Below, one piece after another: positions 1 to 64,000 of a DNA stretch of 64,000 nucleotides. A program made the translations under genes and the position numbers. The notes below the pieces were generated by a model. The model made no database searches, was not told where the DNA came from, and saw only the letters and a program-made list of their open reading frames with translations. Each line of letters starts with the position of its first letter. Position 1 is the first letter of the stretch. Source of the DNA: Agromyces cavernae (lineage in GTDB: Bacteria; Actinomycetota; Actinomycetes; Actinomycetales; Microbacteriaceae); the NCBI RefSeq assembly GCF_021044935.1, contig NZ_JAJNMP010000003.1, forward strand, positions 124,001 to 188,000, in the 5' to 3' direction.

Positions 1-21
1 AGAGCAGAATGATCGGGCGGT

Positions 22-507
22 TCAACCTGCGGACATGTGTTCGACGTCGCGCTGATCGCGCAGCCGATCGAGCAGGCGCGCCGAACCGCTCGCGATGGCC
101 GCCTTCTCGTCGGCGGTGAGCACGTCGAGGAAGTGGGTGCGGATCGCGGACGCGTGGTCGCGCATGGCACCGAGGAGGGCGCGCCGACCGTCATTGGTGA
201 GCACGACGAGCGAGCCTCGGGCATCGGTGTCGCAGTCGACGCGCTCGACGAGCCCCCGCGCGGCCATGCGCGTGAGCTGGTGCGAGAGGCGGCTCTTCTC
301 CCACCCGATCGCGTCGGCCAGCACGCCCGGGCGCAGCCGTCGGTCTTCGGCCTTGAAGAGCGTGAGCATGACGGTGTAGTCGCCCTGCGAGAGGCCGGCG
401 TCGCTCATGAGCCGACGATCGAGCTCGCGGGCGAGTTCGCGGTGCACGAGCACGAAATCGGCCCACATCGCCCACTCGGATTCGTCGATCGCGGACACCT
501 CGGACAT
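22..507 (-). CDS. MarR-family transcriptional regulator
   Basis: A 161-aa winged-helix regulator of ordinary MarR length. The DNA-binding core is visible around residues 50-100: LSQGDYTVMLTLF, then a recognition-helix region with WEKSRLSHQLTRM, then a wing with RGSLVVLTNDGR. The flanking helices would form the dimer interface. MarR proteins repress nearby genes and release DNA when they bind a ligand; the ligand cannot be inferred here. The start at 507 is chosen because a TAGAGT hexamer lies 6 nt upstream on the minus strand, fitting a leaderless transcript. The gene ends 21 bases from the left window edge, so a downstream partner may lie outside. Confidence 0.9.
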   Translation of the reverse strand: MSEVSAIDESEWAMWADFVLVHRELARELDRRLMSDAGLSQGDYTVMLTLFKAEDRRLRPGVLADAIGWEKSRLSHQLTRMAARGLVERVDCDTDARGSLVVLTNDGRRALLGAMRDHASAIRTHFLDVLTADEKAAIASGSARLLDRLRDQRDVEHMSAG

Positions 508-624
508 GGTTCGACTCTACCGACGCGTGCGTCGGCAGCGTCGGGAGAGCTGGCAGCGTCCGCAACGTCGAACCCCGGACGGCGTCATCGGTCCTGATCA
601 CGGGCGCGCCGCCACCGCCGAGGC

Positions 625-1809
625 CTAATCGAGGTCGATGTCGACGTAGATCGCGGCGTGATCGGACGCGGCCTCGTGTTCGGCCTCGATGGTGTCGAAG
701 TGAGGGAACAGGGTTCCGTTGATGCCGCCCCACACGCCCATGCGGAAGATTCCCGCGCTCGTGGCGCGGGCGAACAGGCCGGGTGACAGCAGCAGGTAGT
801 CGATCTTGTTCGACTTCGTGCCGTTGCCGAACGTGCCGGGCCGATCCTCGTCGGGGTCGCCGTCGTCGAACGGCTGCACGGCCGCGATGTCCTTCAGGTC
901 GGTCTCCGCGAGCAACGGCTGCAGCGCTTCGCTCTCGGGCGTGTCGTTGAGATCGCCGAGGACCACGACATGGTCGACGCCCGCGGCGCGGAGCTCGTCG
1001 TAGATGTCCGCGACCCGTTCGGCCTGGCGTTTGCGCCTGGCGATGCTCGCGGGGTTGTTGCCGCCGAACTTGCTCTTGAAGTGATTGACGAGCACGACCA
1101 GCTGCTGCCCGGCCAGCGCGGATCCCGCCGGGAAGGTGAACCAGTACTCGGGGCAGTCGCGACTGAACACCCGGTCGCCGAACGGACCGTCGTCGATGTG
1201 AGAACGCATCATGCCCAGCGGGAACTCCTTCGTCGCGAGGACGCCGACGTCGATGCCACGGGGATCGTTCCCGTCGATCACCATGACATGCGGGTACCGC
1301 GGCTCCGCGTCGACCGGGTCCAGAAGCAGGGAATCGGCGAACCGCGCGAGGGTCAAGCGGTCCTCGGCCTCGACGACGCCGACGATGTCCGCCTCGACTT
1401 CACGGATCACGCGGGCGGTGTTGGTGATCGCCTTCTCTTCGATGCGGTCCTTGATCAGCTCGACCCATCCCGTCCAGTCGCCTCGCCCGTTCGCGATCAC
1501 GGTCACCTGCGACCCGTCGGGGTCGTTCCGAGGTCGCCGCAGCAGCCGCCCGCGGATGCGCCGCAGGATGGCGAACGTCGACGTGCGGGTCGCATCGCCG
1601 TCGTCGCGCAGCAGCCTGAGCTCGTCGAGCAGCAGAAGGATCTCAGCCTTCACCGCAGGCGTGTACACCTCCTGTTCGAACAGCTCATTCACTCGCGCAT
1701 GCGCTCGCAGCACCGCTGCCGCGACCGCTACCGGCTGATTCATCGCGCGTGGACGCGAGAACAGGTTCTCCACGTTGTACGCCGCGATCCTGATCGAGTG
1801 CTGCACCAT
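625..1809 (-). CDS. Endonuclease/exonuclease/phosphatase (EEP) family protein
   Basis: A cytoplasmic protein of about 394 aa with the DNase I-like EEP fold and no signal peptide. Family signatures are IRIAAYNVENLF at the N terminus, VGVVEAED (metal-binding Glu), VNHFKSKFGG, VVLGDLNDTPES (metal/catalytic Asp-Asn) and a C-terminal ASDHAAIYVDI carrying the catalytic Asp-His. Members hydrolyse phosphodiester or phosphomonoester bonds; the substrate cannot be told from sequence. The ATG at 1809 is preferred over an upstream in-frame start because AGGGGGAA precedes it and the EEP fold begins at once. It is one of three EEP proteins in the window, with those at 13519 and 27541. Confidence 0.88.
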   Translation of the reverse strand: MVQHSIRIAAYNVENLFSRPRAMNQPVAVAAAVLRAHARVNELFEQEVYTPAVKAEILLLLDELRLLRDDGDATRTSTFAILRRIRGRLLRRPRNDPDGSQVTVIANGRGDWTGWVELIKDRIEEKAITNTARVIREVEADIVGVVEAEDRLTLARFADSLLLDPVDAEPRYPHVMVIDGNDPRGIDVGVLATKEFPLGMMRSHIDDGPFGDRVFSRDCPEYWFTFPAGSALAGQQLVVLVNHFKSKFGGNNPASIARRKRQAERVADIYDELRAAGVDHVVVLGDLNDTPESEALQPLLAETDLKDIAAVQPFDDGDPDEDRPGTFGNGTKSNKIDYLLLSPGLFARATSAGIFRMGVWGGINGTLFPHFDTIEAEHEAASDHAAIYVDIDLD

Positions 1810-1893
1810 GGCTTCCCCCTCGGCCTGTACACCACCAGTGTGACAACTGCGCCGGTCACACGCCACGCGGCGCGGTCCCGGCGGACGCTCGTC

Positions 1894-2550
1894 TCAAGCG
1901 CCGGTCGGTCTCGGACGTCCGCGGAACGGCACCGATGCTGCGAGCGCGAGCGTGAGCACCGACCCTGCCCCGAGCACCGCCGTGAGTGCGCCACGCGGCT
2001 TGGACAGGGCGAGACGGGATCCGCCGATCGACGGCACGCTCGCGGCGGCACCGACTGCGATCGCCGCGGCGATCGCTCCCGTCGCCACCCGTGACCACTT
2101 CGGTCCCCGGCCGGCGACGGCATAGCCGCCGCCGATCGCCGCGAGGGCCACGCCGCTCGCAGCGCTGCCCTCGCCGGTCTGGCGCAGGGTCGCCACGGCT
2201 CCGGGCCGGGTGAGCGGGAGCAAACCGATCGCGATCGGGGCCGCGGCGATCGTGCGGCGGAGTGGGAGGTCCTCGCCGTTCGCTCGGCGCTGCTCGGCCC
2301 AGCCGAAGAGCGCCCCGACGGCTGCCGCGGGGAGGAGGATCGTGCCGAACGTGCCGTACCAGGTGACCTTCGACTCCGTGCCGACGAGCGACGCCATGTA
2401 TTCGCGGAATCCGGCGGCCCACGTCAGGCCGGCGACGGCGCCGACGGCGACACCAGCGCCTGCGGGCATCATCGTGCCGCTCCGTTCAGGAGCGCCCCGC
2501 GCGGCGCGGCCCGACACGGTGTTCGTGGATTCGACCTGCGTGACAGCCAT
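1894..2550 (-). CDS. Hypothetical multi-pass membrane protein
   Basis: A 218-aa protein not assigned to a named family. Several Ala/Gly-rich hydrophobic stretches (starting near residues 28, 65, 100, 130 and 155, and again near 185) look like about six short transmembrane helices separated by basic or polar loops such as WAEQRRANGEDLPLRR. The N-terminal 25 residues are polar. The start codon at 2550 is the first ATG of the frame. It lies upstream of the EEP gene on the same strand, about 85 bp away, so cotranscription is possible. Function unknown. Confidence 0.65.
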   Translation of the reverse strand: MAVTQVESTNTVSGRAARGAPERSGTMMPAGAGVAVGAVAGLTWAAGFREYMASLVGTESKVTWYGTFGTILLPAAAVGALFGWAEQRRANGEDLPLRRTIAAAPIAIGLLPLTRPGAVATLRQTGEGSAASGVALAAIGGGYAVAGRGPKWSRVATGAIAAAIAVGAAASVPSIGGSRLALSKPRGALTAVLGAGSVLTLALAASVPFRGRPRPTGA

Positions 2551-2803
2551 GTCGACGCACCCCCGATCTCGAGGCCGTTCACCGGGATGACCGGTGGTGC
2601 GGCCAGTCTATGACGGGGGCGTCGGACGCCATCGGGGCCAGCGGTTCCCCTGCGGACCGCCAAGGATGGCGGTACCATGAGTTCGACCTATGTCGCCGGG
2701 CTGACCGTTGGGGATGATCAGCGGCGGGCGTGGCTCGGCCGGTCCGTGATGCGGGGTGTTGCGCGACTGATTCACATGGGTGACGGTGTGCGAGGGGGCA
2801 GAC

Positions 2804-4606
2804 ATGATCCGTCGTCGGAGTCGGCTGGGGTTGGCGTTGGCAGCTGTGTCGCTCGCGGCGGTGATGTCGGTCGGCCTGGCCGGGCCGGCCCACGCGGCCG
2901 TCAGCGTCGAACGGGCTGAGGTGAGTGGCGACCGGCTGAGGATCGAGGGGTCGGCGATCGCCAACCGTGCGATCACCGTCGACGGTGTGCAGATGGCCAC
3001 GAGCGACGGATCCGGAGAGTTCAAGATCGACCGGTCGGGTTACACGCGGCCCGCGGACTGCACGGTGGACGTGAACGACGGCTCGGCGACGGCCACCACC
3101 GTCGGGCTCTCGGGATGCACGGTGACCGCGGCCGCCCTCAGCTCGGTCACGCTGAGCCCGTCGACCGTGCAGGGAGGGGCCTCGGGCTCGGCAACGGTGA
3201 CGCTCACGGCCGCCGCCCCATCCGGGGGCGCCGTCGTGTCGCTGACCAGCAGCAACACCGCCGCGGCCACCGTCCCCTCCAGCCTGACCGTCCCCGCGGG
3301 GGCCACGTCGGCCACGACGGCCTCCGTCGCGACAAGTTCCGTCACCTCCACCACCACGGCGGTGATCTCCGCGACCTACAACGGCATCACCCGAACGGCC
3401 ACACTGACCGTCACCGCGCCGGCTCCGCCGCCGACGACGGCCGCACTCGACACGGTCAGCCTCAGTCCGGCGAGCGTGCAGGGAGGATCCGCGTCGTCGA
3501 CGACCGTGACGCTCACCGCGCCCGCCCCTGCAGGCGGGGCCGTCGTCTCGTTCTCGAGCAGCAACACGGCCGTTGCGACGGTGCCGGCCACGATGACGGT
3601 GCCTGAGGGGGTCAACAGCAGGGTGGTGGTGAACTTCGTGTCCACCAGCCCGGTCTCGGCCACCACCACGTCGGTGATCTCCGCGACGTACAACGGGGTC
3701 ACTCGGACGGCCACCCTGACCGTCACTCCGCCTCCACCACCGCAGCCGGGCGGCGCGCTCGCGTCGATCACGTTGAGTCCCTCGACCGTGCAGACGGGCA
3801 CCACGAGCACCTCCGCCACGTTGACGTTCACCGCCCAGACGCCGACCGGCGGGGCGACCGTCTCGCTGGCGAGCAGCAATACGGCGATCGCCACGGTTCC
3901 CGCCACGGTGACGGTTCCGGCCTTCAGTTCGACCGGCGCGTTCCCGGTGACGATCAGCCCGTCGGCCGTCGGCACGGCCACCATCTCCGCGACCTACAAC
4001 GGGGTCACCCGTTCGGCCGTGCTCACCGTCACCTCGCAGTCGTTGTTGCGGATCACGACGAACTCTCCACTCCCGAACGCACGGGTCGGGGCCAACTACG
4101 CCGGGTTCATCGAGGCGTGCTGCGGTCAGGGCAGCGGCCCGATCCGGTGGTCGCTCGTGAACGGCACCGTGCCCGACGGGCTCCGGTTCGCCGGCAACGA
4201 CCTGAAGCTGTCCCAGACCACGGCCGTCACCGGTGTCGCGACGCGGGTCCAGACGACGACGTTCACCGTGCGGGCGCGTGACGGAGCGGGCAACACCGCC
4301 ACCAAGACCTTCACGCTGACGGTGGATCCGGCGAGTCCACTGGTCATCACGAATGGCACCGACCAGCTCAGGGACGGCAACGTGGGCGTCGCCTACCAGG
4401 CCAGCCTCTTCCCGGGTGGCGGCACGCCGCCGTACTCGTGGTCGCGCATCGCGGGCACCCTCCCGCCGGGCCTGAGTGTGCAGGCATCCCCCGGCAGGGT
4501 CCTCGGCACACCCACGACTGCCGGTACCTACACCTTCACCGTTCGTGTCAATGACAGCGGCGGACAGACCGCGTCGCAGCAGTTCACCATCCGAATCCTT
4601 CCCTGA
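2804..4606 (+). CDS. Secreted Ig-like repeat protein
   Basis: A 600-aa exported protein. Residues 1-31 are a Sec signal peptide (MIRRR, hydrophobic core, AHA cleavage site). After an N-terminal beta-rich module (about 32-105) come three tandem Ig-like repeats of about 95 residues (about 112-205, 214-310, 318-410), each opening with an LSPSTVQ-type motif and closing with ISATYNGVTRTATLTV. Two putative-Ig (He_PIG-like) domains follow (about 415-510 and 512-600), with motifs such as WSRIAGTLPPGLS. There is no enzyme domain, LPXTG motif or C-terminal membrane helix, so it is probably secreted or loosely wall-bound, perhaps an adhesin or surface scaffold. The ATG at 2804 has AGGGGG seven bases upstream. 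Confidence 0.85.
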   Translation: MIRRRSRLGLALAAVSLAAVMSVGLAGPAHAAVSVERAEVSGDRLRIEGSAIANRAITVDGVQMATSDGSGEFKIDRSGYTRPADCTVDVNDGSATATTVGLSGCTVTAAALSSVTLSPSTVQGGASGSATVTLTAAAPSGGAVVSLTSSNTAAATVPSSLTVPAGATSATTASVATSSVTSTTTAVISATYNGITRTATLTVTAPAPPPTTAALDTVSLSPASVQGGSASSTTVTLTAPAPAGGAVVSFSSSNTAVATVPATMTVPEGVNSRVVVNFVSTSPVSATTTSVISATYNGVTRTATLTVTPPPPPQPGGALASITLSPSTVQTGTTSTSATLTFTAQTPTGGATVSLASSNTAIATVPATVTVPAFSSTGAFPVTISPSAVGTATISATYNGVTRSAVLTVTSQSLLRITTNSPLPNARVGANYAGFIEACCGQGSGPIRWSLVNGTVPDGLRFAGNDLKLSQTTAVTGVATRVQTTTFTVRARDGAGNTATKTFTLTVDPASPLVITNGTDQLRDGNVGVAYQASLFPGGGTPPYSWSRIAGTLPPGLSVQASPGRVLGTPTTAGTYTFTVRVNDSGGQTASQQFTIRILP

Positions 4607-4690
4607 GTCCAGGTCGGGGTGACCGCTTGGAGGCAGCGTCGACGGTCGCTCCGACGAGCGCCTCCGGCACCGTCGTCGCACGGGGATCCG

Positions 4691-5992
4691 TCAGCGCGAC
4701 CCTTCGTCGCGGCCGACTCGGATCACTGAGCGATCCAGCGGCAGTTCATCGTGGCGGATCCCGGCATCGACGCCTTCGAACGGCAGCTCTCCGGTGGGTT
4801 CGAGACCGAGGTTGTCGTCCCAGAGGCGTTCGGTGATGTGCCCGAGCAGTTCGAACTCATCGAAGACGTAGGGCACGCCGTCGGATGGGAAGAAGGTGGG
4901 CTCTGTCTGCAGATGGAAATGCAGGTGCGGGGTGGTGGAGTTTCCGCTGCTGCCGATGAGTCCGAGCTCCTGACCCGGCTCCACGCGGTCGCCGACTCGT
5001 ACCCGCACCGATCCGGGATCCATGTGACCGTAGAGCGCGAAGATCCCCGGTTCGATCTCGACGACGACGTGGTTGCCGACCGTGTGCTCGATCGGCGGTA
5101 TCGGCGGTGGTCCCGGCAGCGACGTGGTGTTCGGGATCCCGTCGATCGCCGCCACGACAGTGCCAGCGGCGGCCGCCACGATGGGCTGCTGGTAGGTGAA
5201 GTAGCTCGAGAGCTGACTGGGATCCCCCTCCCACGTGCGGTGCTCCTCGTCGAGCAGGTAGAAGTCGATCGCATAGCGCTGGGGAACGAGTGCCTCGCCG
5301 TTGATGGGCGCAAGACCCCGGCGGTGGTGAGTGCTCTCGGCGCAGCATCCTTCGCTCATGTACCAGATGCCGTCTTGCACGGGTACGCCGACAACGGTCG
5401 CGGACCGGTCATCCACCGCCGTCGTGCCGACGGTGGATGAGAACTCCGCGGGTTCGCCTTCCGGACGGATGATGGCCCCGGATGCCGCGAGCTCAAGTGC
5501 TTTCGGAACGTCGGCGTCGGTCGCGATCGGAACATCGACCCACGCGACCCAGGTTTCTGCCGGACCGAGGAGCAGTGGGTCGGTGCTGTCGACGCCATCG
5601 GCTGATTCGCCGAGACGCGTGACCGACAGGTTCAGTTGCGCGCCTTCCTCGGTCAACAGTGCATCGCCGGAATCCGCGTCACGCACCTCGAGACGATCGA
5701 GTTGCACCGGCAGGGAGGTGGCGTTGGTGATGAGGATGTCGTAGGTCAGATGAACCATCTCATCCGTGCCCTTCACCGGCATCGGCGGTGTGAGCACCGA
5801 GGTGGCGAGCGGGGTGAATCTCGTGTCCGGGTCGAGGTCACCGCCCTCGGCCGGCAGTGCAGTGCTCGCCGGCGGTGTGCTGCCCGCCGTGTCGGAGGGC
5901 CCGGCCGTGCACGCGGCGAGGACGCCGAGGACAGCCAACCCGACGCACAGTCGAGCGATGGTTCGCGATGGTGACGAATGGGAACGAAGCAC
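4691..5992 (-). CDS. M23-family peptidase-like lipoprotein
   Basis: A protein of about 433 aa with a lipoprotein signal peptide ending in LGVLAAC, so Cys would be lipidated and the protein anchored outside the membrane. After a Ser/Thr/Pro/Ala linker comes a beta-rich region (about 60-230), then a C-terminal LytM/M23 fold: YAIDFYLL contributes the zinc Asp, GNHVVVEI and ALYGHM form the core, and GNSTTPHLHFHLQ carries the HxH metal/catalytic motif. M23 enzymes cut peptidoglycan cross-bridges. The usual His of the first HxxxD ligand motif is not obvious, so activity is uncertain. I start at the GTG at 5992 because GGGGGG precedes it and the signal peptide then has normal length; an ATG at 6040 is possible. 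Confidence 0.85.
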   Translation of the reverse strand: MLRSHSSPSRTIARLCVGLAVLGVLAACTAGPSDTAGSTPPASTALPAEGGDLDPDTRFTPLATSVLTPPMPVKGTDEMVHLTYDILITNATSLPVQLDRLEVRDADSGDALLTEEGAQLNLSVTRLGESADGVDSTDPLLLGPAETWVAWVDVPIATDADVPKALELAASGAIIRPEGEPAEFSSTVGTTAVDDRSATVVGVPVQDGIWYMSEGCCAESTHHRRGLAPINGEALVPQRYAIDFYLLDEEHRTWEGDPSQLSSYFTYQQPIVAAAAGTVVAAIDGIPNTTSLPGPPPIPPIEHTVGNHVVVEIEPGIFALYGHMDPGSVRVRVGDRVEPGQELGLIGSSGNSTTPHLHFHLQTEPTFFPSDGVPYVFDEFELLGHITERLWDDNLGLEPTGELPFEGVDAGIRHDELPLDRSVIRVGRDEGSR

Positions 5993-6139
5993 CTCTACCC
6001 CCCGGTGAGATCCGCCCGCAGACTGTGTCCGATCACGCAAAAGACTTCGCCCCAGGACCTGAGGCGCAGATTATCACCACCCCGCCGCAGCGCCCACGGC
6101 ACTCGGTGCCGACCGGCCGCGTTCGATTCCGCTGGAGTG

Positions 6140-6442
6140 TCAGCGAACCTCGTAGGTGAGGCAGTCGGCGCTGTCGGCGCCCGGGCCGATGCGCACCGAG
6201 GCCGCCGTGCACTCGAGGTTCGAGTTGTGGATGCATTCGCCGCGCTGGCACGCGCCCACGTGCGTCAGCACCTTGTCGAGCCCGCCCTTGCTGCTGAGCG
6301 GAATGAAGGTCGCGCATTCGGCGTGGTCGGCCGTGCCGGCGATCGTGACGGCTGCCGCGTGGCAGTGGGAATGGTCGTTGTAGGAGCATCCGGCCACCGA
6401 ACACTCGGCGACAGCGGGCAGATCGTCGAGCGTCATGCTCAT
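6140..6442 (-). CDS. DUF1540 Cys-rich protein
   Basis: A 100-aa protein with two DUF1540 repeats. Repeat 1 (about 14-46) has CSVAGCSYNDHSHCHAAA followed by C; repeat 2 (about 63-98) has CQRGECIHNSNLECTAAS followed by C. The eight regularly spaced cysteines plus histidines suggest metal binding, but the role of DUF1540 proteins is not established. The ATG at 6442 is favoured by a perfect GGAGGT just upstream. The gene stands alone, with a strong match to an IdeR/DtxR iron box about 110 bp upstream, so it is probably repressed under iron-replete conditions (inference). Confidence 0.88.
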   Translation of the reverse strand: MSMTLDDLPAVAECSVAGCSYNDHSHCHAAAVTIAGTADHAECATFIPLSSKGGLDKVLTHVGACQRGECIHNSNLECTAASVRIGPGADSADCLTYEVR

Positions 6443-6554
6443 GGTGACCTCCAGAGGCGGTTTCGACCGTTCGCGTATCTGGATGGTAGCCCTGTGCACC
6501 TCGATCGCGCAGTACCCCGCTGGACGGTTTGCGCAGATCACGGCAACTTTTTAC

Positions 6555-6573
6555 TTAGGTGAGGCTCACCTTT
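6555..6573. promoter_or_regulatory. IdeR/DtxR-type iron box upstream of the DUF1540 gene
   Basis: TTAGGTGAGGCTCACCTTT matches the consensus TTAGGTTAGGCTAACCTAA at 15 of 19 positions and keeps the inverted-repeat core AGGTGAGGCTCACCT. It lies between the 3' end of the acidic small protein gene and the 5' end of the DUF1540 gene, both on the minus strand, so the DUF1540 gene is the only plausible target. Confidence 0.75.
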
Positions 6574-6602
6574 CGACGCCGGATCCCCGCGTCATGAGGT
6601 CG

Positions 6603-6806
6603 CTACGCCGGCGCGTTGTCGGGGTCGACCGACTCGATCGTGTCCTCTTCGACCGCGTTGTCGGCGTCGAGGTCGTTGGGGTCGTCGCCGCGCTGGAGCT
6701 CGCCGTCGATCTCGTCGTCGCTCGCGGGCACCTGCCGCCCGTCGTCGCGCCCGCCCTCGCGAGGCTCCAGCGGACGACCCCGTCCGAGATCTTCGTTGTT
6801 CGTCAT
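6603..6806 (-). CDS. Small acidic hypothetical protein
   Basis: A 67-aa hydrophilic protein very rich in Asp and Glu (for example DDEIDGELQRGDDPNDLDAD). It has no cysteine, signal peptide or membrane helix and looks intrinsically disordered. Short acidic proteins of this kind are common in Microbacteriaceae but I cannot assign a function. The ATG at 6806 is the natural start; the longer open frame upstream overlaps the acetyltransferase gene out of frame and lacks coding character. The ribosome-binding site is weak. Confidence 0.6.
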   Translation of the reverse strand: MTNNEDLGRGRPLEPREGGRDDGRQVPASDDEIDGELQRGDDPNDLDADNAVEEDTIESVDPDNAPA

Positions 6807-6867
6807 GCGTCCAGCGTGCGCGGCGACCACGAGGCCCGTCAACGCCTTGACACGCGCCGCTCGGCGC

Positions 6868-7926
6868 TCAGTACTCGCGCACGTAGCCCAAGTGGGTGTG
6901 CGCGACCTCGAATCCGTGCGCCGTGTAGAGGCCGAGCGCGCCCGTGGGGTTCTCGGCGTCGACGTCGAGGGTGGCCTTCTCGAGCCCGGCGCGCCGGCAG
7001 GCCTCGAGGTGCTCGGCGAGCAGCGCCTGCGCGATGCGCCGTCCACGCCACTCGCGCACGACACCCACGAGTTGAACATACGACGACGTGAACCCCTGCC
7101 CGGCCCAGTCCGACTCGTTGCGCAGCGCGAGCACGAACCCGACGACCTCGGCACCGGGTCCGGCACCGGGACCGGCGCCCGCATCCGCGATCGCGAGGAA
7201 CGAGAGCTCCGGCGCGAACTGCTCGCCGTCGACGAACCTCGCCCAGGCCTCGACGCCCCTCGACTGGCTGCCCCAGTGATCGGCGAACGCGGCATTGCGC
7301 GCGCGCCTCGTCGATTCCGACCAAGCCGCCGCCCAGTGCACGAACTCGACGCCGGCAGGAACGGGTGCGTGGCCGACCGGTGCCTCGAGTTCGCGCTCGA
7401 GGGTGAAGAAGTGGCGCTGCAGGGACAGCCCGGCGCGCTCGAGCAACGCCTGCGCGTCGGGCGCCCGCTGCTCGGCGTAGGCCATGATCCAGCCCGGCAG
7501 GAGCTTCTCGCTTGCCGCGAGCTGTTGCCGAGCACGAGCAAGCTCCCAGTCGAGCAGCGCCCGCCCGATGCCGCGGCCGCGGACGTCGGGTCGCACGGCA
7601 CCGAGCACGATCGATCGCACGAGCGTCTCCTGTCCGGGTGGGCAGACCACCGAACCGCTCGCGAGGATGCGCCCGTCGGCGCCGACGCCGACGAGGGTGT
7701 CGCGCTCGGGTTCGATGTACGAGAGCTCGAACACCTCGACCACGTCGTCGCGCGTCTCGACCCAGTTCGGATGATCAGCGCGAGCGACCGCGGCGGCGAA
7801 GGCGAGCAGTTCGTCGGTGTCGCCGATCACCGCGGGACGCCAGGTCACGACGTCGGGGTGCAGGGGCAAGGCGACGGGTGGCACGGTGCCGAGTCGGGCG
7901 GCGAGCGGAAGGGCCGGGGCGGACAT
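6868..7926 (-). CDS. Tandem GNAT N-acetyltransferase (mycothiol-synthase-like architecture)
   Basis: A 352-aa protein with two GNAT folds. The first (about 25-180) has the acetyl-CoA-binding motif VRPDVRGRGIGRALLDWE; the second (about 200-350) has REWRGRRIAQALLAEHLE followed by DVDAENPTGALGLYTAHGF, a typical GNAT end. Two fused GNAT domains are the layout of mycothiol synthase MshD, which acetylates Cys-GlcN-Ins, but other actinobacterial enzymes share it and this protein is somewhat longer, so I do not assign mshD. A Gly/Ala/Pro repeat (GAGPGAGPGAE) sits in a loop of the second domain. The ATG at 7926 is where the conserved N terminus begins. Confidence 0.85.
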   Translation of the reverse strand: MSAPALPLAARLGTVPPVALPLHPDVVTWRPAVIGDTDELLAFAAAVARADHPNWVETRDDVVEVFELSYIEPERDTLVGVGADGRILASGSVVCPPGQETLVRSIVLGAVRPDVRGRGIGRALLDWELARARQQLAASEKLLPGWIMAYAEQRAPDAQALLERAGLSLQRHFFTLERELEAPVGHAPVPAGVEFVHWAAAWSESTRRARNAAFADHWGSQSRGVEAWARFVDGEQFAPELSFLAIADAGAGPGAGPGAEVVGFVLALRNESDWAGQGFTSSYVQLVGVVREWRGRRIAQALLAEHLEACRRAGLEKATLDVDAENPTGALGLYTAHGFEVAHTHLGYVREY

Positions 7927-8027
7927 GCGTCCGATCCTCGCAGGTGCCGGCAGGTGCGATCCAGCGGCGCGCTGGCCCGTCGCGCGCCGACCGGTGCAGA
8001 ATGGGACCACTGACGTGGAGGTGTGCG

Positions 8028-8138
8028 GTGTCAACCGAATTCGTGCTGTGGTCGATCATCGGACTGATCGGGCTGGTAGGCGGCGTGCTGTTCCTCGCCG
8101 CGGGCTGGGCGCTCGTGCGGCGACCCCCCGAGCGCTGA
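8028..8138 (+). CDS. Small single-pass membrane protein
   Basis: A 36-codon ORF starting with GTG. GGAGG lies 6-10 nt upstream (8017-8021), a strong ribosome-binding site. The peptide has a polar start (MSTEF), one hydrophobic helix of about 24 residues with repeated Ile/Leu/Gly, and a basic tail ending RRPPER, i.e. a membrane mini-protein with the positive end inside. It is transcribed divergently from the tandem GNAT gene. Function unknown; support is the ribosome-binding site, the clean hydrophobic profile and the high G/C third positions. Confidence 0.55.
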   Translation: MSTEFVLWSIIGLIGLVGGVLFLAAGWALVRRPPER

Positions 8139-8180
8139 CCTGCGGGCGCGCGGCCGCGGCGGGCGAAGCTGCGGCGCCCG

Positions 8181-8819
8181 TCAGCCGATCGCGTCGGCGA
8201 TCGGCGTCTCGCCCGCGTTGAAGCGGATCGTGCGCCCGATCGTCGTGGGACGCTGCAGCACGGCCGCGGCGACGGCCGCCACGTCGGCACGGCTGACGCG
8301 ATGACTTTCGGATGCCCCGGCGTCGATCAGTCCCGTCGCCTCGCCGTCGGTGAGCGTGCTCGGTCCGAGGATCGTCCAATCGAGGGCCGTCGTCGCGAGA
8401 TGCTCGTCGGCGGCCGCCTTCGCCTCGGCATAGGCGTGGAACGAGTGCGACTCGGGCACGGAGTGGTCGGGCGAGCCGAAGTACGACACCATCACGTACC
8501 GGGAGGCGCCCGCCTGCTCGGCCGCCGACATGCTGCGGATCGCGGCGTCGCGGTCGACCGCGTAGGTGCGCGCGGGATCGCCGCCGCCGGCGCCCGCCGA
8601 CCAGACGATCGCATCGCGCCCGCGGAACAGTTCGGCCAAGCCGTCGACGTCGAGCGTCTCGATGTCGGCAACCACGGGGGTCGCGCCGGTCGAGGCGACA
8701 TCGAGCGCGTGATCGGGATTGCGGATGACTGCCTCGACCTCGTCGCCGTGGTCGGTCAGCAGACGTTCGAGCTGCAGCGCGACCTTTCCGTGACCCCCGA
8801 TGAGTACGATGCGTGCCAT
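8181..8819 (-). CDS. NAD(P)-binding atypical SDR-family protein
   Basis: A 212-aa protein with an N-terminal Rossmann fold: MARIVLIGGHGKVALQLERLL carries the GGxGxxA dinucleotide motif. Other landmarks are VADIETLD, DAIVWSAGAGGG, a loop SRYVMVSYFGS, and AYAEAKAAADEHL with the YxxxK-like element. This is the atypical SDR (NmrA/YwnB-like) group: small NAD(P)-dependent reductases or redox-sensing proteins. Substrate unknown. AAGGAG precedes the ATG at 8819. Divergent from the NUDIX gene across about 80 bp. Confidence 0.87.
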   Translation of the reverse strand: MARIVLIGGHGKVALQLERLLTDHGDEVEAVIRNPDHALDVASTGATPVVADIETLDVDGLAELFRGRDAIVWSAGAGGGDPARTYAVDRDAAIRSMSAAEQAGASRYVMVSYFGSPDHSVPESHSFHAYAEAKAAADEHLATTALDWTILGPSTLTDGEATGLIDAGASESHRVSRADVAAVAAAVLQRPTTIGRTIRFNAGETPIADAIG

Positions 8820-8897
8820 GGGTGACTCCTTCGCGTGCGATGCGTGCGATACTCCACCACGTTATCGGGCACGCATGATGCGGCAAGGTGGCGTGCC

Positions 8898-9365
8898 GTG
8901 CCCGTGACGAGCGCGGGACTCCTGCTCTTCCGCGGCGCACCCGACCTCGAGGTGTTCATCGCACACATGGGCGGCCCCTTCTGGGCGGCGAAGCACGAGG
9001 GCGGTTGGACGATCCCGAAGGGCGAGTACTCCACCGACGAGGACCCGCTCGCGGCCGCGCGCCGCGAGTTCGCCGAGGAGATCGGAGTGCCCGCCCCCGA
9101 CGCCGAATTGCTCGATCTCGGCGAGTTCCGGTACTCGAGCGGCAAGCTCGTGCACGTCTTCGCGGGCGCCGCGCCGACGTTCGAGATCGAGGCCGTGCAG
9201 AGCAACCTCTTCGAGCTCGAGTGGCCGCCGCGCTCGGGCCGCCGCGAGTCCTTCCCCGAAGTCGACGAGGCACGCTGGGTCGCGCTCGACGAGGCGCGCG
9301 TGCTGCTCACCAAGGGCCAGCGGCCGGTGCTCGACGCCCTCGTCGTCAGCCTTGGCCTCGTCTGA
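8898..9365 (+). CDS. NUDIX hydrolase
   Basis: A protein of about 155 aa with a complete Nudix box: GEYSTDEDPLAAARREFAEE followed by IGV fits Gx5Ex7REUxEExGU, the Mg-binding helix that hydrolyses nucleoside diphosphate-X bonds. It begins TSAGLLLFRG and has KHEGGWTIPKG just before the box, as in the housecleaning or diadenosine-polyphosphate-like Nudix group with a pyrophosphatase role. The exact substrate is unknown. Either the GTG at 8898 or one two codons later could start translation; the longer upstream frame lacks similarity to the fold. Convergent with the sirtuin gene 14 bp downstream. Confidence 0.87.
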   Translation: MPVTSAGLLLFRGAPDLEVFIAHMGGPFWAAKHEGGWTIPKGEYSTDEDPLAAARREFAEEIGVPAPDAELLDLGEFRYSSGKLVHVFAGAAPTFEIEAVQSNLFELEWPPRSGRRESFPEVDEARWVALDEARVLLTKGQRPVLDALVVSLGLV

Positions 9366-9379
9366 ACGGCGACGCGCGA

Positions 9380-10072
9380 TCAGCCGCCGTCGAGCACCTC
9401 GTCGACCCAGGCGGGCACGACCATGCTCGCCGGGCCGTGCCGCACCTCGTCGAACAGCGGGGTGATCTCGCTCGCGGCCAGGTTGAGCTCGATCGTGCGC
9501 GCGCCGCGCTCGGCCGCGACCATGACGAACCCGGCCGCGGGGTACACCGCGCCCGACGTGCCGATGGCCGCGAACTCATCGCACGCCAGCAGCGCCTCGT
9601 CGATGTGGTCGAGCTCATAGGGCACCTCGCCGAACCACACGACATCGGGGCGGAGCATCCGTTCGCCGCATTCAGGGCACGGGGGCCGCTCGACGAGGTC
9701 CGCGCGCACGGGCGATCGCGCACCGCACGCGGCGCACAGCGCCGACCCGAGCTCGCCGTGCATGTGCACCACCCGGTGCGACCCGGCCCGCTCGTGCAGG
9801 TCGTCGATGTTCTGCGTGACGATGAGCAGGTCGTCGACGAGCTCCGCCTCGAGCCGTGCGAGGGCCAGATGCGCGGGGTTCGGCTCCGTGAGCGCGACGG
9901 CGTGTCGACGCGCGTCGTAGAACCGCTGCACCGTGTCGGGGTCGCGATCGAACGCCTCGGGCGTGGCGACGTCTTCGACGCGATGGCCCTCCCACAGCCC
10001 GCCCGCGTCGCGGAATGTCGGCACGCCGCTCTCGGCCGAGATGCCGGCACCGGTGAGCACGACGAGTCGCAT
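9380..10072 (-). CDS. NAD-dependent protein deacylase (sirtuin, SIR2 family)
   Basis: A 230-aa sirtuin of the compact bacterial CobB type. Visible motifs: NAD-binding GAGISAESGVPTFRD (8-22), TQNIDDLHERAG, catalytic His in HMHGELG (His105), a zinc ribbon of two CxxC pairs (Cys113/116 and Cys132/135) and GTSGAVYPAAG near the cofactor site. Tyr52 and Arg55 (FYDAR) match the YxxR pair of class III sirtuins that prefer succinyl or malonyl lysine, so desuccinylase activity is likely (inference). It removes acyl groups from lysines using NAD+. The ATG at 10072 is preceded by a G-run. Confidence 0.93.
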   Translation of the reverse strand: MRLVVLTGAGISAESGVPTFRDAGGLWEGHRVEDVATPEAFDRDPDTVQRFYDARRHAVALTEPNPAHLALARLEAELVDDLLIVTQNIDDLHERAGSHRVVHMHGELGSALCAACGARSPVRADLVERPPCPECGERMLRPDVVWFGEVPYELDHIDEALLACDEFAAIGTSGAVYPAAGFVMVAAERGARTIELNLAASEITPLFDEVRHGPASMVVPAWVDEVLDGG

Positions 10073-10147
10073 CCCCCCATTAGACCGTGTCGGCGCGACG
10101 TTCGACAGCCCTTCTGCCCTGGCCCCCGATCCGACAGGATGGTCTGC

Positions 10148-11095
10148 ATGCCCGGCGACGCGCTCACCGAGATCGCGGCGGAGCTCTACGGCCTCCTCCC
10201 CGATGAGTTCACCGCGGCGCGCAACGAGCGCGGCCGAGCTGCGCGCGGCGACGATCGCGATCTCGCCGCGCGCATCCAAGACCTGAAGCGACCGTCGCCG
10301 GCGGCCTGGCTCGTCAACCAGCTCGTGCGCCATCGCTCCGCCGAGCTCGATACCGTGCTCGAGCTCGGCGCCGACCTGCGCGCGGCGCAGGACGACCTCG
10401 ACGCGGCACAGCTCGCGCAGTTGACGAAGCAACGCCGGCAGCTCGTCGCGGCGATCGCGCGCGAGGCGGGCGCGCTCGCCGAGGAACTCGGCAATCCGGT
10501 GCGCGGCCCCGTGCTCGACCAGGTCGCGCAGACGCTGCAGGCCGCGATGTCGGATGTCGCCGCCACGGCCGCGGTGCGCACCGGCCGGCTCGTGCGCGGT
10601 CTCGAGGCCGTCGGCCTCGAGGTCGATCTCGACGGCGCGGTCGCCGGCGAGGTACCGGAGACCCCGGGGTCGGGTGGATTGAAAGACGACGAAGGAGCAT
10701 CTCGAAACCTCGCTCGATCGCCCGGCGGGCGGGGGGCGGGCGCAGCCGGCGCGACTCGTGAGTCCCGCGAGGAGCGTGCCGCCCGAGAAGCGGCGGAAGC
10801 CCGCGAACGAGCGGCACGTGCAGCCGACGACGCGGAGCAGCTCGCCGACGAGGCATCCGATCAGCTCACCGAACTCGACGCTCGCGTGGCCGACCTGCAA
10901 CGCGCGACCGAGGAGCGCACCGCGGCCCGCGATGAGCTCGAGGCGCAGCTTCGCCGGGCCGACGACGAGCTCGCCGAGACCGAACGGGAGTTGCGCGCGG
11001 TCACCCGCGATCGCGACCGCGCGGCGCGGGCCGCGACGGCAGCGCGGCGCTCGGCCGACGACGCGCGAGAGGCACTCGAAGCCCTCGAGGGCTAG
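10148..11095 (+). CDS. Alpha-helical coiled-coil protein
   Basis: A protein of about 315 aa with two helical parts. Residues 1-165 contain a globular helical region (SPAAWLVNQLVRHR, then Ala/Gln/Leu-rich helices). Residues 205-315 are a charged coiled coil rich in Ala, Arg, Glu and Asp. They are joined by a Gly/Ser/Ala linker encoded by an odd stretch (about 10672-10745) whose codons (TTG, AAA, GAA, GGA, GCA, TCT, CGA, GCT) are rare in neighbouring genes, suggesting an in-frame insertion. No enzyme motif is visible; function unknown. The start may be the ATG at 10148 or an in-frame ATG at 10139. Divergent from the sirtuin. Confidence 0.7.
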   Translation: MPGDALTEIAAELYGLLPDEFTAARNERGRAARGDDRDLAARIQDLKRPSPAAWLVNQLVRHRSAELDTVLELGADLRAAQDDLDAAQLAQLTKQRRQLVAAIAREAGALAEELGNPVRGPVLDQVAQTLQAAMSDVAATAAVRTGRLVRGLEAVGLEVDLDGAVAGEVPETPGSGGLKDDEGASRNLARSPGGRGAGAAGATRESREERAAREAAEARERAARAADDAEQLADEASDQLTELDARVADLQRATEERTAARDELEAQLRRADDELAETERELRAVTRDRDRAARAATAARRSADDAREALEALEG

Positions 11096-11098
11096 CAC

Positions 11099-11710
11099 TC
11101 ACGCTCCGGGCGACCGCCCGTCGAACAGCAGCGTGGGCACGGGCCCGAACGGCAGCGATCGCACCCGCACTCGCCGCACGTCGGCTGGCTCGAACCCGGC
11201 GGCGGTGAGCGTGGCGAACGTGTCGCGGTCCCAATGGCAGCCGTGGCAGCAGCGCGAGGAGATCGGCGTGGCGACGCGTTGCACGGCGCGCTTCAGGGTT
11301 CGCGGCGGGGCGACGACGTGGTCGATGAACACGGCACGCCCGCCTGGCACGAGCACGCGACGCACCTCGGCGAGCGCGGCGGCGGGATCTGCGACCGAGC
11401 AGAGCACGTACGTGCCGACGACCGCGTCGACGGAGTGGTCGGGCAGCGGGATCGACTCGGCGACCGCGTCGAACGGCGTCGAGGTGTGGCCCCACTCGCG
11501 AGCTCGGGTCGCGAGCTCCTTGCGGCGCTCGCCGTCGGGCTCGAGTCCCATCCACAGCACGCCCGGATCGAACGCGCCGAAGTTCTCCCCCTCGCCTGCG
11601 CCGATCTCGAGCACTCGTCCGCGCACGCGCCCGACGAGCTCGCGCTCGAACTCCTCAAGCTGCTCGTCGTCGATCAGTGCGGGGGCTGCGCCGTTCGGGT
11701 ACGTTCCCAC
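11099..11710 (-). CDS. Class I SAM-dependent methyltransferase
   Basis: A protein of about 203 aa with the Methyltransf_11 fold: motif I VLEIGAGEGENF, acidic motif II (GLEPDGER), motif IV AVVGTYVLCSVAD and motif VI LVPGGRAVFIDHV. The C-terminal part (TPISSRCCHGCHWDRDTF) resembles methyltransferases that act on small molecules or lipids; the substrate is unknown. The GTG at 11710 gives a typical N terminus (VGTYPNG). An ATG lying close by is in another frame. Its stop codon lies 2-4 bp from that of the converging coiled-coil gene. Confidence 0.85.
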   Translation of the reverse strand: MGTYPNGAAPALIDDEQLEEFERELVGRVRGRVLEIGAGEGENFGAFDPGVLWMGLEPDGERRKELATRAREWGHTSTPFDAVAESIPLPDHSVDAVVGTYVLCSVADPAAALAEVRRVLVPGGRAVFIDHVVAPPRTLKRAVQRVATPISSRCCHGCHWDRDTFATLTAAGFEPADVRRVRVRSLPFGPVPTLLFDGRSPGA

Positions 11711-11804
11711 CCCGCCATGCGAACACGTCGGTGCGCGCGAGTCAACCCCGCGCGTCAACCTGCGCGCCCGGTGTGGCACCCGTAACCCGACGGGTCGAGG
11801 CGCC

Positions 11805-11999
11805 TCAGCGTTCGATCGAATCCTGCGAGCGCGAGCGTCCGATCGCCGAGCGCAGGACGAAGAACACGATCACCGCGACGACGGCCACGATCGCGAGCTT
11901 GCCGATGAACCAGAGCAGGCTGAACAGCACGTCGACGAGGAACCACGCGATGATCACGGCGAGGATGACGCCGATGACGGTCCAGGCGGTGCGACTCAT
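11805..11999 (-). CDS. Small two-helix membrane protein
   Basis: A 64-aa protein almost entirely made of two hydrophobic helices (about 6-28 and 30-51) with a short polar N terminus (MSRTAW) and a basic, Ser-rich tail (SAIGRSRSQDSIER). This looks like a small membrane stress protein or phospholipase-D N-terminal-like mini-protein, but no family can be assigned with certainty. It is probably a single gene; upstream lies a divergent region of about 340 bp. Confidence 0.6.
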   Translation of the reverse strand: MSRTAWTVIGVILAVIIAWFLVDVLFSLLWFIGKLAIVAVVAVIVFFVLRSAIGRSRSQDSIER

Positions 12000-12339
12000 G
12001 CGTCAAGGCTAGCCGCTGCGCCTGACCGTGAGCCGGGCCGCTCCTCGCACCACGGTGGTGCACAGCTCAGGAGATGGGGCCCTATGGGCGCTGAGACGGG
12101 GGTATGGGTCCTCTTCTCCTCAGTTATCGTCGCCGCCACGCCGGGGGCATGTGACGGGCTCCGGGCGAGCCCGGCCGCGCGGGTCGCGGCGTCGATGAAC
12201 GCGGGGCGCACGCGCGCTCCCAGCCGTCGAGGTAGCCCCCAAGGGCGCGGAGCTCACGCTCCGCGCCCTTCGCCGTGCCGCGTATCCTGACGAGGCGAAC
12301 GGATGTCCCGTGCCGCGACACTCCCCGGAGGACCCCGCC
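12000..12339. other. Divergent intergenic region
   Basis: About 340 bp without a convincing gene, between the two-helix membrane protein and the PLP enzyme. It contains the hairpin at 12241-12270 and a likely -10 (TATCCT, 12283-12288) for the PLP enzyme, giving a 5' UTR of about 45 nt. A 71-codon minus-strand frame here has no ribosome-binding site or recognisable domain and overlaps the neighbouring gene, so I do not call it. No tRNA fold and no known SAM-riboswitch core was recognised. Confidence 0.5.
12241..12270. terminator. Perfect 13-bp hairpin, terminator-like
   Basis: AAGGGCGCGGAGC, a TCAC loop and GCTCCGCGCCCTT form a perfect stem. It ends in only two T residues on either strand, so termination would be weakly intrinsic. 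It lies upstream of the PLP enzyme promoter in a divergent region, where no obvious transcript needs terminating; it may insulate the two promoters or end a small unrecognised RNA. Confidence 0.45.
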
Positions 12340-13449
12340 ATGACCGACCCCACGACTCCCCTGGCGCTACGACCCGAGACGGTCGCGGTCGTCGCCGGGC
12401 GACCCTCGCACACGGCGGACCAGCCGCTCAACGTGCCGGTGCACCTCGCATCGACGTACGTCGCGGGCGGCGAGCTCGAGTACGGGCGCTACGGCAACCC
12501 TTCGTGGACGGCGTTCGAAGACACCCTCGGCGCGCTCGAGGGCGGGCGCTGCGTCGCGTTCGCGTCGGGCATCGCGGCGGTCTCAGCCGTACTCGACCTG
12601 GTGCCGACGGGCGGTCGGGTGGTGGCTCCGCGGCACTCGTACACGGGGACTGTCATGCAACTCGACGATCGGGCCGCGGCCGGACGCATCACGGTGGAGT
12701 ACGTCGACATCACCGACACCTCGGCGGTGACCGCCGCGTGCGAGGGCGCCGCGATGCTCTGGTTCGAGTCGCCCACCAACCCGGCGCTCGAGGTCGCCGA
12801 CATCCCCGCGGTCACCGCCGCCGCGCACGCGCACGGTGCGCTCGTGGCGGTCGACAACACGTTTGCGACGCCCGTCCTGCAACGGCCGCTCGCCGACGGC
12901 GTCGACCTCGTCGTGCACTCGGCGACCAAGTACATCTCGGGTCACAGCGACGTCCTCATGGGCGCCGTGGTCGCCGCCGACCCGGCCCACGCCGATGCCC
13001 TCACGACCCGCCGGTCGCTCGGCGGCGCCATCCCGTCGGCGCTCGAGGCGTTCCTCGCCCTGCGCGGCCTGCGCACGCTGCCCGTGCGCCTGGAGCGCGC
13101 ACAGGCCACCGCGACCGAACTCGTCGCGCGTCTCGCCGACCACCCGGCCCTCGACGAGGTGCGCTACCCCGGCTTCGGCGCGATCATCTCGATCGTGCTC
13201 CGCGGCGGCGCGGCCGCCGCCGACGCGCTCGTCGGCCGCACCCGGCTGTGGATCCACGCGACGAGCCTCGGCGGCGTCGAGTCGACCTTCGAACGCCGGC
13301 GCCGGTGGGCGGCCGAGGCACCGACCATCCCCGAGGGGCTCGTGCGCCTGTCGGTCGGGCTCGAGCACGTCGACGACCTGCACGCCGACCTCGTGGCCGC
13401 GCTCGACGGGGTCGCGGGCGACGCCGAGTCGCGGCATCCGCTCACCTGA
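12340..13449 (+). CDS. PLP-dependent trans-sulfuration enzyme (cystathionine gamma-synthase/lyase family)
   Basis: A 369-aa cytoplasmic enzyme of the Cys/Met metabolism PLP family. The PLP-binding lysine is Lys197 in SATKYISGHSD; other signatures are RYGNPSWTAFE, a phosphate-binding segment FASGIAAVSAVL, VAVDNTFATPVLQRPL with the PLP-contacting Asp, and SLGGVESTFERR near the C terminus. These enzymes make or break cystathionine or act as gamma-lyases on methionine or cysteine derivatives; the specific reaction is not resolved. The ATG at 12340 has GGAGG 8 nt upstream; an in-frame ATG at 12310 lacks a good site. A TATCCT -10 lies at 12283-12288. Confidence 0.9.
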   Translation: MTDPTTPLALRPETVAVVAGRPSHTADQPLNVPVHLASTYVAGGELEYGRYGNPSWTAFEDTLGALEGGRCVAFASGIAAVSAVLDLVPTGGRVVAPRHSYTGTVMQLDDRAAAGRITVEYVDITDTSAVTAACEGAAMLWFESPTNPALEVADIPAVTAAAHAHGALVAVDNTFATPVLQRPLADGVDLVVHSATKYISGHSDVLMGAVVAADPAHADALTTRRSLGGAIPSALEAFLALRGLRTLPVRLERAQATATELVARLADHPALDEVRYPGFGAIISIVLRGGAAAADALVGRTRLWIHATSLGGVESTFERRRRWAAEAPTIPEGLVRLSVGLEHVDDLHADLVAALDGVAGDAESRHPLT

Positions 13450-13518
13450 GGTTCTTCCGCTCGTCACCGTGGAGGCCTACCGTGTCAGGTGAATCGGCCG
13501 TGTCACGAAGGAGAGCGC

Positions 13519-14787
13519 ATGTCCACGAAACACCGCATCACCACCGCACTGACCGCCACCGCGGTCGGCGTGCTCGCCGCCGCGACCGTCGGCGCGGGCG
13601 CCGCGGTCGCAGCCCCGCCGGCGGGCGCCGGCACCACCGACCTGCGGGTGGCCACCTACAACCTGTCGCTCAACCGCAACGTCGCGGGCCAGCTCGTCAC
13701 CGACCTCAGAACCACGACGAACGCCCAGGCGAAGACCGTCGCCGAGATCATCCAGCGGGTGAATCCCGACGTCGTGCTGCTCAACGAGTTCGACTTCGTC
13801 GAGGGCGGTCTCGCGGCCGACCTGTTCCGCGAGAACTACCTCGAACTGTCGCAGGGCGGCGCCGACCCGGTCGTGTACCCCTACGCCTTCGTCGCACCGT
13901 CGAACACCGGTATCGCGAGCGGCTTCGACCTCAACAACAACGGCGCGACGGTCACCACCCCGGGTGCACCGGGTTACGGCGACGACGCCTTCGGATTCGG
14001 CGCGTTCCCGGGCCAGTTCGGCATGGCCGTGCTTTCGAAGCACCCGATCGACACCGACGCCGTGCGCACGTTCCAGAACTTCCTGTGGAAGGACATGCCG
14101 AGTGCGCTGCTGCCCGACGACCCGAGCACGGCGGCCCCGGCCGACTGGTACTCGGCCGAAGAGCTCGACGTGTTCCGCCTCTCGAGCAAGTCTCACTGGG
14201 ACGTGCCGATCGACGTGAACGGGCGTACCGTGCACGCGCTCGTGTCGCACCCGACACCGCCCACGTTCGACGGCGCCGAAGACCGCAACGGCAAGCGCAA
14301 CCACGACGAGATCCGGTTCTGGGCCGACTACGTCACGCCCGGCACGACCTCGCGCTACATCTCCGACGACGAAGGCGCGACGGGCGGTCTCAAGCCCGGC
14401 GAGTCGTTCGTGATCCTCGGCGACCAGAACGCCGACCCGCTCGACGGCGACTCGGTCGACCAGGCCATCGACCAGTTGCTCGACCACCCGCGCATCACCG
14501 ACCCGCAGCCGGCCTCCGCGGGTGCGGCTGAGGCGTCGGTGCTGCAGGGCGGCGCCAACCTGGCGCACGAGGGCGACCCGGCGCTCGACACCGCCGACTT
14601 CAACGACAACCCTGCGCCGGGCAACCTGCGCGCCGACTACGTGCTGCCGTCGAAGGACCTGCGCGTGCGCGACGCCGGGGTGTTCTGGCCGGTGCAGGCC
14701 GACCCGCTGTCGGCGCTCACGGGCGTGTTCCCGTTCCCGTCGAGCGACCACCGGCTCGTGTGGGTCGACGTGAAGGTGCGCGGCTGA
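13519..14787 (+). CDS. Secreted endonuclease/exonuclease/phosphatase family protein
   Basis: A 422-aa exported protein. Residues 1-34 form a Sec signal peptide ending AAVAA. The mature part has the EEP fold: RVATYNLSLNR, NPDVVLLNEFDF with the metal-binding Glu, a long insert of about 110 residues, SHWDVPIDV, ALVSHPTPPTF, VILGDQNADPLDGDS with the catalytic Asp-Asn pair, and a C-terminal PSSDHRLVWVDV carrying Asp-His. Extracellular members act as nucleases or phosphodiesterases, so a role in phosphate scavenging is plausible but unproven. GAAGGAG precedes the ATG at 13519. A UUCG-capped terminator follows. Confidence 0.9.
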   Translation: MSTKHRITTALTATAVGVLAAATVGAGAAVAAPPAGAGTTDLRVATYNLSLNRNVAGQLVTDLRTTTNAQAKTVAEIIQRVNPDVVLLNEFDFVEGGLAADLFRENYLELSQGGADPVVYPYAFVAPSNTGIASGFDLNNNGATVTTPGAPGYGDDAFGFGAFPGQFGMAVLSKHPIDTDAVRTFQNFLWKDMPSALLPDDPSTAAPADWYSAEELDVFRLSSKSHWDVPIDVNGRTVHALVSHPTPPTFDGAEDRNGKRNHDEIRFWADYVTPGTTSRYISDDEGATGGLKPGESFVILGDQNADPLDGDSVDQAIDQLLDHPRITDPQPASAGAAEASVLQGGANLAHEGDPALDTADFNDNPAPGNLRADYVLPSKDLRVRDAGVFWPVQADPLSALTGVFPFPSSDHRLVWVDVKVRG

Positions 14788-14813
14788 CGCCGCGCTCGGT
14801 GAGCGACGCATGA

Positions 14814-14845
14814 CGGATGCCGCGGGCTTCGGCTCGCGGCATCCG
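14814..14845. terminator. Bidirectional terminator hairpin with TTCG loop
   Basis: CGGATGCCGCGGGC, TTCG and GCTCGCGGCATCCG form a 14-bp stem with one G-T pair and an ultra-stable UUCG tetraloop. It lies between two converging genes. Nearly the same arms recur in the hairpins at 21486 and 33342. Confidence 0.8.
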
Positions 14846-14886
14846 TTCGTCGTCGCCCAGTGGTGCTCGCCGGGCGTTCGCGGCAG

Positions 14887-15888
14887 TCAGGCGATGTGCA
14901 ACACGACGCTGCCCGTCTTGTGGCCGGTGTCGACGTGGCGGTGCGCCTCGACGACGTCGTCGAGATCGTAGGTGCGGTCGATGACCGGCCGCAGCGCACC
15001 GGAGTCGGCGAGCCGCGACAGCTCGGCGAACCGCTCGTGCGAGACGGGCGCGCCCGAGGCCGTGACGAGCTTGCCGCTGCGTCGGCTGTCGCGTGAGGCC
15101 CGAAGCATCCCGCGCAGGCTCGTGACGACCAGCAGCAGAGCGCCGCCGGGCTTGATCGAGTCGGCGACCCGGTCGAACGGCGCGTTGCCGACGCAGTCGA
15201 GGATGGCGTCGTAGGTCTCGCCGTTCTGGGTGAAGTCGTCAGACGTGTAGTCGATGACCCGGTCGGCACCGAGCGAGCGCACCAGTTCGACGTTGCGCGT
15301 GCCGCACACGGCGGTGACCCGCGCGCCGCGCTGCTTCGCGAGCTGCACGGCCGCCGTGCCGACGGCGCCCGACGCCCCGTTGACGAGCACCTCGTCGCCG
15401 GGCCCGACCTCGGCCCGGTCGAGGAACGCGAGCGCGGTGTGCCCGCCGAACACGAGCGCGACCGACTGCTGCATGTCGAGGCCCGCCGGCTTGCGGGCGA
15501 TCGCCTTCGACTGCGGAATTCGCGCGTACTCGGCGTGCCCGCCGAAGGTCGAACCGAGCATCGCGATGACCTCGTCGCCGGGCGCGAACCCCGTGACCTC
15601 GTCGCCGACGGCGACGACCACGCCCGCGACGTCCATGCCGAGGACGGGCTTGCGCGGACGGAACACGCCGAGCGAGATCGGCACGAGGAACCCGAGCCCC
15701 TCGGGCAGGTCGCGGCTGCGCATGCGGTGGTCGGCGATGCTCACGGTGCTCGCGTGCACGCGGACGAGCAACTCGTCGGCCCTCGGGGTCGGCATCGGCC
15801 GCTGCTCGACGCGAACCGCCTCGGGGCCGCCGAACCGGTAGGCGACGGCGGCACGCATCCGCGTGCCCTGCTGCTGTTCGGTCGTCAT
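14887..15888 (-). CDS. NAD(P)-dependent zinc-independent MDR oxidoreductase (quinone-reductase-like)
   Basis: A 333-aa medium-chain dehydrogenase/reductase. The N-terminal GroES-like domain starts MRAAVAYRFGGPEAVRVE and contains DVAGVVVAVGDEVTGFAPGD; the Rossmann domain has VLVNGASGAVGTAAVQLAK. The structural-zinc cysteine cluster and catalytic-zinc cysteine of true alcohol dehydrogenases are missing, so this is the zeta-crystallin/quinone oxidoreductase branch, which reduces quinones or enones with NADPH. The ATG at 15888 is preceded by AAGGGAAG. The promoter carries twin 13-bp palindromes facing a divergent TetR gene, so it is almost certainly that regulator's target. Confidence 0.9.
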   Translation of the reverse strand: MTTEQQQGTRMRAAVAYRFGGPEAVRVEQRPMPTPRADELLVRVHASTVSIADHRMRSRDLPEGLGFLVPISLGVFRPRKPVLGMDVAGVVVAVGDEVTGFAPGDEVIAMLGSTFGGHAEYARIPQSKAIARKPAGLDMQQSVALVFGGHTALAFLDRAEVGPGDEVLVNGASGAVGTAAVQLAKQRGARVTAVCGTRNVELVRSLGADRVIDYTSDDFTQNGETYDAILDCVGNAPFDRVADSIKPGGALLLVVTSLRGMLRASRDSRRSGKLVTASGAPVSHERFAELSRLADSGALRPVIDRTYDLDDVVEAHRHVDTGHKTGSVVLHIA

Positions 15889-15916
15889 GACTGCTTCCCT
15901 TGCCTTCACCTTGAAC

Positions 15917-15943
15917 CTTACGTTGTAAGTCTTACGCTGTAAG
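15917..15943. promoter_or_regulatory. Twin TetR-family operators
   Basis: Two imperfect copies of one palindrome, CTTACGTTGTAAG (15917-15929) and CTTACGCTGTAAG (15931-15943), repeat at a 14-bp period between the divergent oxidoreductase and TetR genes. Each is an inverted repeat CTTAC-N3-GTAAG, typical of TetR operators, and together they would bind two dimers over the oxidoreductase promoter. Confidence 0.8.
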
Positions 15944-16046
15944 ATAGCGCGATATCGTAGAGATGTCGAGGGGTTCTCGAGAAATATCCGTGATCGAGTC
16001 GGCAGCAGGCGCCGCTGTGTACCGTTGACGCGAGGGGAGGCAGCCG

Positions 16047-16754
16047 ATGCCGTCGATCGCCGAGCAGGCAGCAGAGCCGGGCCGCGCGCGTCGCACCCCG
16101 CTCACCCGCGACCGCGTGCTGCAGACCGCCGTCGACCTCGCCGATGCCGGCGGCATCGCGGCGCTCACCATCCGCGCGCTCGCCGAGCAGCTCGGCGTCG
16201 AGGCGATGTCCCTCTACTACCACGTGGCCAACAAAGAGGCGATCCTCGACGGCGTCGTCGACCTGGTGTTCCGCGAGATCGAGCAGGTCGCCGGCGGCTT
16301 CGAGGTCGCCGAGACGGATGACTCGTGGAAGGCCTCGCTCCGCGCACGCATCCTCGGCGCGCGCACGGTCATGCTGCGGCATCCCTGGGCTCCCGGCGTC
16401 CTCGACACCCGCACCGGTCTCGGCCTCGCCCAAGCCCGCTACGTCGACTCGGTCGTCGGCACCCTGCGCGCGGGCGGGTTCACGTACGACCTCATCCACC
16501 ACTCCATGCACGCCCTCGGCAGCCGCATGTTCGGCTTCTCGCAAGAGCTCGGCGACGATGGCGACGCCGGCGGCGGCGACCTGGCACAGCTCGCCGAGCA
16601 CGTGCCGCACCTCGCGAACATGCTCGCGGTCGTCGCGCACACCGACCCCGAGTCGACCCTCGGGTGGTGCGACGACCAATTCGAGTTCGAGTTCGGGCTC
16701 GACATCGTGCTCGACGGACTCGAGCGGGCGCAGCGGCGCGAAGCGCACGGCTGA
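16047..16754 (+). CDS. TetR-family transcriptional regulator
   Basis: A 235-aa repressor. The TetR_N helix-turn-helix spans about 20-66: TRDRVLQTAVDLADAGG, then LTIRALAEQLGVEAMSLYYH with the invariant recognition-helix LYYHVANKE. The all-helical C-terminal half resembles TetR_C and would bind the inducer. GGGGAGG lies upstream of the ATG at 16047. It faces the quinone-reductase-like gene across twin palindromes, implying autoregulation and control of that enzyme by a reactive small molecule (inference). Confidence 0.92.
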   Translation: MPSIAEQAAEPGRARRTPLTRDRVLQTAVDLADAGGIAALTIRALAEQLGVEAMSLYYHVANKEAILDGVVDLVFREIEQVAGGFEVAETDDSWKASLRARILGARTVMLRHPWAPGVLDTRTGLGLAQARYVDSVVGTLRAGGFTYDLIHHSMHALGSRMFGFSQELGDDGDAGGGDLAQLAEHVPHLANMLAVVAHTDPESTLGWCDDQFEFEFGLDIVLDGLERAQRREAHG

Positions 16755-16791
16755 CGGCTCACGCTGGCGCGCGCAGCCCGTCCGTCGGCGA

Positions 16792-17442
16792 TCAGCTCGC
16801 GGGCTGCAACTCCCCGGCTCGCTCGAGGTCGACGAGCACGTCGTCGAAGGGGACGCCGGCGACGGTGAGCACCCGCCACGCGGCATCCGTCGACCGCGAC
16901 GCGGCCTCGGCCGACGCAGCCGACCGGTTCGACCGAACGTGCGACCACGAGAGGTTGTCGAGCCGCGGGTAGTCGCGAGCGTCGTGCCCGGTGATCGCCG
17001 CGAGGGTGTAGCGGATGAGGGTGCCGTGCGCGACGACGAGCACGCGCTTGCCATCCTGGTCGCGGGCGACGCGCTCGAGGCCGAGTACGCCACGTTCGCC
17101 GACCTCGTGGTCGGGCTCCTTGCCGGCGAAGTCGCGGTTGGGCCAGCGGGTGTCGAGGTCGGCGACGAGGGTGCCCTCGGCCTCGCCGAACTCCTGCTCG
17201 ACGAGCTCGTCGTAGGCGGCGCCGAGCGGCAGGTCGAGGTGCTCGGCGAGGATCGCGGCGGTCTCGCGCGCGCGGCCGAGCGGCGAACTCACGACCGCAT
17301 GCCACGGCTCGGCGGCGAACGCGGCCGCCGCGGCACGCGCCTGCGCACGACCGGTGTCGTTGAGCGGGATGTCGGTGCGGCCCTGCATGCGGGCGGCGAG
17401 GTTCCAGTCGGTCTGTCCGTGACGGATGAGGGCGAGCACCAT
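16792..17442 (-). CDS. Histidine phosphatase family protein (phosphoglycerate-mutase fold)
   Basis: A 216-aa enzyme. The catalytic motif LIRHGQTDWN (RHG) is at residues 6-15, followed by QGRTDIPLNDTGRAQA, SSPLGRARETA with the phosphate-binding Arg, and VLVVAHGTLIRYTL with the second catalytic His. These are hallmark features of the branch 1 family, which removes phosphate from sugar phosphates, nucleotides or other small molecules through a phospho-His intermediate; the substrate is unknown. GGAGG sits just before the ATG at 17442. Divergent from the EI24 membrane protein. Confidence 0.92.
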   Translation of the reverse strand: MVLALIRHGQTDWNLAARMQGRTDIPLNDTGRAQARAAAAAFAAEPWHAVVSSPLGRARETAAILAEHLDLPLGAAYDELVEQEFGEAEGTLVADLDTRWPNRDFAGKEPDHEVGERGVLGLERVARDQDGKRVLVVAHGTLIRYTLAAITGHDARDYPRLDNLSWSHVRSNRSAASAEAASRSTDAAWRVLTVAGVPFDDVLVDLERAGELQPAS

Positions 17443-17515
17443 ATCCTCCAGCCTATGCATGCAAGATGAACGGATGCCCCGTGCGCCCACCCCGGGCGCA
17501 CTTTAGGCTGATGCC

Positions 17516-18295
17516 GTGATCAGGCGGTTCGCATCGGGGGTGGCCCTGCTCGCTCGCGGCTTCGGCTTCTGGCGCCGGCGCCCCGAGGCGATGGCGCTCG
17601 GCCTCCTGCCTGCCGCGATCGTGTTCGCGGTCATGGTCGCCGGGCTCATCACGCTCGGCATCAACCTGCCGGGTCTCGTCGAGTGGGCGACCCCGTTCGC
17701 CGACGGCTGGGACGCCTTCTGGGCGAATGCGTTGCGCTACGCGATCGCGTTCGTCGCGTTCACCGGCGCGGTCGTGCTCGCGGCCATCACCTTCACGGCG
17801 CTGACGCTCGCGGTCGGCGATCCGTTCTACGAGCGCATCTGGCGCGCGGTCGAACTCGACCTCGGCGGCGAGGTGCCCGAACATGGTGCCGGGTTCTGGA
17901 AGGGCGTCGCGGATGCCGCGGGGCTCGTCGCCCTCGGCATCGTCGCGGCCCTCGTGGTCGCACTCGTCGGCTTCATCCCGCTCGTCGGCGGCGTCGCGGC
18001 TCCCGTGCTCGGCGTCGTCGCGTCGGGCTGGCTGCTCGCCCGGGAGCTCACCTCGCGCGCGTTCGACGCGCGGGGAATCTCGGGCTCCGACCGGGCCGCG
18101 CTGCTGCGCGGGAGCCGCGCGCAGTTGCTCGGGTTCGGCGTCGCCACCCAGCTCTGCTTCCTGGTGCCGCTCGGCGCGATCATCACCATGCCCGCCGCGG
18201 TCGCCGGCGGGGCGATGCTCGCCCGCGGCGTGCTCGACACCGCGCCTGCGGCTCCCCTGCCGGCCTCACCCGCCGAGCTTCCCCCGCCCGCCTGA
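17516..18295 (+). CDS. EI24 domain-containing membrane protein (CysZ-like)
   Basis: A 259-aa protein with four or more long hydrophobic segments (about 27-50, 75-100, 135-165, 200-225) and the EI24/CysZ signature AVGDPFYERIWRAVELDLGG between the second and third. EI24 relatives include CysZ sulfate permeases, but actinobacterial members are mostly uncharacterised. The tail (LPASPAELPPPA) is disordered. The GTG at 17516 lies 6 nt after TAGGCT, so the transcript is probably leaderless. Its stop codon is inside the left arm of a shared terminator hairpin. Confidence 0.85.
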   Translation: MIRRFASGVALLARGFGFWRRRPEAMALGLLPAAIVFAVMVAGLITLGINLPGLVEWATPFADGWDAFWANALRYAIAFVAFTGAVVLAAITFTALTLAVGDPFYERIWRAVELDLGGEVPEHGAGFWKGVADAAGLVALGIVAALVVALVGFIPLVGGVAAPVLGVVASGWLLARELTSRAFDARGISGSDRAALLRGSRAQLLGFGVATQLCFLVPLGAIITMPAAVAGGAMLARGVLDTAPAAPLPASPAELPPPA

Positions 18296-18312
18296 CGGAA
18301 TGCAGGCGGGCG
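18285..18312. terminator. Bidirectional terminator between converging genes
   Basis: CGCCCGCCTG (18285-18294) pairs perfectly with CAGGCGGGCG (18303-18312) around an 8-nt loop. The left arm overlaps the last codons and stop of the EI24 gene; the haemoglobin gene ends two bases beyond the right arm, so one hairpin serves both. Confidence 0.75.
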
Positions 18313-18313
18313 C

Positions 18314-18748
18314 TCAGCTCGCGGCGGTGCGATACCCCTCGGTGACCTCGTCCTTGTGGGCGGCGAACGCGGCGAGGACCTCGCCCTTCTCGCGTTCCGG
18401 CACACCGACGGCGTCGAGCGTGCGCCCGAGCTCGGCGGCCACCTCGTCGAATTCGTCGGGCGAGATCCGCAGCTTGCGGTGGGCCTCTTCGAGACCGAGG
18501 ACCGTGCTGCCGGGAACGGTGGCCGTGTACTCGAAGGGTCCGCCGGCCACATTGCAGACCCAGAGAGTGCGCATGAACTTCAGGCCGGGGAGCCTTCCCA
18601 GATTCTGGGTATGCCACTCGCGGAGGGCCGGATTGGCTGACTGCTGGCCGACCATCGGATTCTGCACGACGGCGTCGCTGAAGTGGTCGACGACGGCGGC
18701 GATGGCGAACACGCCACCGAGGCGTTCGTAGAGGCTTGGCTCTGACAT
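18314..18748 (-). CDS. Group 1 truncated haemoglobin
   Basis: A 144-aa protein starting with the trHb signature SLYERLGGVFAIAAVVDHFS. The proximal haem ligand is the His in LGLEEAHRKLRIS; the N-terminal YERLGG and the FKFMRTLW-like region (LKFMRTLWVCNVAGG) fit the 2-on-2 globin fold. Group 1 truncated haemoglobins bind O2 and NO and commonly detoxify nitric oxide. AAAGGGG precedes the ATG at 18748. It is divergent from the orphan sheath gene, with about 75 bp between starts. Confidence 0.88.
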   Translation of the reverse strand: MSEPSLYERLGGVFAIAAVVDHFSDAVVQNPMVGQQSANPALREWHTQNLGRLPGLKFMRTLWVCNVAGGPFEYTATVPGSTVLGLEEAHRKLRISPDEFDEVAAELGRTLDAVGVPEREKGEVLAAFAAHKDEVTEGYRTAAS

Positions 18749-18824
18749 GGCTGATCCCCTTTGATCTCGTGTCTGATGGCCGACGCGGTCACGGGACTGC
18801 CTCCCGTGTTTCTATAGTCGACCG

Positions 18825-20057
18825 ATGTTGATTATACAGCGTGGGCCATCCGACGTCCATCGGCTGTTCCTTGACACCGGCCACCGGCCGGAGGAGGCTC
18901 GCACCGAGGACCACGGGCGCGCACCCGCTCACGAGGAGGTGGGGCCGATGACACGACCGATCGAGGGAGTCGGCACAGCGGTTGCGGCCTTCGTCGGGCT
19001 CGCCCCGGGCCCGCCCGACTTCGAAACGCCGACCACGTTCGACGAATGGGGCACCGACGAGGACGCGCTCTTCGACCACCTCCGAGGTCGTGCCCTGGGC
19101 AGCGCGGTGCGGGCCTTCTTCGAGAACGGAGGTCGGACCGCGGTGGTGATCGGCGTCGAGGACGCCGGGTCCGCAGCCGTGCGGGCCGGCCTCGAAGCGC
19201 TCGACACGGTGGACCTCGTCAACCTGCTCGTGCTCCCGGCGGAGTCCGCGGATCGCGAGGACGCCCGTGACACCGTGGCCGAGGCCGTCGCGTTCTGCGA
19301 GCGCCGACGAGCGATGCTGCTCGTCGGCCCTCCGCCGGGCTGGACCGACACCGCTGCGATCGAGGCCGCACTGGCGCGGGGCGTGGAGGCGGCGGTCGGC
19401 ACCTCGAGCCCGAACGCCGCGCTCTACCTGCCGCGGCTGCGCTGGTCCGACCCGGTCCAGGGCGCGGTGCCCGAGGTGTCGTCGGCGGCCGGCGCCGTGG
19501 CCGGCGTGATCGCCCGCACCGACGCGACCGAGGGTGTGTGGAGCGCTCCGGCGGGGATGGACGCCGAGCTTCGCGGGGCCGTCGGCCTCGATTTCGAGCT
19601 GGACCAGGACGACGCGCATGCACTGAACACCGCCGGCGTCAACACCCTGCGCATGTTCCCGGGGCGGCGGAGCCCGATCGTCTGGGGCGCGCGCACCCTC
19701 GCGGGCGCCGACTCCGCAGCGAGTGAGTGGAAGTACGTGCCGGTGCGCCGCACCGCGCTGTTCCTCGAGGAGAGCATCGAGCGCGGCTTGGACTGGACGC
19801 AGTTCGAGCCGAACGACGGGGCGCTGTGGGAGACGGTGCGCGACGCGGTGGGCACGTTCCTGTACGACCTGCACCGGGCAGGCGCGTTCCAGGGTCGATC
19901 GCCCCGCGACGCGTACTTCGTGCGTTGCGATCGCGACACGATGACGCAGCACGATCGCGAGACGGGTCGCGTGGTCGTGCGCGTCGGCTTCGCGCCGATC
20001 AGGCCGGGCGAGTTCGTCGTGCTCACCATCCTGGCGTCGGCACTGCCCGCGACCTGA
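18825..20057 (+). CDS. Contractile-tail sheath protein (phage/eCIS-type), orphan
   Basis: Up to 410 aa. The N-terminal domain has RPIEGVGTAVAAFVG and GSAVRAFFENGGRTAVVIGV; the C-terminal domain has LNTAGVNTLRMFPGR, VWGARTLAG, WKYVPVRRTALFLEESI, QFEPNDGALWETVRDAVGTF and a final VGFAPIRPGEFVVLTI. This is the standard tail-sheath fold, at the compact size seen in contractile injection systems rather than T4. No tube, baseplate, spike or AAA ATPase gene is nearby. Two starts are possible: ATG 18825, 6 nt after TATAGT (leaderless), or ATG 18948 after AGGAGGTGGGGCCG. I favour 18825 because the residues before 18948 (APAHEEVGP) align with the conserved APGVYVEEV arm, so the apparent ribosome-binding site is EEV coding sequence. 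The first 30 residues look atypical. Confidence 0.88.
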   Translation: MLIIQRGPSDVHRLFLDTGHRPEEARTEDHGRAPAHEEVGPMTRPIEGVGTAVAAFVGLAPGPPDFETPTTFDEWGTDEDALFDHLRGRALGSAVRAFFENGGRTAVVIGVEDAGSAAVRAGLEALDTVDLVNLLVLPAESADREDARDTVAEAVAFCERRRAMLLVGPPPGWTDTAAIEAALARGVEAAVGTSSPNAALYLPRLRWSDPVQGAVPEVSSAAGAVAGVIARTDATEGVWSAPAGMDAELRGAVGLDFELDQDDAHALNTAGVNTLRMFPGRRSPIVWGARTLAGADSAASEWKYVPVRRTALFLEESIERGLDWTQFEPNDGALWETVRDAVGTFLYDLHRAGAFQGRSPRDAYFVRCDRDTMTQHDRETGRVVVRVGFAPIRPGEFVVLTILASALPAT

Positions 20058-20061
20058 TCCG

Positions 20062-21480
20062 ATGCCGCACCAGGACGGCGCTGCCGAACCGCGCACGGCG
20101 CGAGCGCCGCGCACACCGCGCTTCTCACGATCGTCCTGGACGATCGCGGCGCTCTGCAGCGGCACCGCGCTGAGCGCACTGAACTCGGGGATGATCGCCG
20201 TCTCGCTCAGCACCCTCCGGCGCGAGTTCGCGGTGGATGCGGCCGCGGTCACCTGGGTGATCTCGGTGTTCTACCTCACGTCGGCGGTGCTCCAACCGCT
20301 CATGGGGCGCCTCGCCGACCGATACGGGCCGCGCCGCGTGTTCAGGATCGGTATGTGCATCGTCATCGTGGCCGGCGTGCTCGGGCCGTTCAGCCCCTCG
20401 CTCGAGTGGCTGTGCGCCGCCCGGGTGGTGCTCGCGGTCGGCACGGCGACGACGTTCCCATCGGCGGCGTCGATGCTCCGGTCGATCTCGGCGGTTTCGG
20501 GCAGGAGCGCGCCGAAGATGATCGGCCGCATCCAGCTCATCGACACGAGCACGGCCGCGATCGGACCCATCGTCGGCGGCGTGCTCCTCGTGCTCTTCGG
20601 ATGGGAGGCGATCTTCTGGATCAACGTGCCCCTCGCCGCGATCGCGATCGTCAGCACCTCGATACTCGCTCCGAGAGACGGGACTCGCGACCGCCTGCCG
20701 TTGCGAACGACCCTCGCCGAGTCGGACATCCCGGGCATCCTCGCCTTCAGCGTCACGATCGTCGCGCTGCTCATGTTCCTGCTCGAGGTGACGACGGATC
20801 CGAACTGGCTGCTGCTGCCGGCCGCCGTCCTGGCTGCGGGGCTGTTCGTGTGGCGCGAGCTGCGCTGCGCGGCGCCGTTCATCGACCTGCGCCTGCTCGC
20901 CGCGAACGTGCCGCTCATCCGCGTGTACCTCACGTTCATCCTCGCGAACCTCGTGCTCTACAGCGCGCTCTTCGGCATGCCGCAGTTCCTCGAGGACCAC
21001 GCCGGGTTCAGCACGGCAGCCGTCGGTGCGATGCTCGTTCCGCTCGCCGCGTTCAACATCGTCATGACACCCGTCGTCGAGCGGCTCATCGACCGCCGCG
21101 GCCTCCGCACCGCGCTCGTGATCGGATCGGCCGGACTCGCGGTCGCGACGCTGGGGCTCCTCGTTCTCGCCGTGTCGACCGCGGCGTGGGTGGTGCTGCT
21201 CGTCACGGCGGCGATCGGCATTCCGTACGTCGTCGTGCTCATCGCGATCACCCAGTCGCTCTACGTGGCGGCGCCGCCCGATGAGGTCGGCGAGGCCGCG
21301 GGGCTCTTCCAAACGGCACGATCGCTCGGATGCATCGGCTCGACGGTCGTCGTCGGCGTCTCGTTCGCGTCGGGCACCGGGCCGATCGATTGGCTGCTGC
21401 TCGCCGGCACCACCGTGGTGCTGGCCGTGCTGGTGCTCGTGGTCATCGTGTTCTGGCGGACACGACCCTCGGACGGATAG
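20062..21480 (+). CDS. MFS transporter, DHA2 (EmrB/QacA-like) drug exporter
   Basis: A 472-aa membrane protein with 13-14 predicted hydrophobic helices. Helix 1 follows a polar, Arg-rich N terminus. DHA2 features are LNSGMIAVSLSTLRREF (motif D1-like) and GRLADRYGPRRVFRIG (motif A, loop 2-3). Such proteins export drugs or metabolites using the proton gradient. The ATG lies 4 nt after the sheath stop codon with no promoter-like hexamer between them, so both are probably on one mRNA, which is an unusual pairing. A terminator hairpin follows at once. Confidence 0.9.
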   Translation: MPHQDGAAEPRTARAPRTPRFSRSSWTIAALCSGTALSALNSGMIAVSLSTLRREFAVDAAAVTWVISVFYLTSAVLQPLMGRLADRYGPRRVFRIGMCIVIVAGVLGPFSPSLEWLCAARVVLAVGTATTFPSAASMLRSISAVSGRSAPKMIGRIQLIDTSTAAIGPIVGGVLLVLFGWEAIFWINVPLAAIAIVSTSILAPRDGTRDRLPLRTTLAESDIPGILAFSVTIVALLMFLLEVTTDPNWLLLPAAVLAAGLFVWRELRCAAPFIDLRLLAANVPLIRVYLTFILANLVLYSALFGMPQFLEDHAGFSTAAVGAMLVPLAAFNIVMTPVVERLIDRRGLRTALVIGSAGLAVATLGLLVLAVSTAAWVVLLVTAAIGIPYVVVLIAITQSLYVAAPPDEVGEAAGLFQTARSLGCIGSTVVVGVSFASGTGPIDWLLLAGTTVVLAVLVLVVIVFWRTRPSDG

Positions 21481-21485
21481 GCGAG

Positions 21486-21517
21486 CGGATGCCGCGAGCC
21501 TCAGCCCGCGGCATCCG
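21486..21517. terminator. Bidirectional terminator hairpin
   Basis: CGGATGCCGCGAGC and GCCCGCGGCATCCG are inverted arms with one mismatch around a short loop, between the converging MFS and epoxide hydrolase genes. The arm sequence is almost identical to the hairpins at 14814 and 33342. Confidence 0.7.
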
Positions 21518-21545
21518 CCCGACGTGCTCCAGCGGGTGACCCGGA

Positions 21546-22706
21546 TCAGCCCCGCAGCGACGCGAAGAAGGCGCGGATGTCGCCGACGACGGCGTCGGGC
21601 ACCTCGAGTGCGGCGTAGTGACCGCCCTCCTCGAACCGGCTCCAGTGGACGATGTTGGAGTTGTCGCGCTCGGCGAACACCTTGATCGTCTGGAAGTCGT
21701 CCTTGAACACCGCGACGCCGGTGGGCGCGCCGTTCACCTGCGGCCCAGTCTCGTCGGACGCGGCATCGGCCCGCGCGTTCTCGAGGTAGCTGCGGCTCAT
21801 GCCGGCGGCGGCGTTCGCGAACCAGTTCACGCTCACCTCGGTGAGGATCTTCTCGAGCGGCACGAGCGAGGTGCCGTTGCCGAACGAGTTGAACAGCTCG
21901 CTGTAGGCGAGCAGGGCGACGGGCGAGTCGCTGAGGCCGACAGCGACGGTCTGCGGCCGCGAGGCGTTCATCGTGTTGTAGCCGCCGACCGACTGGAACC
22001 ACTGCATGTGCTCGAGCCCCGCGTAGTCCTGCGGCTCGAGGCGCTCGAACTCGCTCGGGTCGCCCGACGGGAACGAGAACAGCTGCAGCACGTGCAGGCC
22101 GAGGAAGCCCTCGGGGCTCTGCAGGCCGAGCTCGCGGGCGACGAGCGCGCCGTTGTCGGAGCCGTGGATGCCGTACTCGGAGTATCCGAGCCGGTGCATC
22201 AGCTCGTCATAGGCGCGGGCGACGCGGGCCATCGCCCAGCCGGTCTCGGTGACGGGGTTCGAGAAGCCGTAGCCCGGGGCATCCGGCACGACGACGTCGA
22301 AGGCGTCCTCGGCGCGCCCGCCGTGCGCGACCGGGTCGGTGAGCGGGCCGATCATGTCGAGGTAGTCGACGGATGACCCGGGGTAGGTGTGCGCGAGGAT
22401 CAGCGGCGTGGCGTCGGGGTGCGGCGAGCGCACGTGGATGAAGTGGATGGGCTGCCCGTCGATCTCGGTGATGAAGTGCGGGAACGCGTTGATGCGCTCC
22501 TCGGCGGCGCGCCAGTCGAAGTCGCGCCACTGGTCGACGGCGTCGCGCAGGTAGTGGTTCGGGGTGCCGGAGTCCCAGTCGTCCACGGCTGCGGGGTGGG
22601 GCAGGCGGGTGCGCGCGAGGCGCTCCACGAGGTCGTCGAGCTCGGCCTGGTCGACCTCGACGCGGAACGGGCGGATGTCGGTGCTGAGTGTCGTGGTGTT
22701 CGTCAT
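21546..22706 (-). CDS. Epoxide hydrolase (alpha/beta hydrolase, EHN domain)
   Basis: A 386-aa cytosolic enzyme with the N-terminal EHN domain (about 10-110: IRPFRVEVDQAELDDLVERL) followed by an alpha/beta hydrolase. The oxyanion region is LILAHTYPGSSVDYL (HTYPG, the HGxP-type motif), the nucleophile is Asp184 in HGSDNGALVA, and EEGGHYAALE near the end carries the catalytic His. These enzymes open epoxides to diols via an alkyl-enzyme ester. The ATG at 22706 is chosen because the next upstream in-frame ATG has no conserved sequence after it. Divergent from a WYL regulator with only 62 bp between starts, so probably its target. Confidence 0.9.
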   Translation of the reverse strand: MTNTTTLSTDIRPFRVEVDQAELDDLVERLARTRLPHPAAVDDWDSGTPNHYLRDAVDQWRDFDWRAAEERINAFPHFITEIDGQPIHFIHVRSPHPDATPLILAHTYPGSSVDYLDMIGPLTDPVAHGGRAEDAFDVVVPDAPGYGFSNPVTETGWAMARVARAYDELMHRLGYSEYGIHGSDNGALVARELGLQSPEGFLGLHVLQLFSFPSGDPSEFERLEPQDYAGLEHMQWFQSVGGYNTMNASRPQTVAVGLSDSPVALLAYSELFNSFGNGTSLVPLEKILTEVSVNWFANAAAGMSRSYLENARADAASDETGPQVNGAPTGVAVFKDDFQTIKVFAERDNSNIVHWSRFEEGGHYAALEVPDAVVGDIRAFFASLRG

Positions 22707-22768
22707 GTCTTCGACGGTACGGTGCAATCAGGCACGTTCCGTTCCTAATTTCGGAAGAGAATCACGAT

Positions 22769-23737
22769 ATGTCCGATACCGCCGCACGCCTCCTCGCGCT
22801 GCTCTCGTTGCTGCAGTCGCGGCCCGGCTGGACCGGGAGCGAGCTGGCCGCTCGACTCGGCGTGACCCCGCGGACCATTCGCAACGACATCGACCGACTC
22901 CGCGAACTGGACTACCCCGTCGACGCCGCTCGCGGCGCCGCCGGCGGCTACCGCCTCGGTGCCGGCGGCAAGCTGCCGCCCCTCCTGCTCGACGACGAGG
23001 AGGCCGTCGCCGTCGCGATCGGCCTGCGCGCCGCAACCGGCATCGCCGGCATCGAGGAGTCGAGCGCCCGTGCGCTCGCGAAGCTCGAACAGGTGCTCCC
23101 GGAACGCCTTCGGCCCACGGTGTCGGCGATCGGCGCGGTCGTCGACCGGGCACCCGAGAACACCGGCACGGATGCCCCCGACCCCGAGGTCGACCCCGCC
23201 GTGCTCGCGGCCATCGCCGCCGCCATCCGCGACGTCGAGTGGTTGCGGTTCGAGGACCGCGGCACGCCGCGGCTCGTCGAGCCCTACCGTCTGCTGAGCT
23301 GGGAGCGCCGCTGGTACCTGGTCGGGCGCGACCCGCGCTCGGACGAGTGGGGCGTGTTCCGGGCGGACTGGATCGAGCCGCGGATGCCGACCCGCCGACG
23401 ATTCTCACCCGTTCCGTTGCCCGGCGGTGACTACTCGGCCTTCGCGATGCGCTCGATCGCCATGAGCGGGTGGAACGTGCACGCGAGGCTCCGCGTCGCC
23501 GCCCGGGCGGACGCCGTGATCGCGCGCATCAACCCGACCGTCGGCGTCGTCGAGGCGGTCTCCGAAGCGGAGTCGGTGCTCGTGACCGGCGCCGACAGCC
23601 TCGACACGATCGCCGCCTACATCGGGATGCTCAACATGGACTTCACCGTGGAGTCGCCGCCCGAGCTCGTGCCGCTGCTGCGCACGCTGTCGCGACGGTA
23701 TGCTCGCGCGGCCGACGGTGCGAGGCTTGAGGCATGA
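22769..23737 (+). CDS. HTH/WYL-domain transcriptional regulator
   Basis: A 322-aa regulator. The N-terminal HTH_11 winged helix covers about 5-58 (LLALLSLLQSRPGWTGSELA, VTPRTIRNDIDRLRELDYPV), followed by a GGYRLG beta wing. The WYL domain (about 140-215) has WLRFEDRG and WERRWYLVGRDP, and the C-terminal WCX part follows. WYL proteins sense nucleic-acid-derived or other small ligands and repress or activate neighbours. It faces the epoxide hydrolase gene and overlaps the SRPBCC gene by 4 nt (ATGA), so the two are translationally coupled. Confidence 0.9.
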   Translation: MSDTAARLLALLSLLQSRPGWTGSELAARLGVTPRTIRNDIDRLRELDYPVDAARGAAGGYRLGAGGKLPPLLLDDEEAVAVAIGLRAATGIAGIEESSARALAKLEQVLPERLRPTVSAIGAVVDRAPENTGTDAPDPEVDPAVLAAIAAAIRDVEWLRFEDRGTPRLVEPYRLLSWERRWYLVGRDPRSDEWGVFRADWIEPRMPTRRRFSPVPLPGGDYSAFAMRSIAMSGWNVHARLRVAARADAVIARINPTVGVVEAVSEAESVLVTGADSLDTIAAYIGMLNMDFTVESPPELVPLLRTLSRRYARAADGARLEA

Positions 23738-24210
23738 CGACGAAGATCGTGCTCCACGTCGATGTCGCGGCCTCACCCGAGGACGTGTTCGACCTCGTGT
23801 GCGACCTGCACAGCTACGGTCGCTGGCTGCCGTCGGCCGGCGACTACGAGGGCACGAGCGAGATCTCGCCGCCGCCCGTCGCGGTCGGCACCACCTACGT
23901 CGAGCACAGCCGCACCGGCGTGCGACACGGCCTCGTGATCGCACTCGCCCGGCCCGACGTGGTCGCGTTCCGACAGCCGATGGCCCTCCGTCCGCGCAGT
24001 CTCGGCAGGATCGAGAGCATCGTGAGCATGTCGTTCGCCGCGACCGCCGGCGGGGTGCGCGTCACGCGCACGGTCGAACTCGGCATCCCCCGGCGGCTCA
24101 AGCTCGTGCGCTCGATCATCGTCGGGCGCTACGCCCGCGAGAGCGAACGGATGCTCGATGCGCTGAAGGCGTACGCGGAGCGACCCGGCGCGGCCGGGAC
24201 ATCCGCCTGA
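23734..24210 (+). CDS. SRPBCC-family (START-like) protein
   Basis: A 158-aa protein of the polyketide cyclase/START superfamily: begins KIVLHVDVAASPEDVFDLVC, with helix DLHSYGRWLPS and a long C-terminal helix YARESERMLDALKAYAE lining a hydrophobic pocket. Such proteins bind or transform hydrophobic ligands. The ATG overlaps the stop of the WYL gene, so it is coupled to that regulator and could be a ligand-binding partner (inference). Confidence 0.82.
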   Translation: MTTKIVLHVDVAASPEDVFDLVCDLHSYGRWLPSAGDYEGTSEISPPPVAVGTTYVEHSRTGVRHGLVIALARPDVVAFRQPMALRPRSLGRIESIVSMSFAATAGGVRVTRTVELGIPRRLKLVRSIIVGRYARESERMLDALKAYAERPGAAGTSA

Positions 24211-24232
24211 CTGCGACGACGCCGCCGCGGAC

Positions 24233-24769
24233 TCAGTTCGCGCCCGGCAGGCCGACGCGGTCGGGAATCGCGCCCCTGACCTTCGGCAGCCACGCATCGA
24301 CGTCGGGCCAGGCACGCGCGGTCGGCAGGTGCCGCAGCAGCCCCGCGAGCGAATCGTCGGCCGAAGGCCACGGGATGACCCGGCTCGGCGACGCGCTCGA
24401 GAGCACGCCGAGCCACCAGTGCTTCCACGTGACGGGCAGCACCTCGGGGTGGATCACGACGTAGTAGTCGGGCACGCTGAAGTCGTGGCGCACGGCGGCG
24501 TCGAGTGCGCGCTCGATCTCGAGTTCGAGCACGCCGTAGGTCGACTGGTCGTCGAAGAACTCGACCCATGCGGCCGCGACATGTGCGAGCGGATCGTGGT
24601 CGTGCACGACATACGGTGCGGCGGAGGTGGCCGACCAGCGCGCGACCTCGGCATCGGTCGCGTCGTGCAATGACGCGGCCTGCACGTTGGCGTACCCCTC
24701 GAGCGCATGGATCGCGTTCGTCGCCTCATCTCCGACGACGACCAGGGTGGTGCTGGCCGGGGCCTCCAT
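24233..24769 (-). CDS. Hypothetical protein
   Basis: A 178-aa soluble protein. It starts with a beta strand VTLVVV-like region (ASTTLVVVGDEATNAIHALE), has an acidic/aromatic middle (AAAWVEFFDDQSTYG) and a Trp-rich part (VTWKHWWLGVLSSASPSRV, SADDSLAGLLRHLP). There is no signal peptide, membrane helix or catalytic motif I recognise. Coding is supported by codon bias and by the natural ATG at 24769. Converges on the SRPBCC gene. Confidence 0.6.
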   Translation of the reverse strand: MEAPASTTLVVVGDEATNAIHALEGYANVQAASLHDATDAEVARWSATSAAPYVVHDHDPLAHVAAAWVEFFDDQSTYGVLELEIERALDAAVRHDFSVPDYYVVIHPEVLPVTWKHWWLGVLSSASPSRVIPWPSADDSLAGLLRHLPTARAWPDVDAWLPKVRGAIPDRVGLPGAN

Positions 24770-24933
24770 TTCCGAAGTCTACGTCTGCCACGGCCGTCGC
24801 AGGGGCAACCGCGCCGAACCGTGATCGGGTCGTGTCACGCGGCGTGCCACGCGGCCCGCTTCGGCCGAAAGTACGAGGTGATTCGAGCCCGGCGGCCGAT
24901 GTCGCCCCCGGCGGGAGTCGCGAGCATCGAGAC

Positions 24934-25674
24934 ATGACCGAATCATCCGCCGCCCGCCTGTCCGCGCACGTCGGCGGCGCCTCGCCCAGCCGTCCCGCCT
25001 CGAAACCGCGAGCCCACTGGCTCGCACCGACCGGGCTCATCCTGCTCAGCCTCGTGCCGATCGCGGCGGGCGCATTCCGCCTCACCGAGCTCACGAGCGG
25101 CGGCGCCGTGACGCCCGCCAACGCGAGGTTCTTCGACTCGCCGGTTCCCGTCGCGGTGCACATCGTCGCCTCGAGCGTGTTCCTCGTGCTCGGGGCGCTG
25201 CAGTTCGCGCCGGGGCTGCGACGGCGTCGCTGGCACCGGTACTCCGGGCGCATCGTGGCGCCCGCGGGCCTCGCCTCGGCACTCTCGGCGCTGTGGATGA
25301 CGCTGTTCTACGCAATGCCCGCGGTCAACGGCGAGGCCCTCTTCGTGATGCGCCTCGTGTTCGGCACCGCGATGGCGGCGGCGATCGTCGTCGCGTTCGT
25401 AGCGATCCGCCGCGGTGATGTGGCGACGCACAGCGCGTGGATGACGCGCGCCTACGCGATCGGGCTCGGCGCCGGGACCCAGGTGTTCACTTTCCTTCCG
25501 TGGACGCTCGCGCTCGGCGCTCCCGACGAGACGATGCACGCGGTGCTCATGGGTGCGGGCTGGGTGATCAACCTCGCCGTCGCCGAGCTCGTCATCCGGC
25601 GCAGAGCCGCGCGATCGACCCGCACGTCCCGTACTTCCGGCCGATCCGGCGCCGCCGATGCCCGCCTATCATGA
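24934..25674 (+). CDS. DUF2306 domain-containing membrane protein
   Basis: A 246-aa protein with six or seven hydrophobic helices and the DUF2306 pattern: VHIVASSVFLVLGALQFAPGLRRR (HI-x-GQF region), RWHRYSGRIVAPAGLAS, and HSAWMTRAYAIGLGAGTQV with the conserved His. DUF2306 proteins are uncharacterised; the conserved histidines suggest haem or quinone binding (inference). A second DUF2306 gene occurs at 52666. The gene ends 4 bp before the histidine kinase start, so the three genes to 27480 may be one transcript. Confidence 0.85.
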   Translation: MTESSAARLSAHVGGASPSRPASKPRAHWLAPTGLILLSLVPIAAGAFRLTELTSGGAVTPANARFFDSPVPVAVHIVASSVFLVLGALQFAPGLRRRRWHRYSGRIVAPAGLASALSALWMTLFYAMPAVNGEALFVMRLVFGTAMAAAIVVAFVAIRRGDVATHSAWMTRAYAIGLGAGTQVFTFLPWTLALGAPDETMHAVLMGAGWVINLAVAELVIRRRAARSTRTSRTSGRSGAADARLS

Positions 25675-25678
25675 GGGC

Positions 25679-26809
25679 ATGACGCGCCTCGTCCGCTCGC
25701 TGTGGAATGCGCCGGCGGCGGCGTCGCCGCCTCCGCGGCGGGTGTGGCGCGACTGGGTGCTGGTGGCGGTGATTCCGCCGCTGGTGCTGTTCGAGGCCGC
25801 AGTGCGACCGGATGTCCCGTGGCGGTGGCTCTGGGCGGCCGTGCTGATCGGGCTCGTGCCGACGCTGCTGTGGCGCCGCACCCGACCGCTCCTGATGCTC
25901 GCGATCGCGTTCGCCGTCGGCTGGGTGGGCTCAGCCGCGACCGGCGGCGATCCGCAGCTCGTCACGACCGCGTACTTCCTGATCCTCGTGTACGCGGTGT
26001 TCCGCTGGGGCGACGGTCGCGCATTCGTCGGCGGGGCTGCGCTGCTGGTGGCGTCGTCGGCGGTGTCGTTCGTGCTCGGGTCGACGACCGTGGGAGATGT
26101 CATCGGCGGGCTGGGCGTGCTCGTCGCGACCGTCGCCCTCGGCGTGGCGTTCCGCTGGCGCGCGGGTGCGCGTGCCCGCGAACTCGATCGCGTCAAGCTC
26201 GTCGAACGCGAGCAGCTCGCACGCGACCTGCACGACACGGTGGCGCACCACGTCTCGGCGATCGCGATCCAGGCGCAGGCGGGCACCGCGGTCGCGGCGA
26301 CGAGCCCCGATGCGGCCGCCGCCGCCCTGCGGACGATCGAGCTCGAGGCGTCGCGCACCCTTGCCGAGATGCGCTCGATCGTGCGCGTGCTGCGCAACGA
26401 CGATGCCGCCGAACGCACACCCGGCCCGGGCATCGCCGATCTGCGCGCGCTCGCCCGAGCCGAGCCCGGCTCGCCGATCGTCGACGTTCGCGTCGAGGGC
26501 GACGTCGACGCGGTGCCGCCGACCATCGCCGCCGCGCTCTACCGGCTCGCGCAGGAAGCCGTGACGAACGCGCGACGACACGCCCGCAACGCCACGCGTG
26601 TCGACGTGCACGTTCGGGTCGACGCCGCTGACATCAGGCTCGACGTCGACGATGACGGCGAGCCTGCGACATCCGCGACGCCCGGATTCGGCATCACGGG
26701 CATGCGAGAACGTGCGACGCTGCTCGGGGGCACCTTCCGGGCCGGCCCTGCAGCGGGCGGCGGCTGGTCGGTCACGGCCGTCATCCCCCGCACCGGGTGG
26801 CCGACGTGA
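25679..26809 (+). CDS. Sensor histidine kinase (HisKA_3/NarL type)
   Basis: A 376-aa membrane kinase. Residues 20-170 hold about five hydrophobic helices. The dimerisation/phosphoacceptor domain follows, with EREQLARDLHDTVAHHVSAI (phospho-His185), then a HATPase_c domain with ALYRLAQEAVTNARRHA (N box), VDDDGEP (G1) and GFGITGMRERA (G2). The HisKA_3 type pairs with LuxR-type response regulators, and its partner is immediately downstream, overlapping by 4 nt. TATCAT lies 6 nt before ATG 25679, so the pair may also have its own leaderless promoter. Signal unknown. Confidence 0.9.
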   Translation: MTRLVRSLWNAPAAASPPPRRVWRDWVLVAVIPPLVLFEAAVRPDVPWRWLWAAVLIGLVPTLLWRRTRPLLMLAIAFAVGWVGSAATGGDPQLVTTAYFLILVYAVFRWGDGRAFVGGAALLVASSAVSFVLGSTTVGDVIGGLGVLVATVALGVAFRWRAGARARELDRVKLVEREQLARDLHDTVAHHVSAIAIQAQAGTAVAATSPDAAAAALRTIELEASRTLAEMRSIVRVLRNDDAAERTPGPGIADLRALARAEPGSPIVDVRVEGDVDAVPPTIAAALYRLAQEAVTNARRHARNATRVDVHVRVDAADIRLDVDDDGEPATSATPGFGITGMRERATLLGGTFRAGPAAGGGWSVTAVIPRTGWPT

Positions 26810-27480
26810 CCGTGCGCGTGATCGTCGCCGACGACCAGGAACTCGTGCGCGCCGGCCTGCGCATGATCCTCGACGTGCAACCCGACATCGAGGTGGTCGG
26901 CGAGGCCGCGGACGGAGCCGAGGCGGTCGCCCTCGCCCACCGGTTGCGGCCCGACGTCTGCCTGCTCGACATCCGCATGCCCGTGCTCGACGGCATCGAC
27001 GCCACCCGCGAGCTCGCGGGGCCCGATGTCGCCGATCCGATCCCCGTGGTCGTGATCACGACGTTCGACCTCGACGAGCACGTCTATGCGGCATTGCGCG
27101 CCGGGGCGCGCGGCTTCCTGCTGAAGGACGCGGGCCCCGCGATGCTCGCCGAAGCAGTCCACGCGGCCGCGCGCGGTGACGCGCTCATCGCCCCGAGCAT
27201 CACGGTGCGCCTGCTCGAGGCATTCGCGGGGTCGGCGCAGTCGGCGCCGGCGGTGAATCCCGCGGAACCGCTCACCCGCCGCGAGCAGGACGTGCTCGCC
27301 GAGGTTGCGCGCGGCCTCGGCAACACCGAGATCGCCGCCGAACTGCACATCTCGCTCAGCACGGTGAAGACGCACATCGCGAGCATCATGGCCAAGATCG
27401 GCGCTCGCAATCGGGTCGAGCTGGCGATCTGGGCGCTCGGTCGGCGAGGCCGGGACTCGCAGGTGCGGCACCCCGAATGA
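26806..27480 (+). CDS. LuxR/NarL-family response regulator
   Basis: A 224-aa regulator. The receiver domain (1-120) has VIVADDQELVRAGL, phospho-acceptor Asp55 in DVCLLDIRMPVLDG, Thr in VITTF and Lys in LKDAG. The LuxR HTH (about 155-210) has LTRREQDVLAEVARGLGNTE followed by VKTHIASIMAKI. It receives phosphate from the kinase overlapping it by 4 nt (GTGA) and binds DNA as a dimer. Target genes are not evident. An earlier in-frame GTG at 26797 is possible. Confidence 0.93.
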   Translation: MTVRVIVADDQELVRAGLRMILDVQPDIEVVGEAADGAEAVALAHRLRPDVCLLDIRMPVLDGIDATRELAGPDVADPIPVVVITTFDLDEHVYAALRAGARGFLLKDAGPAMLAEAVHAAARGDALIAPSITVRLLEAFAGSAQSAPAVNPAEPLTRREQDVLAEVARGLGNTEIAAELHISLSTVKTHIASIMAKIGARNRVELAIWALGRRGRDSQVRHPE

Positions 27481-27540
27481 ATCCGGGAGCACCCTGTCAA
27501 GGCAGCCACATCGGGCCCCGGCCTGCGTAGGCTGGAGCCG

Positions 27541-28248
27541 ATGAAGGTCGTCAGCTACAACCTCCGCAAGCACCGGGCAATCGATGAGCTCGCTGCGCTC
27601 GATGAGCGGTACTCCCCCGATGTGCTCTGCCTGCAAGAGGTCGAGACCACCGGGCTCGCCGAGCACGTCGGGCGGCTGCAACTGGCGCACTCCACCACGG
27701 GCAATCGGCTCGGGCTGGCCGTGTACTTCCGGCCCGACCGCTACGAGTTCGAGGTCGTGCAGAGCTTCGCGCTCAAGAAGTCCTTGCACGACCACCTGCT
27801 GCGGCCGGCCCACGAGCGCCTCGTCGGCGTGCGGCTGCGAGACCTCGCGGCCGACCGCGAGTTCGTCGTCGCCTCGTTCCACGCGGCCCCGCTGACGGCG
27901 CTGAACTCGCTCCGTCGTCACCAGATCCACGCGGCGCTCGCCGAGCTGCAGGGCATCGGGCCCGGCCTGCCGATCCTCATGGTCGGCGACTACAACTACC
28001 CCGTGTTCAAGGACAATCTCGCCGAGAAGGTGCGCGAGGCGGGCTACGAGCTCACCCTCAGTGACAGCCGCACGTACACGCGCTACAAGTTCTTCCGCGG
28101 GCACTTCGATCTCGCGACCTCGGTCGGCTTCGACATCGAACGGGTCGAGACGCTCCCGCGAGGGTCATCCGATCACCTGCCGATCCTCGTCGACGCGCGC
28201 TACACGTCCGCGGCCGAATCCGAGATCGAGGAGGCCATCGGCGCCTGA
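27541..28248 (+). CDS. Endonuclease/exonuclease/phosphatase family protein
   Basis: A 235-aa compact EEP protein without a signal peptide. It has MKVVSYNLRKHR at the very start, DVLCLQEVETTG with the catalytic Glu, VASFHAAPLTALNSLRRHQI, ILMVGDYNYPV in place of the usual GDxN, and a final GSSDHLPILVDA with Asp-His. It could be a nuclease or phosphatase of unknown substrate. TAGGCT lies 7 nt before the ATG, implying a leaderless mRNA. It is the third EEP gene in the window. Confidence 0.87.
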   Translation: MKVVSYNLRKHRAIDELAALDERYSPDVLCLQEVETTGLAEHVGRLQLAHSTTGNRLGLAVYFRPDRYEFEVVQSFALKKSLHDHLLRPAHERLVGVRLRDLAADREFVVASFHAAPLTALNSLRRHQIHAALAELQGIGPGLPILMVGDYNYPVFKDNLAEKVREAGYELTLSDSRTYTRYKFFRGHFDLATSVGFDIERVETLPRGSSDHLPILVDARYTSAAESEIEEAIGA

Positions 28249-28269
28249 CCCCGACCGAAGGAGCACATC

Positions 28270-28878
28270 ATGGGAACCATCGTCGCCGACCTGTTCGTCA
28301 CGCTCGACGGCGTCTACCAGGCACCGGGCGGTGCGAACGAGGATGACGAGGGCGGCTTCGAGTTCGGCGGCTGGCAGGCGCCCTACTTCGACGGCGAGAC
28401 CGGCGAGGCGCTCGACGCGGGCTTCGCCGACTTCGACGCGCTGCTGCTCGGCCGCAAGACCTACGACATCTTCGCCGGCTACTGGCCGAAGCAATCCGCC
28501 GACATGCCGATCGCACGGAAGCTCAACGAGGTGCCGAAGTTCGTGGTCTCGCACACGCCGTTCGAGCCGACGTGGCAGGGCACGACGGTGCTGACCGAGG
28601 TCTCGAGTGAGATCGCACCGCTGAAGCAGCGGTTCGGCACGACACGCGTGATCGGCAGCGGCCACCTCGTGCAGTCGCTGCTCGAGGCCGACCTCGTCGA
28701 TCGCCTGAACCTGTACGTCTACCCGATCACGTTCGGGTCGGGCAAGAGCCTCTTCACCCGCGGCGTGCCGGCGGCGTTCACGCTCGCCGAGCCGCCCCGG
28801 GCGTTCCCGAAGGGCGCGGTGCTGCTCGCCTATGACCGCGCGGGCGCGCCCGTCACCGGGATCGATATCGACGCGTAG
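28270..28878 (+). CDS. Dihydrofolate-reductase-like (RibD C-terminal) protein
   Basis: A 202-aa protein of the RibD_C/DHFR superfamily: starts GTIVADLFVTLDGVYQAPGG, with FDALLLGRKTYDIFAGYWP and DRLNLYVYPITFGSGKSLF. It has the NADP-binding fold, but members without a deaminase domain have unproven substrates, often annotated as deaminase/reductase. GAAGGAG precedes the ATG. A second member occurs on the other strand at 56686. The stop codon is followed within 30 bp by a 9-bp tandem array. Confidence 0.85.
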   Translation: MGTIVADLFVTLDGVYQAPGGANEDDEGGFEFGGWQAPYFDGETGEALDAGFADFDALLLGRKTYDIFAGYWPKQSADMPIARKLNEVPKFVVSHTPFEPTWQGTTVLTEVSSEIAPLKQRFGTTRVIGSGHLVQSLLEADLVDRLNLYVYPITFGSGKSLFTRGVPAAFTLAEPPRAFPKGAVLLAYDRAGAPVTGIDIDA

Positions 28879-28904
28879 CGGTTCGCTCAGCGGCGCAGCC
28901 GACG

Positions 28905-28998
28905 CGCCTCACACGCGTCACACGCCTCACACGCCTCACACGCCTCACTCGCCTCACACGCCTCACACGCCTCACACGCCTCACACGCCTCACACGCC
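28905..28998. repeat. 9-bp tandem repeat array (unit CGCCTCACA, 10 copies)
   Basis: Ten consecutive 9-bp units plus a 4-nt partial one, mostly CGCCTCACA with single-base variants (CGCGTCACA once, CGCCTCACT once). It fills the space between two converging genes, and its last bases encode the final residue and stop codon of the dioxygenase-like gene, so expansion or contraction could change that C terminus. There are no unique spacers, so it is not a CRISPR array. Confidence 0.9.
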
Positions 28999-29871
28999 GA
29001 TCGTGAGCGCCGCGGTGTAGCCGTTCGCGACCGAGCCCGACATGCTCGCGATCTGGTGGATGCCGCCGTCGTCGCCGAACACGTTGTCGCCCGCGAGGCT
29101 CACCTGCGACACGTTGCGCACGCTCTGCTCGTAACCCGCGGTGGAGTAGACGAGTGCGTTGGCCTCTTCGGGCAGCGCGATCTGCGAGGTCTTCACGATC
29201 GGCCCAGAGGCGACGGCGTTGTCGACATCGGAGTAGACCTCGAAGTGGATGTGCGGCCACCGCCCCGAGTAGCAGGCCGGGTAGATCGAGGTGAACCGCA
29301 CGGTGCCCATCTCGTCGGTCGCCTGCACGCCGCGCAGGTAGTTCACGTCGTCGAGCCCGCCGGTGTACAGCGAGTAGTCACCGTTGCGGTCGCAGTGCCA
29401 GAGGTAGACGCCCGCGCCGACGAGCGCGCTGCCGGTCGCCGCATCGCGCACGGTCAGCTCGATCGTGAGCGGCACGCCCTCGGCGACGACCGTCGAGGAT
29501 CCGAAGCTCGAGCGGATGTCGCTGCGCACGATGCCCGAGTCGTCGAGCACGTTCACGCCGTTCGAGCCGTCGCCCGGGTAGGGTCCGCCGGTCTCGTCGG
29601 GCACCTCGGTGAGCGGATCGGATGCCCCGGCGGTGGCGGATGTCGACGGCGATGCGTCGCCCGTGGCGGGGGTCGTCGCACTCGCGGGCGTCTGGGGTTC
29701 GGGTGCGGCGCACGCCGCGAGCAGCGAGGTGAGGCCGATACCGCCGAAGATGCCGAGGGCGCGGCGGCGGTCGATGAGGGTGCGGATGTCGTAGACGAGG
29801 CCGCGGTGGTCTTCGTCGATCGGGTTGCCGTGCTCGTCGAGCCAGCGGGGGTCGGTGGGGGTCTCGGTCAT
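28990..29871 (-). CDS. Exported intradiol ring-cleavage dioxygenase-like lipoprotein
   Basis: A 293-aa protein. The N terminus has a possible Tat motif (DRRRALGIF) and a lipobox (LTSLLAAC), followed by a Pro/Ala/Ser/Thr linker, so it is probably a lipoprotein outside the membrane. The catalytic beta-sandwich has VPLTIELTVRD, YLWHCDRNGDYSLY and YPACYSGRWPHIHFEVY, which supply Tyr and His ligands of the non-haem Fe(III) in protocatechuate 3,4-dioxygenase relatives. Extracytoplasmic members are common in soil actinobacteria but their substrates are mostly unknown. AAGGAG precedes the ATG at 29871. The 3' end lies in the tandem array. Confidence 0.88.
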   Translation of the reverse strand: MTETPTDPRWLDEHGNPIDEDHRGLVYDIRTLIDRRRALGIFGGIGLTSLLAACAAPEPQTPASATTPATGDASPSTSATAGASDPLTEVPDETGGPYPGDGSNGVNVLDDSGIVRSDIRSSFGSSTVVAEGVPLTIELTVRDAATGSALVGAGVYLWHCDRNGDYSLYTGGLDDVNYLRGVQATDEMGTVRFTSIYPACYSGRWPHIHFEVYSDVDNAVASGPIVKTSQIALPEEANALVYSTAGYEQSVRNVSQVSLAGDNVFGDDGGIHQIASMSGSVANGYTAALTIGV

Positions 29872-30093
29872 CGTCGTCGTCTCCTTCACGTTGCAGCCAC
29901 CGTGCCACTCGAATGCGGTTGCGTGCTGTGCGCGGGCTATGAGCGCGCCATGAGCGCGACGTCATCGAACGAGCATGAAATCGCCCTATACATCCGATCT
30001 TTCCTTCGCCATCATGGAGGGTGTTGCCTGCGGATGCCGCAATGCTGTACGCAACGCGATGAAACAACAGACCAATGATGCTCAGGAGACTTC

Positions 30094-33000
30094 ATGATTC
30101 TCGAATCTCAACTGCCCCGCCGACGTGTCCTCCAACTCGGCGGCATCGTCGCCCTGTCGCCCCTGCTGACCGACTTCGTCGCCTCGCGACCGGCCGCCGC
30201 CGCCCCGCTCACCGGCTCGGCATTCCGCGCGGCGGGTGCACCAGTCACCGTGCCCGACCTCTCGCCGAAGTCGCTCTGGTACCGGCTGCCGGCCACCGAC
30301 TGGCAGTCGCAGGCCCTGCCGATCGGCAATGCGCGCCTCGGCGCGATGCTCTACGGCGCCCCCGAGGAAGAGGTGGTGCAGTTCAACGAGCAGAGCCTCT
30401 GGGGCGGCGTCAACAACTACGACAACGCGCTCATGGGCCAGCCCGACGGCGCCTTCGACACCGGCATGCTCGGCTTCGGCTCGTACCGTGACTTCGGGTC
30501 GCTGCGCATCACGTTCGCTGCTCGCCCGAAGGTCACGTCGCCGGGCGGCCCGTACCAGATCTCGGGATCCGAGAGCCTCGAGAAGACCTACGACGGCAAC
30601 GCGGGCACCAAGTGGTGCATCATCTCGCCGCCCGCCACCGTGCAGTGGCAGGCGCAGCTCCCCGAGGCCACCGTCGTCACGAGCTACACGCTCACGAGTG
30701 CCAACGACGTGCCCGCGCGCGACCCGCAGGACTGGGTGTTCGAGGGTTCCGCAGACGGCTCCGCCTGGTTGACGCTCGACACCCGCCACGTCGCGCCGTT
30801 CGAACAACGGTTCCAGGCCAAGCAGTTCACGTTCTCGAACTCCGAGGCGTACCGCTTCTACCGGTTCGTGATCACGCCCAAGCCAGGCGTCTCGCACTTC
30901 CAGGTCGGCGAGATCGCGCTGGGTGGCGTCAGCCTGGCATCAGGGGCGACGGTCTACGTGTCGTCTCCCAGCGGCCACGCGGCGGGGGCATCCGCCGGTT
31001 CAGACATCACGCGCAGCGTCGACAACGACGCCGCGACGGTGTGGCGCGTCGATGAGCCGGGCGACGGCGTGCAGTGGCAGCTCGACCTTCCCGCGGCACA
31101 CGCCATGACGTCGTACCGGCTGCAGGCGGGCCCCGACGCTCCCGAGCACGACCCCCGGGGCTGGGTGCTCGAGGCGACGGTGAACGGGCGCGACTGGAAG
31201 ACCCTCGACACGCGTACGGGCGGATCGCCGTTCACGGCTCGCGGCGAGGAGCAGCGCTTCACGTTCGCGAACTCGACGGCCTACTCGAGCTACCGACTGA
31301 CGTTCACGACGGCCTCGCCGACCACGCCGCTGCAGTTGGCGAGGGTCGCGTTCGCGAGCGCATCGACCGACACCGCCACGCGCGCCGCCGTCGCGGAGTA
31401 CCGCCGTGCCCTCGACCCGGCGATCGGCCTGCACGCGACCTCGTACGCGACGGTCGCCGGCCGCGTGCTGCGCGAGGCGTTCGCGAGCCGCGACGCCGAC
31501 GTCATCGTGCTGCGCTACACGACGGACTCCGCGGCGGGCATGTCGGCCGAGCTGTCGCTCACCTCCGCCCAGGAGAACGCCCCGACCTCGGCTCACGGCG
31601 ACGGTCGCGGGCTCGGGTTCGCGAGCGCCATGGGCAACGGCCTGAAGCACGCGGCGACCGTGCGCGTCGTCGATGCCGACGGCGAGATCTCCGCGTCGGG
31701 CGAGACGCTTCGCATCGCCGGCGCCACGCGCCTCACCCTTCTGCTCGATGCCCGCACCGACTACAAGATGAGCGCCGCCGACGGATGGCGCGGGGCCGCC
31801 CCGCAGCCCCGCATCGATGCGGCGATCGCCGCCGCGGCGGGTCGCTCGTACGACGACCTCTTCACGGAGCACGTCGACGAGGTCTCGGAGCTGACCTCGC
31901 GCGCCGCGATCGAGTGGGGCGACACCGACCCCGGCGTGCTCACGCTGTCGACGAGCGAGCGGCTCGCCCGGTACGCGACGGGCGCGGCCGATCCCACGCT
32001 CGAGCAGGCCATGTACGACTACGGCCGATACCTGCTGATCAGCTCGTCGAAGCCCGGCGGGCTCCCCGCGAACCTGCAGGGGCTGTGGAACAACAGCAAC
32101 CAGCCGGCATGGGCTTCCGACTACCACACGAACATCAACGTGCAGATGAACTACTGGAGCGCCGAGACGACCGACCTGCCCGAGAGCCATGAGGCGCTCG
32201 CCGCGTTCATCGAACAGGTCGCCGTGCCGAGTCGTGTGGCGACGAGGAACGCGTTCGGCGAGGACACCCCCGGGTGGACGGCCCGCACGTCGCAGAGCAT
32301 CTTCGGCGGCAACTCGTGGGAGTGGAACACCATCGCGAGCGCCTGGTACGCGCAGCACCTCTACGAGCACTGGGCGTTCACGCAGGACATGGACTTCCTC
32401 GAGCGGCTCGGCTACCCGCTCATCAAGGAGATCTGCGAATTCTGGGTGCACGAGCTGAAGGAACTGCCCGACGGCACCCTCGTCGCACCCAACGGCTGGT
32501 CGCCCGAGCACGGCCCGCGCGAAGACGGCGTCATGCACGATCAGCAGATCATCTGGGACCTGTTCCAGAACTATGTCGAATGCGCCGAGGCGCTCGAGGT
32601 CGACGCCGAGTACCGCACGACGATCGCCGGCCTGCAGTCCCGACTCGCGCCGAACAAGATCGGCCGCTGGGGCCAGCTGCAGGAGTGGCAGACCGACCGA
32701 GACGACCCGAACGACCTGCACCGCCACACGTCGCACCTGTTCGCGGTCTACCCGGGCCGGCAGATCACCGCGGCGACGCCCGAGCTGGCGGCCGCGGCGC
32801 TCGTCTCGCTGAAGGCGCGCTGCGGCGAGAAGGAGGGCGTGCCGTTCACCCCCGGCACCGTGTCGGGTGACAGCCGCAGGTCGTGGACCTGGCCGTGGCG
32901 TACGGCGCTGTTCGCGCGCCTCGGCGACGCCGAGCGGGCGAAGGTCATGGTTCGCGGCCTGCTCACCTACAACACGCTGCAGAACCTGTTCTGCAACCAC

Positions 33001-33330
33001 CCGCCGTTCCAGCTCGACGGAAACTTCGGCATCGCCGGCGCGATCCCCGAGATGCTGCTGCAGAGCCACGGCGGTGTCATCCACCTGCTGCCCGCCCTGC
33101 CGAGCGACTGGGCGCCGAGCGGTTCGTTCACCGGCCTGCGTGCCCGAGGGGGCTACGAGATCAGCTGCGAGTGGCGTGACGGACGGGTCACCTCGTACGA
33201 CGTGCGCGCCGACCGTGCACCGAACATGAGCAACGTCACGGTCGTCGTGAACGGCGAGCGCCGCAAGGTGAAGCCCGCGAACGTCAAGAACGGCAACCCG
33301 ATGCGCGACCTCGGGACGGCCGCGGACTGA
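30094..33330 (+). CDS. Secreted GH95 alpha-L-fucosidase with two inserted F5/8C-like modules
   Basis: A 1078-aa glycosidase. Residues 1-37 are a Tat-type signal ([11 protein letters not shown], cleavage after AAAA). The N-terminal GH95 domain starts [18 protein letters not shown] and is split at about 145-428 by two tandem discoidin/F5/8C-like modules (each with a [11 protein letters not shown]- or [11 protein letters not shown]-type start and FTFSNS or FTFANS ending). The (alpha/alpha)6 barrel has [14 protein letters not shown] (about 659), NINVQMNYW (about 679), [19 protein letters not shown] (about 800, putative acid Glu) and [15 protein letters not shown] (about 870), matching residues of AfcA-type 1,2-alpha-L-fucosidase. 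It would remove fucose from plant or host glycans. An own promoter region precedes it; TAA-less hairpin terminator follows. Confidence 0.92.
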
Positions 33331-33341
33331 GTCGACGACGG

Positions 33342-33371
33342 TGCGGATGCTGCGACCACGCGGCATCCGCA
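33342..33371. terminator. Terminator hairpin after the fucosidase gene
   Basis: TGCGGATGCTGCG (33342-33354) and CGCGGCATCCGCA (33359-33371) form a 13-bp stem with one G-T pair around ACCA, starting 11 bp after the fucosidase stop. It belongs to the same GGATGCCGCG hairpin family as those at 14814 and 21486. Confidence 0.7.
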
Positions 33372-33501
33372 TCGTCGCGTTCCGGGCGCTCCCTGACGAA
33401 ATCTCCGTGTGCTGCACGGATGTCGCGACTCGGCGGTGCGAGCACGCTGGCCCCGAAGCATCCGAATCTGCCTGCTTCCCATCCCAGCAAGGAGACCACC
33501 G

Positions 33502-34350
33502 ATGTCCGACGCCCAGACCATTCCCGCCATCCGATCCGACGCCGACCGCGCGCTCAAGCAGAAGCACCGCGCGATGTGGGCCTCGGGCGACTACCCGAGG
33601 CTCGCGAGCGAACTCATCTGGCGGCTCGGGCCGCGCCTCGTCGCAGCAACCGCGGTGCAGCCCGGTGAACGCGTGCTCGACGTCGCGGCCGGCAGCGGGA
33701 ACGTCGCCATTCCGGCGGCACTGCACGGTGCGACCGTCGTCGCGAGCGACCTCACGCCCGAATTGTTCGACGTCGGTCGGCGCCTCGCCACCGAGGCTGG
33801 GGCCGAGCTCGAGTGGCGCGAGGCCGATGCCGAGGCGCTGCCGTTCCCCGACGGCTCGTTCGACGTGGTGCTCTCATGCGTGGGCGTGATGTTCGCACCC
33901 CACCACCAGCAGGCCGCCGACGAGCTCGTCCGCGTCACCGCGCGAGGCGGGCGCATCGGCCTCATCAGCTGGACCCCCGACGGGTTCATCGGCCGCATGT
34001 TCAAGACCATGAAGCCGTTCGCGGCGCCGTTGCCCGACGGCGCGCAGCCGGCACCGCTCTGGGGCGATGAGCAGCACGTGCGCGAACTGCTCGGCGACCG
34101 CGTCGACGACGTCGACGCCAAGCGCCAGACCGTCGCGATCGACGCCCTCACGACGCCCGAAGCGTTCCGCGACTACTTCAAGACCAACTACGGCCCCACC
34201 ATCGCCGTCTACAACCGCATCGCCGACGACCCCGACCAGGTTCGTGCGCTCGACGATGCCCTCGTCGCCCTCGCGGCCGAACACGGCCTCGGCAGGACCG
34301 GCGAACCGATGCAGTGGGAGTACCTGCTGCTCACCGCGCGAAAGCGGTGA
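33502..34350 (+). CDS. Class I SAM-dependent methyltransferase (UbiE-like)
   Basis: A 282-aa enzyme. Motif I VLDVAAGSGNVAIPAA, then ASDLTPELFDVG, motif IV FPDGSFDVVLSCVGVMFAP and ARGGRIGLISWTP give the Methyltransf_11/25 core. The C-terminal helices (FRDYFKTNYGPTIAVYN) form the substrate lid. The substrate is unknown. AAGGAG precedes the ATG at 33502. A small ORF with its own AAGGAG follows 31 bp downstream, probably on the same transcript. Confidence 0.88.
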   Translation: MSDAQTIPAIRSDADRALKQKHRAMWASGDYPRLASELIWRLGPRLVAATAVQPGERVLDVAAGSGNVAIPAALHGATVVASDLTPELFDVGRRLATEAGAELEWREADAEALPFPDGSFDVVLSCVGVMFAPHHQQAADELVRVTARGGRIGLISWTPDGFIGRMFKTMKPFAAPLPDGAQPAPLWGDEQHVRELLGDRVDDVDAKRQTVAIDALTTPEAFRDYFKTNYGPTIAVYNRIADDPDQVRALDDALVALAAEHGLGRTGEPMQWEYLLLTARKR

Positions 34351-34381
34351 GCCTCGGGGCACCCCCGAAGGAGAGACCATC

Positions 34382-34603
34382 ATGTACCTCAGCGAAGACT
34401 ACGTCGCAGCAGCACTGCACCGCGCTGCCGAGCAGCGCATGCTGCGCGACCTCGAGCGGCGACGAGTGATCGCCGAGCGCGCCGCCGAGACCGCCGAGGC
34501 CGCCGCGGGGGTGACGGATGCCGCGCGCCCGCGCCGAGGCATCCGCGCCCTGCTCCCCCGGCGCCTCGGGCCGCTCATGCCACCGCGCCCGCTCGCCTCG
34601 TAA
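34382..34603 (+). CDS. Small basic hypothetical protein
   Basis: A 73-aa protein: an amphipathic helix rich in Glu, Arg and Ala (AALHRAAEQRMLRDLERRR, then ERAAETAEAAAG) and a basic Pro-rich tail (RPRRGIRALLPRR). GAAGGAGAGACCATC upstream of the ATG is a good ribosome-binding site, which distinguishes it from random frames. No family recognised. It lies 31 bp after the methyltransferase gene and is probably cotranscribed. Confidence 0.6.
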   Translation: MYLSEDYVAAALHRAAEQRMLRDLERRRVIAERAAETAEAAAGVTDAARPRRGIRALLPRRLGPLMPPRPLAS

Positions 34604-34633
34604 GGCACTCGCCGGCGACGCCCTGCGCGCACT

Positions 34634-34723
34634 GGTCGCCCCGGTCGCACTGGTCGCCCCGGTCGCACCGGTCGCCCCGGTCGCCCCGATCGCCACGGTC
34701 GCCCCGGTCGCCCCGGTCGCCCC
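34634..34723. repeat. 9-bp tandem repeat array (unit GGTCGCCCC, 10 copies)
   Basis: Ten 9-bp units, mostly GGTCGCCCC with variants GGTCGCACT, GGTCGCACC and GATCGCCAC, ending about 60 bp before the promoter of the large regulator. Unit length and copy number equal those of the array at 28905 although the sequence differs. No spacers are present. Copy-number change would alter the distance between upstream sequences and the regulator promoter. Confidence 0.9.
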
Positions 34724-34782
34724 GGTGACATCGTGGCCGCCGAACGGGCACGAAAACCCGTGCGGCGCAGGGCGCGCCGTTC

Positions 34783-34788
34783 TAGACT
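34783..34788 (+). promoter_or_regulatory. Putative leaderless promoter -10 of the large LuxR-type regulator
   Basis: TAGACT fits the actinobacterial TANNNT -10 and lies 7 nt before the GTG at 34796, placing the transcription start at or next to the start codon. No clear -35 is visible. Confidence 0.45.
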
Positions 34789-34795
34789 GAGCGCC

Positions 34796-37123
34796 GTGTC
34801 GACCCGTGAAGACACGCTGACCCCTCGCGAGAGCGCGGTCCTCGCCGCAGTCGAGCGGCGACTGAGCAACCCCGAGATCGCGGCGGAGTTGTTCATCTCG
34901 GTGCGCACCGTCGAGAGCCACATCGCGAGCCTGAAGCGCAAGCTCGGCGCCGAGAGCCGGGGCGAGTTGATGGCGGCGGCCGGCGAGCGACGCGAGCGGG
35001 CGGCATCCGTTCGCCTTCCGCACAACGCGTTCGTCGGCCGTGAGGCCGACCTCGCCGCCCTCGGCGCGCTGATCGACGACCACTCGTGGGTGACCGTGGT
35101 GGGCCCGGGCGGTGTCGGCAAGACGCGGCTCGCGCTCGAGTTCGCGAGCATGGACGAGCGCGTGCCGGTGGTCGTCGAGCTCGAGCATGCCGAGCCCGGC
35201 GACGTCGTCGCCCGCATCGCGCGGGCGCTCGACCTCGAGGCCGGTCCGGGCAGCGACGTGGCGTCGTCGGTGTCGCTCGCGCTCGCCACCCACCCGTACC
35301 TGCTGGTGCTCGACAACGTCGACCGGGTCGGTGTCGCAGTCGGCGAGACGGTCGCGCGGGCGCACGCCACCGCGACGGCGCTGCGGGTGCTGACCACCTC
35401 GCGCACGCCGATCGGCGACGCCGGCGAAGCGGTCTATGCGCTCGCGCCGCTCGCGGTGGGCGACGAGCATGCCCCCGCCGTGACGATGTTCCTCGACCGG
35501 CTCGCGGCGGCCGGGCGAACCGAGGCGGCGCCGATGCGTCTCTCGGCATCGCGCGCGTCGCCGGGCGAGGTGGAGCTCGCGGCCGAGGTCTGCGCTCGTC
35601 TCGACGGGCTGCCGCTCGCGATCGAGCTCGCGGCGGCCGTCGCGCGCCACCTCTCGCTCGCCGAGCTCGCCTCGCGCCTCGAGCGCGACTTCGCCACCCT
35701 CGACCGCGCGGTGCCCGAGGGGCGGCATCGCACCCTCGAGACGGCGTTCGAGTGGACCTGGGACCTGCTGACCGACGAGGAGCGCGAGGTGCTCTGCCGG
35801 CTCGGCGCGCTGCCGCGCACGTTCGACGTCGACCTGGCTGCCGCGGTCACGCATCCGGGTGCCGAAGGGGTCGTACTGCGCCTCCTCGACCACTCGCTGA
35901 TCGTGCCTGCGGGCGGACACCCGAGGCGGTTCCGCCTGCTCGCCGTCACTCGTGAGTTCGTGCGCTCGCGCACCGATCCCGAGATCATCCACGAGGTGCT
36001 GCGGCAGCACGCCGAGTACCTCGACCAGAGCGTGCTCGTGTTCGTCGCGACGGCCCGCACCGACAGCAGCCTCGAGGCCGTGCACCGGTCCGAGACGCTG
36101 TGCCCCGAGGTCAACGCCGCGCTGCGGTGGGCGCTCGCGGCGCGGCATCCGGCTGCGGTCTCGCTCGCGAACTCGCTCTCGATCGGCGTCGAGCAGTTCG
36201 GATCCGACGCCGACAGCATCCGCACGCTCGCGATGGCCGCGCACGACGAGGGCTTCCTCGCGGCCGCCTCCCCGTCGCAGCTGCTGTCGATCGGCACCGC
36301 ACTGGCGTTCATGGACGTCGCGCTCGTGAGCGAACTCGCGCAGCGCGCCCTCGCGCTGGCGGCCGACGATCACGACCTGCTCGCGGCGCACCACCTCGCC
36401 GGTCTGGCCGACGCCTACGCCGAGCGCCACGACTCGGCGCTCGAGCACCTCGACGAGGCCGCCCGTCTCGCCGCCGCACAGCACGAGGAGTGGGATCTCG
36501 CTGCCGTGCGCCAGATGCGGGGCCTCGCGATGCGCGACTCGACGGTCGAGGGGGCCCGGCGTGCGATCGCCGAGTTCGAGGCCGCGATGCGCGGCTACGC
36601 GCTCGCCGGCGATGAGATCCACGTCAACAACACGCGCTACATGATGGCGCACACCGCCGCCGAGGCCGGCATCGAGCTCGACCGCGCGGCGCAGTGGGCG
36701 GCCGAGTGCGTCGACTACGCGCACTCGATCGGCAACGAGCACGAGCTCGCGCACGCGCAGCTCGTGCAGGCCACGCTCGGTTCCGATTCACCGGGCGAGC
36801 TCGAGGGGCTCGTCGGCAGGTTCCGCAGGCTCGGCGACCTCCGGTGCGTCACCCGCGGCCTCGTGCTGCGTGCCGAACGGGCGACACCGCTCGAGCGCGT
36901 CGCCCTGCTCGACGAGGCGCTCGGGGTCGCGGCAGACGCCGGCGACACCGCCAAGCAGATCGCGATCCTCTCGCGCCTCGTCGAGGTGCGCTGGTCGCTC
37001 GACGACCGCCAGGGTACCCTCGTCGCGCTGGATCGACTCGCCGCCGTCGGCGGGCCGGATGTCGCAGCCGAGGCGTGCCCGCACGAGCTCGCCGATGCAG
37101 TGGTGGGCGCGAGGGCGGGGTGA
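34796..37123 (+). CDS. Large regulator: N-terminal LuxR HTH, NB-ARC-like ATPase, TPR-like region
   Basis: A 775-aa cytoplasmic protein. The LuxR-type HTH is at the N terminus (about 8-62: LTPRESAVLAAVERRLSNPE, then VRTVESHIASLKRKL), whereas LAL-type regulators carry it at the C terminus. The STAND/NB-ARC ATPase follows: Walker A GPGGVGKTRLA (about 103-112), Walker B YLLVLDNVD (about 168), TTSRTPIG sensor and GLPLAIELAAA (about 271). A winged-helix region and Ala-rich TPR-like repeats fill about 430-775. Such proteins are ligand-controlled switches that multimerise with ATP. Start: GTG 34796, 7 nt after TAGACT. It lies between the glycosidase genes, so it may regulate them (inference). Confidence 0.88.
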   Translation: MSTREDTLTPRESAVLAAVERRLSNPEIAAELFISVRTVESHIASLKRKLGAESRGELMAAAGERRERAASVRLPHNAFVGREADLAALGALIDDHSWVTVVGPGGVGKTRLALEFASMDERVPVVVELEHAEPGDVVARIARALDLEAGPGSDVASSVSLALATHPYLLVLDNVDRVGVAVGETVARAHATATALRVLTTSRTPIGDAGEAVYALAPLAVGDEHAPAVTMFLDRLAAAGRTEAAPMRLSASRASPGEVELAAEVCARLDGLPLAIELAAAVARHLSLAELASRLERDFATLDRAVPEGRHRTLETAFEWTWDLLTDEEREVLCRLGALPRTFDVDLAAAVTHPGAEGVVLRLLDHSLIVPAGGHPRRFRLLAVTREFVRSRTDPEIIHEVLRQHAEYLDQSVLVFVATARTDSSLEAVHRSETLCPEVNAALRWALAARHPAAVSLANSLSIGVEQFGSDADSIRTLAMAAHDEGFLAAASPSQLLSIGTALAFMDVALVSELAQRALALAADDHDLLAAHHLAGLADAYAERHDSALEHLDEAARLAAAQHEEWDLAAVRQMRGLAMRDSTVEGARRAIAEFEAAMRGYALAGDEIHVNNTRYMMAHTAAEAGIELDRAAQWAAECVDYAHSIGNEHELAHAQLVQATLGSDSPGELEGLVGRFRRLGDLRCVTRGLVLRAERATPLERVALLDEALGVAADAGDTAKQIAILSRLVEVRWSLDDRQGTLVALDRLAAVGGPDVAAEACPHELADAVVGARAG

Positions 37124-37150
37124 CGCGCGCGCCTTCCCTGCCCCCGCGCG

Positions 37151-37229
37151 CGAAAACAGGAACTCTCGCGCGACACGCCGTCGCGATCGCCTGTTTTCGA
37201 GCCCGCTACGGCGTGTCTTCCTGTTTTCG
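37151..37229. repeat. Nested inverted repeat, bulged hairpin between converging genes
   Basis: CGAAAACAGGAA (37151-37162) pairs perfectly with TTCCTGTTTTCG (37218-37229), and inside it GACACGCCGT (37172-37181) pairs with ACGGCGTGTC (37208-37217). The result is a 22-bp stem with a 9-nt bulge on the left side and a 26-nt loop that holds a third copy of CCTGTTTTCG (37190-37199). The AT-rich outer arm is unlike the surrounding DNA. It could be a bidirectional terminator or a small palindromic mobile repeat. Confidence 0.8.
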
Positions 37230-37326
37230 GTACGAGCGGAGGCGCGGAACCCGGCCGCCGACACGTCGCCTGGAGCCCGGGTAGCCGCCGGTGCCCGCCG
37301 CCGGTGCCGGCCACCAGCGACCGGCG

Positions 37327-39078
37327 TCAGAAGTCGGTGTGGCCCAGGTCGGGGCGCGCGACGAACCGCAGCGTGGGCCGGGCCGCTCCATGCAGCTCGA
37401 GCACGATGATCTCGTTGGCGCCCGCCGTGAGGAACGGGGCGGGCACGTAGAGCGTACGCTGGGGGCCCGCCGACCAGTACCGGCCGATCATCGACCCGTT
37501 GATCCACACGACGCCCTTGCCCCAGCCGCTGGTGTCGAGGAAGAGGTCGGCGGGCGCGTCGAGTGTGAATCCCCCGCGGCGATACGCGGGCCCGACGACA
37601 GGTCCATTCGGAACGAGACGAGGTCGCACGGCATCGAGCCGGCCGATGTCGAGGGGGCGCACGCACCAGCGCCCGAGCGTCTGGCCGTTCAGTCGCGCCG
37701 AGCCGATGAGGCCCTTGGCCTCGCCGATGCGGGGGCCGTAATTGACCCGGCCCTGGTCCTCGACGAGCACGTCGAGCCGACCTCGCACGTCGTCGGGGAG
37801 GCTGATCGCAGACGCGCGCTGCTCGCGCTCGAGGACGCCGACCGGTCGCTGATCGACGAAGACGTGGGCGCGGTCGCGCACTTCGTCCACGTCGAACACG
37901 GCGGAGCCGTCCGCCGCGATGTCCGCCGAGTACAGCACGAACCCCTCGAAGATGCCGAGGTCGTCCATCGTGGGGAGTTCGTCGTGCGGCGACTGCTCGC
38001 CCAGGTCGTCGGTCACGCTCCACAGCGAGGCGTGGCCCTCGAGCTCGACCACGAGTTCCGGGGCGGGACCGGACATCGCGGGCTTCTCGTCGGGGACGGG
38101 TGCGTAGCGCGCGATGACCTCCCGGAACGCCCAGTACTTGGCCGTGGGGTCGCCCGCCTCGTCGAGCGGGGCATCGTAGTCGTAGCTCGTCACGTACGGC
38201 TGGTAGGCGCCCTTGTCGTTGGCGCCGTTCGTCAGGCCGAAGTTCGTGCCGCCGTGGAACATGTAGATGTTGACGGATGCCCCTGCGGCGAGCAGCACGT
38301 CGAGCTCGCGAGCGGAGGATGCGGCATCCGTCGTATGGTGGTGCGCGCCCCAGTGGTCGAACCAGCCGCACCAGAACTCGCTGCACATGAGCGGTCCGGT
38401 CGGCTGGTGGCGGCGCAGCGTCGCGAGGCGCTCCGTCACGCGGGAGCCGAACGACGCGGTCCTGTGCAGGCCGGGGATGCTGCCGCGCTCGAGCATCTCA
38501 GGCTGCGGCTGGTCGACCGTGATGAACGGCACGGTGAGGCCGATGCCTCGATGGAGCTCGACGAGCCGCTCGAGGTAGCTCGCATCGTCGCCGTAGGCGC
38601 CGTACTCGTTCTCGACCTGCACGAGCACTACGGGGCCACCGCGATCGACCTGGCGGGGCACGAGGATCGGGGCGAGCTGGTCGAGGTACTCCGCGATGGC
38701 GTCGAGGTACTGCGGTTCGTTGCGTCGCACACCGACCGACGGGTCGGTGAAGAGCCACGAGGGCAGGCCGCCGTTCGTCCACTCGGCGCAGATGTAGGGT
38801 CCGGGGCGCACGATGGCGTGCATGCCCTCGGCCGCGATGAGATCGAGGAATCGCCCGAGGTCGAGCCGGCCGGTGGTGTCGAACGTCCCACGCTGCGGGG
38901 CGTGCGCGTTCCACGCCACGTACGTCTCGATGGTGTTGAGCCCCATGAGACGCGCCTTGCGAAGGCGGTCGGCCCATTGCTCGGGGTGCACTCGGAAGTA
39001 GTGCATGGCACCTGAGATGATCTGGTGGGGTCGGCTGTCGAGCAGGAAGTCCTGCTCGCCGATGGTGATGGTCGCCAC
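37327..39078 (-). CDS. GH35 beta-galactosidase
   Basis: A 583-aa cytoplasmic enzyme (no signal peptide). The TIM barrel has FLLDSRPHQIISGAMHYFRV at its start, ETYVAWNAHAPQRG, PGPYICAEWTNGGLPSWL, the acid/base Glu158 in VQVENEYGAYG and nucleophile Glu234 in MCSEFWCGWFDHWG. C-terminal beta domains include GWGKGVVWINGSMIGRYW, a jelly-roll feature of the family. It hydrolyses terminal beta-galactose residues. It is the last gene of the LacI-controlled block: binding protein, permeases and hydrolase on one strand. The GTG at 39078 follows AGGAA. Confidence 0.92.
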   Translation of the reverse strand: MATITIGEQDFLLDSRPHQIISGAMHYFRVHPEQWADRLRKARLMGLNTIETYVAWNAHAPQRGTFDTTGRLDLGRFLDLIAAEGMHAIVRPGPYICAEWTNGGLPSWLFTDPSVGVRRNEPQYLDAIAEYLDQLAPILVPRQVDRGGPVVLVQVENEYGAYGDDASYLERLVELHRGIGLTVPFITVDQPQPEMLERGSIPGLHRTASFGSRVTERLATLRRHQPTGPLMCSEFWCGWFDHWGAHHHTTDAASSARELDVLLAAGASVNIYMFHGGTNFGLTNGANDKGAYQPYVTSYDYDAPLDEAGDPTAKYWAFREVIARYAPVPDEKPAMSGPAPELVVELEGHASLWSVTDDLGEQSPHDELPTMDDLGIFEGFVLYSADIAADGSAVFDVDEVRDRAHVFVDQRPVGVLEREQRASAISLPDDVRGRLDVLVEDQGRVNYGPRIGEAKGLIGSARLNGQTLGRWCVRPLDIGRLDAVRPRLVPNGPVVGPAYRRGGFTLDAPADLFLDTSGWGKGVVWINGSMIGRYWSAGPQRTLYVPAPFLTAGANEIIVLELHGAARPTLRFVARPDLGHTDF

Positions 39079-39152
39079 GTGGTGATTCCTCGGTTCAGGC
39101 TGGAAGGGCGTGGGGCCGGCTGTCGCCGGCCGCACGCCGGGTGATCGCAGTG

Positions 39153-40499
39153 CTAGTCGTTCTCGACGGTGAAGCCCTGCTCGTTGCCGTAGTCGGTGCT
39201 CGCCTCCTGCCATGCGGCGAGGCCCTCGTTGAGGTCGCCCTTCGACGCGTAGGCCTGCCCGACGGTGTCGCCGAAGATGCTGTTGGCGTACGTCTGGAAA
39301 GGCAGGTACTGCCACCCGGGTACGACGTCCTTCGCGGCCTGGACCAGCACCTCGTTGATCTGCTGCCCGCCGAAGTACTCGCTCTCGTAGCCGAGGAATT
39401 CGTCGGACTCGAGGTCGGCGAGGGTCGACGGGAAGCCGCCATTCGCTGCGTGGATCGCGGCGCCCTCGGGCCCGTTCAGGAACTCGAGGAATCCGTAGGC
39501 GACGAGCTTGTTCTCGCTCTGCTGCAGCACCGCGTCTCCGCCGCCGCCGTTCTCGGCCGCCGCGGGCGAGCCGTCGTAGCTCGGCATCGGCGCGACTCGC
39601 CACTCGCCGGCTCCATCGGGAGCACCGGACTCGAGGTTCGCGGGCATCCACGCTCCGATGACGAGGGTCGCGATGCTGCCATCGCCGAGCGCCTGGAACC
39701 ACTCGTCGCTCCACGACGGGACGGGTGCCACGAGGTCGTTCTGCACGAGCCGGTTCCATGTGTCGGCCCACTTCGTCGAGCCCTCGTCGGCGAAGTCGAT
39801 CGTCACGTTCTCGCCGTCGACGCGGTAGGGCTGGCCGCCGGCCTGCCAGATCATGCTCGTCGTGAAGCCCGCATCGCCGATGTCGTTCGTGATGTACGCG
39901 TTCGGGTCGGCGGCGTGGATCTTCTCGGCTGCGGCGATGTACTCGTCCCAGGTGGTCGGCACTTCGATGCCGTGTCGCTCGAAGACATCCGCGCGGTAGA
40001 ACATGGCCATCGGGCCGGAGTCCTGCGGCAGCGCGTAGATGCCCCCGCCGATCGCGACGGAGCCCCACGTCGAGGCCGTGTAGTCGTCTTCGAGCTCACC
40101 TGCGCCGAAGTCCGTGAGGTCGACGAACGCATCGGAGAGGGCGAACTGCGGCAGCGCGTAGTACTCGACCTGGGCGACGTCGGGAGCGCCGGTGCCGGCC
40201 TTGATCGCGTTCTGCAGCTTCGTGTAGTGGTCGTTGCCGGTGCCCACGTTCTCGAGCTTCACGTCGATCTGCGGGTACTTCTCCTCGAAGGCCTCGACGA
40301 TGGGCTCGAGCTGCGGCGCCCAGCCCCACACTGTGATGCTCGACTCCTCCTGGAGGGCGGCGGCGATCTCCTCGGCGGTCGCGCCGGTGGCATCTCCGGA
40401 GCCCTGCTGGGCGCCTGGTGCGCACGCGGCGAGCGTGGCGGTGAGCGCCGCGGCGGTCGCGAGCCCGACCCAGCGGCGGGTGCTGCGGTGTGCGGTCAT
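39153..40499 (-). CDS. ABC transporter sugar-binding lipoprotein
   Basis: A 448-aa extracytoplasmic solute-binding protein of cluster B (SBP_bac_1/8). The signal peptide ends in a lipobox ATLAAC, so the protein is a lipoprotein. The fold starts ITVWGWAPQLEPIVEAFEEK and continues with VGTGNDHYTKLQNAIKAGTG and GGIYALPQDSGPMAMFYRAD, typical of carbohydrate binders. It would deliver an oligosaccharide, probably galactose-containing judging by the GH35 neighbour, to the two permeases upstream in the operon. AAGGGAA precedes the ATG. No ATPase subunit gene is in this locus; a shared MsiK-type ATPase elsewhere is likely. Confidence 0.92.
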   Translation of the reverse strand: MTAHRSTRRWVGLATAAALTATLAACAPGAQQGSGDATGATAEEIAAALQEESSITVWGWAPQLEPIVEAFEEKYPQIDVKLENVGTGNDHYTKLQNAIKAGTGAPDVAQVEYYALPQFALSDAFVDLTDFGAGELEDDYTASTWGSVAIGGGIYALPQDSGPMAMFYRADVFERHGIEVPTTWDEYIAAAEKIHAADPNAYITNDIGDAGFTTSMIWQAGGQPYRVDGENVTIDFADEGSTKWADTWNRLVQNDLVAPVPSWSDEWFQALGDGSIATLVIGAWMPANLESGAPDGAGEWRVAPMPSYDGSPAAAENGGGGDAVLQQSENKLVAYGFLEFLNGPEGAAIHAANGGFPSTLADLESDEFLGYESEYFGGQQINEVLVQAAKDVVPGWQYLPFQTYANSIFGDTVGQAYASKGDLNEGLAAWQEASTDYGNEQGFTVEND

Positions 40500-40621
40500 G
40501 GTGTTCCCTTTCACTTCGATGTGCGGTTGAGAGTGCTGATGAGCAGGACTGCTCGGTGGAGCGATGAACGCGAGGTCGCCACGTGTCGTGCGGGGCCGCG
40601 CGGTGTCGGCAGTGGCATCCG

Positions 40622-41554
40622 TCACTGCTTGACGCTTCCCGCCGCGAGCCCCGACTGCCAGTAGCGCTGGAGCACGAGGAACGCGACGATGATCGGGATG
40701 ATCGTGAGCAGTGAGCCCGTGATCACCAGGTTGAAGATCGCTTCGCCGCCGGCGGTGAACGCCTGGGCGTTCCACGCGTTCAAGCCGACGGTGAGGGGGT
40801 ACCAGGTCGAGTCGCTGAGCATGATCAGCGGGAGGAAGTAGTTGTTCCACGTCGCGACGATGGTGAAGAGCAGCACCGTGACGAATCCCGGCGCGAGCAG
40901 CTTGGCGGAGATGGTGAAGAACGTCCGGAACTCTCCCGCGCCGTCGATGCGCGCCGCCTCGAGCAGTTCGGTCGGGACGGCGTCGATCGCGTAGACCCAG
41001 ATGAGGTAGAGGCCGAAGGGGCTGATCAGCGAGGGCAGGATGATCGCCCACGGGGTGTTGGTGAGCCCCATCTGGCTGAACATGAGGAACGTCGGCACCG
41101 CAAGCGCAGTGCCCGGCACCGCGACCGCGCCGAGCACGACGGCGAACACCGCGCGGCGACCGGGGAAGTCGAACTTCGCGAGGCCGTACCCGGCGAGCGT
41201 CGCGAGCAGGGTCGCCCCGCCTGCACCGAGCACGACGTAGAGCACGGTGTTGCCGAACCAGCGCACGAAGGCGCCGTCGTCGTAGGTCAGGGTCTGCACG
41301 ATGTTGTCCCAGAGGGCGAAGTCGCCCGAGAACCACAGTCCGAAGCTCGACAGGAGCGCCTGCTGGGTCTTCGTGGAGTTCACGACCAGCCAGAACAGCG
41401 GCAGCAGGGCGTAGAGCGCGAGGAGTCCCATCACGATCGTGAGCAGGATGGAGCGCCTCGGTGCCGTGCTGCTGCGGCGCTCCGTGGAGCGGAGTGCGGC
41501 CGGGCGGCGGCCGGCGAGCTTGGCGGGCTGGGTCATCGCGCGCGTCTCGGTCAT
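40622..41554 (-). CDS. Carbohydrate ABC transporter permease (MalG-like)
   Basis: A 310-aa inner-membrane permease with six helices after a basic N terminus (RRPAALRSTERRSS). The EAA loop is ELLEAARIDGAGEFRTFFTI, contacting the ATPase. VLQRYWQSGLAAGSVKQ is the usual C terminus of this class. It overlaps the partner permease by 4 nt (ATGA) and has AAGGAG upstream. It works with the binding protein 123 bp downstream. An upstream extended frame on this strand is not coding. Confidence 0.93.
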   Translation of the reverse strand: MTETRAMTQPAKLAGRRPAALRSTERRSSTAPRRSILLTIVMGLLALYALLPLFWLVVNSTKTQQALLSSFGLWFSGDFALWDNIVQTLTYDDGAFVRWFGNTVLYVVLGAGGATLLATLAGYGLAKFDFPGRRAVFAVVLGAVAVPGTALAVPTFLMFSQMGLTNTPWAIILPSLISPFGLYLIWVYAIDAVPTELLEAARIDGAGEFRTFFTISAKLLAPGFVTVLLFTIVATWNNYFLPLIMLSDSTWYPLTVGLNAWNAQAFTAGGEAIFNLVITGSLLTIIPIIVAFLVLQRYWQSGLAAGSVKQ

Positions 41555-42465
41555 CGTGTCCGCTCCTTCCGTGCGCCGGAGAGCTGGACCGCGTACGCGA
41601 TGACGACGGTGATCAGCCCCATGATGATGGCGACCGCGGCCGAGTAGTCGAATTGCTGGCCGGCGAACGAGAGGTTGTATGCGTACATGTTCGGCGTGTA
41701 GTAGGTGCTGATCGCGTTCGGGGCGAGCGGCTTCAGGATGTTGGGCTCGTTGAAGAGCTGGAAGCTGCCGATCACGGAGAAGATGGCGGCGATCACGATG
41801 GCCCCGCGGATGGCGGGGATCTTGATGTGGCGGACGATGCGGAAGGCGCCCGCTCCGTCGAGGGCGGCCGCTTCGTACAGATCGGTCGGGATGACCCGGA
41901 GCGCGGCGTAGAAGATGAGCATGTTGTAGCCGACGAACTCCCAGGTGACGATGTTGCCGATCGAGGCGAGCACCCAGTTGGCCGAGAGCGGGGCAGGCAG
42001 ATCGAGTCCGAGGAAATCGTTGATGTTGCCCACGAGCCCGAACCGGGTGCCGTACATGAAGCCCCACATGAGCGTCGCGACCACCGCGGGCACCGCGTAC
42101 GGGAGGAAGACCGAGATTCGGAAGAAGGCGGCCAGGCGGAGTCGGCCGCTGTCGATCGCGAGCGCGGCGACGAGCGCGATGCCGAGCATGATCGGCACCT
42201 GCACGACGAGGAAGAGGAGCACGCGTCCGAACGCATCCCAGAACTTCGGGTCGGCGAGGGCTTCGGCGTAGTTCGCGAGTCCGACGAAGCTCGTGCCGCC
42301 GATCAGCTGCTCGCGGAAGAGGCTGAGGTAGATCGCATAGATCACGGGGGCCACGAGCACCAGGGCGAACACAGCCATGAACGGTGCGACGAACGCCCAG
42401 CCCGTCCAGTTCGGGCGGTCGCGGCGCACGGTCGCTGGAACCGGGGGTGCGGACGTCGCTGTCAT
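41551..42465 (-). CDS. Carbohydrate ABC transporter permease (MalF-like)
   Basis: A 304-aa six-helix permease starting with NWTGWAFVAPFMAVFALVLV. The EAA loop is DLYEAAALDGAGAFRIVRHI. It forms the translocation pore with the second permease, overlapping it by ATGA. It is the first gene of the block downstream of twin palindromic operators. The ATG at 42465 has GGAAA upstream; an in-frame ATG at 42489 lies inside the operator and is less likely. Confidence 0.93.
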   Translation of the reverse strand: MTATSAPPVPATVRRDRPNWTGWAFVAPFMAVFALVLVAPVIYAIYLSLFREQLIGGTSFVGLANYAEALADPKFWDAFGRVLLFLVVQVPIMLGIALVAALAIDSGRLRLAAFFRISVFLPYAVPAVVATLMWGFMYGTRFGLVGNINDFLGLDLPAPLSANWVLASIGNIVTWEFVGYNMLIFYAALRVIPTDLYEAAALDGAGAFRIVRHIKIPAIRGAIVIAAIFSVIGSFQLFNEPNILKPLAPNAISTYYTPNMYAYNLSFAGQQFDYSAAVAIIMGLITVVIAYAVQLSGARKERTR

Positions 42466-42485
42466 CGTCTGTTTCCAATCGGGTT

Positions 42486-42540
42486 GCATGTTCACGTCAA
42501 CATGCGATGCGACCACCGTAGCATGTTGACGTGAACATGC
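42486..42540. promoter_or_regulatory. Twin LacI-family operators in the divergent promoter
   Basis: GCATGTTCACGTCAACATGC (42486-42505) and GCATGTTGACGTGAACATGC (42521-42540) are near-palindromes and exact inverted copies of one another, separated by 15 bp. They share ATGTT-N6-AACAT with a central ACGT, fitting LacI/GalR operators. They sit between the regulator gene and the permease operon, so one regulator can control both directions, perhaps by looping or cooperative binding. Confidence 0.88.
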
Positions 42541-42574
42541 GCTACTGCCAGCATGGATGGATGAAGGAGCGAGC

Positions 42575-43609
42575 ATGACGACCATCCGATCGGAAGCGAC
42601 GTCCGCCCGCCGTCGCGGGCCGTCGATGGCGGATGTCGCGCGCGCGGCGAACGTCTCGGGCCAGACGGTCTCGCGGGTGTCGAACGGTCGCCACAACGTC
42701 GACCCCGAGACCCGCGAGCGCGTGCTCGAGGCGATGCGCAGGCTCGGCTACCGCCCGAACAGCGCCGCCCGCGCGCTCCGCTCGGGCCGGTTCCACAGCA
42801 TCGGCGTGATCATGTTCACGCTGTCGAGCTTCGGCAACATGCGCACGCTCGACGCCATCGCGATCGCGGCTGCCGATGCCGGCTACTCGATCACGCTCAT
42901 CCCCGTGCCGCATCCGACCCAGGGCGAGATCTCGGTCGCGTTCGACCGCCTCAGCGAGGAGGCGGTCGACGGCGTGATCATCATCGTCGAGGCGCACCTG
43001 CTCGACGAGAACGACGTCGTGCTCCCCGCCGGCCTGCCGGTCGTCGTGGTCGACTCGACTGCAGGCGACCGCTACCCCGTCGTCGACACCGACCAGGCGC
43101 ACGGCGCACGCCTCGCGACCGAGCACCTGCTCGGCCTCGGACATCGCACCGTTTGGCACCTCGCGGGGCCCGAACGGTCGTACTCGGCCACCCACCGACG
43201 GGAGTCATGGGAGGCGACGCTGCGCGCCCACGGCGCCGACGTGCCGCGCGCGCTCGTCGGCGACTGGTCGAGCGAGTCCGGCCACGAGCTCGGGCTCCGG
43301 CTCGCGGCGGATCCCGAGGTCACGGCGATCTTCGCGGCGAACGACCAGATGGCGCTCGGCGTGCTCCGCGCCATGCACGAAGCGGGTCGCTCGGTGCCGG
43401 GCGACGTGAGCGTCGTCGGCTTCGACGACATGGAGGAGTCGCGCAGCTTCTGGCCGCCGCTCACGACCGTGCGGCAGTTCTTCGGCGAGGTCGGCCGCCG
43501 ATCGGTCGAGGCGCTGCTGCACGAGGTCGAGTCGGGCGAGCGCGACGAGAGCATGCTCGTGGCGACCGAGCTCGTCGTGCGCGCGAGCACCGCAGCCCCG
43601 CGCGCCTGA
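42575..43609 (+). CDS. LacI-family transcriptional regulator
   Basis: A 344-aa repressor. The N-terminal LacI HTH (about 16-68) has MADVARAANVSGQTVSRVSN and the hinge helix YRPNSAARALRSGR. The effector-binding domain resembles periplasmic sugar-binding proteins: SIGVIMFTLSSFG, VIIIVEAHLLDEN, VVDTDQAHGARLATEHLLGL, AIFAANDQMALGVLRAM and GDVSVVGFDDMEESR. It most likely represses the ABC-transporter/GH35 operon until a galactoside or galactose derivative binds. GAAGGAG precedes the ATG at 42575. Twin operators are next to its own start. Confidence 0.94.
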   Translation: MTTIRSEATSARRRGPSMADVARAANVSGQTVSRVSNGRHNVDPETRERVLEAMRRLGYRPNSAARALRSGRFHSIGVIMFTLSSFGNMRTLDAIAIAAADAGYSITLIPVPHPTQGEISVAFDRLSEEAVDGVIIIVEAHLLDENDVVLPAGLPVVVVDSTAGDRYPVVDTDQAHGARLATEHLLGLGHRTVWHLAGPERSYSATHRRESWEATLRAHGADVPRALVGDWSSESGHELGLRLAADPEVTAIFAANDQMALGVLRAMHEAGRSVPGDVSVVGFDDMEESRSFWPPLTTVRQFFGEVGRRSVEALLHEVESGERDESMLVATELVVRASTAAPRA

Positions 43610-43620
43610 CCACGTCGTCA

Positions 43621-45150
43621 TCACCCCCGCAGCAGCCCCCGCAACGCCTGGATCGTGTCTGCGTCTTCGGGCCGCTTGTCGTCGCGGTAGCCCTTGACGC
43701 GCGCGAAGCGCAACGCGATGCCGCCCGGGTAGCGGCTCGAGCGCTGCACACCGTCGATGGCGATCTCGACGACGACGACCGGTTCGATGAACACCGTCGA
43801 CTCGGTGCGCCGCACCTCGAGTTGCGGGAACCGCTCGGTCTGCCATCGCAGCACCGCATCGGTGAGCCCCTTGAACGTCTTGCCGACCATGACGTACTCG
43901 CCCGGCTCACCGAACTCGCCCACGGGATCGAGTGCCCCGAGGTGCAGGTTCGACAGCCAGCCGGTGCGCCGCCCGTAGCCCCATTCGGCGGCGAGCACGA
44001 CGAGGTCGTAGGTGTGCACGGGCTTCACCTTGATCCAGCTCGACCCGCGTCGCCCGGCCGCGTACGGCGAGTCGATCGCCTTGACGACGACTCCCTCGTG
44101 CCCGGCGGCAAGCGCCTCGGTCGAGACGCGTTCGGCGACCTCGGGATCGGCGGTGACTTCGCCGGGCATGCGGTGGCCGGGTGCGATGCGCTCGAGTTCA
44201 GCGAGGCGCAATGAGAGCGGCTCGTCGAGCAGGTCGCGCCCGTCGACGTGCAGCACGTCGAAGAACCACGGATGCAGCACCGTCGCACGCGCGCGCTCGG
44301 CGCCGAAGCGCGACATGGTGTCTTGGAACGGCCGCGGCCCGCCGTCTTCGTCGAGCGAGAGCGTTTCACCGTCGAGGATGACGTCGCGCACGGGCATCGC
44401 CCGCACGACCTCGACGACCTCGGGCAGCCGGTGCGTGATGTCGGCGAGGTTGCGGGTGAACACGCGCACCTCGTCGCCGGCGCGATGCACCTGGATGCGC
44501 GCCCCATCGAGCTTGAATTCGACGGATGCCTCGCCCACGGCCTCGACCGCCTCGCCTGGAGTCGCCGCCGTGGCCGCGAGCATCGGCAGCACCGGCCGCC
44601 CGACGACGAGGCCGACCGCGTCGAGTTCGTCGGCCGTGCCGGTGAGCGCGAGCCGCGCGGTCTCGCCGAGATCGCCCCGGAGCATCGCCGCTCGGCGCAC
44701 CGCATCGCCCGGCCGGTCGGCGGCTCGCGCGATCGCGTCCATGAGCACGCCCTCGAGCGCGCCGGTTCGCATGTCGCCGATGAGCACCCGGCCGATGAAG
44801 TCCTGCTCGCGCTCGGTGGCCCGCACCGTCAGCTCGCGCAGCTCGCGGGCGCGCGCACCGCTCGACCCCGAGCCCGACCCCGACAATGCGGCCAGCCGGT
44901 CGAGCAGCGCGTCGAGATCGGCGATCGTGAGGCCCGGGTCTTCTGCCGGATCGCCCATCGCCGCCGCCAACCCACGCCACCCGACGCCCACCCGCCCCTG
45001 TCGCGCCCTGCCGACCAAGAACCCGACCGCCGGTGCGATCTCGTCGGGTTGGAGCCGGCCGAGGAGGTCGGCGAGCGCGTCGACCTTCGCCAACCGCGAG
45101 CGGGTCGCGGCGACGGTGTCGGTGGTCGTGACGAGCTCGTCGAGCAGCAC
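43621..45150 (-). CDS. ligB: ATP-dependent DNA ligase (LigB-type)
   Basis: A 509-aa ligase: an N-terminal helical DNA-binding domain (about 1-200), the nucleotidyltransferase core with active-site Lys213 in EFKLDGARIQVHR, then FTRNLADITHRLPEVVEVVR, ILDGETLSLDEDGGP, FFDVLHVDGRDLLDEPL, HEGVVVKAIDSPYAAGRRGS and WIKVKPVHTYDLVVL (motif V region), and a C-terminal OB-fold. It seals nicks using ATP. Actinobacteria carry it alongside the essential NAD-dependent LigA; its role is repair. The GTG at 45150 follows CAGACT at 6 nt, a possible leaderless start. Confidence 0.9.
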   Translation of the reverse strand: MLLDELVTTTDTVAATRSRLAKVDALADLLGRLQPDEIAPAVGFLVGRARQGRVGVGWRGLAAAMGDPAEDPGLTIADLDALLDRLAALSGSGSGSSGARARELRELTVRATEREQDFIGRVLIGDMRTGALEGVLMDAIARAADRPGDAVRRAAMLRGDLGETARLALTGTADELDAVGLVVGRPVLPMLAATAATPGEAVEAVGEASVEFKLDGARIQVHRAGDEVRVFTRNLADITHRLPEVVEVVRAMPVRDVILDGETLSLDEDGGPRPFQDTMSRFGAERARATVLHPWFFDVLHVDGRDLLDEPLSLRLAELERIAPGHRMPGEVTADPEVAERVSTEALAAGHEGVVVKAIDSPYAAGRRGSSWIKVKPVHTYDLVVLAAEWGYGRRTGWLSNLHLGALDPVGEFGEPGEYVMVGKTFKGLTDAVLRWQTERFPQLEVRRTESTVFIEPVVVVEIAIDGVQRSSRYPGGIALRFARVKGYRDDKRPEDADTIQALRGLLRG

Positions 45151-45194
45151 GGGCTCAGTCTGCCACCGGCCGCCGACACGCGGGACGGATGTGC

Positions 45195-45200
45195 TAGCCT
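45195..45200 (+). promoter_or_regulatory. Putative -10 of the ABC-F gene's leader transcript
   Basis: TAGCCT matches TANNNT and lies 8 nt before the leader ORF's ATG, so the transcript probably begins with or just before that codon. No -35 was identified. Confidence 0.5.
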
Positions 45201-45208
45201 GCCGGGCA

Positions 45209-45232
45209 ATGGGTACGTTGATCTATTCATAG
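45209..45232 (+). CDS. Leader peptide MGTLIYS, candidate attenuator ORF for the ABC-F gene
   Basis: A 7-codon ORF (ATG to TAG) that starts 8 nt after a -10-like hexamer, so its ribosome would load on a leaderless mRNA. It is followed by a 162-nt leader with alternative hairpins and then the ABC-F start. Short ORFs of this kind upstream of ribosome-protection or Erm genes work by drug-induced ribosome stalling that opens the downstream ribosome-binding site. The product is too short for similarity; its role rests on position (inference). Confidence 0.5.
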   Translation: MGTLIYS

Positions 45233-45394
45233 GTGGGCGGCCGCGTCGAGCTCAGCTCCGCGGTCTCGTTCTGCGCCTTCGTGCGTGACCACCGATCGTT
45301 CCGAGCGTCGCTCATCGCTATCGCCTGCCGCCCATCCACCGGGCTTCGATACCGCGAGCTGGCACCGCGACCTCGGGTGTTCCGAAGGACTTCG
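45233..45394 (+). promoter_or_regulatory. Structured 5' leader masking the ABC-F ribosome-binding site
   Basis: CGAAG (45383-45387) belongs to the ribosome-binding site GAAGGA (45384-45389). It can pair with CTTCG at 45390-45394, directly before the ATG, or with CTTCG at 45344-45348. The two pairings are mutually exclusive, and both bury the site. This layout fits translational attenuation controlled by ribosome position on the leader ORF, but no structure was computed. Confidence 0.4.
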
Positions 45395-47047
<1,653 letters not shown>

Positions 47048-47073
47048 TCGCGGCGATCGGAGCGCGCGGCGAC

Positions 47074-47523
47074 CTACGCGGGCTCGGCGCCGGGCCCCAT
47101 CGCGACCGTGCCGTCGGAGAGCACGGGCGAGATCAGCCCGATGATGTTGCGGTCGGGGTCGAGCAGGTAGCCGCCCCGGCCGATGCCCGGCCAGTCTGTG
47201 GCGGGCAGCGCTTCGGTGCCGCCCAACTCGACGCCCTTGGCCATGAGCCCGTCGACGTCATCGACGCCGACCACGATGTTGCATCCGTTGACCGGTGCCC
47301 TGACCTCAGGCGCCGGTCCCTCTCGCTGGGTGAGCCCGCCATTGATGCCGAGGCCGGGCTGCCCGGCGACGTTGCCGATGGCACCCTCGCCGGTGTCGAT
47401 GACCCAGTACGGCGTGTCGGGGTCGTACCGGGTGAACTGCCACCCGAGCAGTTCGGAGTAGTAGTCGACGAGCCGCTGCGGCTCGGACGCGTGGATCTCG
47501 AAGTGCACGACGAGATTCGCCAT
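47074..47523 (-). CDS. VOC-family (glyoxalase-like) protein
   Basis: A 149-aa protein with the vicinal-oxygen-chelate fold: VVHFEIHASEPQRLVDYYSE carries the first metal-ligand His, and VDDVDGLMAKGVELGGTE plus GGYLLDPDRNIIGLISP form the second beta-alpha-beta module. Substrate unknown; relatives include bleomycin-binding and epimerase-like proteins. GAGGAGG lies upstream of the ATG at 47523. Divergent from the GntR gene with about 195 bp between starts. Confidence 0.85.
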   Translation of the reverse strand: MANLVVHFEIHASEPQRLVDYYSELLGWQFTRYDPDTPYWVIDTGEGAIGNVAGQPGLGINGGLTQREGPAPEVRAPVNGCNIVVGVDDVDGLMAKGVELGGTEALPATDWPGIGRGGYLLDPDRNIIGLISPVLSDGTVAMGPGAEPA

Positions 47524-47681
47524 GATGTTGCCTCCTCTGGATCGAACGGATACCTGGATCAACGAGTGCCTCGGACGACGGATGCATCGCGCCCCCGCCT
47601 GCGGATGCCGCACACGGTACCCCGCACGGGGGACATCCGCGAGCGCCGCCCACGATGCGACCGCCGGACGTCCGCGCCGGC

Positions 47682-47719
47682 TTGACATCGGTGCGGGACA
47701 TCCGCTGCAATATATTGCA
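47682..47719 (+). promoter_or_regulatory. GntR gene promoter with overlapping palindrome
   Basis: TTGACA (47682-47687) and TGCAAT (47706-47711) are spaced by 18 bp, a good -35/-10 pair. TGCAATATATTGCA (47706-47719) is a perfect 14-bp palindrome covering the -10 and ending at the first base of the start codon. It is a likely autoregulatory operator on a leaderless transcript. Confidence 0.7.
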
Positions 47720-48435
47720 TGCCGCTGCCTGCCACGCGCTCCGCCGAGCGCCCGAGTTCGCTGCGCGACTACGCCTATCGCGAGCTGCGCGACGCGATCG
47801 TCAGCGGCGAGCTCGAGCCCGGCGAGCGACTGCGCGACCCCGAACTCGAGCAGTGGCTCGGCGTCAGCCGCACGCCCATCCGCGAGGCGATCGCACGGCT
47901 CGAGACGGCCGGCCTCGTGCACACGCGCCGCGCGAAGCAGACGGTCGTCGCACCGCTCGACACCCGCACCGCCCTCGCGGCGCAGCGCATCGCCGCGGCA
48001 CTGCACGAGCTCGCCGTGCGCGACGCGGTGCCGCAACTCACCGAGGCCGACCTCGACGAGATGCGGGCGGCGAACGCGCGGTTCGCCGCGGCACTGCAGG
48101 CGAACGACGTCGCCGCCGCGGTCTCCGCCGACGACGACTTCCACGGGGTCGCAGTGCGGGCGAGCGAGAACCCGCTGCTGCCGACGCTGCTCGAGCACGT
48201 CACGCCCCTGCTGCGGCGTCTCGAGCACGCCCGGTTCTCATCGCTCGCGGGGCGCGGGTCGGTCGACGACCACGACCGCATCATCGGACTCTGCGCGTCG
48301 GGGCACGCCGACGAGGCCGCGGCGGCTGCGCACGCGAACTGGTCGACGCTCGGCCGGCTGCTGCAACTCGACGAACCGCTCCACGAGTCACCCCGCGACG
48401 CGAGCACGACCGCGCCCGGGTCATCCGCCACCTGA
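47719..48435 (+). CDS. GntR/FadR-family transcriptional regulator
   Basis: A 238-aa regulator. The GntR winged helix (about 14-75) has LRDYAYRELRDAIVSGELEP, LEQWLGVSRTPIREAIARLE and AGLVHTRRAKQTVVAPLD; the FCD ligand-binding domain (about 90-220) has conserved His residues for a metal-bound ligand (FHGVAVRASENPLL). It is separated by 27 bp from the ACC deaminase gene, which it probably controls, and its promoter carries a perfect palindrome (inference). Confidence 0.92.
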   Translation: MPLPATRSAERPSSLRDYAYRELRDAIVSGELEPGERLRDPELEQWLGVSRTPIREAIARLETAGLVHTRRAKQTVVAPLDTRTALAAQRIAAALHELAVRDAVPQLTEADLDEMRAANARFAAALQANDVAAAVSADDDFHGVAVRASENPLLPTLLEHVTPLLRRLEHARFSSLAGRGSVDDHDRIIGLCASGHADEAAAAAHANWSTLGRLLQLDEPLHESPRDASTTAPGSSAT

Positions 48436-48462
48436 ACCCGCCACCTGGATCAAGGAGCCCTC

Positions 48463-49485
48463 ATGGCACTCGCCGACTTCCCCCGCCACCAACTGACGTT
48501 CGGGCCGAGCCCCGTGCACCCGGTGAACCGCTTGAGCGACCACCTCGGCGGCGCGCGCATCTGGATGAAGCGCGAAGACGTGAACAGCGGCCTCGCCTTC
48601 GGCGGCAACAAGACGCGCAAGCTCGAGTACCTCGTGCCCGACGCGCTCGCCAAGGGCGCCGACACGCTCGTGTCGATCGGCGGCGTGCAGTCCAACCACA
48701 CGCGCCAGGTCGCCGCCGTCGCCGCGCACCTCGGCATGAAGGCCGTGCTCGTGCAGGAGCACTGGGTCGACTGGCCCGACGCCGTGAACGACCGGGTCGG
48801 CAATATCCTGCTGTCCCGGCTCATGGGCGCCGACGTGCGCCTCTCCCCGGCCGGGTTCGGCATCGGCTTCAAGGAGTCGTGGCGCCAGGCGATCTCCGAC
48901 GTCGAGACCGCCGGCGGCACGCCCTACGCGATCCCGGCCGGCGCGAGCGACCACCGGCTCGGCGGTCTGGGCTTCGCCAACTGGGCGCACGAGGTCGCCG
49001 CACAGGAGGCCGAGCTCGGCGTGTTCTTCGACACCATCGTGGTGTGCGCCGTCACCGGGTCGACGCAGGCGGGCATGATCGCCGGATTCGCCGACCTCGA
49101 GGCGAACTTCGGCGGGCGCCCGCGACGCGTGCTCGGCATCGACGCGTCGGCGAAGCTCGACGCGACCCGCGACCAGGTCGCCCGCATCGCGCGCAACACG
49201 GCCGCCCTGATCGAGCTCGGCCGCGATCTGCGCGACGACGAGATCACCGTGCTCGAGGGCTGGGCCGGCGACGAGTACGGTATCCCGGTCGAGTCCACCG
49301 ACGAGGCCATGCGGCTCACCGGCCGCCTCGAGGGCGTCATCCTCGACCCGGTCTACGAGGGCAAGTCGATGGCGGGACTCATCGACCTCGTCTCGAGCGG
49401 CGAGATCCCCAAGGACGCGAACGTGCTCTACGCGCACCTCGGCGGCCAGCCCGCCATCAACGCCTACAGCGGCCGCTATCACTGA
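48463..49485 (+). CDS. acdS: 1-aminocyclopropane-1-carboxylate deaminase
   Basis: A 340-aa PLP enzyme of the tryptophan-synthase-beta fold. Lys50 in [10 protein letters not shown] binds PLP, VQSNHTR supplies the Ser/Asn contacts, and Tyr298-Glu299 in [11 protein letters not shown] and [16 protein letters not shown] are the residues that separate true ACC deaminase from D-cysteine desulfhydrase relatives. It converts ACC to ammonia and 2-oxobutyrate and lowers ethylene in plant hosts. It follows a GntR regulator 27 bp upstream. The length and start fit the family. Confidence 0.93.
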
Positions 49486-49496
49486 GCCGTCGCGCG

Positions 49497-49532
49497 CGTC
49501 GGAGCCGCGCTCCTCACAGCACCGCTCCGACG
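49497..49532. terminator. Weak hairpin between converging genes
   Basis: CGTCGGAGC (49497-49505) and GCTCCGACG (49524-49532) are perfect inverted repeats with an 18-nt loop. The right arm lies in the last codons of the ArsR-type gene. It may terminate the ACC deaminase transcript; the large loop makes this uncertain. Confidence 0.4.
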
Positions 49533-50503
49533 ATCGCCTCGCCGAGCGGGGTGCGGAGGTGCAGCACGCTGGCGCCCCTGCGCGTGCTCGCCACGAGGCC
49601 CGCGTCGCGCAGCACCGTGAGGTGATGCGAGGCGGTCGAGGTCGCGAGGCCGGCATCGGCGGCGACCTGCGAGGTCGTGCGCGGCTCGTGCGCGGCGAGC
49701 AGGATGCCGGCGCGCGCGGGGCCGAGCAGCGCGCCGAGCGCCCGCTCGGCCTCCTCGGGGTCGCGCGCCCACGTCTCGGTGACTCCGAGCGCGGGGTAGA
49801 AGAGGGTCGGCTGGGCGGGCGGCTCGGTGAGCACGGCGCACCGCTGGCCGCCGAACACGGAGGGCACGAGCACGAGGCCGCTCCCCCGGCAGTCGAGCAC
49901 CTCGCTGTGCAGTCGCATGCCGACGCGCACCGCGTCGCCGTTCCACGCGACCGTGGGGTGCAGCGTCGTCACCATGCCAGCGAGGCCCTCGGTCGCCGCA
50001 CGCCGTGACCGCACGGCGATGTCGGCGCGAAGGATCCGCTCGAGCTGCACCCAGACCGGCGCGAGCAGCGCCGCCCATGCCTCCTCCCACGCGTCCGCGA
50101 TCAGCTCCCGCGCCCGCTCGGGCTGCTCCCGCAGGCGCGTGATCGCCGCCTGCCGAGCGCCCGTGGACCGCAGGATCATCTTCGCCAGGTCGGCCCGCAC
50201 GAGGTCGGCCGGCACGGATCGCAGCCGCTCGGCCTCATCGCCGGGCGTCATGTCCCAGCTCGGCGTCGCAGTGAAGAAGTCGGGGAAGTACCCCTCGGCG
50301 CCGATGACGACGGCGAGCAGATCGAACGCCTCGCGCGGCACGCGGTCGCGCACACCCCGCAGCCACCCCCACTGCAGCGGATGCTCGGCCGGGCGCTGCA
50401 GCACCCGCACCGCATGGCAGAGCTCGTGACCGGGCGACACCCCGAAGCGGATGGCCGAGATGTCGTCGGGGGCGAGCCGGAAGTCGACGAAGTTTCGATC
50501 CAC
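49514..50503 (-). CDS. ArsR/SmtB-type winged-helix regulator with DUF5937-like N terminus
   Basis: A 329-aa protein. A long N-terminal region (about 1-230) of DUF5937 type has FRLAPDDISAIRFGVSPGHE and VWVQLERILRADI. The C-terminal HTH (about 255-320) has RAGILLAAHEPRTTSQVAAD, LATSTASHHLTVLRDAGLV and RRGASVLHLRTPLGEAIVG, the ArsR recognition helix and wing. No metal-binding cysteine pair of classical ArsR is seen, so it probably senses something else. A palindrome overlaps its GTG start, and TAGTGT lies 6 nt before the GTG. Divergent from the cupin gene. Confidence 0.85.
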   Translation of the reverse strand: MDRNFVDFRLAPDDISAIRFGVSPGHELCHAVRVLQRPAEHPLQWGWLRGVRDRVPREAFDLLAVVIGAEGYFPDFFTATPSWDMTPGDEAERLRSVPADLVRADLAKMILRSTGARQAAITRLREQPERARELIADAWEEAWAALLAPVWVQLERILRADIAVRSRRAATEGLAGMVTTLHPTVAWNGDAVRVGMRLHSEVLDCRGSGLVLVPSVFGGQRCAVLTEPPAQPTLFYPALGVTETWARDPEEAERALGALLGPARAGILLAAHEPRTTSQVAADAGLATSTASHHLTVLRDAGLVASTRRGASVLHLRTPLGEAIVGAVL

Positions 50504-50511
50504 ATCGAAAC
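50492..50511. promoter_or_regulatory. Palindrome over the start of the ArsR-type gene
   Basis: GTTTCGATCCACATCGAAAC is a perfect inverted repeat (8-bp arms, 4-bp centre) spanning the start codon of the minus-strand regulator, between its leaderless -10 and its coding start. Such a site suits autorepression and control of the divergent cupin gene. Confidence 0.6.
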
Positions 50512-50603
50512 ACTAACGGCATCGGATGTCCCGGCGGGAGTCTGTCTGCAGGCACCGATCCTGACCACACCGACCAAGACCGAACCGGAACGAGGTATCC
50601 CAA

Positions 50604-50990
50604 ATGAACGCCGCCGAGATCACCATGACCCCGACGATGACGCCGCCCGCTGAGCCCGAGCTCGTCACCGCCGTCTCGCTCGTCATCGGCACGGGCCGCA
50701 CCCGCCGATTCGTCGGGCGCGACCACGGCGCCGGCATCTCGTACTTCTACGTCGACAACGAGCCCGGCGAGGGCCCCGACCTGCACTGGCACCCGTACAC
50801 CGAGACCTGGGTCGTGATCGAGGGCACCGCGCGCATCACGATCGGCGACCAGCAGCTCGTCGCGACCGCGGGCGACACCGCGACCGTGCCGACGGGCGTC
50901 TGGCACGGCTTCAAGAACGCCGGCGACGGGCGTCTGCGGATACTCTGCATCCACGCGTCCGACGTCATCATCCAGACCTGGGCCGACTAG
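50604..50990 (+). CDS. Cupin-domain protein
   Basis: A 128-aa beta-barrel protein. Cupin motif 1 is DLHWHPYTETWVVIEGTARI (HxH, then E) and motif 2 ATVPTGVWHGFKNAGD with the His. Metal-binding residues are complete. Function unknown; could be an isomerase, dioxygenase or storage-type cupin. Divergent from the ArsR-type gene, which may regulate it. The first 19 residues are extra and an internal ATG could also start translation. Confidence 0.85.
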   Translation: MNAAEITMTPTMTPPAEPELVTAVSLVIGTGRTRRFVGRDHGAGISYFYVDNEPGEGPDLHWHPYTETWVVIEGTARITIGDQQLVATAGDTATVPTGVWHGFKNAGDGRLRILCIHASDVIIQTWAD

Positions 50991-51042
50991 CCCGGACCAC
51001 CGACCCGACACCGACACCGACACCACAGGAGGAGCACGCACC

Positions 51043-51333
51043 ATGTCGTTCCAGGCCTACCTCGACAACATCGAGGCGAAGACGGGGCTCACGCCCCGGC
51101 AGTTCATCGAGCTCGCGCACGAGCGCGGCTTCGACGAGACGACGAAGGCGACGCCGATCGTGGCGTGGCTGAAGGAGGACTACGGTCTCGGCCAGGGCCA
51201 TGCGATGGCGCTCGTGCACGTCATCACGAAGGGCCCGAAGATCCCCTCGAAGCATGTCGGCACGGGCGGCACGCACAGCGACGAGTCCGACACGCTGTGG
51301 CTCGACGGCGTCGCGACGAAGCCCGGAGGCTGA
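51043..51333 (+). CDS. DUF4287 domain-containing protein
   Basis: A 96-aa protein with the DUF4287 pattern SFQAYLDNIEAKTGLTPRQF and KATPIVAWLKEDYGLGQGHA, then MALVHVITKGPKI. Members are helical and uncharacterised. AGGAG lies before the ATG at 51043. It follows the cupin gene by 52 bp and is probably cotranscribed. Confidence 0.88.
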   Translation: MSFQAYLDNIEAKTGLTPRQFIELAHERGFDETTKATPIVAWLKEDYGLGQGHAMALVHVITKGPKIPSKHVGTGGTHSDESDTLWLDGVATKPGG

Positions 51334-51377
51334 CGCTCGCTCGCGGGCTGCGCAGGAGCGCGACGTATCCTCGATGG

Positions 51378-52283
51378 ATGCCCGCCGCCACCCTCTCCGC
51401 GCCGACCGTCGTGCTCGACGCCGCCGTCTGGGGCGCACGCGAGCAGGCGCACGCCGACCGCGCCGAGGTCCTCACCGCGGGCCACCGCGCCCGTGCCGCG
51501 CGGGGTGAGCGGCACCCGATCGAGGACTTCCTGTTCACCTACTACTCGTACTCGCCGTCGCTGCTGCGACGCTGGCATCCCGGCGCGGGTATCGAGCTGG
51601 CGGATGCCGCGGCAACGCCCCGCGCGGAGTGGCGCTGGTACGCCCGGGGCACGACGCCCGAGGGACTCGTCGTCGACCGCGCCGCCCTGGAGCGTGAGAA
51701 GCCTGCGATGCTCGGCCTGGTGCGGCGCATCCTGGGAAGGACGGCGGGGCGACCGGCATCATTCGGCTGCTTCGGGCTGCACGAGTGGGCCATGGTCTAC
51801 CGGCAGGGCGAGCACCGGCACGCCGTGCCGCTGCGGCTCGGCCAGGCGGCGACCGACGAGGTCGTCGAGGCGCACGAGCTGCGGTGCACCCACATCGACG
51901 CATTCCGGTTCTTCACGCCCCACGCGGTACCCCGCAACCGCTTCGCGCCGACCCGCGAGACCCAGCCCGAGCTCGAGCAGCCCGGCTGCCTGCACGCGAA
52001 CATGGACGTCTACAAGTGGGCGGTGAAGCTCGGCCCGCTCGTGCCGGGCGAGCTGCTGCTCGACGCGTTCGAGCTCGCACGCGACATCCGATATCTCGAC
52101 ATGCAGGCCTCGCCGTACGACATGCGCGAGTGGGGCGGCGAGCCCGTGCGCATCGAGACGCCCGACGGCAAGGCCGAGTACGTGCGCCGGCAGCGCGCCT
52201 TCGCCGAACGGTCGACGGCGCTGCGCCACCGCATCCTCGAGGCCTGGAACGGCGATCCGGCGTGCGCGCCGACTACACCGTGA
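51378..52283 (+). CDS. 3-methyladenine DNA glycosylase-annotated family protein
   Basis: A 301-aa protein whose family is commonly labelled 3-methyladenine DNA glycosylase. Motifs include HPIEDFLFTYYSYSPSLLRR, WHPGAGIEL, FGCFGLHEWAMVYRQGEHRH and QPGCLHANMDVYKWAVKLGP. The glycosylase label is a transferred annotation; no classical AlkA or Tag helix-hairpin-helix motif is seen. TATCCT lies 6 nt before the ATG, indicating a leaderless start. Its 3' end overlaps the converging gene by 11 bp. Confidence 0.78.
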   Translation: MPAATLSAPTVVLDAAVWGAREQAHADRAEVLTAGHRARAARGERHPIEDFLFTYYSYSPSLLRRWHPGAGIELADAAATPRAEWRWYARGTTPEGLVVDRAALEREKPAMLGLVRRILGRTAGRPASFGCFGLHEWAMVYRQGEHRHAVPLRLGQAATDEVVEAHELRCTHIDAFRFFTPHAVPRNRFAPTRETQPELEQPGCLHANMDVYKWAVKLGPLVPGELLLDAFELARDIRYLDMQASPYDMREWGGEPVRIETPDGKAEYVRRQRAFAERSTALRHRILEAWNGDPACAPTTP

Positions 52284-52521
52284 GGTAGTGCGGGCGCGGC
52301 ACGGCGCTGAGCGCGGCAGCTCCGGCGACGACGATCGCCACCGCGATGAGCCCGACCGTCATTGCCGGCGGCACCCACCCCGCCAGTGCGAATCCGTCGA
52401 TCACCGCGGCATTGTTCACGAGGACCACGCCGATGCCGCACTCGATCACCGCGATGACCGCCGCGACCGCCCCCACGACGTACCACCGGTCGACGCCCCG
52501 CTGCGAGTTGCTCGAACTCAT
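52273..52521 (-). CDS. Small two-helix membrane protein
   Basis: An 82-aa protein with hydrophobic helices at about 15-37 and 50-70 after a polar start (SSSNSQRGVDRW). No family recognised. Its last 11 bp overlap the end of the converging glycosylase-like gene, and the stop is close to TACACCG. The natural ATG at 52521 is used. Confidence 0.55.
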   Translation of the reverse strand: MSSSNSQRGVDRWYVVGAVAAVIAVIECGIGVVLVNNAAVIDGFALAGWVPPAMTVGLIAVAIVVAGAAALSAVPRPHYLTV

Positions 52522-52665
52522 GTCTCCCCCTCAGGATTCCCTTCACGAGAGAGACGCGTTCCGCGCTCGATCATGACGCGGAACGCCCGAGGTCGTGCGC
52601 CCCGGCGCGTGTTCCGGGGGTTTGCCCCATGTCGGCCTCGCGAACCGCCGCCCTAGCCTGCCGGC

Positions 52666-53448
52666 ATGTCCACGATCACGCGCCCCGAAGTCACGCCGGC
52701 AGCGCCGCCACCCGCATCTCATCGCATCGGCACCCGTGCCGGGTGGGCATGGGTACTGCTCTCGTCGATCGGCATCGCCGCCTTCGCGGTGACGCCCTAC
52801 CTCACGTCGTCGCTGGCGGCGCTCGTCGAATCACCGACGTCGGGCCTCGCCGCGAACTACCTCGACCGGCCCTGGTTCATCGTCGCCGCGTTCTACGCCC
52901 ACGTCGTCACGGGCGGGTTGGCGCTGGTGCTCGGGCCGTTGCAGTTCTGGCGCGGGCTGCGCACCCGCCGACCGCGGATGCATCGCTGGACCGGGCGCAC
53001 GTACCTCGTCGCGGTCGCGATCGCCTCGGTCTCGGGCCTCGTGATCGCGTTCGTCAACGACGCCGGGTTCGTCGGCTTCTTCGGATTCGGCACCCTCGCG
53101 GTGCTGTGGTTCGTCACCGGCTGGCGCGCGTACCGGGCGATCCGGCGGCGCGACATCGACAGCCACCGGGCCTGGATGATGCGCAACTTCGCCCTGACCT
53201 ACGCCGCGGTGACGCTGCGCATCTGGCTGCCGCTGCTCATCCTGTTCCAGGTGCTCGTGCCGCCGGCGCCCGGTACCGACTTCGGCGCCGTCTTCGCGAA
53301 CGCCTACGCCGCAGTGCCGTTCCTCTGCTGGCTCCCGAACCTCATCGTCGCCGAGTGGCTCATCCGCCGGCGCGGCCTGCCGTCGTACCGGCTCACTCCG
53401 AGTCCAGCTCCTCGAACAGCGTCAGCTGCAAACCTGCCGGCCCGTTGA
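52666..53448 (+). CDS. DUF2306 domain-containing membrane protein
   Basis: A 260-aa protein with seven hydrophobic helices. DUF2306 landmarks are FYAHVVTGGLALVLGPLQFW (H...GPLQF), RMHRWTGRTYLVAVAIASVSG and SHRAWMMRNFALTYAAVTLR. Function unknown. It is a second copy of the family at 24934. TAGCCT lies 6 nt before the ATG, a leaderless start. Its last 56 bp overlap the converging VOC gene. Confidence 0.85.
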   Translation: MSTITRPEVTPAAPPPASHRIGTRAGWAWVLLSSIGIAAFAVTPYLTSSLAALVESPTSGLAANYLDRPWFIVAAFYAHVVTGGLALVLGPLQFWRGLRTRRPRMHRWTGRTYLVAVAIASVSGLVIAFVNDAGFVGFFGFGTLAVLWFVTGWRAYRAIRRRDIDSHRAWMMRNFALTYAAVTLRIWLPLLILFQVLVPPAPGTDFGAVFANAYAAVPFLCWLPNLIVAEWLIRRRGLPSYRLTPSPAPRTASAANLPAR

Positions 53449-53845
53449 GCCGAGAGTTCACCGACCGCCACGGTGTCTGCCGCGGCTCGGCGACGAGTTC
53501 GGCACCGCCCTCGACCGCGTCATCAGTCGAGGTCGCGGCATCCGTCACCTCGAGCGCGACCCGCAGCGTCGCACTCGGCTGTCCCTCGGCCTCGACGCGG
53601 TCGATGTACCGCACCTGCGCAGCGTTCGACAGTTCGAGGGTCGCGCGGCCGGCGCCGAGGATCACGACGCGCGCGTCGTCGTCGCCCTCGTAGGCCTCCT
53701 GTTGCGGCATGCCGAGCACGTCTCGGTAGAAGGCGAGCGCGGCCTCGAAGTCCTCACCCTCGGGCACCGACACCACGAGCCGCAGTTGCTTCACGCGGCC
53801 GTGCGGGTGGGGCGGCTTCGAGGACTCAGCGGATGTCTCGTGCAT
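53393..53845 (-). CDS. VOC-family protein
   Basis: A 150-aa protein with one glyoxalase/VOC module: KQLRLVVSVPEGEDFEAALA, FYRDVLGMPQQEA, VILGAGRATLELSN and VAEPRQTPWRSVNSRL, with LNGPAGLQLTLFEEL at the end. Metal-ligand residues of the active enzymes are only partly present. GGAGGTG lies before the ATG at 53845. The gene overlaps the DUF2306 gene tail by 56 bp on opposite strands. Confidence 0.85.
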   Translation of the reverse strand: MHETSAESSKPPHPHGRVKQLRLVVSVPEGEDFEAALAFYRDVLGMPQQEAYEGDDDARVVILGAGRATLELSNAAQVRYIDRVEAEGQPSATLRVALEVTDAATSTDDAVEGGAELVAEPRQTPWRSVNSRLNGPAGLQLTLFEELDSE

Positions 53846-53995
53846 GATGCACCTCCGATTCGGAGACTATCGCAGGGGGCGCCGCCTGCCGAGGAATCCG
53901 CGGGACGGTGAGCGCATCGCGCTGCACCACACGGCGCAGGGGAAATCGGTAGTGCCCCGGATGCGGTGCCGAACCCGCGGCGGTAGCTTCGCGCC

Positions 53996-54487
53996 ATGAC
54001 CCAGATCCAGAGCCTCCGACTGCCGCGCACCCACGCGCCGCGGGCGGCGCGTGCGCCCGCGGCCTATATGGGGCGCACGCAGATCGAGCGCACACACGCG
54101 CCTCGCGCGCGCCGGCGTTCGGCCGCGTCGGTCGAGCTGATCGTCTGGTCGGTCTTCACCGCGGCGACGCCGTTCGCGATCGGGATCGGGATGCTCGGCT
54201 CGCTGATTCGCGCCGAGGCCGGACACGGATTCGGCGGCTACGACGTGCTCTTCTACGTGGGCCTCGCCACCGGCATCGCCGCAGGGCTCTTCGCGCTCGG
54301 GCTCGGCGCCTGGCCGTGGGCCGCTTCCCTCGTGGCGTCACCGGCGCTCATCGTCGCCATCGGGTCGGTCTTCGACGGCGACTGGGTGCTCATGGCCCTG
54401 ATCGCGAGCCCGATCCTCGTGTTCGCCGGCATCCTCGGCGTGCTCGTCACCGCCCGCAGGGCGACCGATCGCACCTGGGAGCTGTGA
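53996..54487 (+). CDS. Hypothetical membrane protein
   Basis: A 163-aa protein with a long polar, Arg-rich N terminus (about 1-40; PRTHAPRAARAPAAYMGRTQ) and four hydrophobic helices (about 45-155). A pattern APRA/THAPR repeats twice in the N-terminal part. Function unknown. TAGCTT lies 6 nt before the ATG, fitting a leaderless transcript. Confidence 0.62.
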   Translation: MTQIQSLRLPRTHAPRAARAPAAYMGRTQIERTHAPRARRRSAASVELIVWSVFTAATPFAIGIGMLGSLIRAEAGHGFGGYDVLFYVGLATGIAAGLFALGLGAWPWAASLVASPALIVAIGSVFDGDWVLMALIASPILVFAGILGVLVTARRATDRTWEL

Positions 54488-54546
54488 GCGAACGCGTCGT
54501 CGAGACATCCGTCGGCCGGATCCTCGCTCGCCGTCGCCGCGAACGT

Positions 54547-55449
54547 TCAGCGGAGCGCGAGCCGCGCGATGCGGGCCCGGGCGTTGCGCTCGCTCGGCGA
54601 GACCGGGCCGAGCACGAGGACACCCACGGCGAGCGCGATCCTCGTGAGCGTGATCGCCGGCCAGCGTGGGCGCCGCAGCCCGAGGAGCCTGCGGTACTCG
54701 GGTGCGAGCGACGCGACGGCACCACCGAACAGGATCGGGTACGCCAGGCCCGTGAGCCCGGGCAGCCCCGGACGCCGCAGGAACCGCACCGCCTCGACCA
54801 CGCGCTCATCGACCTTCGCCTCGCGAAGGAACTCCGAGATCTCGGCACGGAGCGCGTCGACGGACGTGGGCGGGTCGGTCACGCCCATGAGCCGGCCCGC
54901 CTGGGCCCACTCGCGCACATAGGCGTCGCCACCGCCGGGGATCGCCTTGCCCCACGTCTCGTGCGCCCCGAGGAAGGCCTCGGTGAACGCGTCGTGCACC
55001 CAGCGCAGCAATTGCTCTTCGTTCGCGGAGTACTGACGCTCGACGCCCGCCGCATCGGTGTAGGTACCGGTGACATGCTCGTGCAACCGACTCACGAACG
55101 CCGATGCCGCGGTGGCGCTGCGCCGGTCGCCGAACGTCGTCGTCGCGACCCAGCGCACAGTGCCGTCGAGTCGCCCGAGCGGATCCTCGTTGTAGTGCGA
55201 CCAGTCGTGCACGCCCGCCATGGCACCGGGATGCAGCGTCTGGAGGAGCAGCGCACGGATGCCGGCCACGAGCGTCGGCAGCGCACCGTTCACCGCCCAC
55301 ACCGCGCTACCGGGTCCGAAGAACCCGGCGTCGTCGCCCTCGGCGAGCGCTCGGGTCCACGCCGGCAACTGCTGCGGCGAGCGCGCGATGCGGCCGCGCA
55401 CCCGCCAGCGAGCCCCTCGGGCTGGCGTGTCGGCGGTGGCTGCGGCCAT
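54547..55449 (-). CDS. MpaB-family (DUF2236) oxygenase-like protein
   Basis: A 300-aa protein of the DUF2236 family: FFGPGSAVWAVNG, LLLQTLHPGAMAGVHDWSHY (HP...H), RWVATTTFGDRRSA and VHDAFTEAFLGAHETWG with further His, arranged like the haem ligands of latex-clearing and MpaB oxygenases. A C-terminal hydrophobic stretch is present. Substrate unknown. TAGGCT lies 6 nt before the ATG at 55449 on the minus strand, a leaderless start. Confidence 0.85.
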   Translation of the reverse strand: MAAATADTPARGARWRVRGRIARSPQQLPAWTRALAEGDDAGFFGPGSAVWAVNGALPTLVAGIRALLLQTLHPGAMAGVHDWSHYNEDPLGRLDGTVRWVATTTFGDRRSATAASAFVSRLHEHVTGTYTDAAGVERQYSANEEQLLRWVHDAFTEAFLGAHETWGKAIPGGGDAYVREWAQAGRLMGVTDPPTSVDALRAEISEFLREAKVDERVVEAVRFLRRPGLPGLTGLAYPILFGGAVASLAPEYRRLLGLRRPRWPAITLTRIALAVGVLVLGPVSPSERNARARIARLALR

Positions 55450-55513
55450 GCAACCAGCCTAAGGATTGCGGCGACGCGGCTCCACACGCGCACGCCGCGC
55501 CTATCCTGATCGG

Positions 55514-55801
55514 ATGGAGTTCGAGTTCCGCGGCGACCTGTGGTTCTGGCGGGGTCCGGCGCCCTGGCACTTCGTGAGTGCGCCCACCGACACGTGTGAT
55601 GCGCTCAGTGCGATCTCGCCGATGGTCAGTTACGGCTGGGGCATGATCCCCGCGACCGTGCGCATCGGGTCGAGCGAGTGGCCCACGGCGCTCTGGCCCA
55701 AGGACGGCGGCTACATCGTGCCGGTGAAGGCGTGGGTTCGCGAGGCCGAGCACCTCGACGTGGGCGACGAGGTGCAGGTGCGACTCGTCATCGCGACGTA
55801 G
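55514..55801 (+). CDS. DUF1905 domain-containing protein
   Basis: A 95-aa beta-barrel-like protein: FEFRGDLWFWRGPAPWHFVS, GWGMIPATVRIGSSEWPTA and GGYIVPVKAWVREAEHLDVG, the usual DUF1905 pattern. Function unknown. The ATG at 55514 lies 6 nt after TATCCT. A nested hairpin terminator immediately follows the stop. Confidence 0.88.
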   Translation: MEFEFRGDLWFWRGPAPWHFVSAPTDTCDALSAISPMVSYGWGMIPATVRIGSSEWPTALWPKDGGYIVPVKAWVREAEHLDVGDEVQVRLVIAT

Positions 55802-55802
55802 A

Positions 55803-55831
55803 CTCGCCCGGCGCTCCGCCGGGTCGGCGAG
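55803..55831. terminator. Nested hairpin terminator between converging genes
   Basis: CCCGGCG and CGCCGGG (55807-55823) form a stem around CTC, and CTCGCC (55803-55808) can pair with GGCGAG (55826-55831) as an alternative outer stem. Directly after the DUF1905 stop and facing the siderophore-interacting protein gene. Confidence 0.65.
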
Positions 55832-55838
55832 CTCCGCG

Positions 55839-56630
55839 TCAGTGCGCGCGCCAGTACCCGCAGAACGCGACGTTCGCCTTCGGCACCGAGCGCTCGTTGA
55901 CGAGGTGGCGCCGCGCGCCGGTGGCGAGCTTCGACTCGCCCGCGGCGAAGGCGTTGACCGACCCGCTGAACGGCGGCAGCTCGCGCAGGTGCTCGAGCGC
56001 GGTGGCGCCCACCGCGACGTCGGGTCGGCGCACGATCCAGTGCACCGACATGCCCTCGGGTGCGGTGACCTCCTGCCGGTCGCCGAGGTCGGCGACCTCG
56101 ATGAGCGCGTGCCCCGACGCGTCGCGCGGCAGGTCGCGCAGGATGCCGCCGACCGCGGGCAGCGCGCTCTCGTCGCCGATGAGCAGGGTCGTGTCGGCCT
56201 CGACCCGGCGGAACCCGCAGCCCTGGTCGATAAGTGCGACCTCCTGCCCGATGGGGAGGCCCGCTGCCCAGGGCCCGGCCACTCCGTCGTCGCCGTGCAC
56301 GACGAAGTCGATGTCCATCTCGAGCAGCTCGGGCCGGAACTCGCGCACGGTGTAATTGCGGATCACGGGCCGGGTCGAACGCGGCAGCATGAGGTACTTC
56401 AGGTAGCCCGCCATGTCGAAGGTGCCGGCGAGGTTATCGAACCGGGTGTCGCCCGAGGTCGGCACGGCGAGCCGGAACCACTGGTCGAAGCCGACGTGCC
56501 GCCACTCGCGCAGGCGCTCACCGCCGATCGTCACACGCACGAAATGCGGTGAGATCTGCACGGCTTCGAGCACGTCGGCGGTGACGACCCCGGAGTCCGC
56601 GTGCGTGACGGCGATGTTGCTGGAAACCAC
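55839..56630 (-). CDS. Siderophore-interacting protein (ferric-siderophore reductase)
   Basis: A 263-aa flavoprotein. An FAD-binding beta-barrel (about 15-135) with FVRVTIGG and RPVIRNYTVREFRPEL (RxYTxR), and a C-terminal SIP domain with LLIGDESALPAVGGILRDLP, GESKLATGARRHLVNE and AFCGYWRAH. It reduces Fe(III) in imported siderophores to free the iron, in the cytoplasm. An iron box lies 16 bp upstream of the GTG start at 56630, so it is induced by iron starvation. AAGGAG precedes the GTG. Confidence 0.92.
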   Translation of the reverse strand: MVSSNIAVTHADSGVVTADVLEAVQISPHFVRVTIGGERLREWRHVGFDQWFRLAVPTSGDTRFDNLAGTFDMAGYLKYLMLPRSTRPVIRNYTVREFRPELLEMDIDFVVHGDDGVAGPWAAGLPIGQEVALIDQGCGFRRVEADTTLLIGDESALPAVGGILRDLPRDASGHALIEVADLGDRQEVTAPEGMSVHWIVRRPDVAVGATALEHLRELPPFSGSVNAFAAGESKLATGARRHLVNERSVPKANVAFCGYWRAH

Positions 56631-56645
56631 GGGGACTCCTTCGAG

Positions 56646-56664
56646 TTAGGTAATGCTTACCTTA
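56646..56664. promoter_or_regulatory. IdeR/DtxR iron box of the siderophore-interacting protein gene
   Basis: TTAGGTAATGCTTACCTTA is a 19-bp near-perfect inverted repeat matching the iron-box consensus, extended by TCGAG and CTCGA on either side. It lies immediately upstream of the siderophore-interacting gene. Confidence 0.88.
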
Positions 56665-56685
56665 CTCGAATGCGGATGCCGCCGG

Positions 56686-57249
56686 CTACGCCGACCGAGC
56701 CGCGAGCACCGTCAGCACGACCGGGCCGGCCGCGTCCACCGAGACGAGCCCGAGCTCTGCGGACGAGACGAACAGCCGCACCGCGTTCGCGTCGCCGATG
56801 ACCGACGGAACGGTCAGCAGGCGATACTCGTCGATGCCATCGGCGGCCTGCAGCGCGCGCACGACGCTCGTGCTGCCGATCACGACCACGTCGTGTTCAG
56901 CGGCGAGGCGGGCGACGCCCTCGACCACGTCGCCATCGAGCCGCTCCGAACCCGCCCACGCCGTGAGGTCGGGCGACCCGGTGGACGCGACGACCTTCCG
57001 GGCCCGGTTCATCGCGACCGAGAACCGATCGGTCCGCTCAGGCCACAAGCGTGAGAAATGCCCCCACGTGCGGTGGCCGAACAGCACCACGCACCCGTCG
57101 AGCACGGGCCCGAGCCGGAAGACATCCCCCGCGATCGCCTCCCGCCCGAACCGGAACGCCCAGCCACCGAATTCGGCGCCCCCGCGGCCGTCGGGGTCCT
57201 CGATCACACCGTCGAGCGTGATGAACTGGATGACGATGACCTTGCCCAT
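56686..57249 (-). CDS. Dihydrofolate-reductase-like (RibD C-terminal) protein
   Basis: A 187-aa protein of the same superfamily as the one at 28270: KVIVIQFITLDGVIEDPDG, VLFGHRTWGHFSRLWP, VVVIGSTSVVRALQAAD and DEYRLLTVPSVIGDA. NADP-binding fold; substrate unknown. GGGGGAG precedes the ATG at 57249. The gene is 18 bp from the stop of the NHL-type gene upstream on the same strand. Confidence 0.85.
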   Translation of the reverse strand: MGKVIVIQFITLDGVIEDPDGRGGAEFGGWAFRFGREAIAGDVFRLGPVLDGCVVLFGHRTWGHFSRLWPERTDRFSVAMNRARKVVASTGSPDLTAWAGSERLDGDVVEGVARLAAEHDVVVIGSTSVVRALQAADGIDEYRLLTVPSVIGDANAVRLFVSSAELGLVSVDAAGPVVLTVLAARSA

Positions 57250-57267
57250 GTCGACTCCCCCGGACGC

Positions 57268-59226
57268 TCAGGGCTGCTCGGGCGTTCCGACGAGCGGCGC
57301 CTTCACGGGCGCGGCCATGCCGAGGTAGACGACGAGCCCGTCGCCGAACGGGTCGATCGGCCGCGGGACCGCGACCCAGTTATTGGTGAGCCACACGTTT
57401 CCCGAGGGGTCGACCTGTACACCGGTGTTCCGCTGCAGGCCGTCGAATCCGTAGCCTTCGTCGGGCGAGATCGCGTGACCGGTCGTGCCGGCCGGGCACG
57501 TGCTCGCCCGGGCACCGCACAGGTGCGACAGCCGCTGGTCTGCGAAGTTCGCGACCCAGAGGTTGTCGTCGCCGTCGACCGCGATGCCCCACGGCACGGT
57601 GAGCCCCGCTCCGCCGAAGCTCTCGGTCGATCCGTCGGAACCCACTCGCGCGATCGTGCCATCCAGGTCCGCACCCGGCGCGGGCACCTCGAGCGTGTTT
57701 CCCGTGCTGCACGGGATGTCGACGACGCCCGAGTTCGAAACCCAGACGTTGCCGAGGCTGTCACTCGCAGCCCCGAGCGGTCTGCGGATCGTGGAGGAGT
57801 CGCCGAACGGCGAACCCAGCAACGGCGACCCGTCGGGCGCGAACCCGTACACCTGGTCGCCGGCGTTCGCGGTCGCGAAGACCGACCCATCCGTGTTCTG
57901 CGCGACGTCGAACGCCTTGGGAATGTCGGTGCCGGCCACGAACGACGAGGTGTGGTCGCCGCCCGGGTACACGACGACGGAGTCGTTACCGCAGTTCGCG
58001 ATCCACATGTTGCCGTCGACATCGGACTTGACCCCTTGCGGCCAACTCAACGGCCCGTCGGTGAATCCGTCATCGCCCGAGATCGGCTCGCCGTCGGACT
58101 CGAACGCCGACACGCTGTTGGAGGTCGGGGGCCCTTCCGTGCACTGGGAACCGGTGAAGCCGAAGTTGCCCACCCACACACGATCCCGCGTGTCGATCGC
58201 GATGCCGAACCCTGCACCGTTGAGCCCGCCGCCCGTGAACGTCTGCATCGGCTGCCCTGTCGCATACGGGTCGAGGTGGAACATGTCGGTTCCGGGGCAG
58301 ATCCGCGAGGGCTGCCGAGACCAGTTGGTGTTGTTGTTCGCCCACACCCTGCCCTGAGCGTCGAACGCGACGTTGCCCGGCCCGTTGAACTGCCGCCCGT
58401 CGCCGTAGAACCGCAGGGCGATGACCCACGCCGACGGCGCCGACGTGCGGACCGGCGTGAATCGCGGGTCTGCGGGCACCTGCGCGAACACGCCCGGCGA
58501 GTCGCCCGACGGGTTGGTCGGCAGCAGCGTCATCGCCTGCCATGTGGTGTCGGGTCGCACGCCCCACGCGTCGGTCGCCGCGTCGAGGAACGCGTCGCAG
58601 TCGTTCGAGTCGTCGACGCATCCGGCGATGATGCTCGCGAGCGAGTTGAACGTCGAGAGGGTCTCGGTCGCGGTTCCGTTGGGGGCCTGCAGCAAGAACT
58701 TCGCCTGCTCACCCCTCGCGACGTCGACGAGGTTCCGGGGCATCCGCGCCGCGTTCTCGAGACCCGGTGACGGCCCGCCGACGACGCCGGCCACCGCGAA
58801 CTGGGCCAGCGAGTACCCGGCCGCGACCGTCGTCATCTCGTCGATCGTGATCTTGCCCTTGCGCAGGTCGGCGAGCGATGCTGCGAGCTCGACCGTGTCG
58901 GGCACCGGCTGCCCATCGACCGTGCCGCCCCGCGCCGTCGCGTACAGCACGTCGTCGGCTGCGATCGTCTGCGGAACGCTCACCTTGAACCGCCCGTGCC
59001 GGTCGGTCGTCTCGGTCGCCACCTGCGTCGCACTGCCGGGGGTTTCGCCGGCGGCGAAGAGCTTCACCGTCGCGCCGCGGACCCCGGAGCCGTCGGCGAC
59101 CACGGTGCCCGTGAAGCCCTGGCCGGTCCCGGCAGCCGTCGCCATCGCCGACGCCGGCACCATCACGGCCGCGGCGACCGCCGCGCTCGTGACGACGAGT
59201 GCGATCCTGCTCGGATTCCTCGACAT
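57268..59226 (-). CDS. Secreted NHL/SMP-30-type beta-propeller protein
   Basis: A 652-aa exported protein. Residues 1-32 form a signal peptide. A carboxypeptidase-regulatory-like beta domain (about 35-120: FTGTVVADGSGVRGATVKLF) comes first, then a helical region (about 130-245) with a possible disulfide pair (IIAGCVDDSNDCDAFL). From about 270 to 640 there are repeats of the NHL/gluconolactonase/VgbB-like propeller: NVAFDAQGRVWANNN, FGIAIDTRDRVWVGN, GVKSDVDGNMWIANCGNDS, GIAVDGDDNLWVANFAD and GVQVDPSGNVWLTNN. It may bind or cleave a ligand outside the cell; substrate unknown. GGAGG lies before the ATG. Confidence 0.87.
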   Translation of the reverse strand: MSRNPSRIALVVTSAAVAAAVMVPASAMATAAGTGQGFTGTVVADGSGVRGATVKLFAAGETPGSATQVATETTDRHGRFKVSVPQTIAADDVLYATARGGTVDGQPVPDTVELAASLADLRKGKITIDEMTTVAAGYSLAQFAVAGVVGGPSPGLENAARMPRNLVDVARGEQAKFLLQAPNGTATETLSTFNSLASIIAGCVDDSNDCDAFLDAATDAWGVRPDTTWQAMTLLPTNPSGDSPGVFAQVPADPRFTPVRTSAPSAWVIALRFYGDGRQFNGPGNVAFDAQGRVWANNNTNWSRQPSRICPGTDMFHLDPYATGQPMQTFTGGGLNGAGFGIAIDTRDRVWVGNFGFTGSQCTEGPPTSNSVSAFESDGEPISGDDGFTDGPLSWPQGVKSDVDGNMWIANCGNDSVVVYPGGDHTSSFVAGTDIPKAFDVAQNTDGSVFATANAGDQVYGFAPDGSPLLGSPFGDSSTIRRPLGAASDSLGNVWVSNSGVVDIPCSTGNTLEVPAPGADLDGTIARVGSDGSTESFGGAGLTVPWGIAVDGDDNLWVANFADQRLSHLCGARASTCPAGTTGHAISPDEGYGFDGLQRNTGVQVDPSGNVWLTNNWVAVPRPIDPFGDGLVVYLGMAAPVKAPLVGTPEQP

Positions 59227-59409
59227 GGCACGTTCCCCTCCTCGGCGGCCCGAGCCGGCCAGGCCGACAACGATCCGAAGGGTACGCCGATCTCGACCGT
59301 GCGATCAGCCCCAGAACGGGTGAGGATGCCTCATCTCAGGCTCTGCGCGCCCGGCGCGCGAACTCACCCGATGATCGCCACCGCGAACGAGAGCGCCCTT
59401 CCGAGGGGC

Positions 59410-59426
59410 TATACCCTACCGGGGTA
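59410..59426. promoter_or_regulatory. CsoR-operator-like inverted repeat
   Basis: TATACCCTACCGGGGTA carries TACCC and GGGGTA arms around a short centre, resembling copper-sensing CsoR operators (TACCC-N-GGGTA core). It lies between the NYN-type gene's end and 184 bp upstream of the NHL-type gene. No copper gene is nearby, so the target is doubtful. Confidence 0.35.
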
Positions 59427-59435
59427 CTCCACAAC

Positions 59436-59855
59436 TCATCGCCCGAGCAGGGTAGTCATCCACGTCGGCCCGGCGACGACGACACCGCCGGGCAGCCGCG
59501 CGCGCAGGCCGCGGTCGGCGGTGACCACCAGCACGCGCGCGCCTGCATCGGTGTATCGCTCGCCGGTCGACACGATGGCGCTGTCGCCATCCTTCGGCGC
59601 ACGAACCACGATCACGCCGTCGGGTGCGGCGATCTCCCGCGCCGCGCCCTCCACGACGGCAACGATCTGCTCGACGACGATCTCCTCGCCCTCGGGAACG
59701 GGCACTGTTCGGCCGACGAGCCCGGGCATGCGCGCGACGAGCTTCGTCGCCGCAGCGGCGCGATCCTTCCACCAGCCGTCGGGGCGCGAGCCCATCACAT
59801 TGGCCACGTCGACCACGACCGTCATCGGCACGCCTGATGCCCCGCCCCGGGGCAT
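59436..59855 (-). CDS. NYN-type/PIN-like domain protein
   Basis: A protein of about 139 aa resembling small PIN/NYN-like proteins: TVVVDVANVMGSRPDGWWKD with the first acidic residue, VRAPKDGDSAIVSTGERYT with a central Asp, and VLVVTADRGLRARLPG with another Asp. Such proteins are often annotated as NTP pyrophosphohydrolase or RNase; activity is not shown. The ATG at 59855 has GGAGG upstream; alternatives are 59870 and 59825. A GATGCCCCG hairpin overlaps the first codons. Confidence 0.65.
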   Translation of the reverse strand: MPRGGASGVPMTVVVDVANVMGSRPDGWWKDRAAAATKLVARMPGLVGRTVPVPEGEEIVVEQIVAVVEGAAREIAAPDGVIVVRAPKDGDSAIVSTGERYTDAGARVLVVTADRGLRARLPGGVVVAGPTWMTTLLGR

Positions 59856-59909
59856 CCGTTCGGCCTCCATCGGCTCAGCGTAGCCTTGCACCGCCTCGCA
59901 AGGCGATGG

Positions 59910-61250
59910 TCAGCCGAGCGCGGCGATCGCCTCCTCGACGAGCTGCACGACCGTGGCCTCTTCGTCGGCGTCAGGGGTGAACCCCATGCGCACGACCACG
60001 AGGTCTTCGCTCGGCACGACGAGCACCTTCTGCCCGTCGTGGCCGCTCGCGTAGAACGTGTCTTCGGGCAGTTCGGGCCAGCGCAGGGTGCCGCCGGGCA
60101 GCGGGTTCACCCGCCAGCCCATGCCGTAGCCGGGGTCGTCGGTCACTTCGACGTCGGGAACGGTGAGGCTCCGCTCCATCCAGTCCTCGGGCAGCAACTG
60201 CTCGCCCTTCCACTCGCCGTTCTGCAGCGCGAACTGGCCGATGGCGGCCCAGTCGCGCGGCGTCGCCCACAGGTAGGAGGAGCAGACGGGCGTGCCCGCG
60301 GCGTCGGGCTCGAAGATCGCCGACGAGAGACCGAGCGGTTCGAGCAGGGCCTGCCGCGGCAGGTCGGCGCCGAGTCCGGTGCGTTCGGCGAGGATGTCGC
60401 AGAGCAGCGTCGTGCTGCCGCTCGAGTACAGCTGCACGGTGCCCGGATCGTGGACGAGCGGCAGGCTCGCCACGTAGGCGCCCATGTCGGGCTCGAGGTA
60501 GAGCATGCGCGTGATGGGGGTGCCGAGGTCGTAGGTCTCGTCCCATTCGAGGCCGCTCGTCATGCGCAGCAGGTGCTCGACGGTGATGTTCGCGCGTTCG
60601 TCGGTCCATTCGGGCCGCAGGTGGTCGTCATCGAGCGCGACGACTCCCTGCTGCACGAGCACCCCCGTCAGCAGGTCGGTCACGCTCTTCGACATCGACC
60701 AGCCCAGCTGCGGGGTCGCGGCGTCGAACCCTTCGGCGTAGCGCTCGGCGACGAGTTCGCCGTCCTTCACGACGACGACGGCCCGCGTGCCGAGCGCCGC
60801 GGCAGCCCCCTCGGACCGATTCTCGCCGAACGCGCGCGCGATCGCCTCGTCGAGTGCGGGGTTCGCGGCGGGCGTCGGCGCGTCGGTGAACGGGTTGCCT
60901 CGCGATGAGATGGCGGATGCCTCGCCGAGTTCGGGCCGCTCGCCGGAGAGCGTGCAGCCGAACCCATCGGTGTACCAGGCCTGCTGATGGGCGAACTGCC
61001 CGTACAGGGTGGCGGTCGTCGGATCGCCCGCGCCGTCGACCTGCAGGTAGGGCACGAGCGGATTCGGCGGAAGGTCTGTGGCGGGGTCGTCGCGACCGGC
61101 GACTGCGGTGACCGCGCAGGCGTTGTGCGCCGCGTAGCCCGTTCCCGTCAAGAGGATCGGCTTCTGCCCGAGGTAGCCGCCGGCGAACACGGCGATGAGG
61201 ACGAGGGCGGTGACGGCGACGATGACGATCACCCGACGAAGGATGTGCAC
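59910..61250 (-). CDS. Serine hydrolase (beta-lactamase/penicillin-binding fold), membrane-anchored
   Basis: A 446-aa protein. One N-terminal hydrophobic helix (about 4-30) anchors it with the catalytic domain outside. The catalytic Ser185 and Lys188 form SMSK (SxxK); YSSGSTTLL supplies the Tyr motif and SGHDGQKVLVV is the KTG-like HxG. Motifs ERYAEGF, DHLRPEW and LLRMTSGLEWDETYD fit the class C/esterase-like group, which includes peptidases and esterases, not only beta-lactamases. TACCAT lies 6 nt before the GTG at 61250, a leaderless start. Confidence 0.88.
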   Translation of the reverse strand: MHILRRVIVIVAVTALVLIAVFAGGYLGQKPILLTGTGYAAHNACAVTAVAGRDDPATDLPPNPLVPYLQVDGAGDPTTATLYGQFAHQQAWYTDGFGCTLSGERPELGEASAISSRGNPFTDAPTPAANPALDEAIARAFGENRSEGAAAALGTRAVVVVKDGELVAERYAEGFDAATPQLGWSMSKSVTDLLTGVLVQQGVVALDDDHLRPEWTDERANITVEHLLRMTSGLEWDETYDLGTPITRMLYLEPDMGAYVASLPLVHDPGTVQLYSSGSTTLLCDILAERTGLGADLPRQALLEPLGLSSAIFEPDAAGTPVCSSYLWATPRDWAAIGQFALQNGEWKGEQLLPEDWMERSLTVPDVEVTDDPGYGMGWRVNPLPGGTLRWPELPEDTFYASGHDGQKVLVVPSEDLVVVRMGFTPDADEEATVVQLVEEAIAALG

Positions 61251-61389
61251 CAGCGGATGGTAGCAAAGCGGATGCGGGTGTCCGAATCGCTCGACAGGGT
61301 CACTCGAACGGGGACTGGAGGGCGTCGGTTCCGAGGTCCATATTCGAGACAATCGGATTTCCCGAGCAATCCTCACGACAGGAGCGATC

Positions 61390-62226
61390 ATGGACGCGTC
61401 GGCGTTTCGAACGGTCCAGCCGGCGCACTTCCCCTTCGGCTCCTGGGTCGTGCGCTCATCGCCCACCGGCCCGGTCCTCGTCACCGAGCGCACCCAGGAA
61501 GGCGCGATCAGTGCTGCTCGGGCCGATCTCGCGGCGAACGGCGGCGGTCAGGTCGCCGTGTACGGCCGTGACGGCACTGAGCAGCAACGCCTCACCGTGA
61601 AGCCGGCAGCGGTGGCGGGGCAACCGGTCTCGGGCGCAGACCTGCTGGATGCCGCGGGCGCAGCGGGCGCACGGGTGCGGGGTGAGGTGTTCGACGGCGA
61701 TGGCGACGGCGAGGCCGACGGCGACGGCACGCTCAACCGGCTGGTCGAACTCGGCCCCGACGGACCGGCGAAGGACGCCATCCGGCAGGCCAGGCAATTG
61801 CTCGCGTGGTTGACTGCCGCCCTCGCGTTGTTCCCGCTCCTGCCGGCCTCGGTGATGAGCGCCGAGCTCGGCGGCGGCTTCGCGGGCATCTTCCTCGGCA
61901 CCCTGGCGTGGTCGCTCGGGGTCGCGATCATCGCGTACGCCGTGATCGCCCACCCCAGTGTGCGCTCGACGGTCGGCCTCTCACTCGTCGGTCTCGCGGC
62001 GTTCTGGGTCTCGAACGGCCTCGCCGGCCTCTTCGGCGGCACCGTCCTCACCGTGGCCGCACCGCTGCCGACCGATCCCGGCCCGACCGGGATCTTCACC
62101 TGGATCGTCGACATCGGCGCCGCCGCCATCGCGAACTACGGCTTCCTCGGGTTCGTGATCGGCACGGTGCTCGGCGGAATCGTCGGGTGGCGTGGCGCCG
62201 AGCTGTACGAGCGGCTGCATCCGTAG
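61390..62226 (+). CDS. Hypothetical membrane protein with DUF2188-like N terminus
   Basis: A 278-aa protein. Residues 1-65 are a small beta-rich region (GSWVVRSSPTGPVLVTERTQ, QVAVYGRDGTEQQRLTV) resembling DUF2188-like modules. An acidic Gly/Asp-rich stretch (DGDGDGEADGDG) follows at about 103-115, then four to five hydrophobic helices from about 140 to 265. Function unknown. AGGAG precedes the ATG. Confidence 0.6.
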   Translation: MDASAFRTVQPAHFPFGSWVVRSSPTGPVLVTERTQEGAISAARADLAANGGGQVAVYGRDGTEQQRLTVKPAAVAGQPVSGADLLDAAGAAGARVRGEVFDGDGDGEADGDGTLNRLVELGPDGPAKDAIRQARQLLAWLTAALALFPLLPASVMSAELGGGFAGIFLGTLAWSLGVAIIAYAVIAHPSVRSTVGLSLVGLAAFWVSNGLAGLFGGTVLTVAAPLPTDPGPTGIFTWIVDIGAAAIANYGFLGFVIGTVLGGIVGWRGAELYERLHP

Positions 62227-62273
62227 AGCCGATCGCCGTTGATCCGGGCCCGACCTTCGGGCATCCTGAACCC

Positions 62274-62666
62274 ATGAGCGACCGTGAGGAATTCCTGGCC
62301 TGGCTCGACGGCGAACTCGTGCAGGCGGAGCGAGCCATGTTGAACGGCGATACCGGCCCGCGCCGTGAGATCTGGTCGAAGGTCGAGCCCGTGAGCGTGC
62401 TCGGCGCCTGGCGGAACGCGGTCGGTCGAGAGGACCTGGTCGAGGCGTTCGAGCTGCTCGCCCCGAGCTTCTCGAACTGCACCGACTACGCGTTCGAGCT
62501 GATCTCGTTCGATATCGCCGACGGCATGGCGTACACGGTCGGCTACGAGCGCATCTCGGCCTCGATCGATGGTCAGCCACGAACGTTCACGTTGCGCGCG
62601 ACCCAGGTGTACCGTCGCGAGGACGCCGGCTGGCGCGTGGTGCACCGGCACGCTGACACCCTGTAG
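62274..62666 (+). CDS. NTF2-like (SnoaL/DUF4440-type) protein
   Basis: A 130-aa protein with a helix-rich start (DREEFLAWLDGELVQAERAM) and a curved sheet YAFELISFDIADGMAYTVGY, then RTFTLRATQVYRREDAGWRV ending in VVHRHADTL, the usual NTF2-like closing strand. These proteins bind small ligands in a cone-shaped pocket; ligand unknown. It follows the membrane protein gene by 48 bp. Confidence 0.82.
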   Translation: MSDREEFLAWLDGELVQAERAMLNGDTGPRREIWSKVEPVSVLGAWRNAVGREDLVEAFELLAPSFSNCTDYAFELISFDIADGMAYTVGYERISASIDGQPRTFTLRATQVYRREDAGWRVVHRHADTL

Positions 62667-62678
62667 GTTCGCGCGGCC

Positions 62679-63323
62679 CTACTCGGTCGCCGCAGTCGAC
62701 GTTCCCCACTCGAAGCCATCGGGGTCGGTGAAGGACCCGGCATCGCCGTTGACCTGGAGCCGGTGCGATCCGGAGCCCTCGGGAGCGACGCCGGCGGACT
62801 TCGCGAGCGCGCGGCGCTTGTAGAGTCCGAGGCCGATCGGGCTGCCCGGGGTCGCGAAGTCGACGTAGCTGCCGAAGCTCTTCGCGACCCCCAGCCCGCG
62901 GTCGACGTAGAACCGCTTGGTCGCCGGAACGTCCTCGGCTCCGAGCAGGAGAACGATGCTGTCGAACTGCTTGCTCGCCGGGCGGGTGTCCTTCTTGGTC
63001 GAGGTCGCGAGGTTCCAGATCGCCCCGTCGGGTGCCTGGACGACGCCGCCGACACCCCAGAGCGACTTCTCGACGGGCTTGAGCACCGTCGCCCCGGCGG
63101 CGACCGCCGAGTCGAACAGCGCGTGCACGTCGGCCGGCTGCGCCACGACGAGCGACATCGTGAATCCGCGGAAGCCGGTGGTCGGGGCATCCGACGCACG
63201 TGTGCGCACCTGATCTTGCAATCCGAAGGCATCGGCGTAGAAGCGTACGGCCGCTTCGGGATCGACGACGTCGAGCGTGATCGAGTCGATGGACGTGAGG
63301 GTGAGGGAGTCGGTGTTGTTCAT
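62679..63323 (-). CDS. Two-module VOC-family (glyoxalase-like) protein
   Basis: A 214-aa protein with two VOC modules in one chain: SIDSITLDVVDPEAAVRFYA and DVHALFDSAVAAGATVLKPV in module 1, and FDSIVLLLGAEDVPATKRFY plus SFTDPDGFEWG at the end of module 2. The metal ligands of glyoxalase I are not all visible. Substrate unknown. The ATG at 63323 follows GAAGG. The converging gene ends 12 bp away. Confidence 0.85.
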   Translation of the reverse strand: MNNTDSLTLTSIDSITLDVVDPEAAVRFYADAFGLQDQVRTRASDAPTTGFRGFTMSLVVAQPADVHALFDSAVAAGATVLKPVEKSLWGVGGVVQAPDGAIWNLATSTKKDTRPASKQFDSIVLLLGAEDVPATKRFYVDRGLGVAKSFGSYVDFATPGSPIGLGLYKRRALAKSAGVAPEGSGSHRLQVNGDAGSFTDPDGFEWGTSTAATE

Positions 63324-63394
63324 GCCTTCGACGTTATTCACGGCCGACCGCGCGTGCTTCTCGAATCCTGCTCGATCAGGCTGGCGCTGCGCGC

Positions 63395-64000
63395 TCAGAC
63401 CGGGCGCACCGGCTGGCGCAGGATGGTGCGGAGCTTCTCGGGCGCCGTTCGACGGGCATCGCTCAGGTAGATCTCGTGGTGGTCGCCGTTGAACGTGAGT
63501 CCGTGCTGCGGCATCCACTCGTGGTGCAGCCGCGCGAGCGTCGGTGCCTCGTCGTCGTACGAGCCGACGTGGAGGATCTGAGCCGAGCGCCCTTCGCGGA
63601 GCTCGCGGAGTCGCAGCCTCGCGAGCGCGGGCCGCTCGCCCTTCGCGCGCACGGCCGTGACGGCGTCGGCGACCATCGCGTCGTCGATCCAGTCGGGCTG
63701 CGAGATGAGCATCGTCCAGCTCCAGGCCGTCTTGTCGCGAGTCACGAACGATTCGGGATCGTCGGCGCGCCAGAGTCCCTCGAGCGGCGCGACGACGAAG
63801 TCGCGACCGAGCTGCTGCTTGCTGCGGAACTTCACCGCGTAGGCCACGCTGAAGAGCGCCTCGACGGCGTCGGCGTACGCGGGCGCGGTGTTCGGATCGC
63901 CGTGCCCGTCGACCGCGAGGTACGTCGCCGGCGGCACGTCGACGATCGTGAAATCCCGAGCGGATGCCCCGTAGAGCTCGCGCCGGTCGCGCTTGACGTC
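63395..64000 (-). CDS. GyrI-like small-molecule-binding protein (5' end beyond window)
   Basis: Partial. The reading frame stays open to the right edge. The visible 201 codons read DVKRDRRELYGASARDFTIV, then VPPATYLAVDGHGDPNTAPA, VAYAVKFRSKQQLGRDFVVA, APLEGLWRAD, MLISQPDWIDDAMV, ILHVGSYDDEAPTLARLHH and HHEIYLSDARRTAPEKLRTI. This is the GyrI-like/AraC effector-binding fold, which binds hydrophobic compounds or toxins. The N terminus, probably a few codons, lies outside. An internal ATG would truncate the conserved start. Confidence 0.82.
   Translation of the reverse strand, partial: DVKRDRRELYGASARDFTIVDVPPATYLAVDGHGDPNTAPAYADAVEALFSVAYAVKFRSKQQLGRDFVVAPLEGLWRADDPESFVTRDKTAWSWTMLISQPDWIDDAMVADAVTAVRAKGERPALARLRLRELREGRSAQILHVGSYDDEAPTLARLHHEWMPQHGLTFNGDHHEIYLSDARRTAPEKLRTILRQPVRPV

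Follow-up and report, generated by a model that had tools for sequence, protein, structure and literature searches.

We analysed a stretch of 64,000 nucleotides of the Agromyces cavernae genome, hereafter the window, in which a gene coding for a contractile sheath-like protein stands between a divergent globin gene and an MFS transporter gene, with an epoxide hydrolase gene following on the opposite strand (Table 1). Sheath proteins are known as components of phage tails, contractile injection systems (CIS) and T6SS. These neighbours had already been named when the DNA was read unaided, and Pfam confirmed all three, with the transporter gene beginning four bases past the sheath stop codon. The transporter is nearest to the DHA2 family and scored below each NCBIfam cut-off among the matches listed (25 of 74 models).

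Table 1. Features of the sheath locus, in window coordinates
Feature	Position	Strand	Evidence or remark
Bacterial-like (truncated-type) globin, divergent neighbour	18314..18748	-	PF01152, 31.8 bits
In-frame upstream stretch, most likely untranslated	18825..18947	+	No PGVY(V/I)EE motif; contains the element at 18870-18901
Promoter-like element CTTGACA-N13-GGAGGAGGCTCG	18870..18901	+	Conserved upstream of the orphan sheath family
Shine-Dalgarno-like GAGGAGGTG	18933..18941	+	Direct reading; identical at the equivalent place in L045, L047 and L048
Armless orphan sheath-like gene, 369 aa; subtilisin-like and C-terminal sheath domains	18948..20057	+	Pfam/PHROG/PDB, AlphaFold, Foldseek
MFS efflux transporter, nearest DHA2 family	20062..21480	+	PF07690, 183 bits
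Epoxide hydrolase	21546..22706	-	PF06441, 122.5 bits

The identification of the product as a sheath protein is borne out by profiles, solved structures and structure prediction alike. Profile-HMM searches placed both Pfam sheath domains above their curated cut-offs, with 57.3 bits for PF04984 (Phage_sheath_1; cut-off 31.4) and 35.5 bits for PF17482 (Phage_sheath_1C; cut-off 26.9). The PHROG tail sheath family matches the protein with an E value of 7.5e-46, and the closest solved structure is that of the Streptomyces coelicolor CIS sheath (8bky, E 3.7e-60). An NCBIfam scan of the protein up to an E value of 1 returned no family. An AlphaFold model of the 369-aa protein (pLDDT 89.4, pTM 0.90) has a predicted sheath fold, which Foldseek matched to the S. 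coelicolor CIS sheath with an E value of 1.4e-26 (TMq 0.82 to 9gts_2A). The original prediction had seen likeness to sheaths in the C-terminal half, and that likeness is real; it is not confined to that half, since the N-terminal 80 residues match 8bky as well.

No other part of a CIS accompanies this gene in the window, as had been noted from the sequence. Searching the 64 kb against CIS reference proteins gave nothing besides the sheath; in two control clusters the search recovered the expected parts. The same reference set found no match in the ~10 kb around 14 orphan loci (L045-L058), and a PHROGs scan of ten flanking proteins found no phage structural family. The genome itself (G000; 4.07 Mb, 99.98% complete) contains one sheath. 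Family searches of it detected no tube, gp25, CIS ATPase winged-helix domain or spike OB domain, and a protein query for the tube gave no match, with the same parts found in the control genomes G079 and G142. The sheath is thus an orphan in G000, and our searches of this genome lend no support to the suggestion that it might belong to a scattered injection system. Divergent or broken-up CIS parts may escape these searches since the PF17482 search missed the window gene itself in G000 and the ATPase search missed G415, a genome with tube, gp25 and spike; the reference set also failed to flag a spike-like protein in G446.

Of 60 Agromyces genomes, 14 contain a short orphan sheath of this family; one of these sheaths is a fragment at a contig edge, so that 13 complete members, the window included, could be compared. 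Homologues in other Agromyces genomes are 47-76% identical to the window protein (76% in A. humatus, 64% in A. kandeliae). The CIS component gp25 is present in 19/60 genomes, and three of these (G418, G443 and G415) also hold an orphan sheath; the other 11 of the 14 orphan-bearing genomes have no gp25. The same three were those with CIS genes when the 13 other orphan-bearing genomes were searched, and stray parts were seen in two more, a tube in G435 and the spike-like protein in G446. A maximum-likelihood (ML) tree was built from 40 sheaths, and in it a single clade (100/100) unites the 13 orphans of Agromyces with the orphan L147 and with L059, L108-L112, L152 and L153. The latter eight, 505-671 aa long, are the closest kin outside Agromyces, and we refer to them as parent-type sheaths. 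The genus's own CIS sheaths fall outside this clade; the grouping of the 13 orphans inside it is an open fork, and L058, L106 and L147 sit on long branches with uncertain placement. Beside L059 there are a tube, Pvc16, an AAA protein and an eCIS core, and L109-L112, L152 and L153 have a tube-like or AAA match next to them, some of these matches being weak. L108 has no CIS part among ten neighbours searched with Pfam and is a full-length orphan. The armless orphan L057, from another genus, groups with the Agromyces CIS sheaths (96/90) on an end branch of 1.22, a placement suggesting more than one origin of armless orphans.

Mobile sources of the gene were considered. A prophage remnant is not supported: the 64 kb contain no other CIS-type tail protein, and no structural PHROG was found among the ten flanking proteins; several neighbours in the window co-occur in relatives without the orphan sheath. 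A phage origin was rejected, since none of the 282 matching phage records covers more than 80% of the query and the best shows 34.8% identity over 56%. Two of 12 viral contigs were read (L173 and L174), and both encode full-length parent-type sheaths. Plasmid homologues amount to 122 records, of which four were read, three lying in CIS clusters and one being an orphan. In the Streptomyces plasmid orphan, the annotated frame stops before the C-terminal strands, yet the match continues.

The start of the gene bears on how the protein is read. A 410-aa protein beginning at 18825 had been proposed and, although this frame exists, that reading is most likely wrong. The ATG at 18948, which is preceded by GAGGAGGTG and gives 369 aa, is favoured because 1) a codon-usage caller picked it independently, 2) in L050 only four codons separate an upstream stop from the corresponding ATG, and 3) the element at 18870-18901 is downstream of 18825. 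In L045 and L047, a stop lies 24 codons upstream of the equivalent ATG. The codons just ahead of the ATG read E-E-V and could be a fossil of a sheath arm reused as a Shine-Dalgarno sequence; we offer this as a remark only, because GAGGAGGTG is equally an ordinary Shine-Dalgarno.

The upstream element has the general form CTTGAC(A/G)-N13-GGAGGAGGCTCG, with the variant GCGGGAGGCTCG in L051. It precedes the start codon by 77-79 nt in the window, L045, L046, L047, L048, L049 and L051. Its exact form is found in 7 of the 13 complete members, which is 7/9 on the side of clade A and 0/4 in clade B. A looser version lies upstream of L052, L050 has none, and the four clade B members have different upstream DNA. 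Among the seven carriers, the two boxes show mean pairwise identities of 92% and 95% and the spacer 49%, while the flanking DNA shows 30-34% upstream and 36-46% downstream, with 29% expected by chance. The exact element occurs once each in 17 of 171 loci, every one with a family member (several being the same place copied), and once in the window, where 0.00 occurrences are expected. A scan allowing two mismatches added a single match, unrelated, in L046. The layout of TTGAC, 18 bases and GAGGCT suggests a promoter, and an operator is possible instead.

In assembled sheaths, N- and C-terminal arms are described as being donated between subunits, which produces an interwoven mesh (PMC10811340, PMC6088184). 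In the account of the S. coelicolor sheath, the linker that follows the N-terminal arm comprises residues 21-25 (IEGVG), and insertion of a further IEGVG after G25 left >95% of particles extended (PMC10066040). In the window protein, IEGVG corresponds to residues 5-9, and because the protein begins at this linker its N-terminal donor arm is gone. The motif PGVYVEE is missing ahead of the linker and also from the residues upstream of 18948 in the frame from 18825, so there would be no such arm even if translation began at 18825. Among the 13 complete members, the arm is wholly absent in seven, reduced to a degenerate extension without PGVY in L051 and L052 (for L052 when read from an upstream ATG at 9376, not from the caller's start) and kept in the four members of clade B (L053-L056), in which it reads LSPGVFVREV. 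All sheaths that we read with CIS genes alongside, long or short, have kept the N-arm. It is also kept by the orphans L058 and L108, for which, as for clade B, no CIS gene was found nearby, and by L016, whose 7.3-kb contig gave no other CIS matches. L151, for which the caller's reading is shortened at the N-terminus and which has no CIS match nearby, was left out of these counts. With clade B, L058 and L108 as exceptions, armlessness is not the rule among orphans.

We compared the remainder of the protein column by column with 12 CIS-type sheaths, a set that includes L108, itself an orphan. A column was counted if it is conserved in 11 or all 12 of these sheaths and the window protein has a residue there; of 94 such columns, 75 are retained in seven or more of the nine members on the clade A side. 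The other 19 columns include Q363 and G366 close to the C-terminus, which are conserved in 11/12 CIS-type rows and replaced in most orphans. The C-terminal strand EFVVL is kept in the window protein, and since this strand and the upstream E-E-V codons are still recognisable, the loss of the arm may be recent or partial.

The orphan sheath is the occupant of a variable slot in which its gene company changes. We clustered neighbour families over the 13 loci in search of a conserved partner gene, and no family adjoins the sheath at every locus; neighbours are constant within clade B, and the 22 neighbour families inspected by eye have a metabolic or regulatory look. The epoxide hydrolase gene is directly downstream of the sheath in four of the 13 loci and one gene away in the window, and its homologues occur in 42/60 Agromyces genomes at E <= 1e-60, paralogues counted. 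Ten genomes without an orphan sheath (L155-L163 and L165) have the slot beside the epoxide hydrolase either filled otherwise or closed, and two of these, G429 and G438, carry a CIS elsewhere in the genome. As for the pairing with the exporter highlighted in the original prediction, synteny in the relatives shows no conserved association of the sheath with the transporter. The two genes adjoin in 2/13 loci, the window and L045; the same MFS family sits in the same slot beside the epoxide hydrolase without any sheath in L158 and lies apart from the sheath in L047. Judging from these gene orders, the adjacency is best read as a chance arrangement that two close relatives inherited.

We estimated selection from pairwise dN/dS values (Nei-Gojobori), which are rough in high-GC DNA. 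These were 0.23-0.41 in the six closest clade A pairs, with a median of 0.38 over the 21 clade A pairs, and 0.16-0.43 across the six clade B pairs, whereas the median of all 78 sheath pairs was 0.55. Such values point to a family that is mostly under purifying selection within clades. The sheath is not unusually constrained, since its dN/dS is no lower than in eight neighbouring gene families (medians 0.17-0.50). Among 14 genes compared between the window and L045, the sheath ranks first in dN (0.153, the next being 0.096) and second in dS, and this high dN also fits loosened constraint. The two domains gave equal values (0.33 for the subtilisin-like and 0.34 for the C-terminal domain), so no single domain stands out and selection focused on the C-terminal handshake domain was not seen. 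Frames are open in 13/13 complete copies, and neither a broken frame nor a dN/dS near 1, the marks of a pseudogene, was found. In a neutral simulation without indels, at 0.2-0.25 changes per site per lineage, 4.6-2.0% of copies stayed free of stops.

Taken together, these findings make it probable that the window gene encodes a truncated CIS sheath, armless and persisting as a stand-alone protein. On this reading, a CIS sheath protein would have lost its machine and been retained on its own, presumably in the cytoplasm. Because the donor arm is absent, normal sheath assembly would not be expected, and the protein would form no interlocked sheath, existing as a monomer or small oligomers. In the weakest step of the proposal, the partner of its retained handshake domain would be either some host protein or arms offered by genuine sheath subunits, any one such target being unlikely at best. 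That the armless orphan has been kept in relatives suggests a new job for the protein. Against a stand-alone function, the family is patchy within the genus, and neither a partner nor a phenotype hints at a function. A domesticated polymer had been among the original suggestions; domestication agrees with the presence of the family in 14/60 genomes and with within-clade dN/dS well below 1, but the window protein, having no donor N-arm, is an unlikely polymer.

Other explanations have to be weighed against this one. The gene might be a relic that has been decaying slowly since a CIS cluster was lost and that survives by chance in some lineages, as its patchy presence, its high dN between the window and L045 and the all-pair median dN/dS would allow; other stray parts of CIS also exist, namely the orphan tube of G435, the spike-like protein of G446, the full-length sheath L108 and the Streptomyces plasmid orphan. 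A relic is nonetheless unlikely, and in its pure form disfavoured, given that every complete copy is open when neutral change would leave few without stops, that dN/dS within clades is mostly 0.16-0.43, and that several members have the upstream element in common. Survival of the gene as a subunit of a self-assembling polymer, or as part of a CIS whose remaining parts are dispersed or too divergent for detection, would be compatible with the N-arm of clade B and with the limited sensitivity of the genome searches. We consider this highly improbable, since family searches of G000 detected neither tube nor gp25, spike or CIS ATPase, a protein query for the tube was equally negative, the window protein has no donor arm, and CIS genes do cluster around the control sheaths. 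We give next to no credence to a two-gene operon in which sheath and MFS exporter are a functional pair: the genes share a strand, a four-base gap separates them and the arrangement recurs in L045, but the window and L045 are mutual closest relatives in the tree, no other locus of the 13 has the adjacency, and the transporter is found by the epoxide hydrolase without a sheath (L158) or separate from it (L047).

It is also conceivable that the protein is a natural blocker, i.e., an armless subunit that would take the arms of real subunits and donate none, thereby capping or poisoning the assembly of a CIS, a tailocin or a contractile-phage tail. Its handshake domain is retained, with 57% mean identity to six parent-type sheaths, while the donor arm is missing, and armless orphans are found in apparently two sheath lineages (the window clade and L057). 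The baseplate protein BW1 is described as taking sheath arms in a similar manner (PMC10811340). Several observations make this quite unlikely: constraint is not concentrated on the handshake domain (0.34 vs 0.33), this domain shares about 43% identity with the CIS sheath of Agromyces, orphans coexist with CIS genes in G418, G443 and G415, and several orphans (clade B, L058 and L108) have kept the arm. The wider proposition, that Agromyces and other actinobacteria have repeatedly made armless CIS sheaths that stop sheath growth in contractile phages, tailocins or rival CIS, is very unlikely.

A search of the literature by titles and abstract openings, in which subscription journals were thinly covered, returned nothing on orphan sheath proteins or CIS in Agromyces. 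A stand-alone sheath-like protein would be of interest in several ways. A family within one genus that has no machine, and whose arm motif is not intact in 9/13 complete members, raises the prospect that the sheath fold may live independently. The armless family also amounts to a natural experiment on arm function and is a candidate for sheath-directed interference.

Among known sheaths used for comparison, the window protein shares two sheath domains, the IEGVG linker and the predicted overall fold with S. coelicolor Cis2 (8bky, 8bl4, 9gts and 9gtp). Cis2 differs in having an N-arm ahead of I21 and an outer domain 3 between its two matched stretches, for which we saw no counterpart in the window protein; it is also described as part of a CIS (PMC10066040), whereas the window protein is an orphan. 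The parent-type sheaths, six of which are 44-48% identical to the window protein over the aligned part, are full-length and, unlike it, have both the N-arm and a large insertion. This insertion is also missing from short one-domain sheaths encoded in CIS clusters (L105, L107, L114, L145, L146 and L150), which have 379-425 residues and so belong to the size class of the window protein; Pvc2 and Afp2 (354-355 aa) are comparable. Unlike the window protein, all six of these short sheaths have kept the N-arm, and matches to tube, gp25, spike and baseplate J lie beside 6/6 of them.

Stray parts of contractile injection systems (CISs) also occur in Agromyces. The orphan tube protein of G435, a genome that carries an orphan sheath as well, is 46-52% identical to the tubes of Agromyces CISs, and a search of this genome for gp25 gave no match. 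In G446, the spike-like protein is encoded ~17 kb from the orphan sheath gene. Since one of the long-branch orphans is found in Agromyces G428, that genome has two orphan sheaths.

Outside this genus, the sheath in L108 has kept its N-terminal donor arm and is surrounded by ordinary genes. Those for a stand-alone YCII protein and for a sigma factor follow ~1-2.5 kb downstream. These two may or may not be related to the fusion protein of G753, whose YCII-related domain scores 25.7 bits against a cut-off of 24 and whose sheath C-terminal domain scores 57.7 bits. No match to the CIS reference set was found beside the fusion gene, and no relative of the protein in three other genomes of the same family. 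On the Streptomyces plasmid, no CIS genes are annotated across the 49-kb stretch around the sheath in the PLSDB gene table, which is incomplete. Similarity extends beyond the annotated stop of this sheath, which thus looks like a decaying gene.

Features in the window and in loci (L) around homologues
Feature	Coordinates	Strand	Genome or remark
Shine-Dalgarno-like GAGGAGGTG	18933-18941		before window sheath start
Sigma-70-like promoter match (TATAAT, 10/12)	18831-18859	minus	predicted, pointing at divergent globin gene
Orphan tube protein (gp19-like), 140 aa	L069:9794-10216	plus	Agromyces G435
Orphan spike-like OB-domain protein, 138 aa	L154:9724-10140	minus	Agromyces G446
YCII-sheath C-terminal fusion protein, 259 aa	L113:7887-8666	minus	G753, same order as window organism
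Orphan sheath, full-length, 526 aa	L108:7906-9486	plus	G719, same phylum as window organism
Orphan sheath, annotated 346 aa	L168:7947-8987		Streptomyces sp. NBC_01431 plasmid NZ_CP109497.1
Orphan sheath-like gene	L147:7851-9071		G1061; long branch in sheath tree
Orphan sheath-like gene	L058:9383-10582		Agromyces G428; long branch in sheath tree

Upstream of the armless window sheath gene, the Shine-Dalgarno-like stretch also reads in frame as Glu-Glu-Val, and these codons are possibly a fossil of the lost arm. In the CIS sheath, Glu-Glu-Val residues stand at the end of the arm; in the window, the same residues are encoded in frame by GAGGAGGTG.
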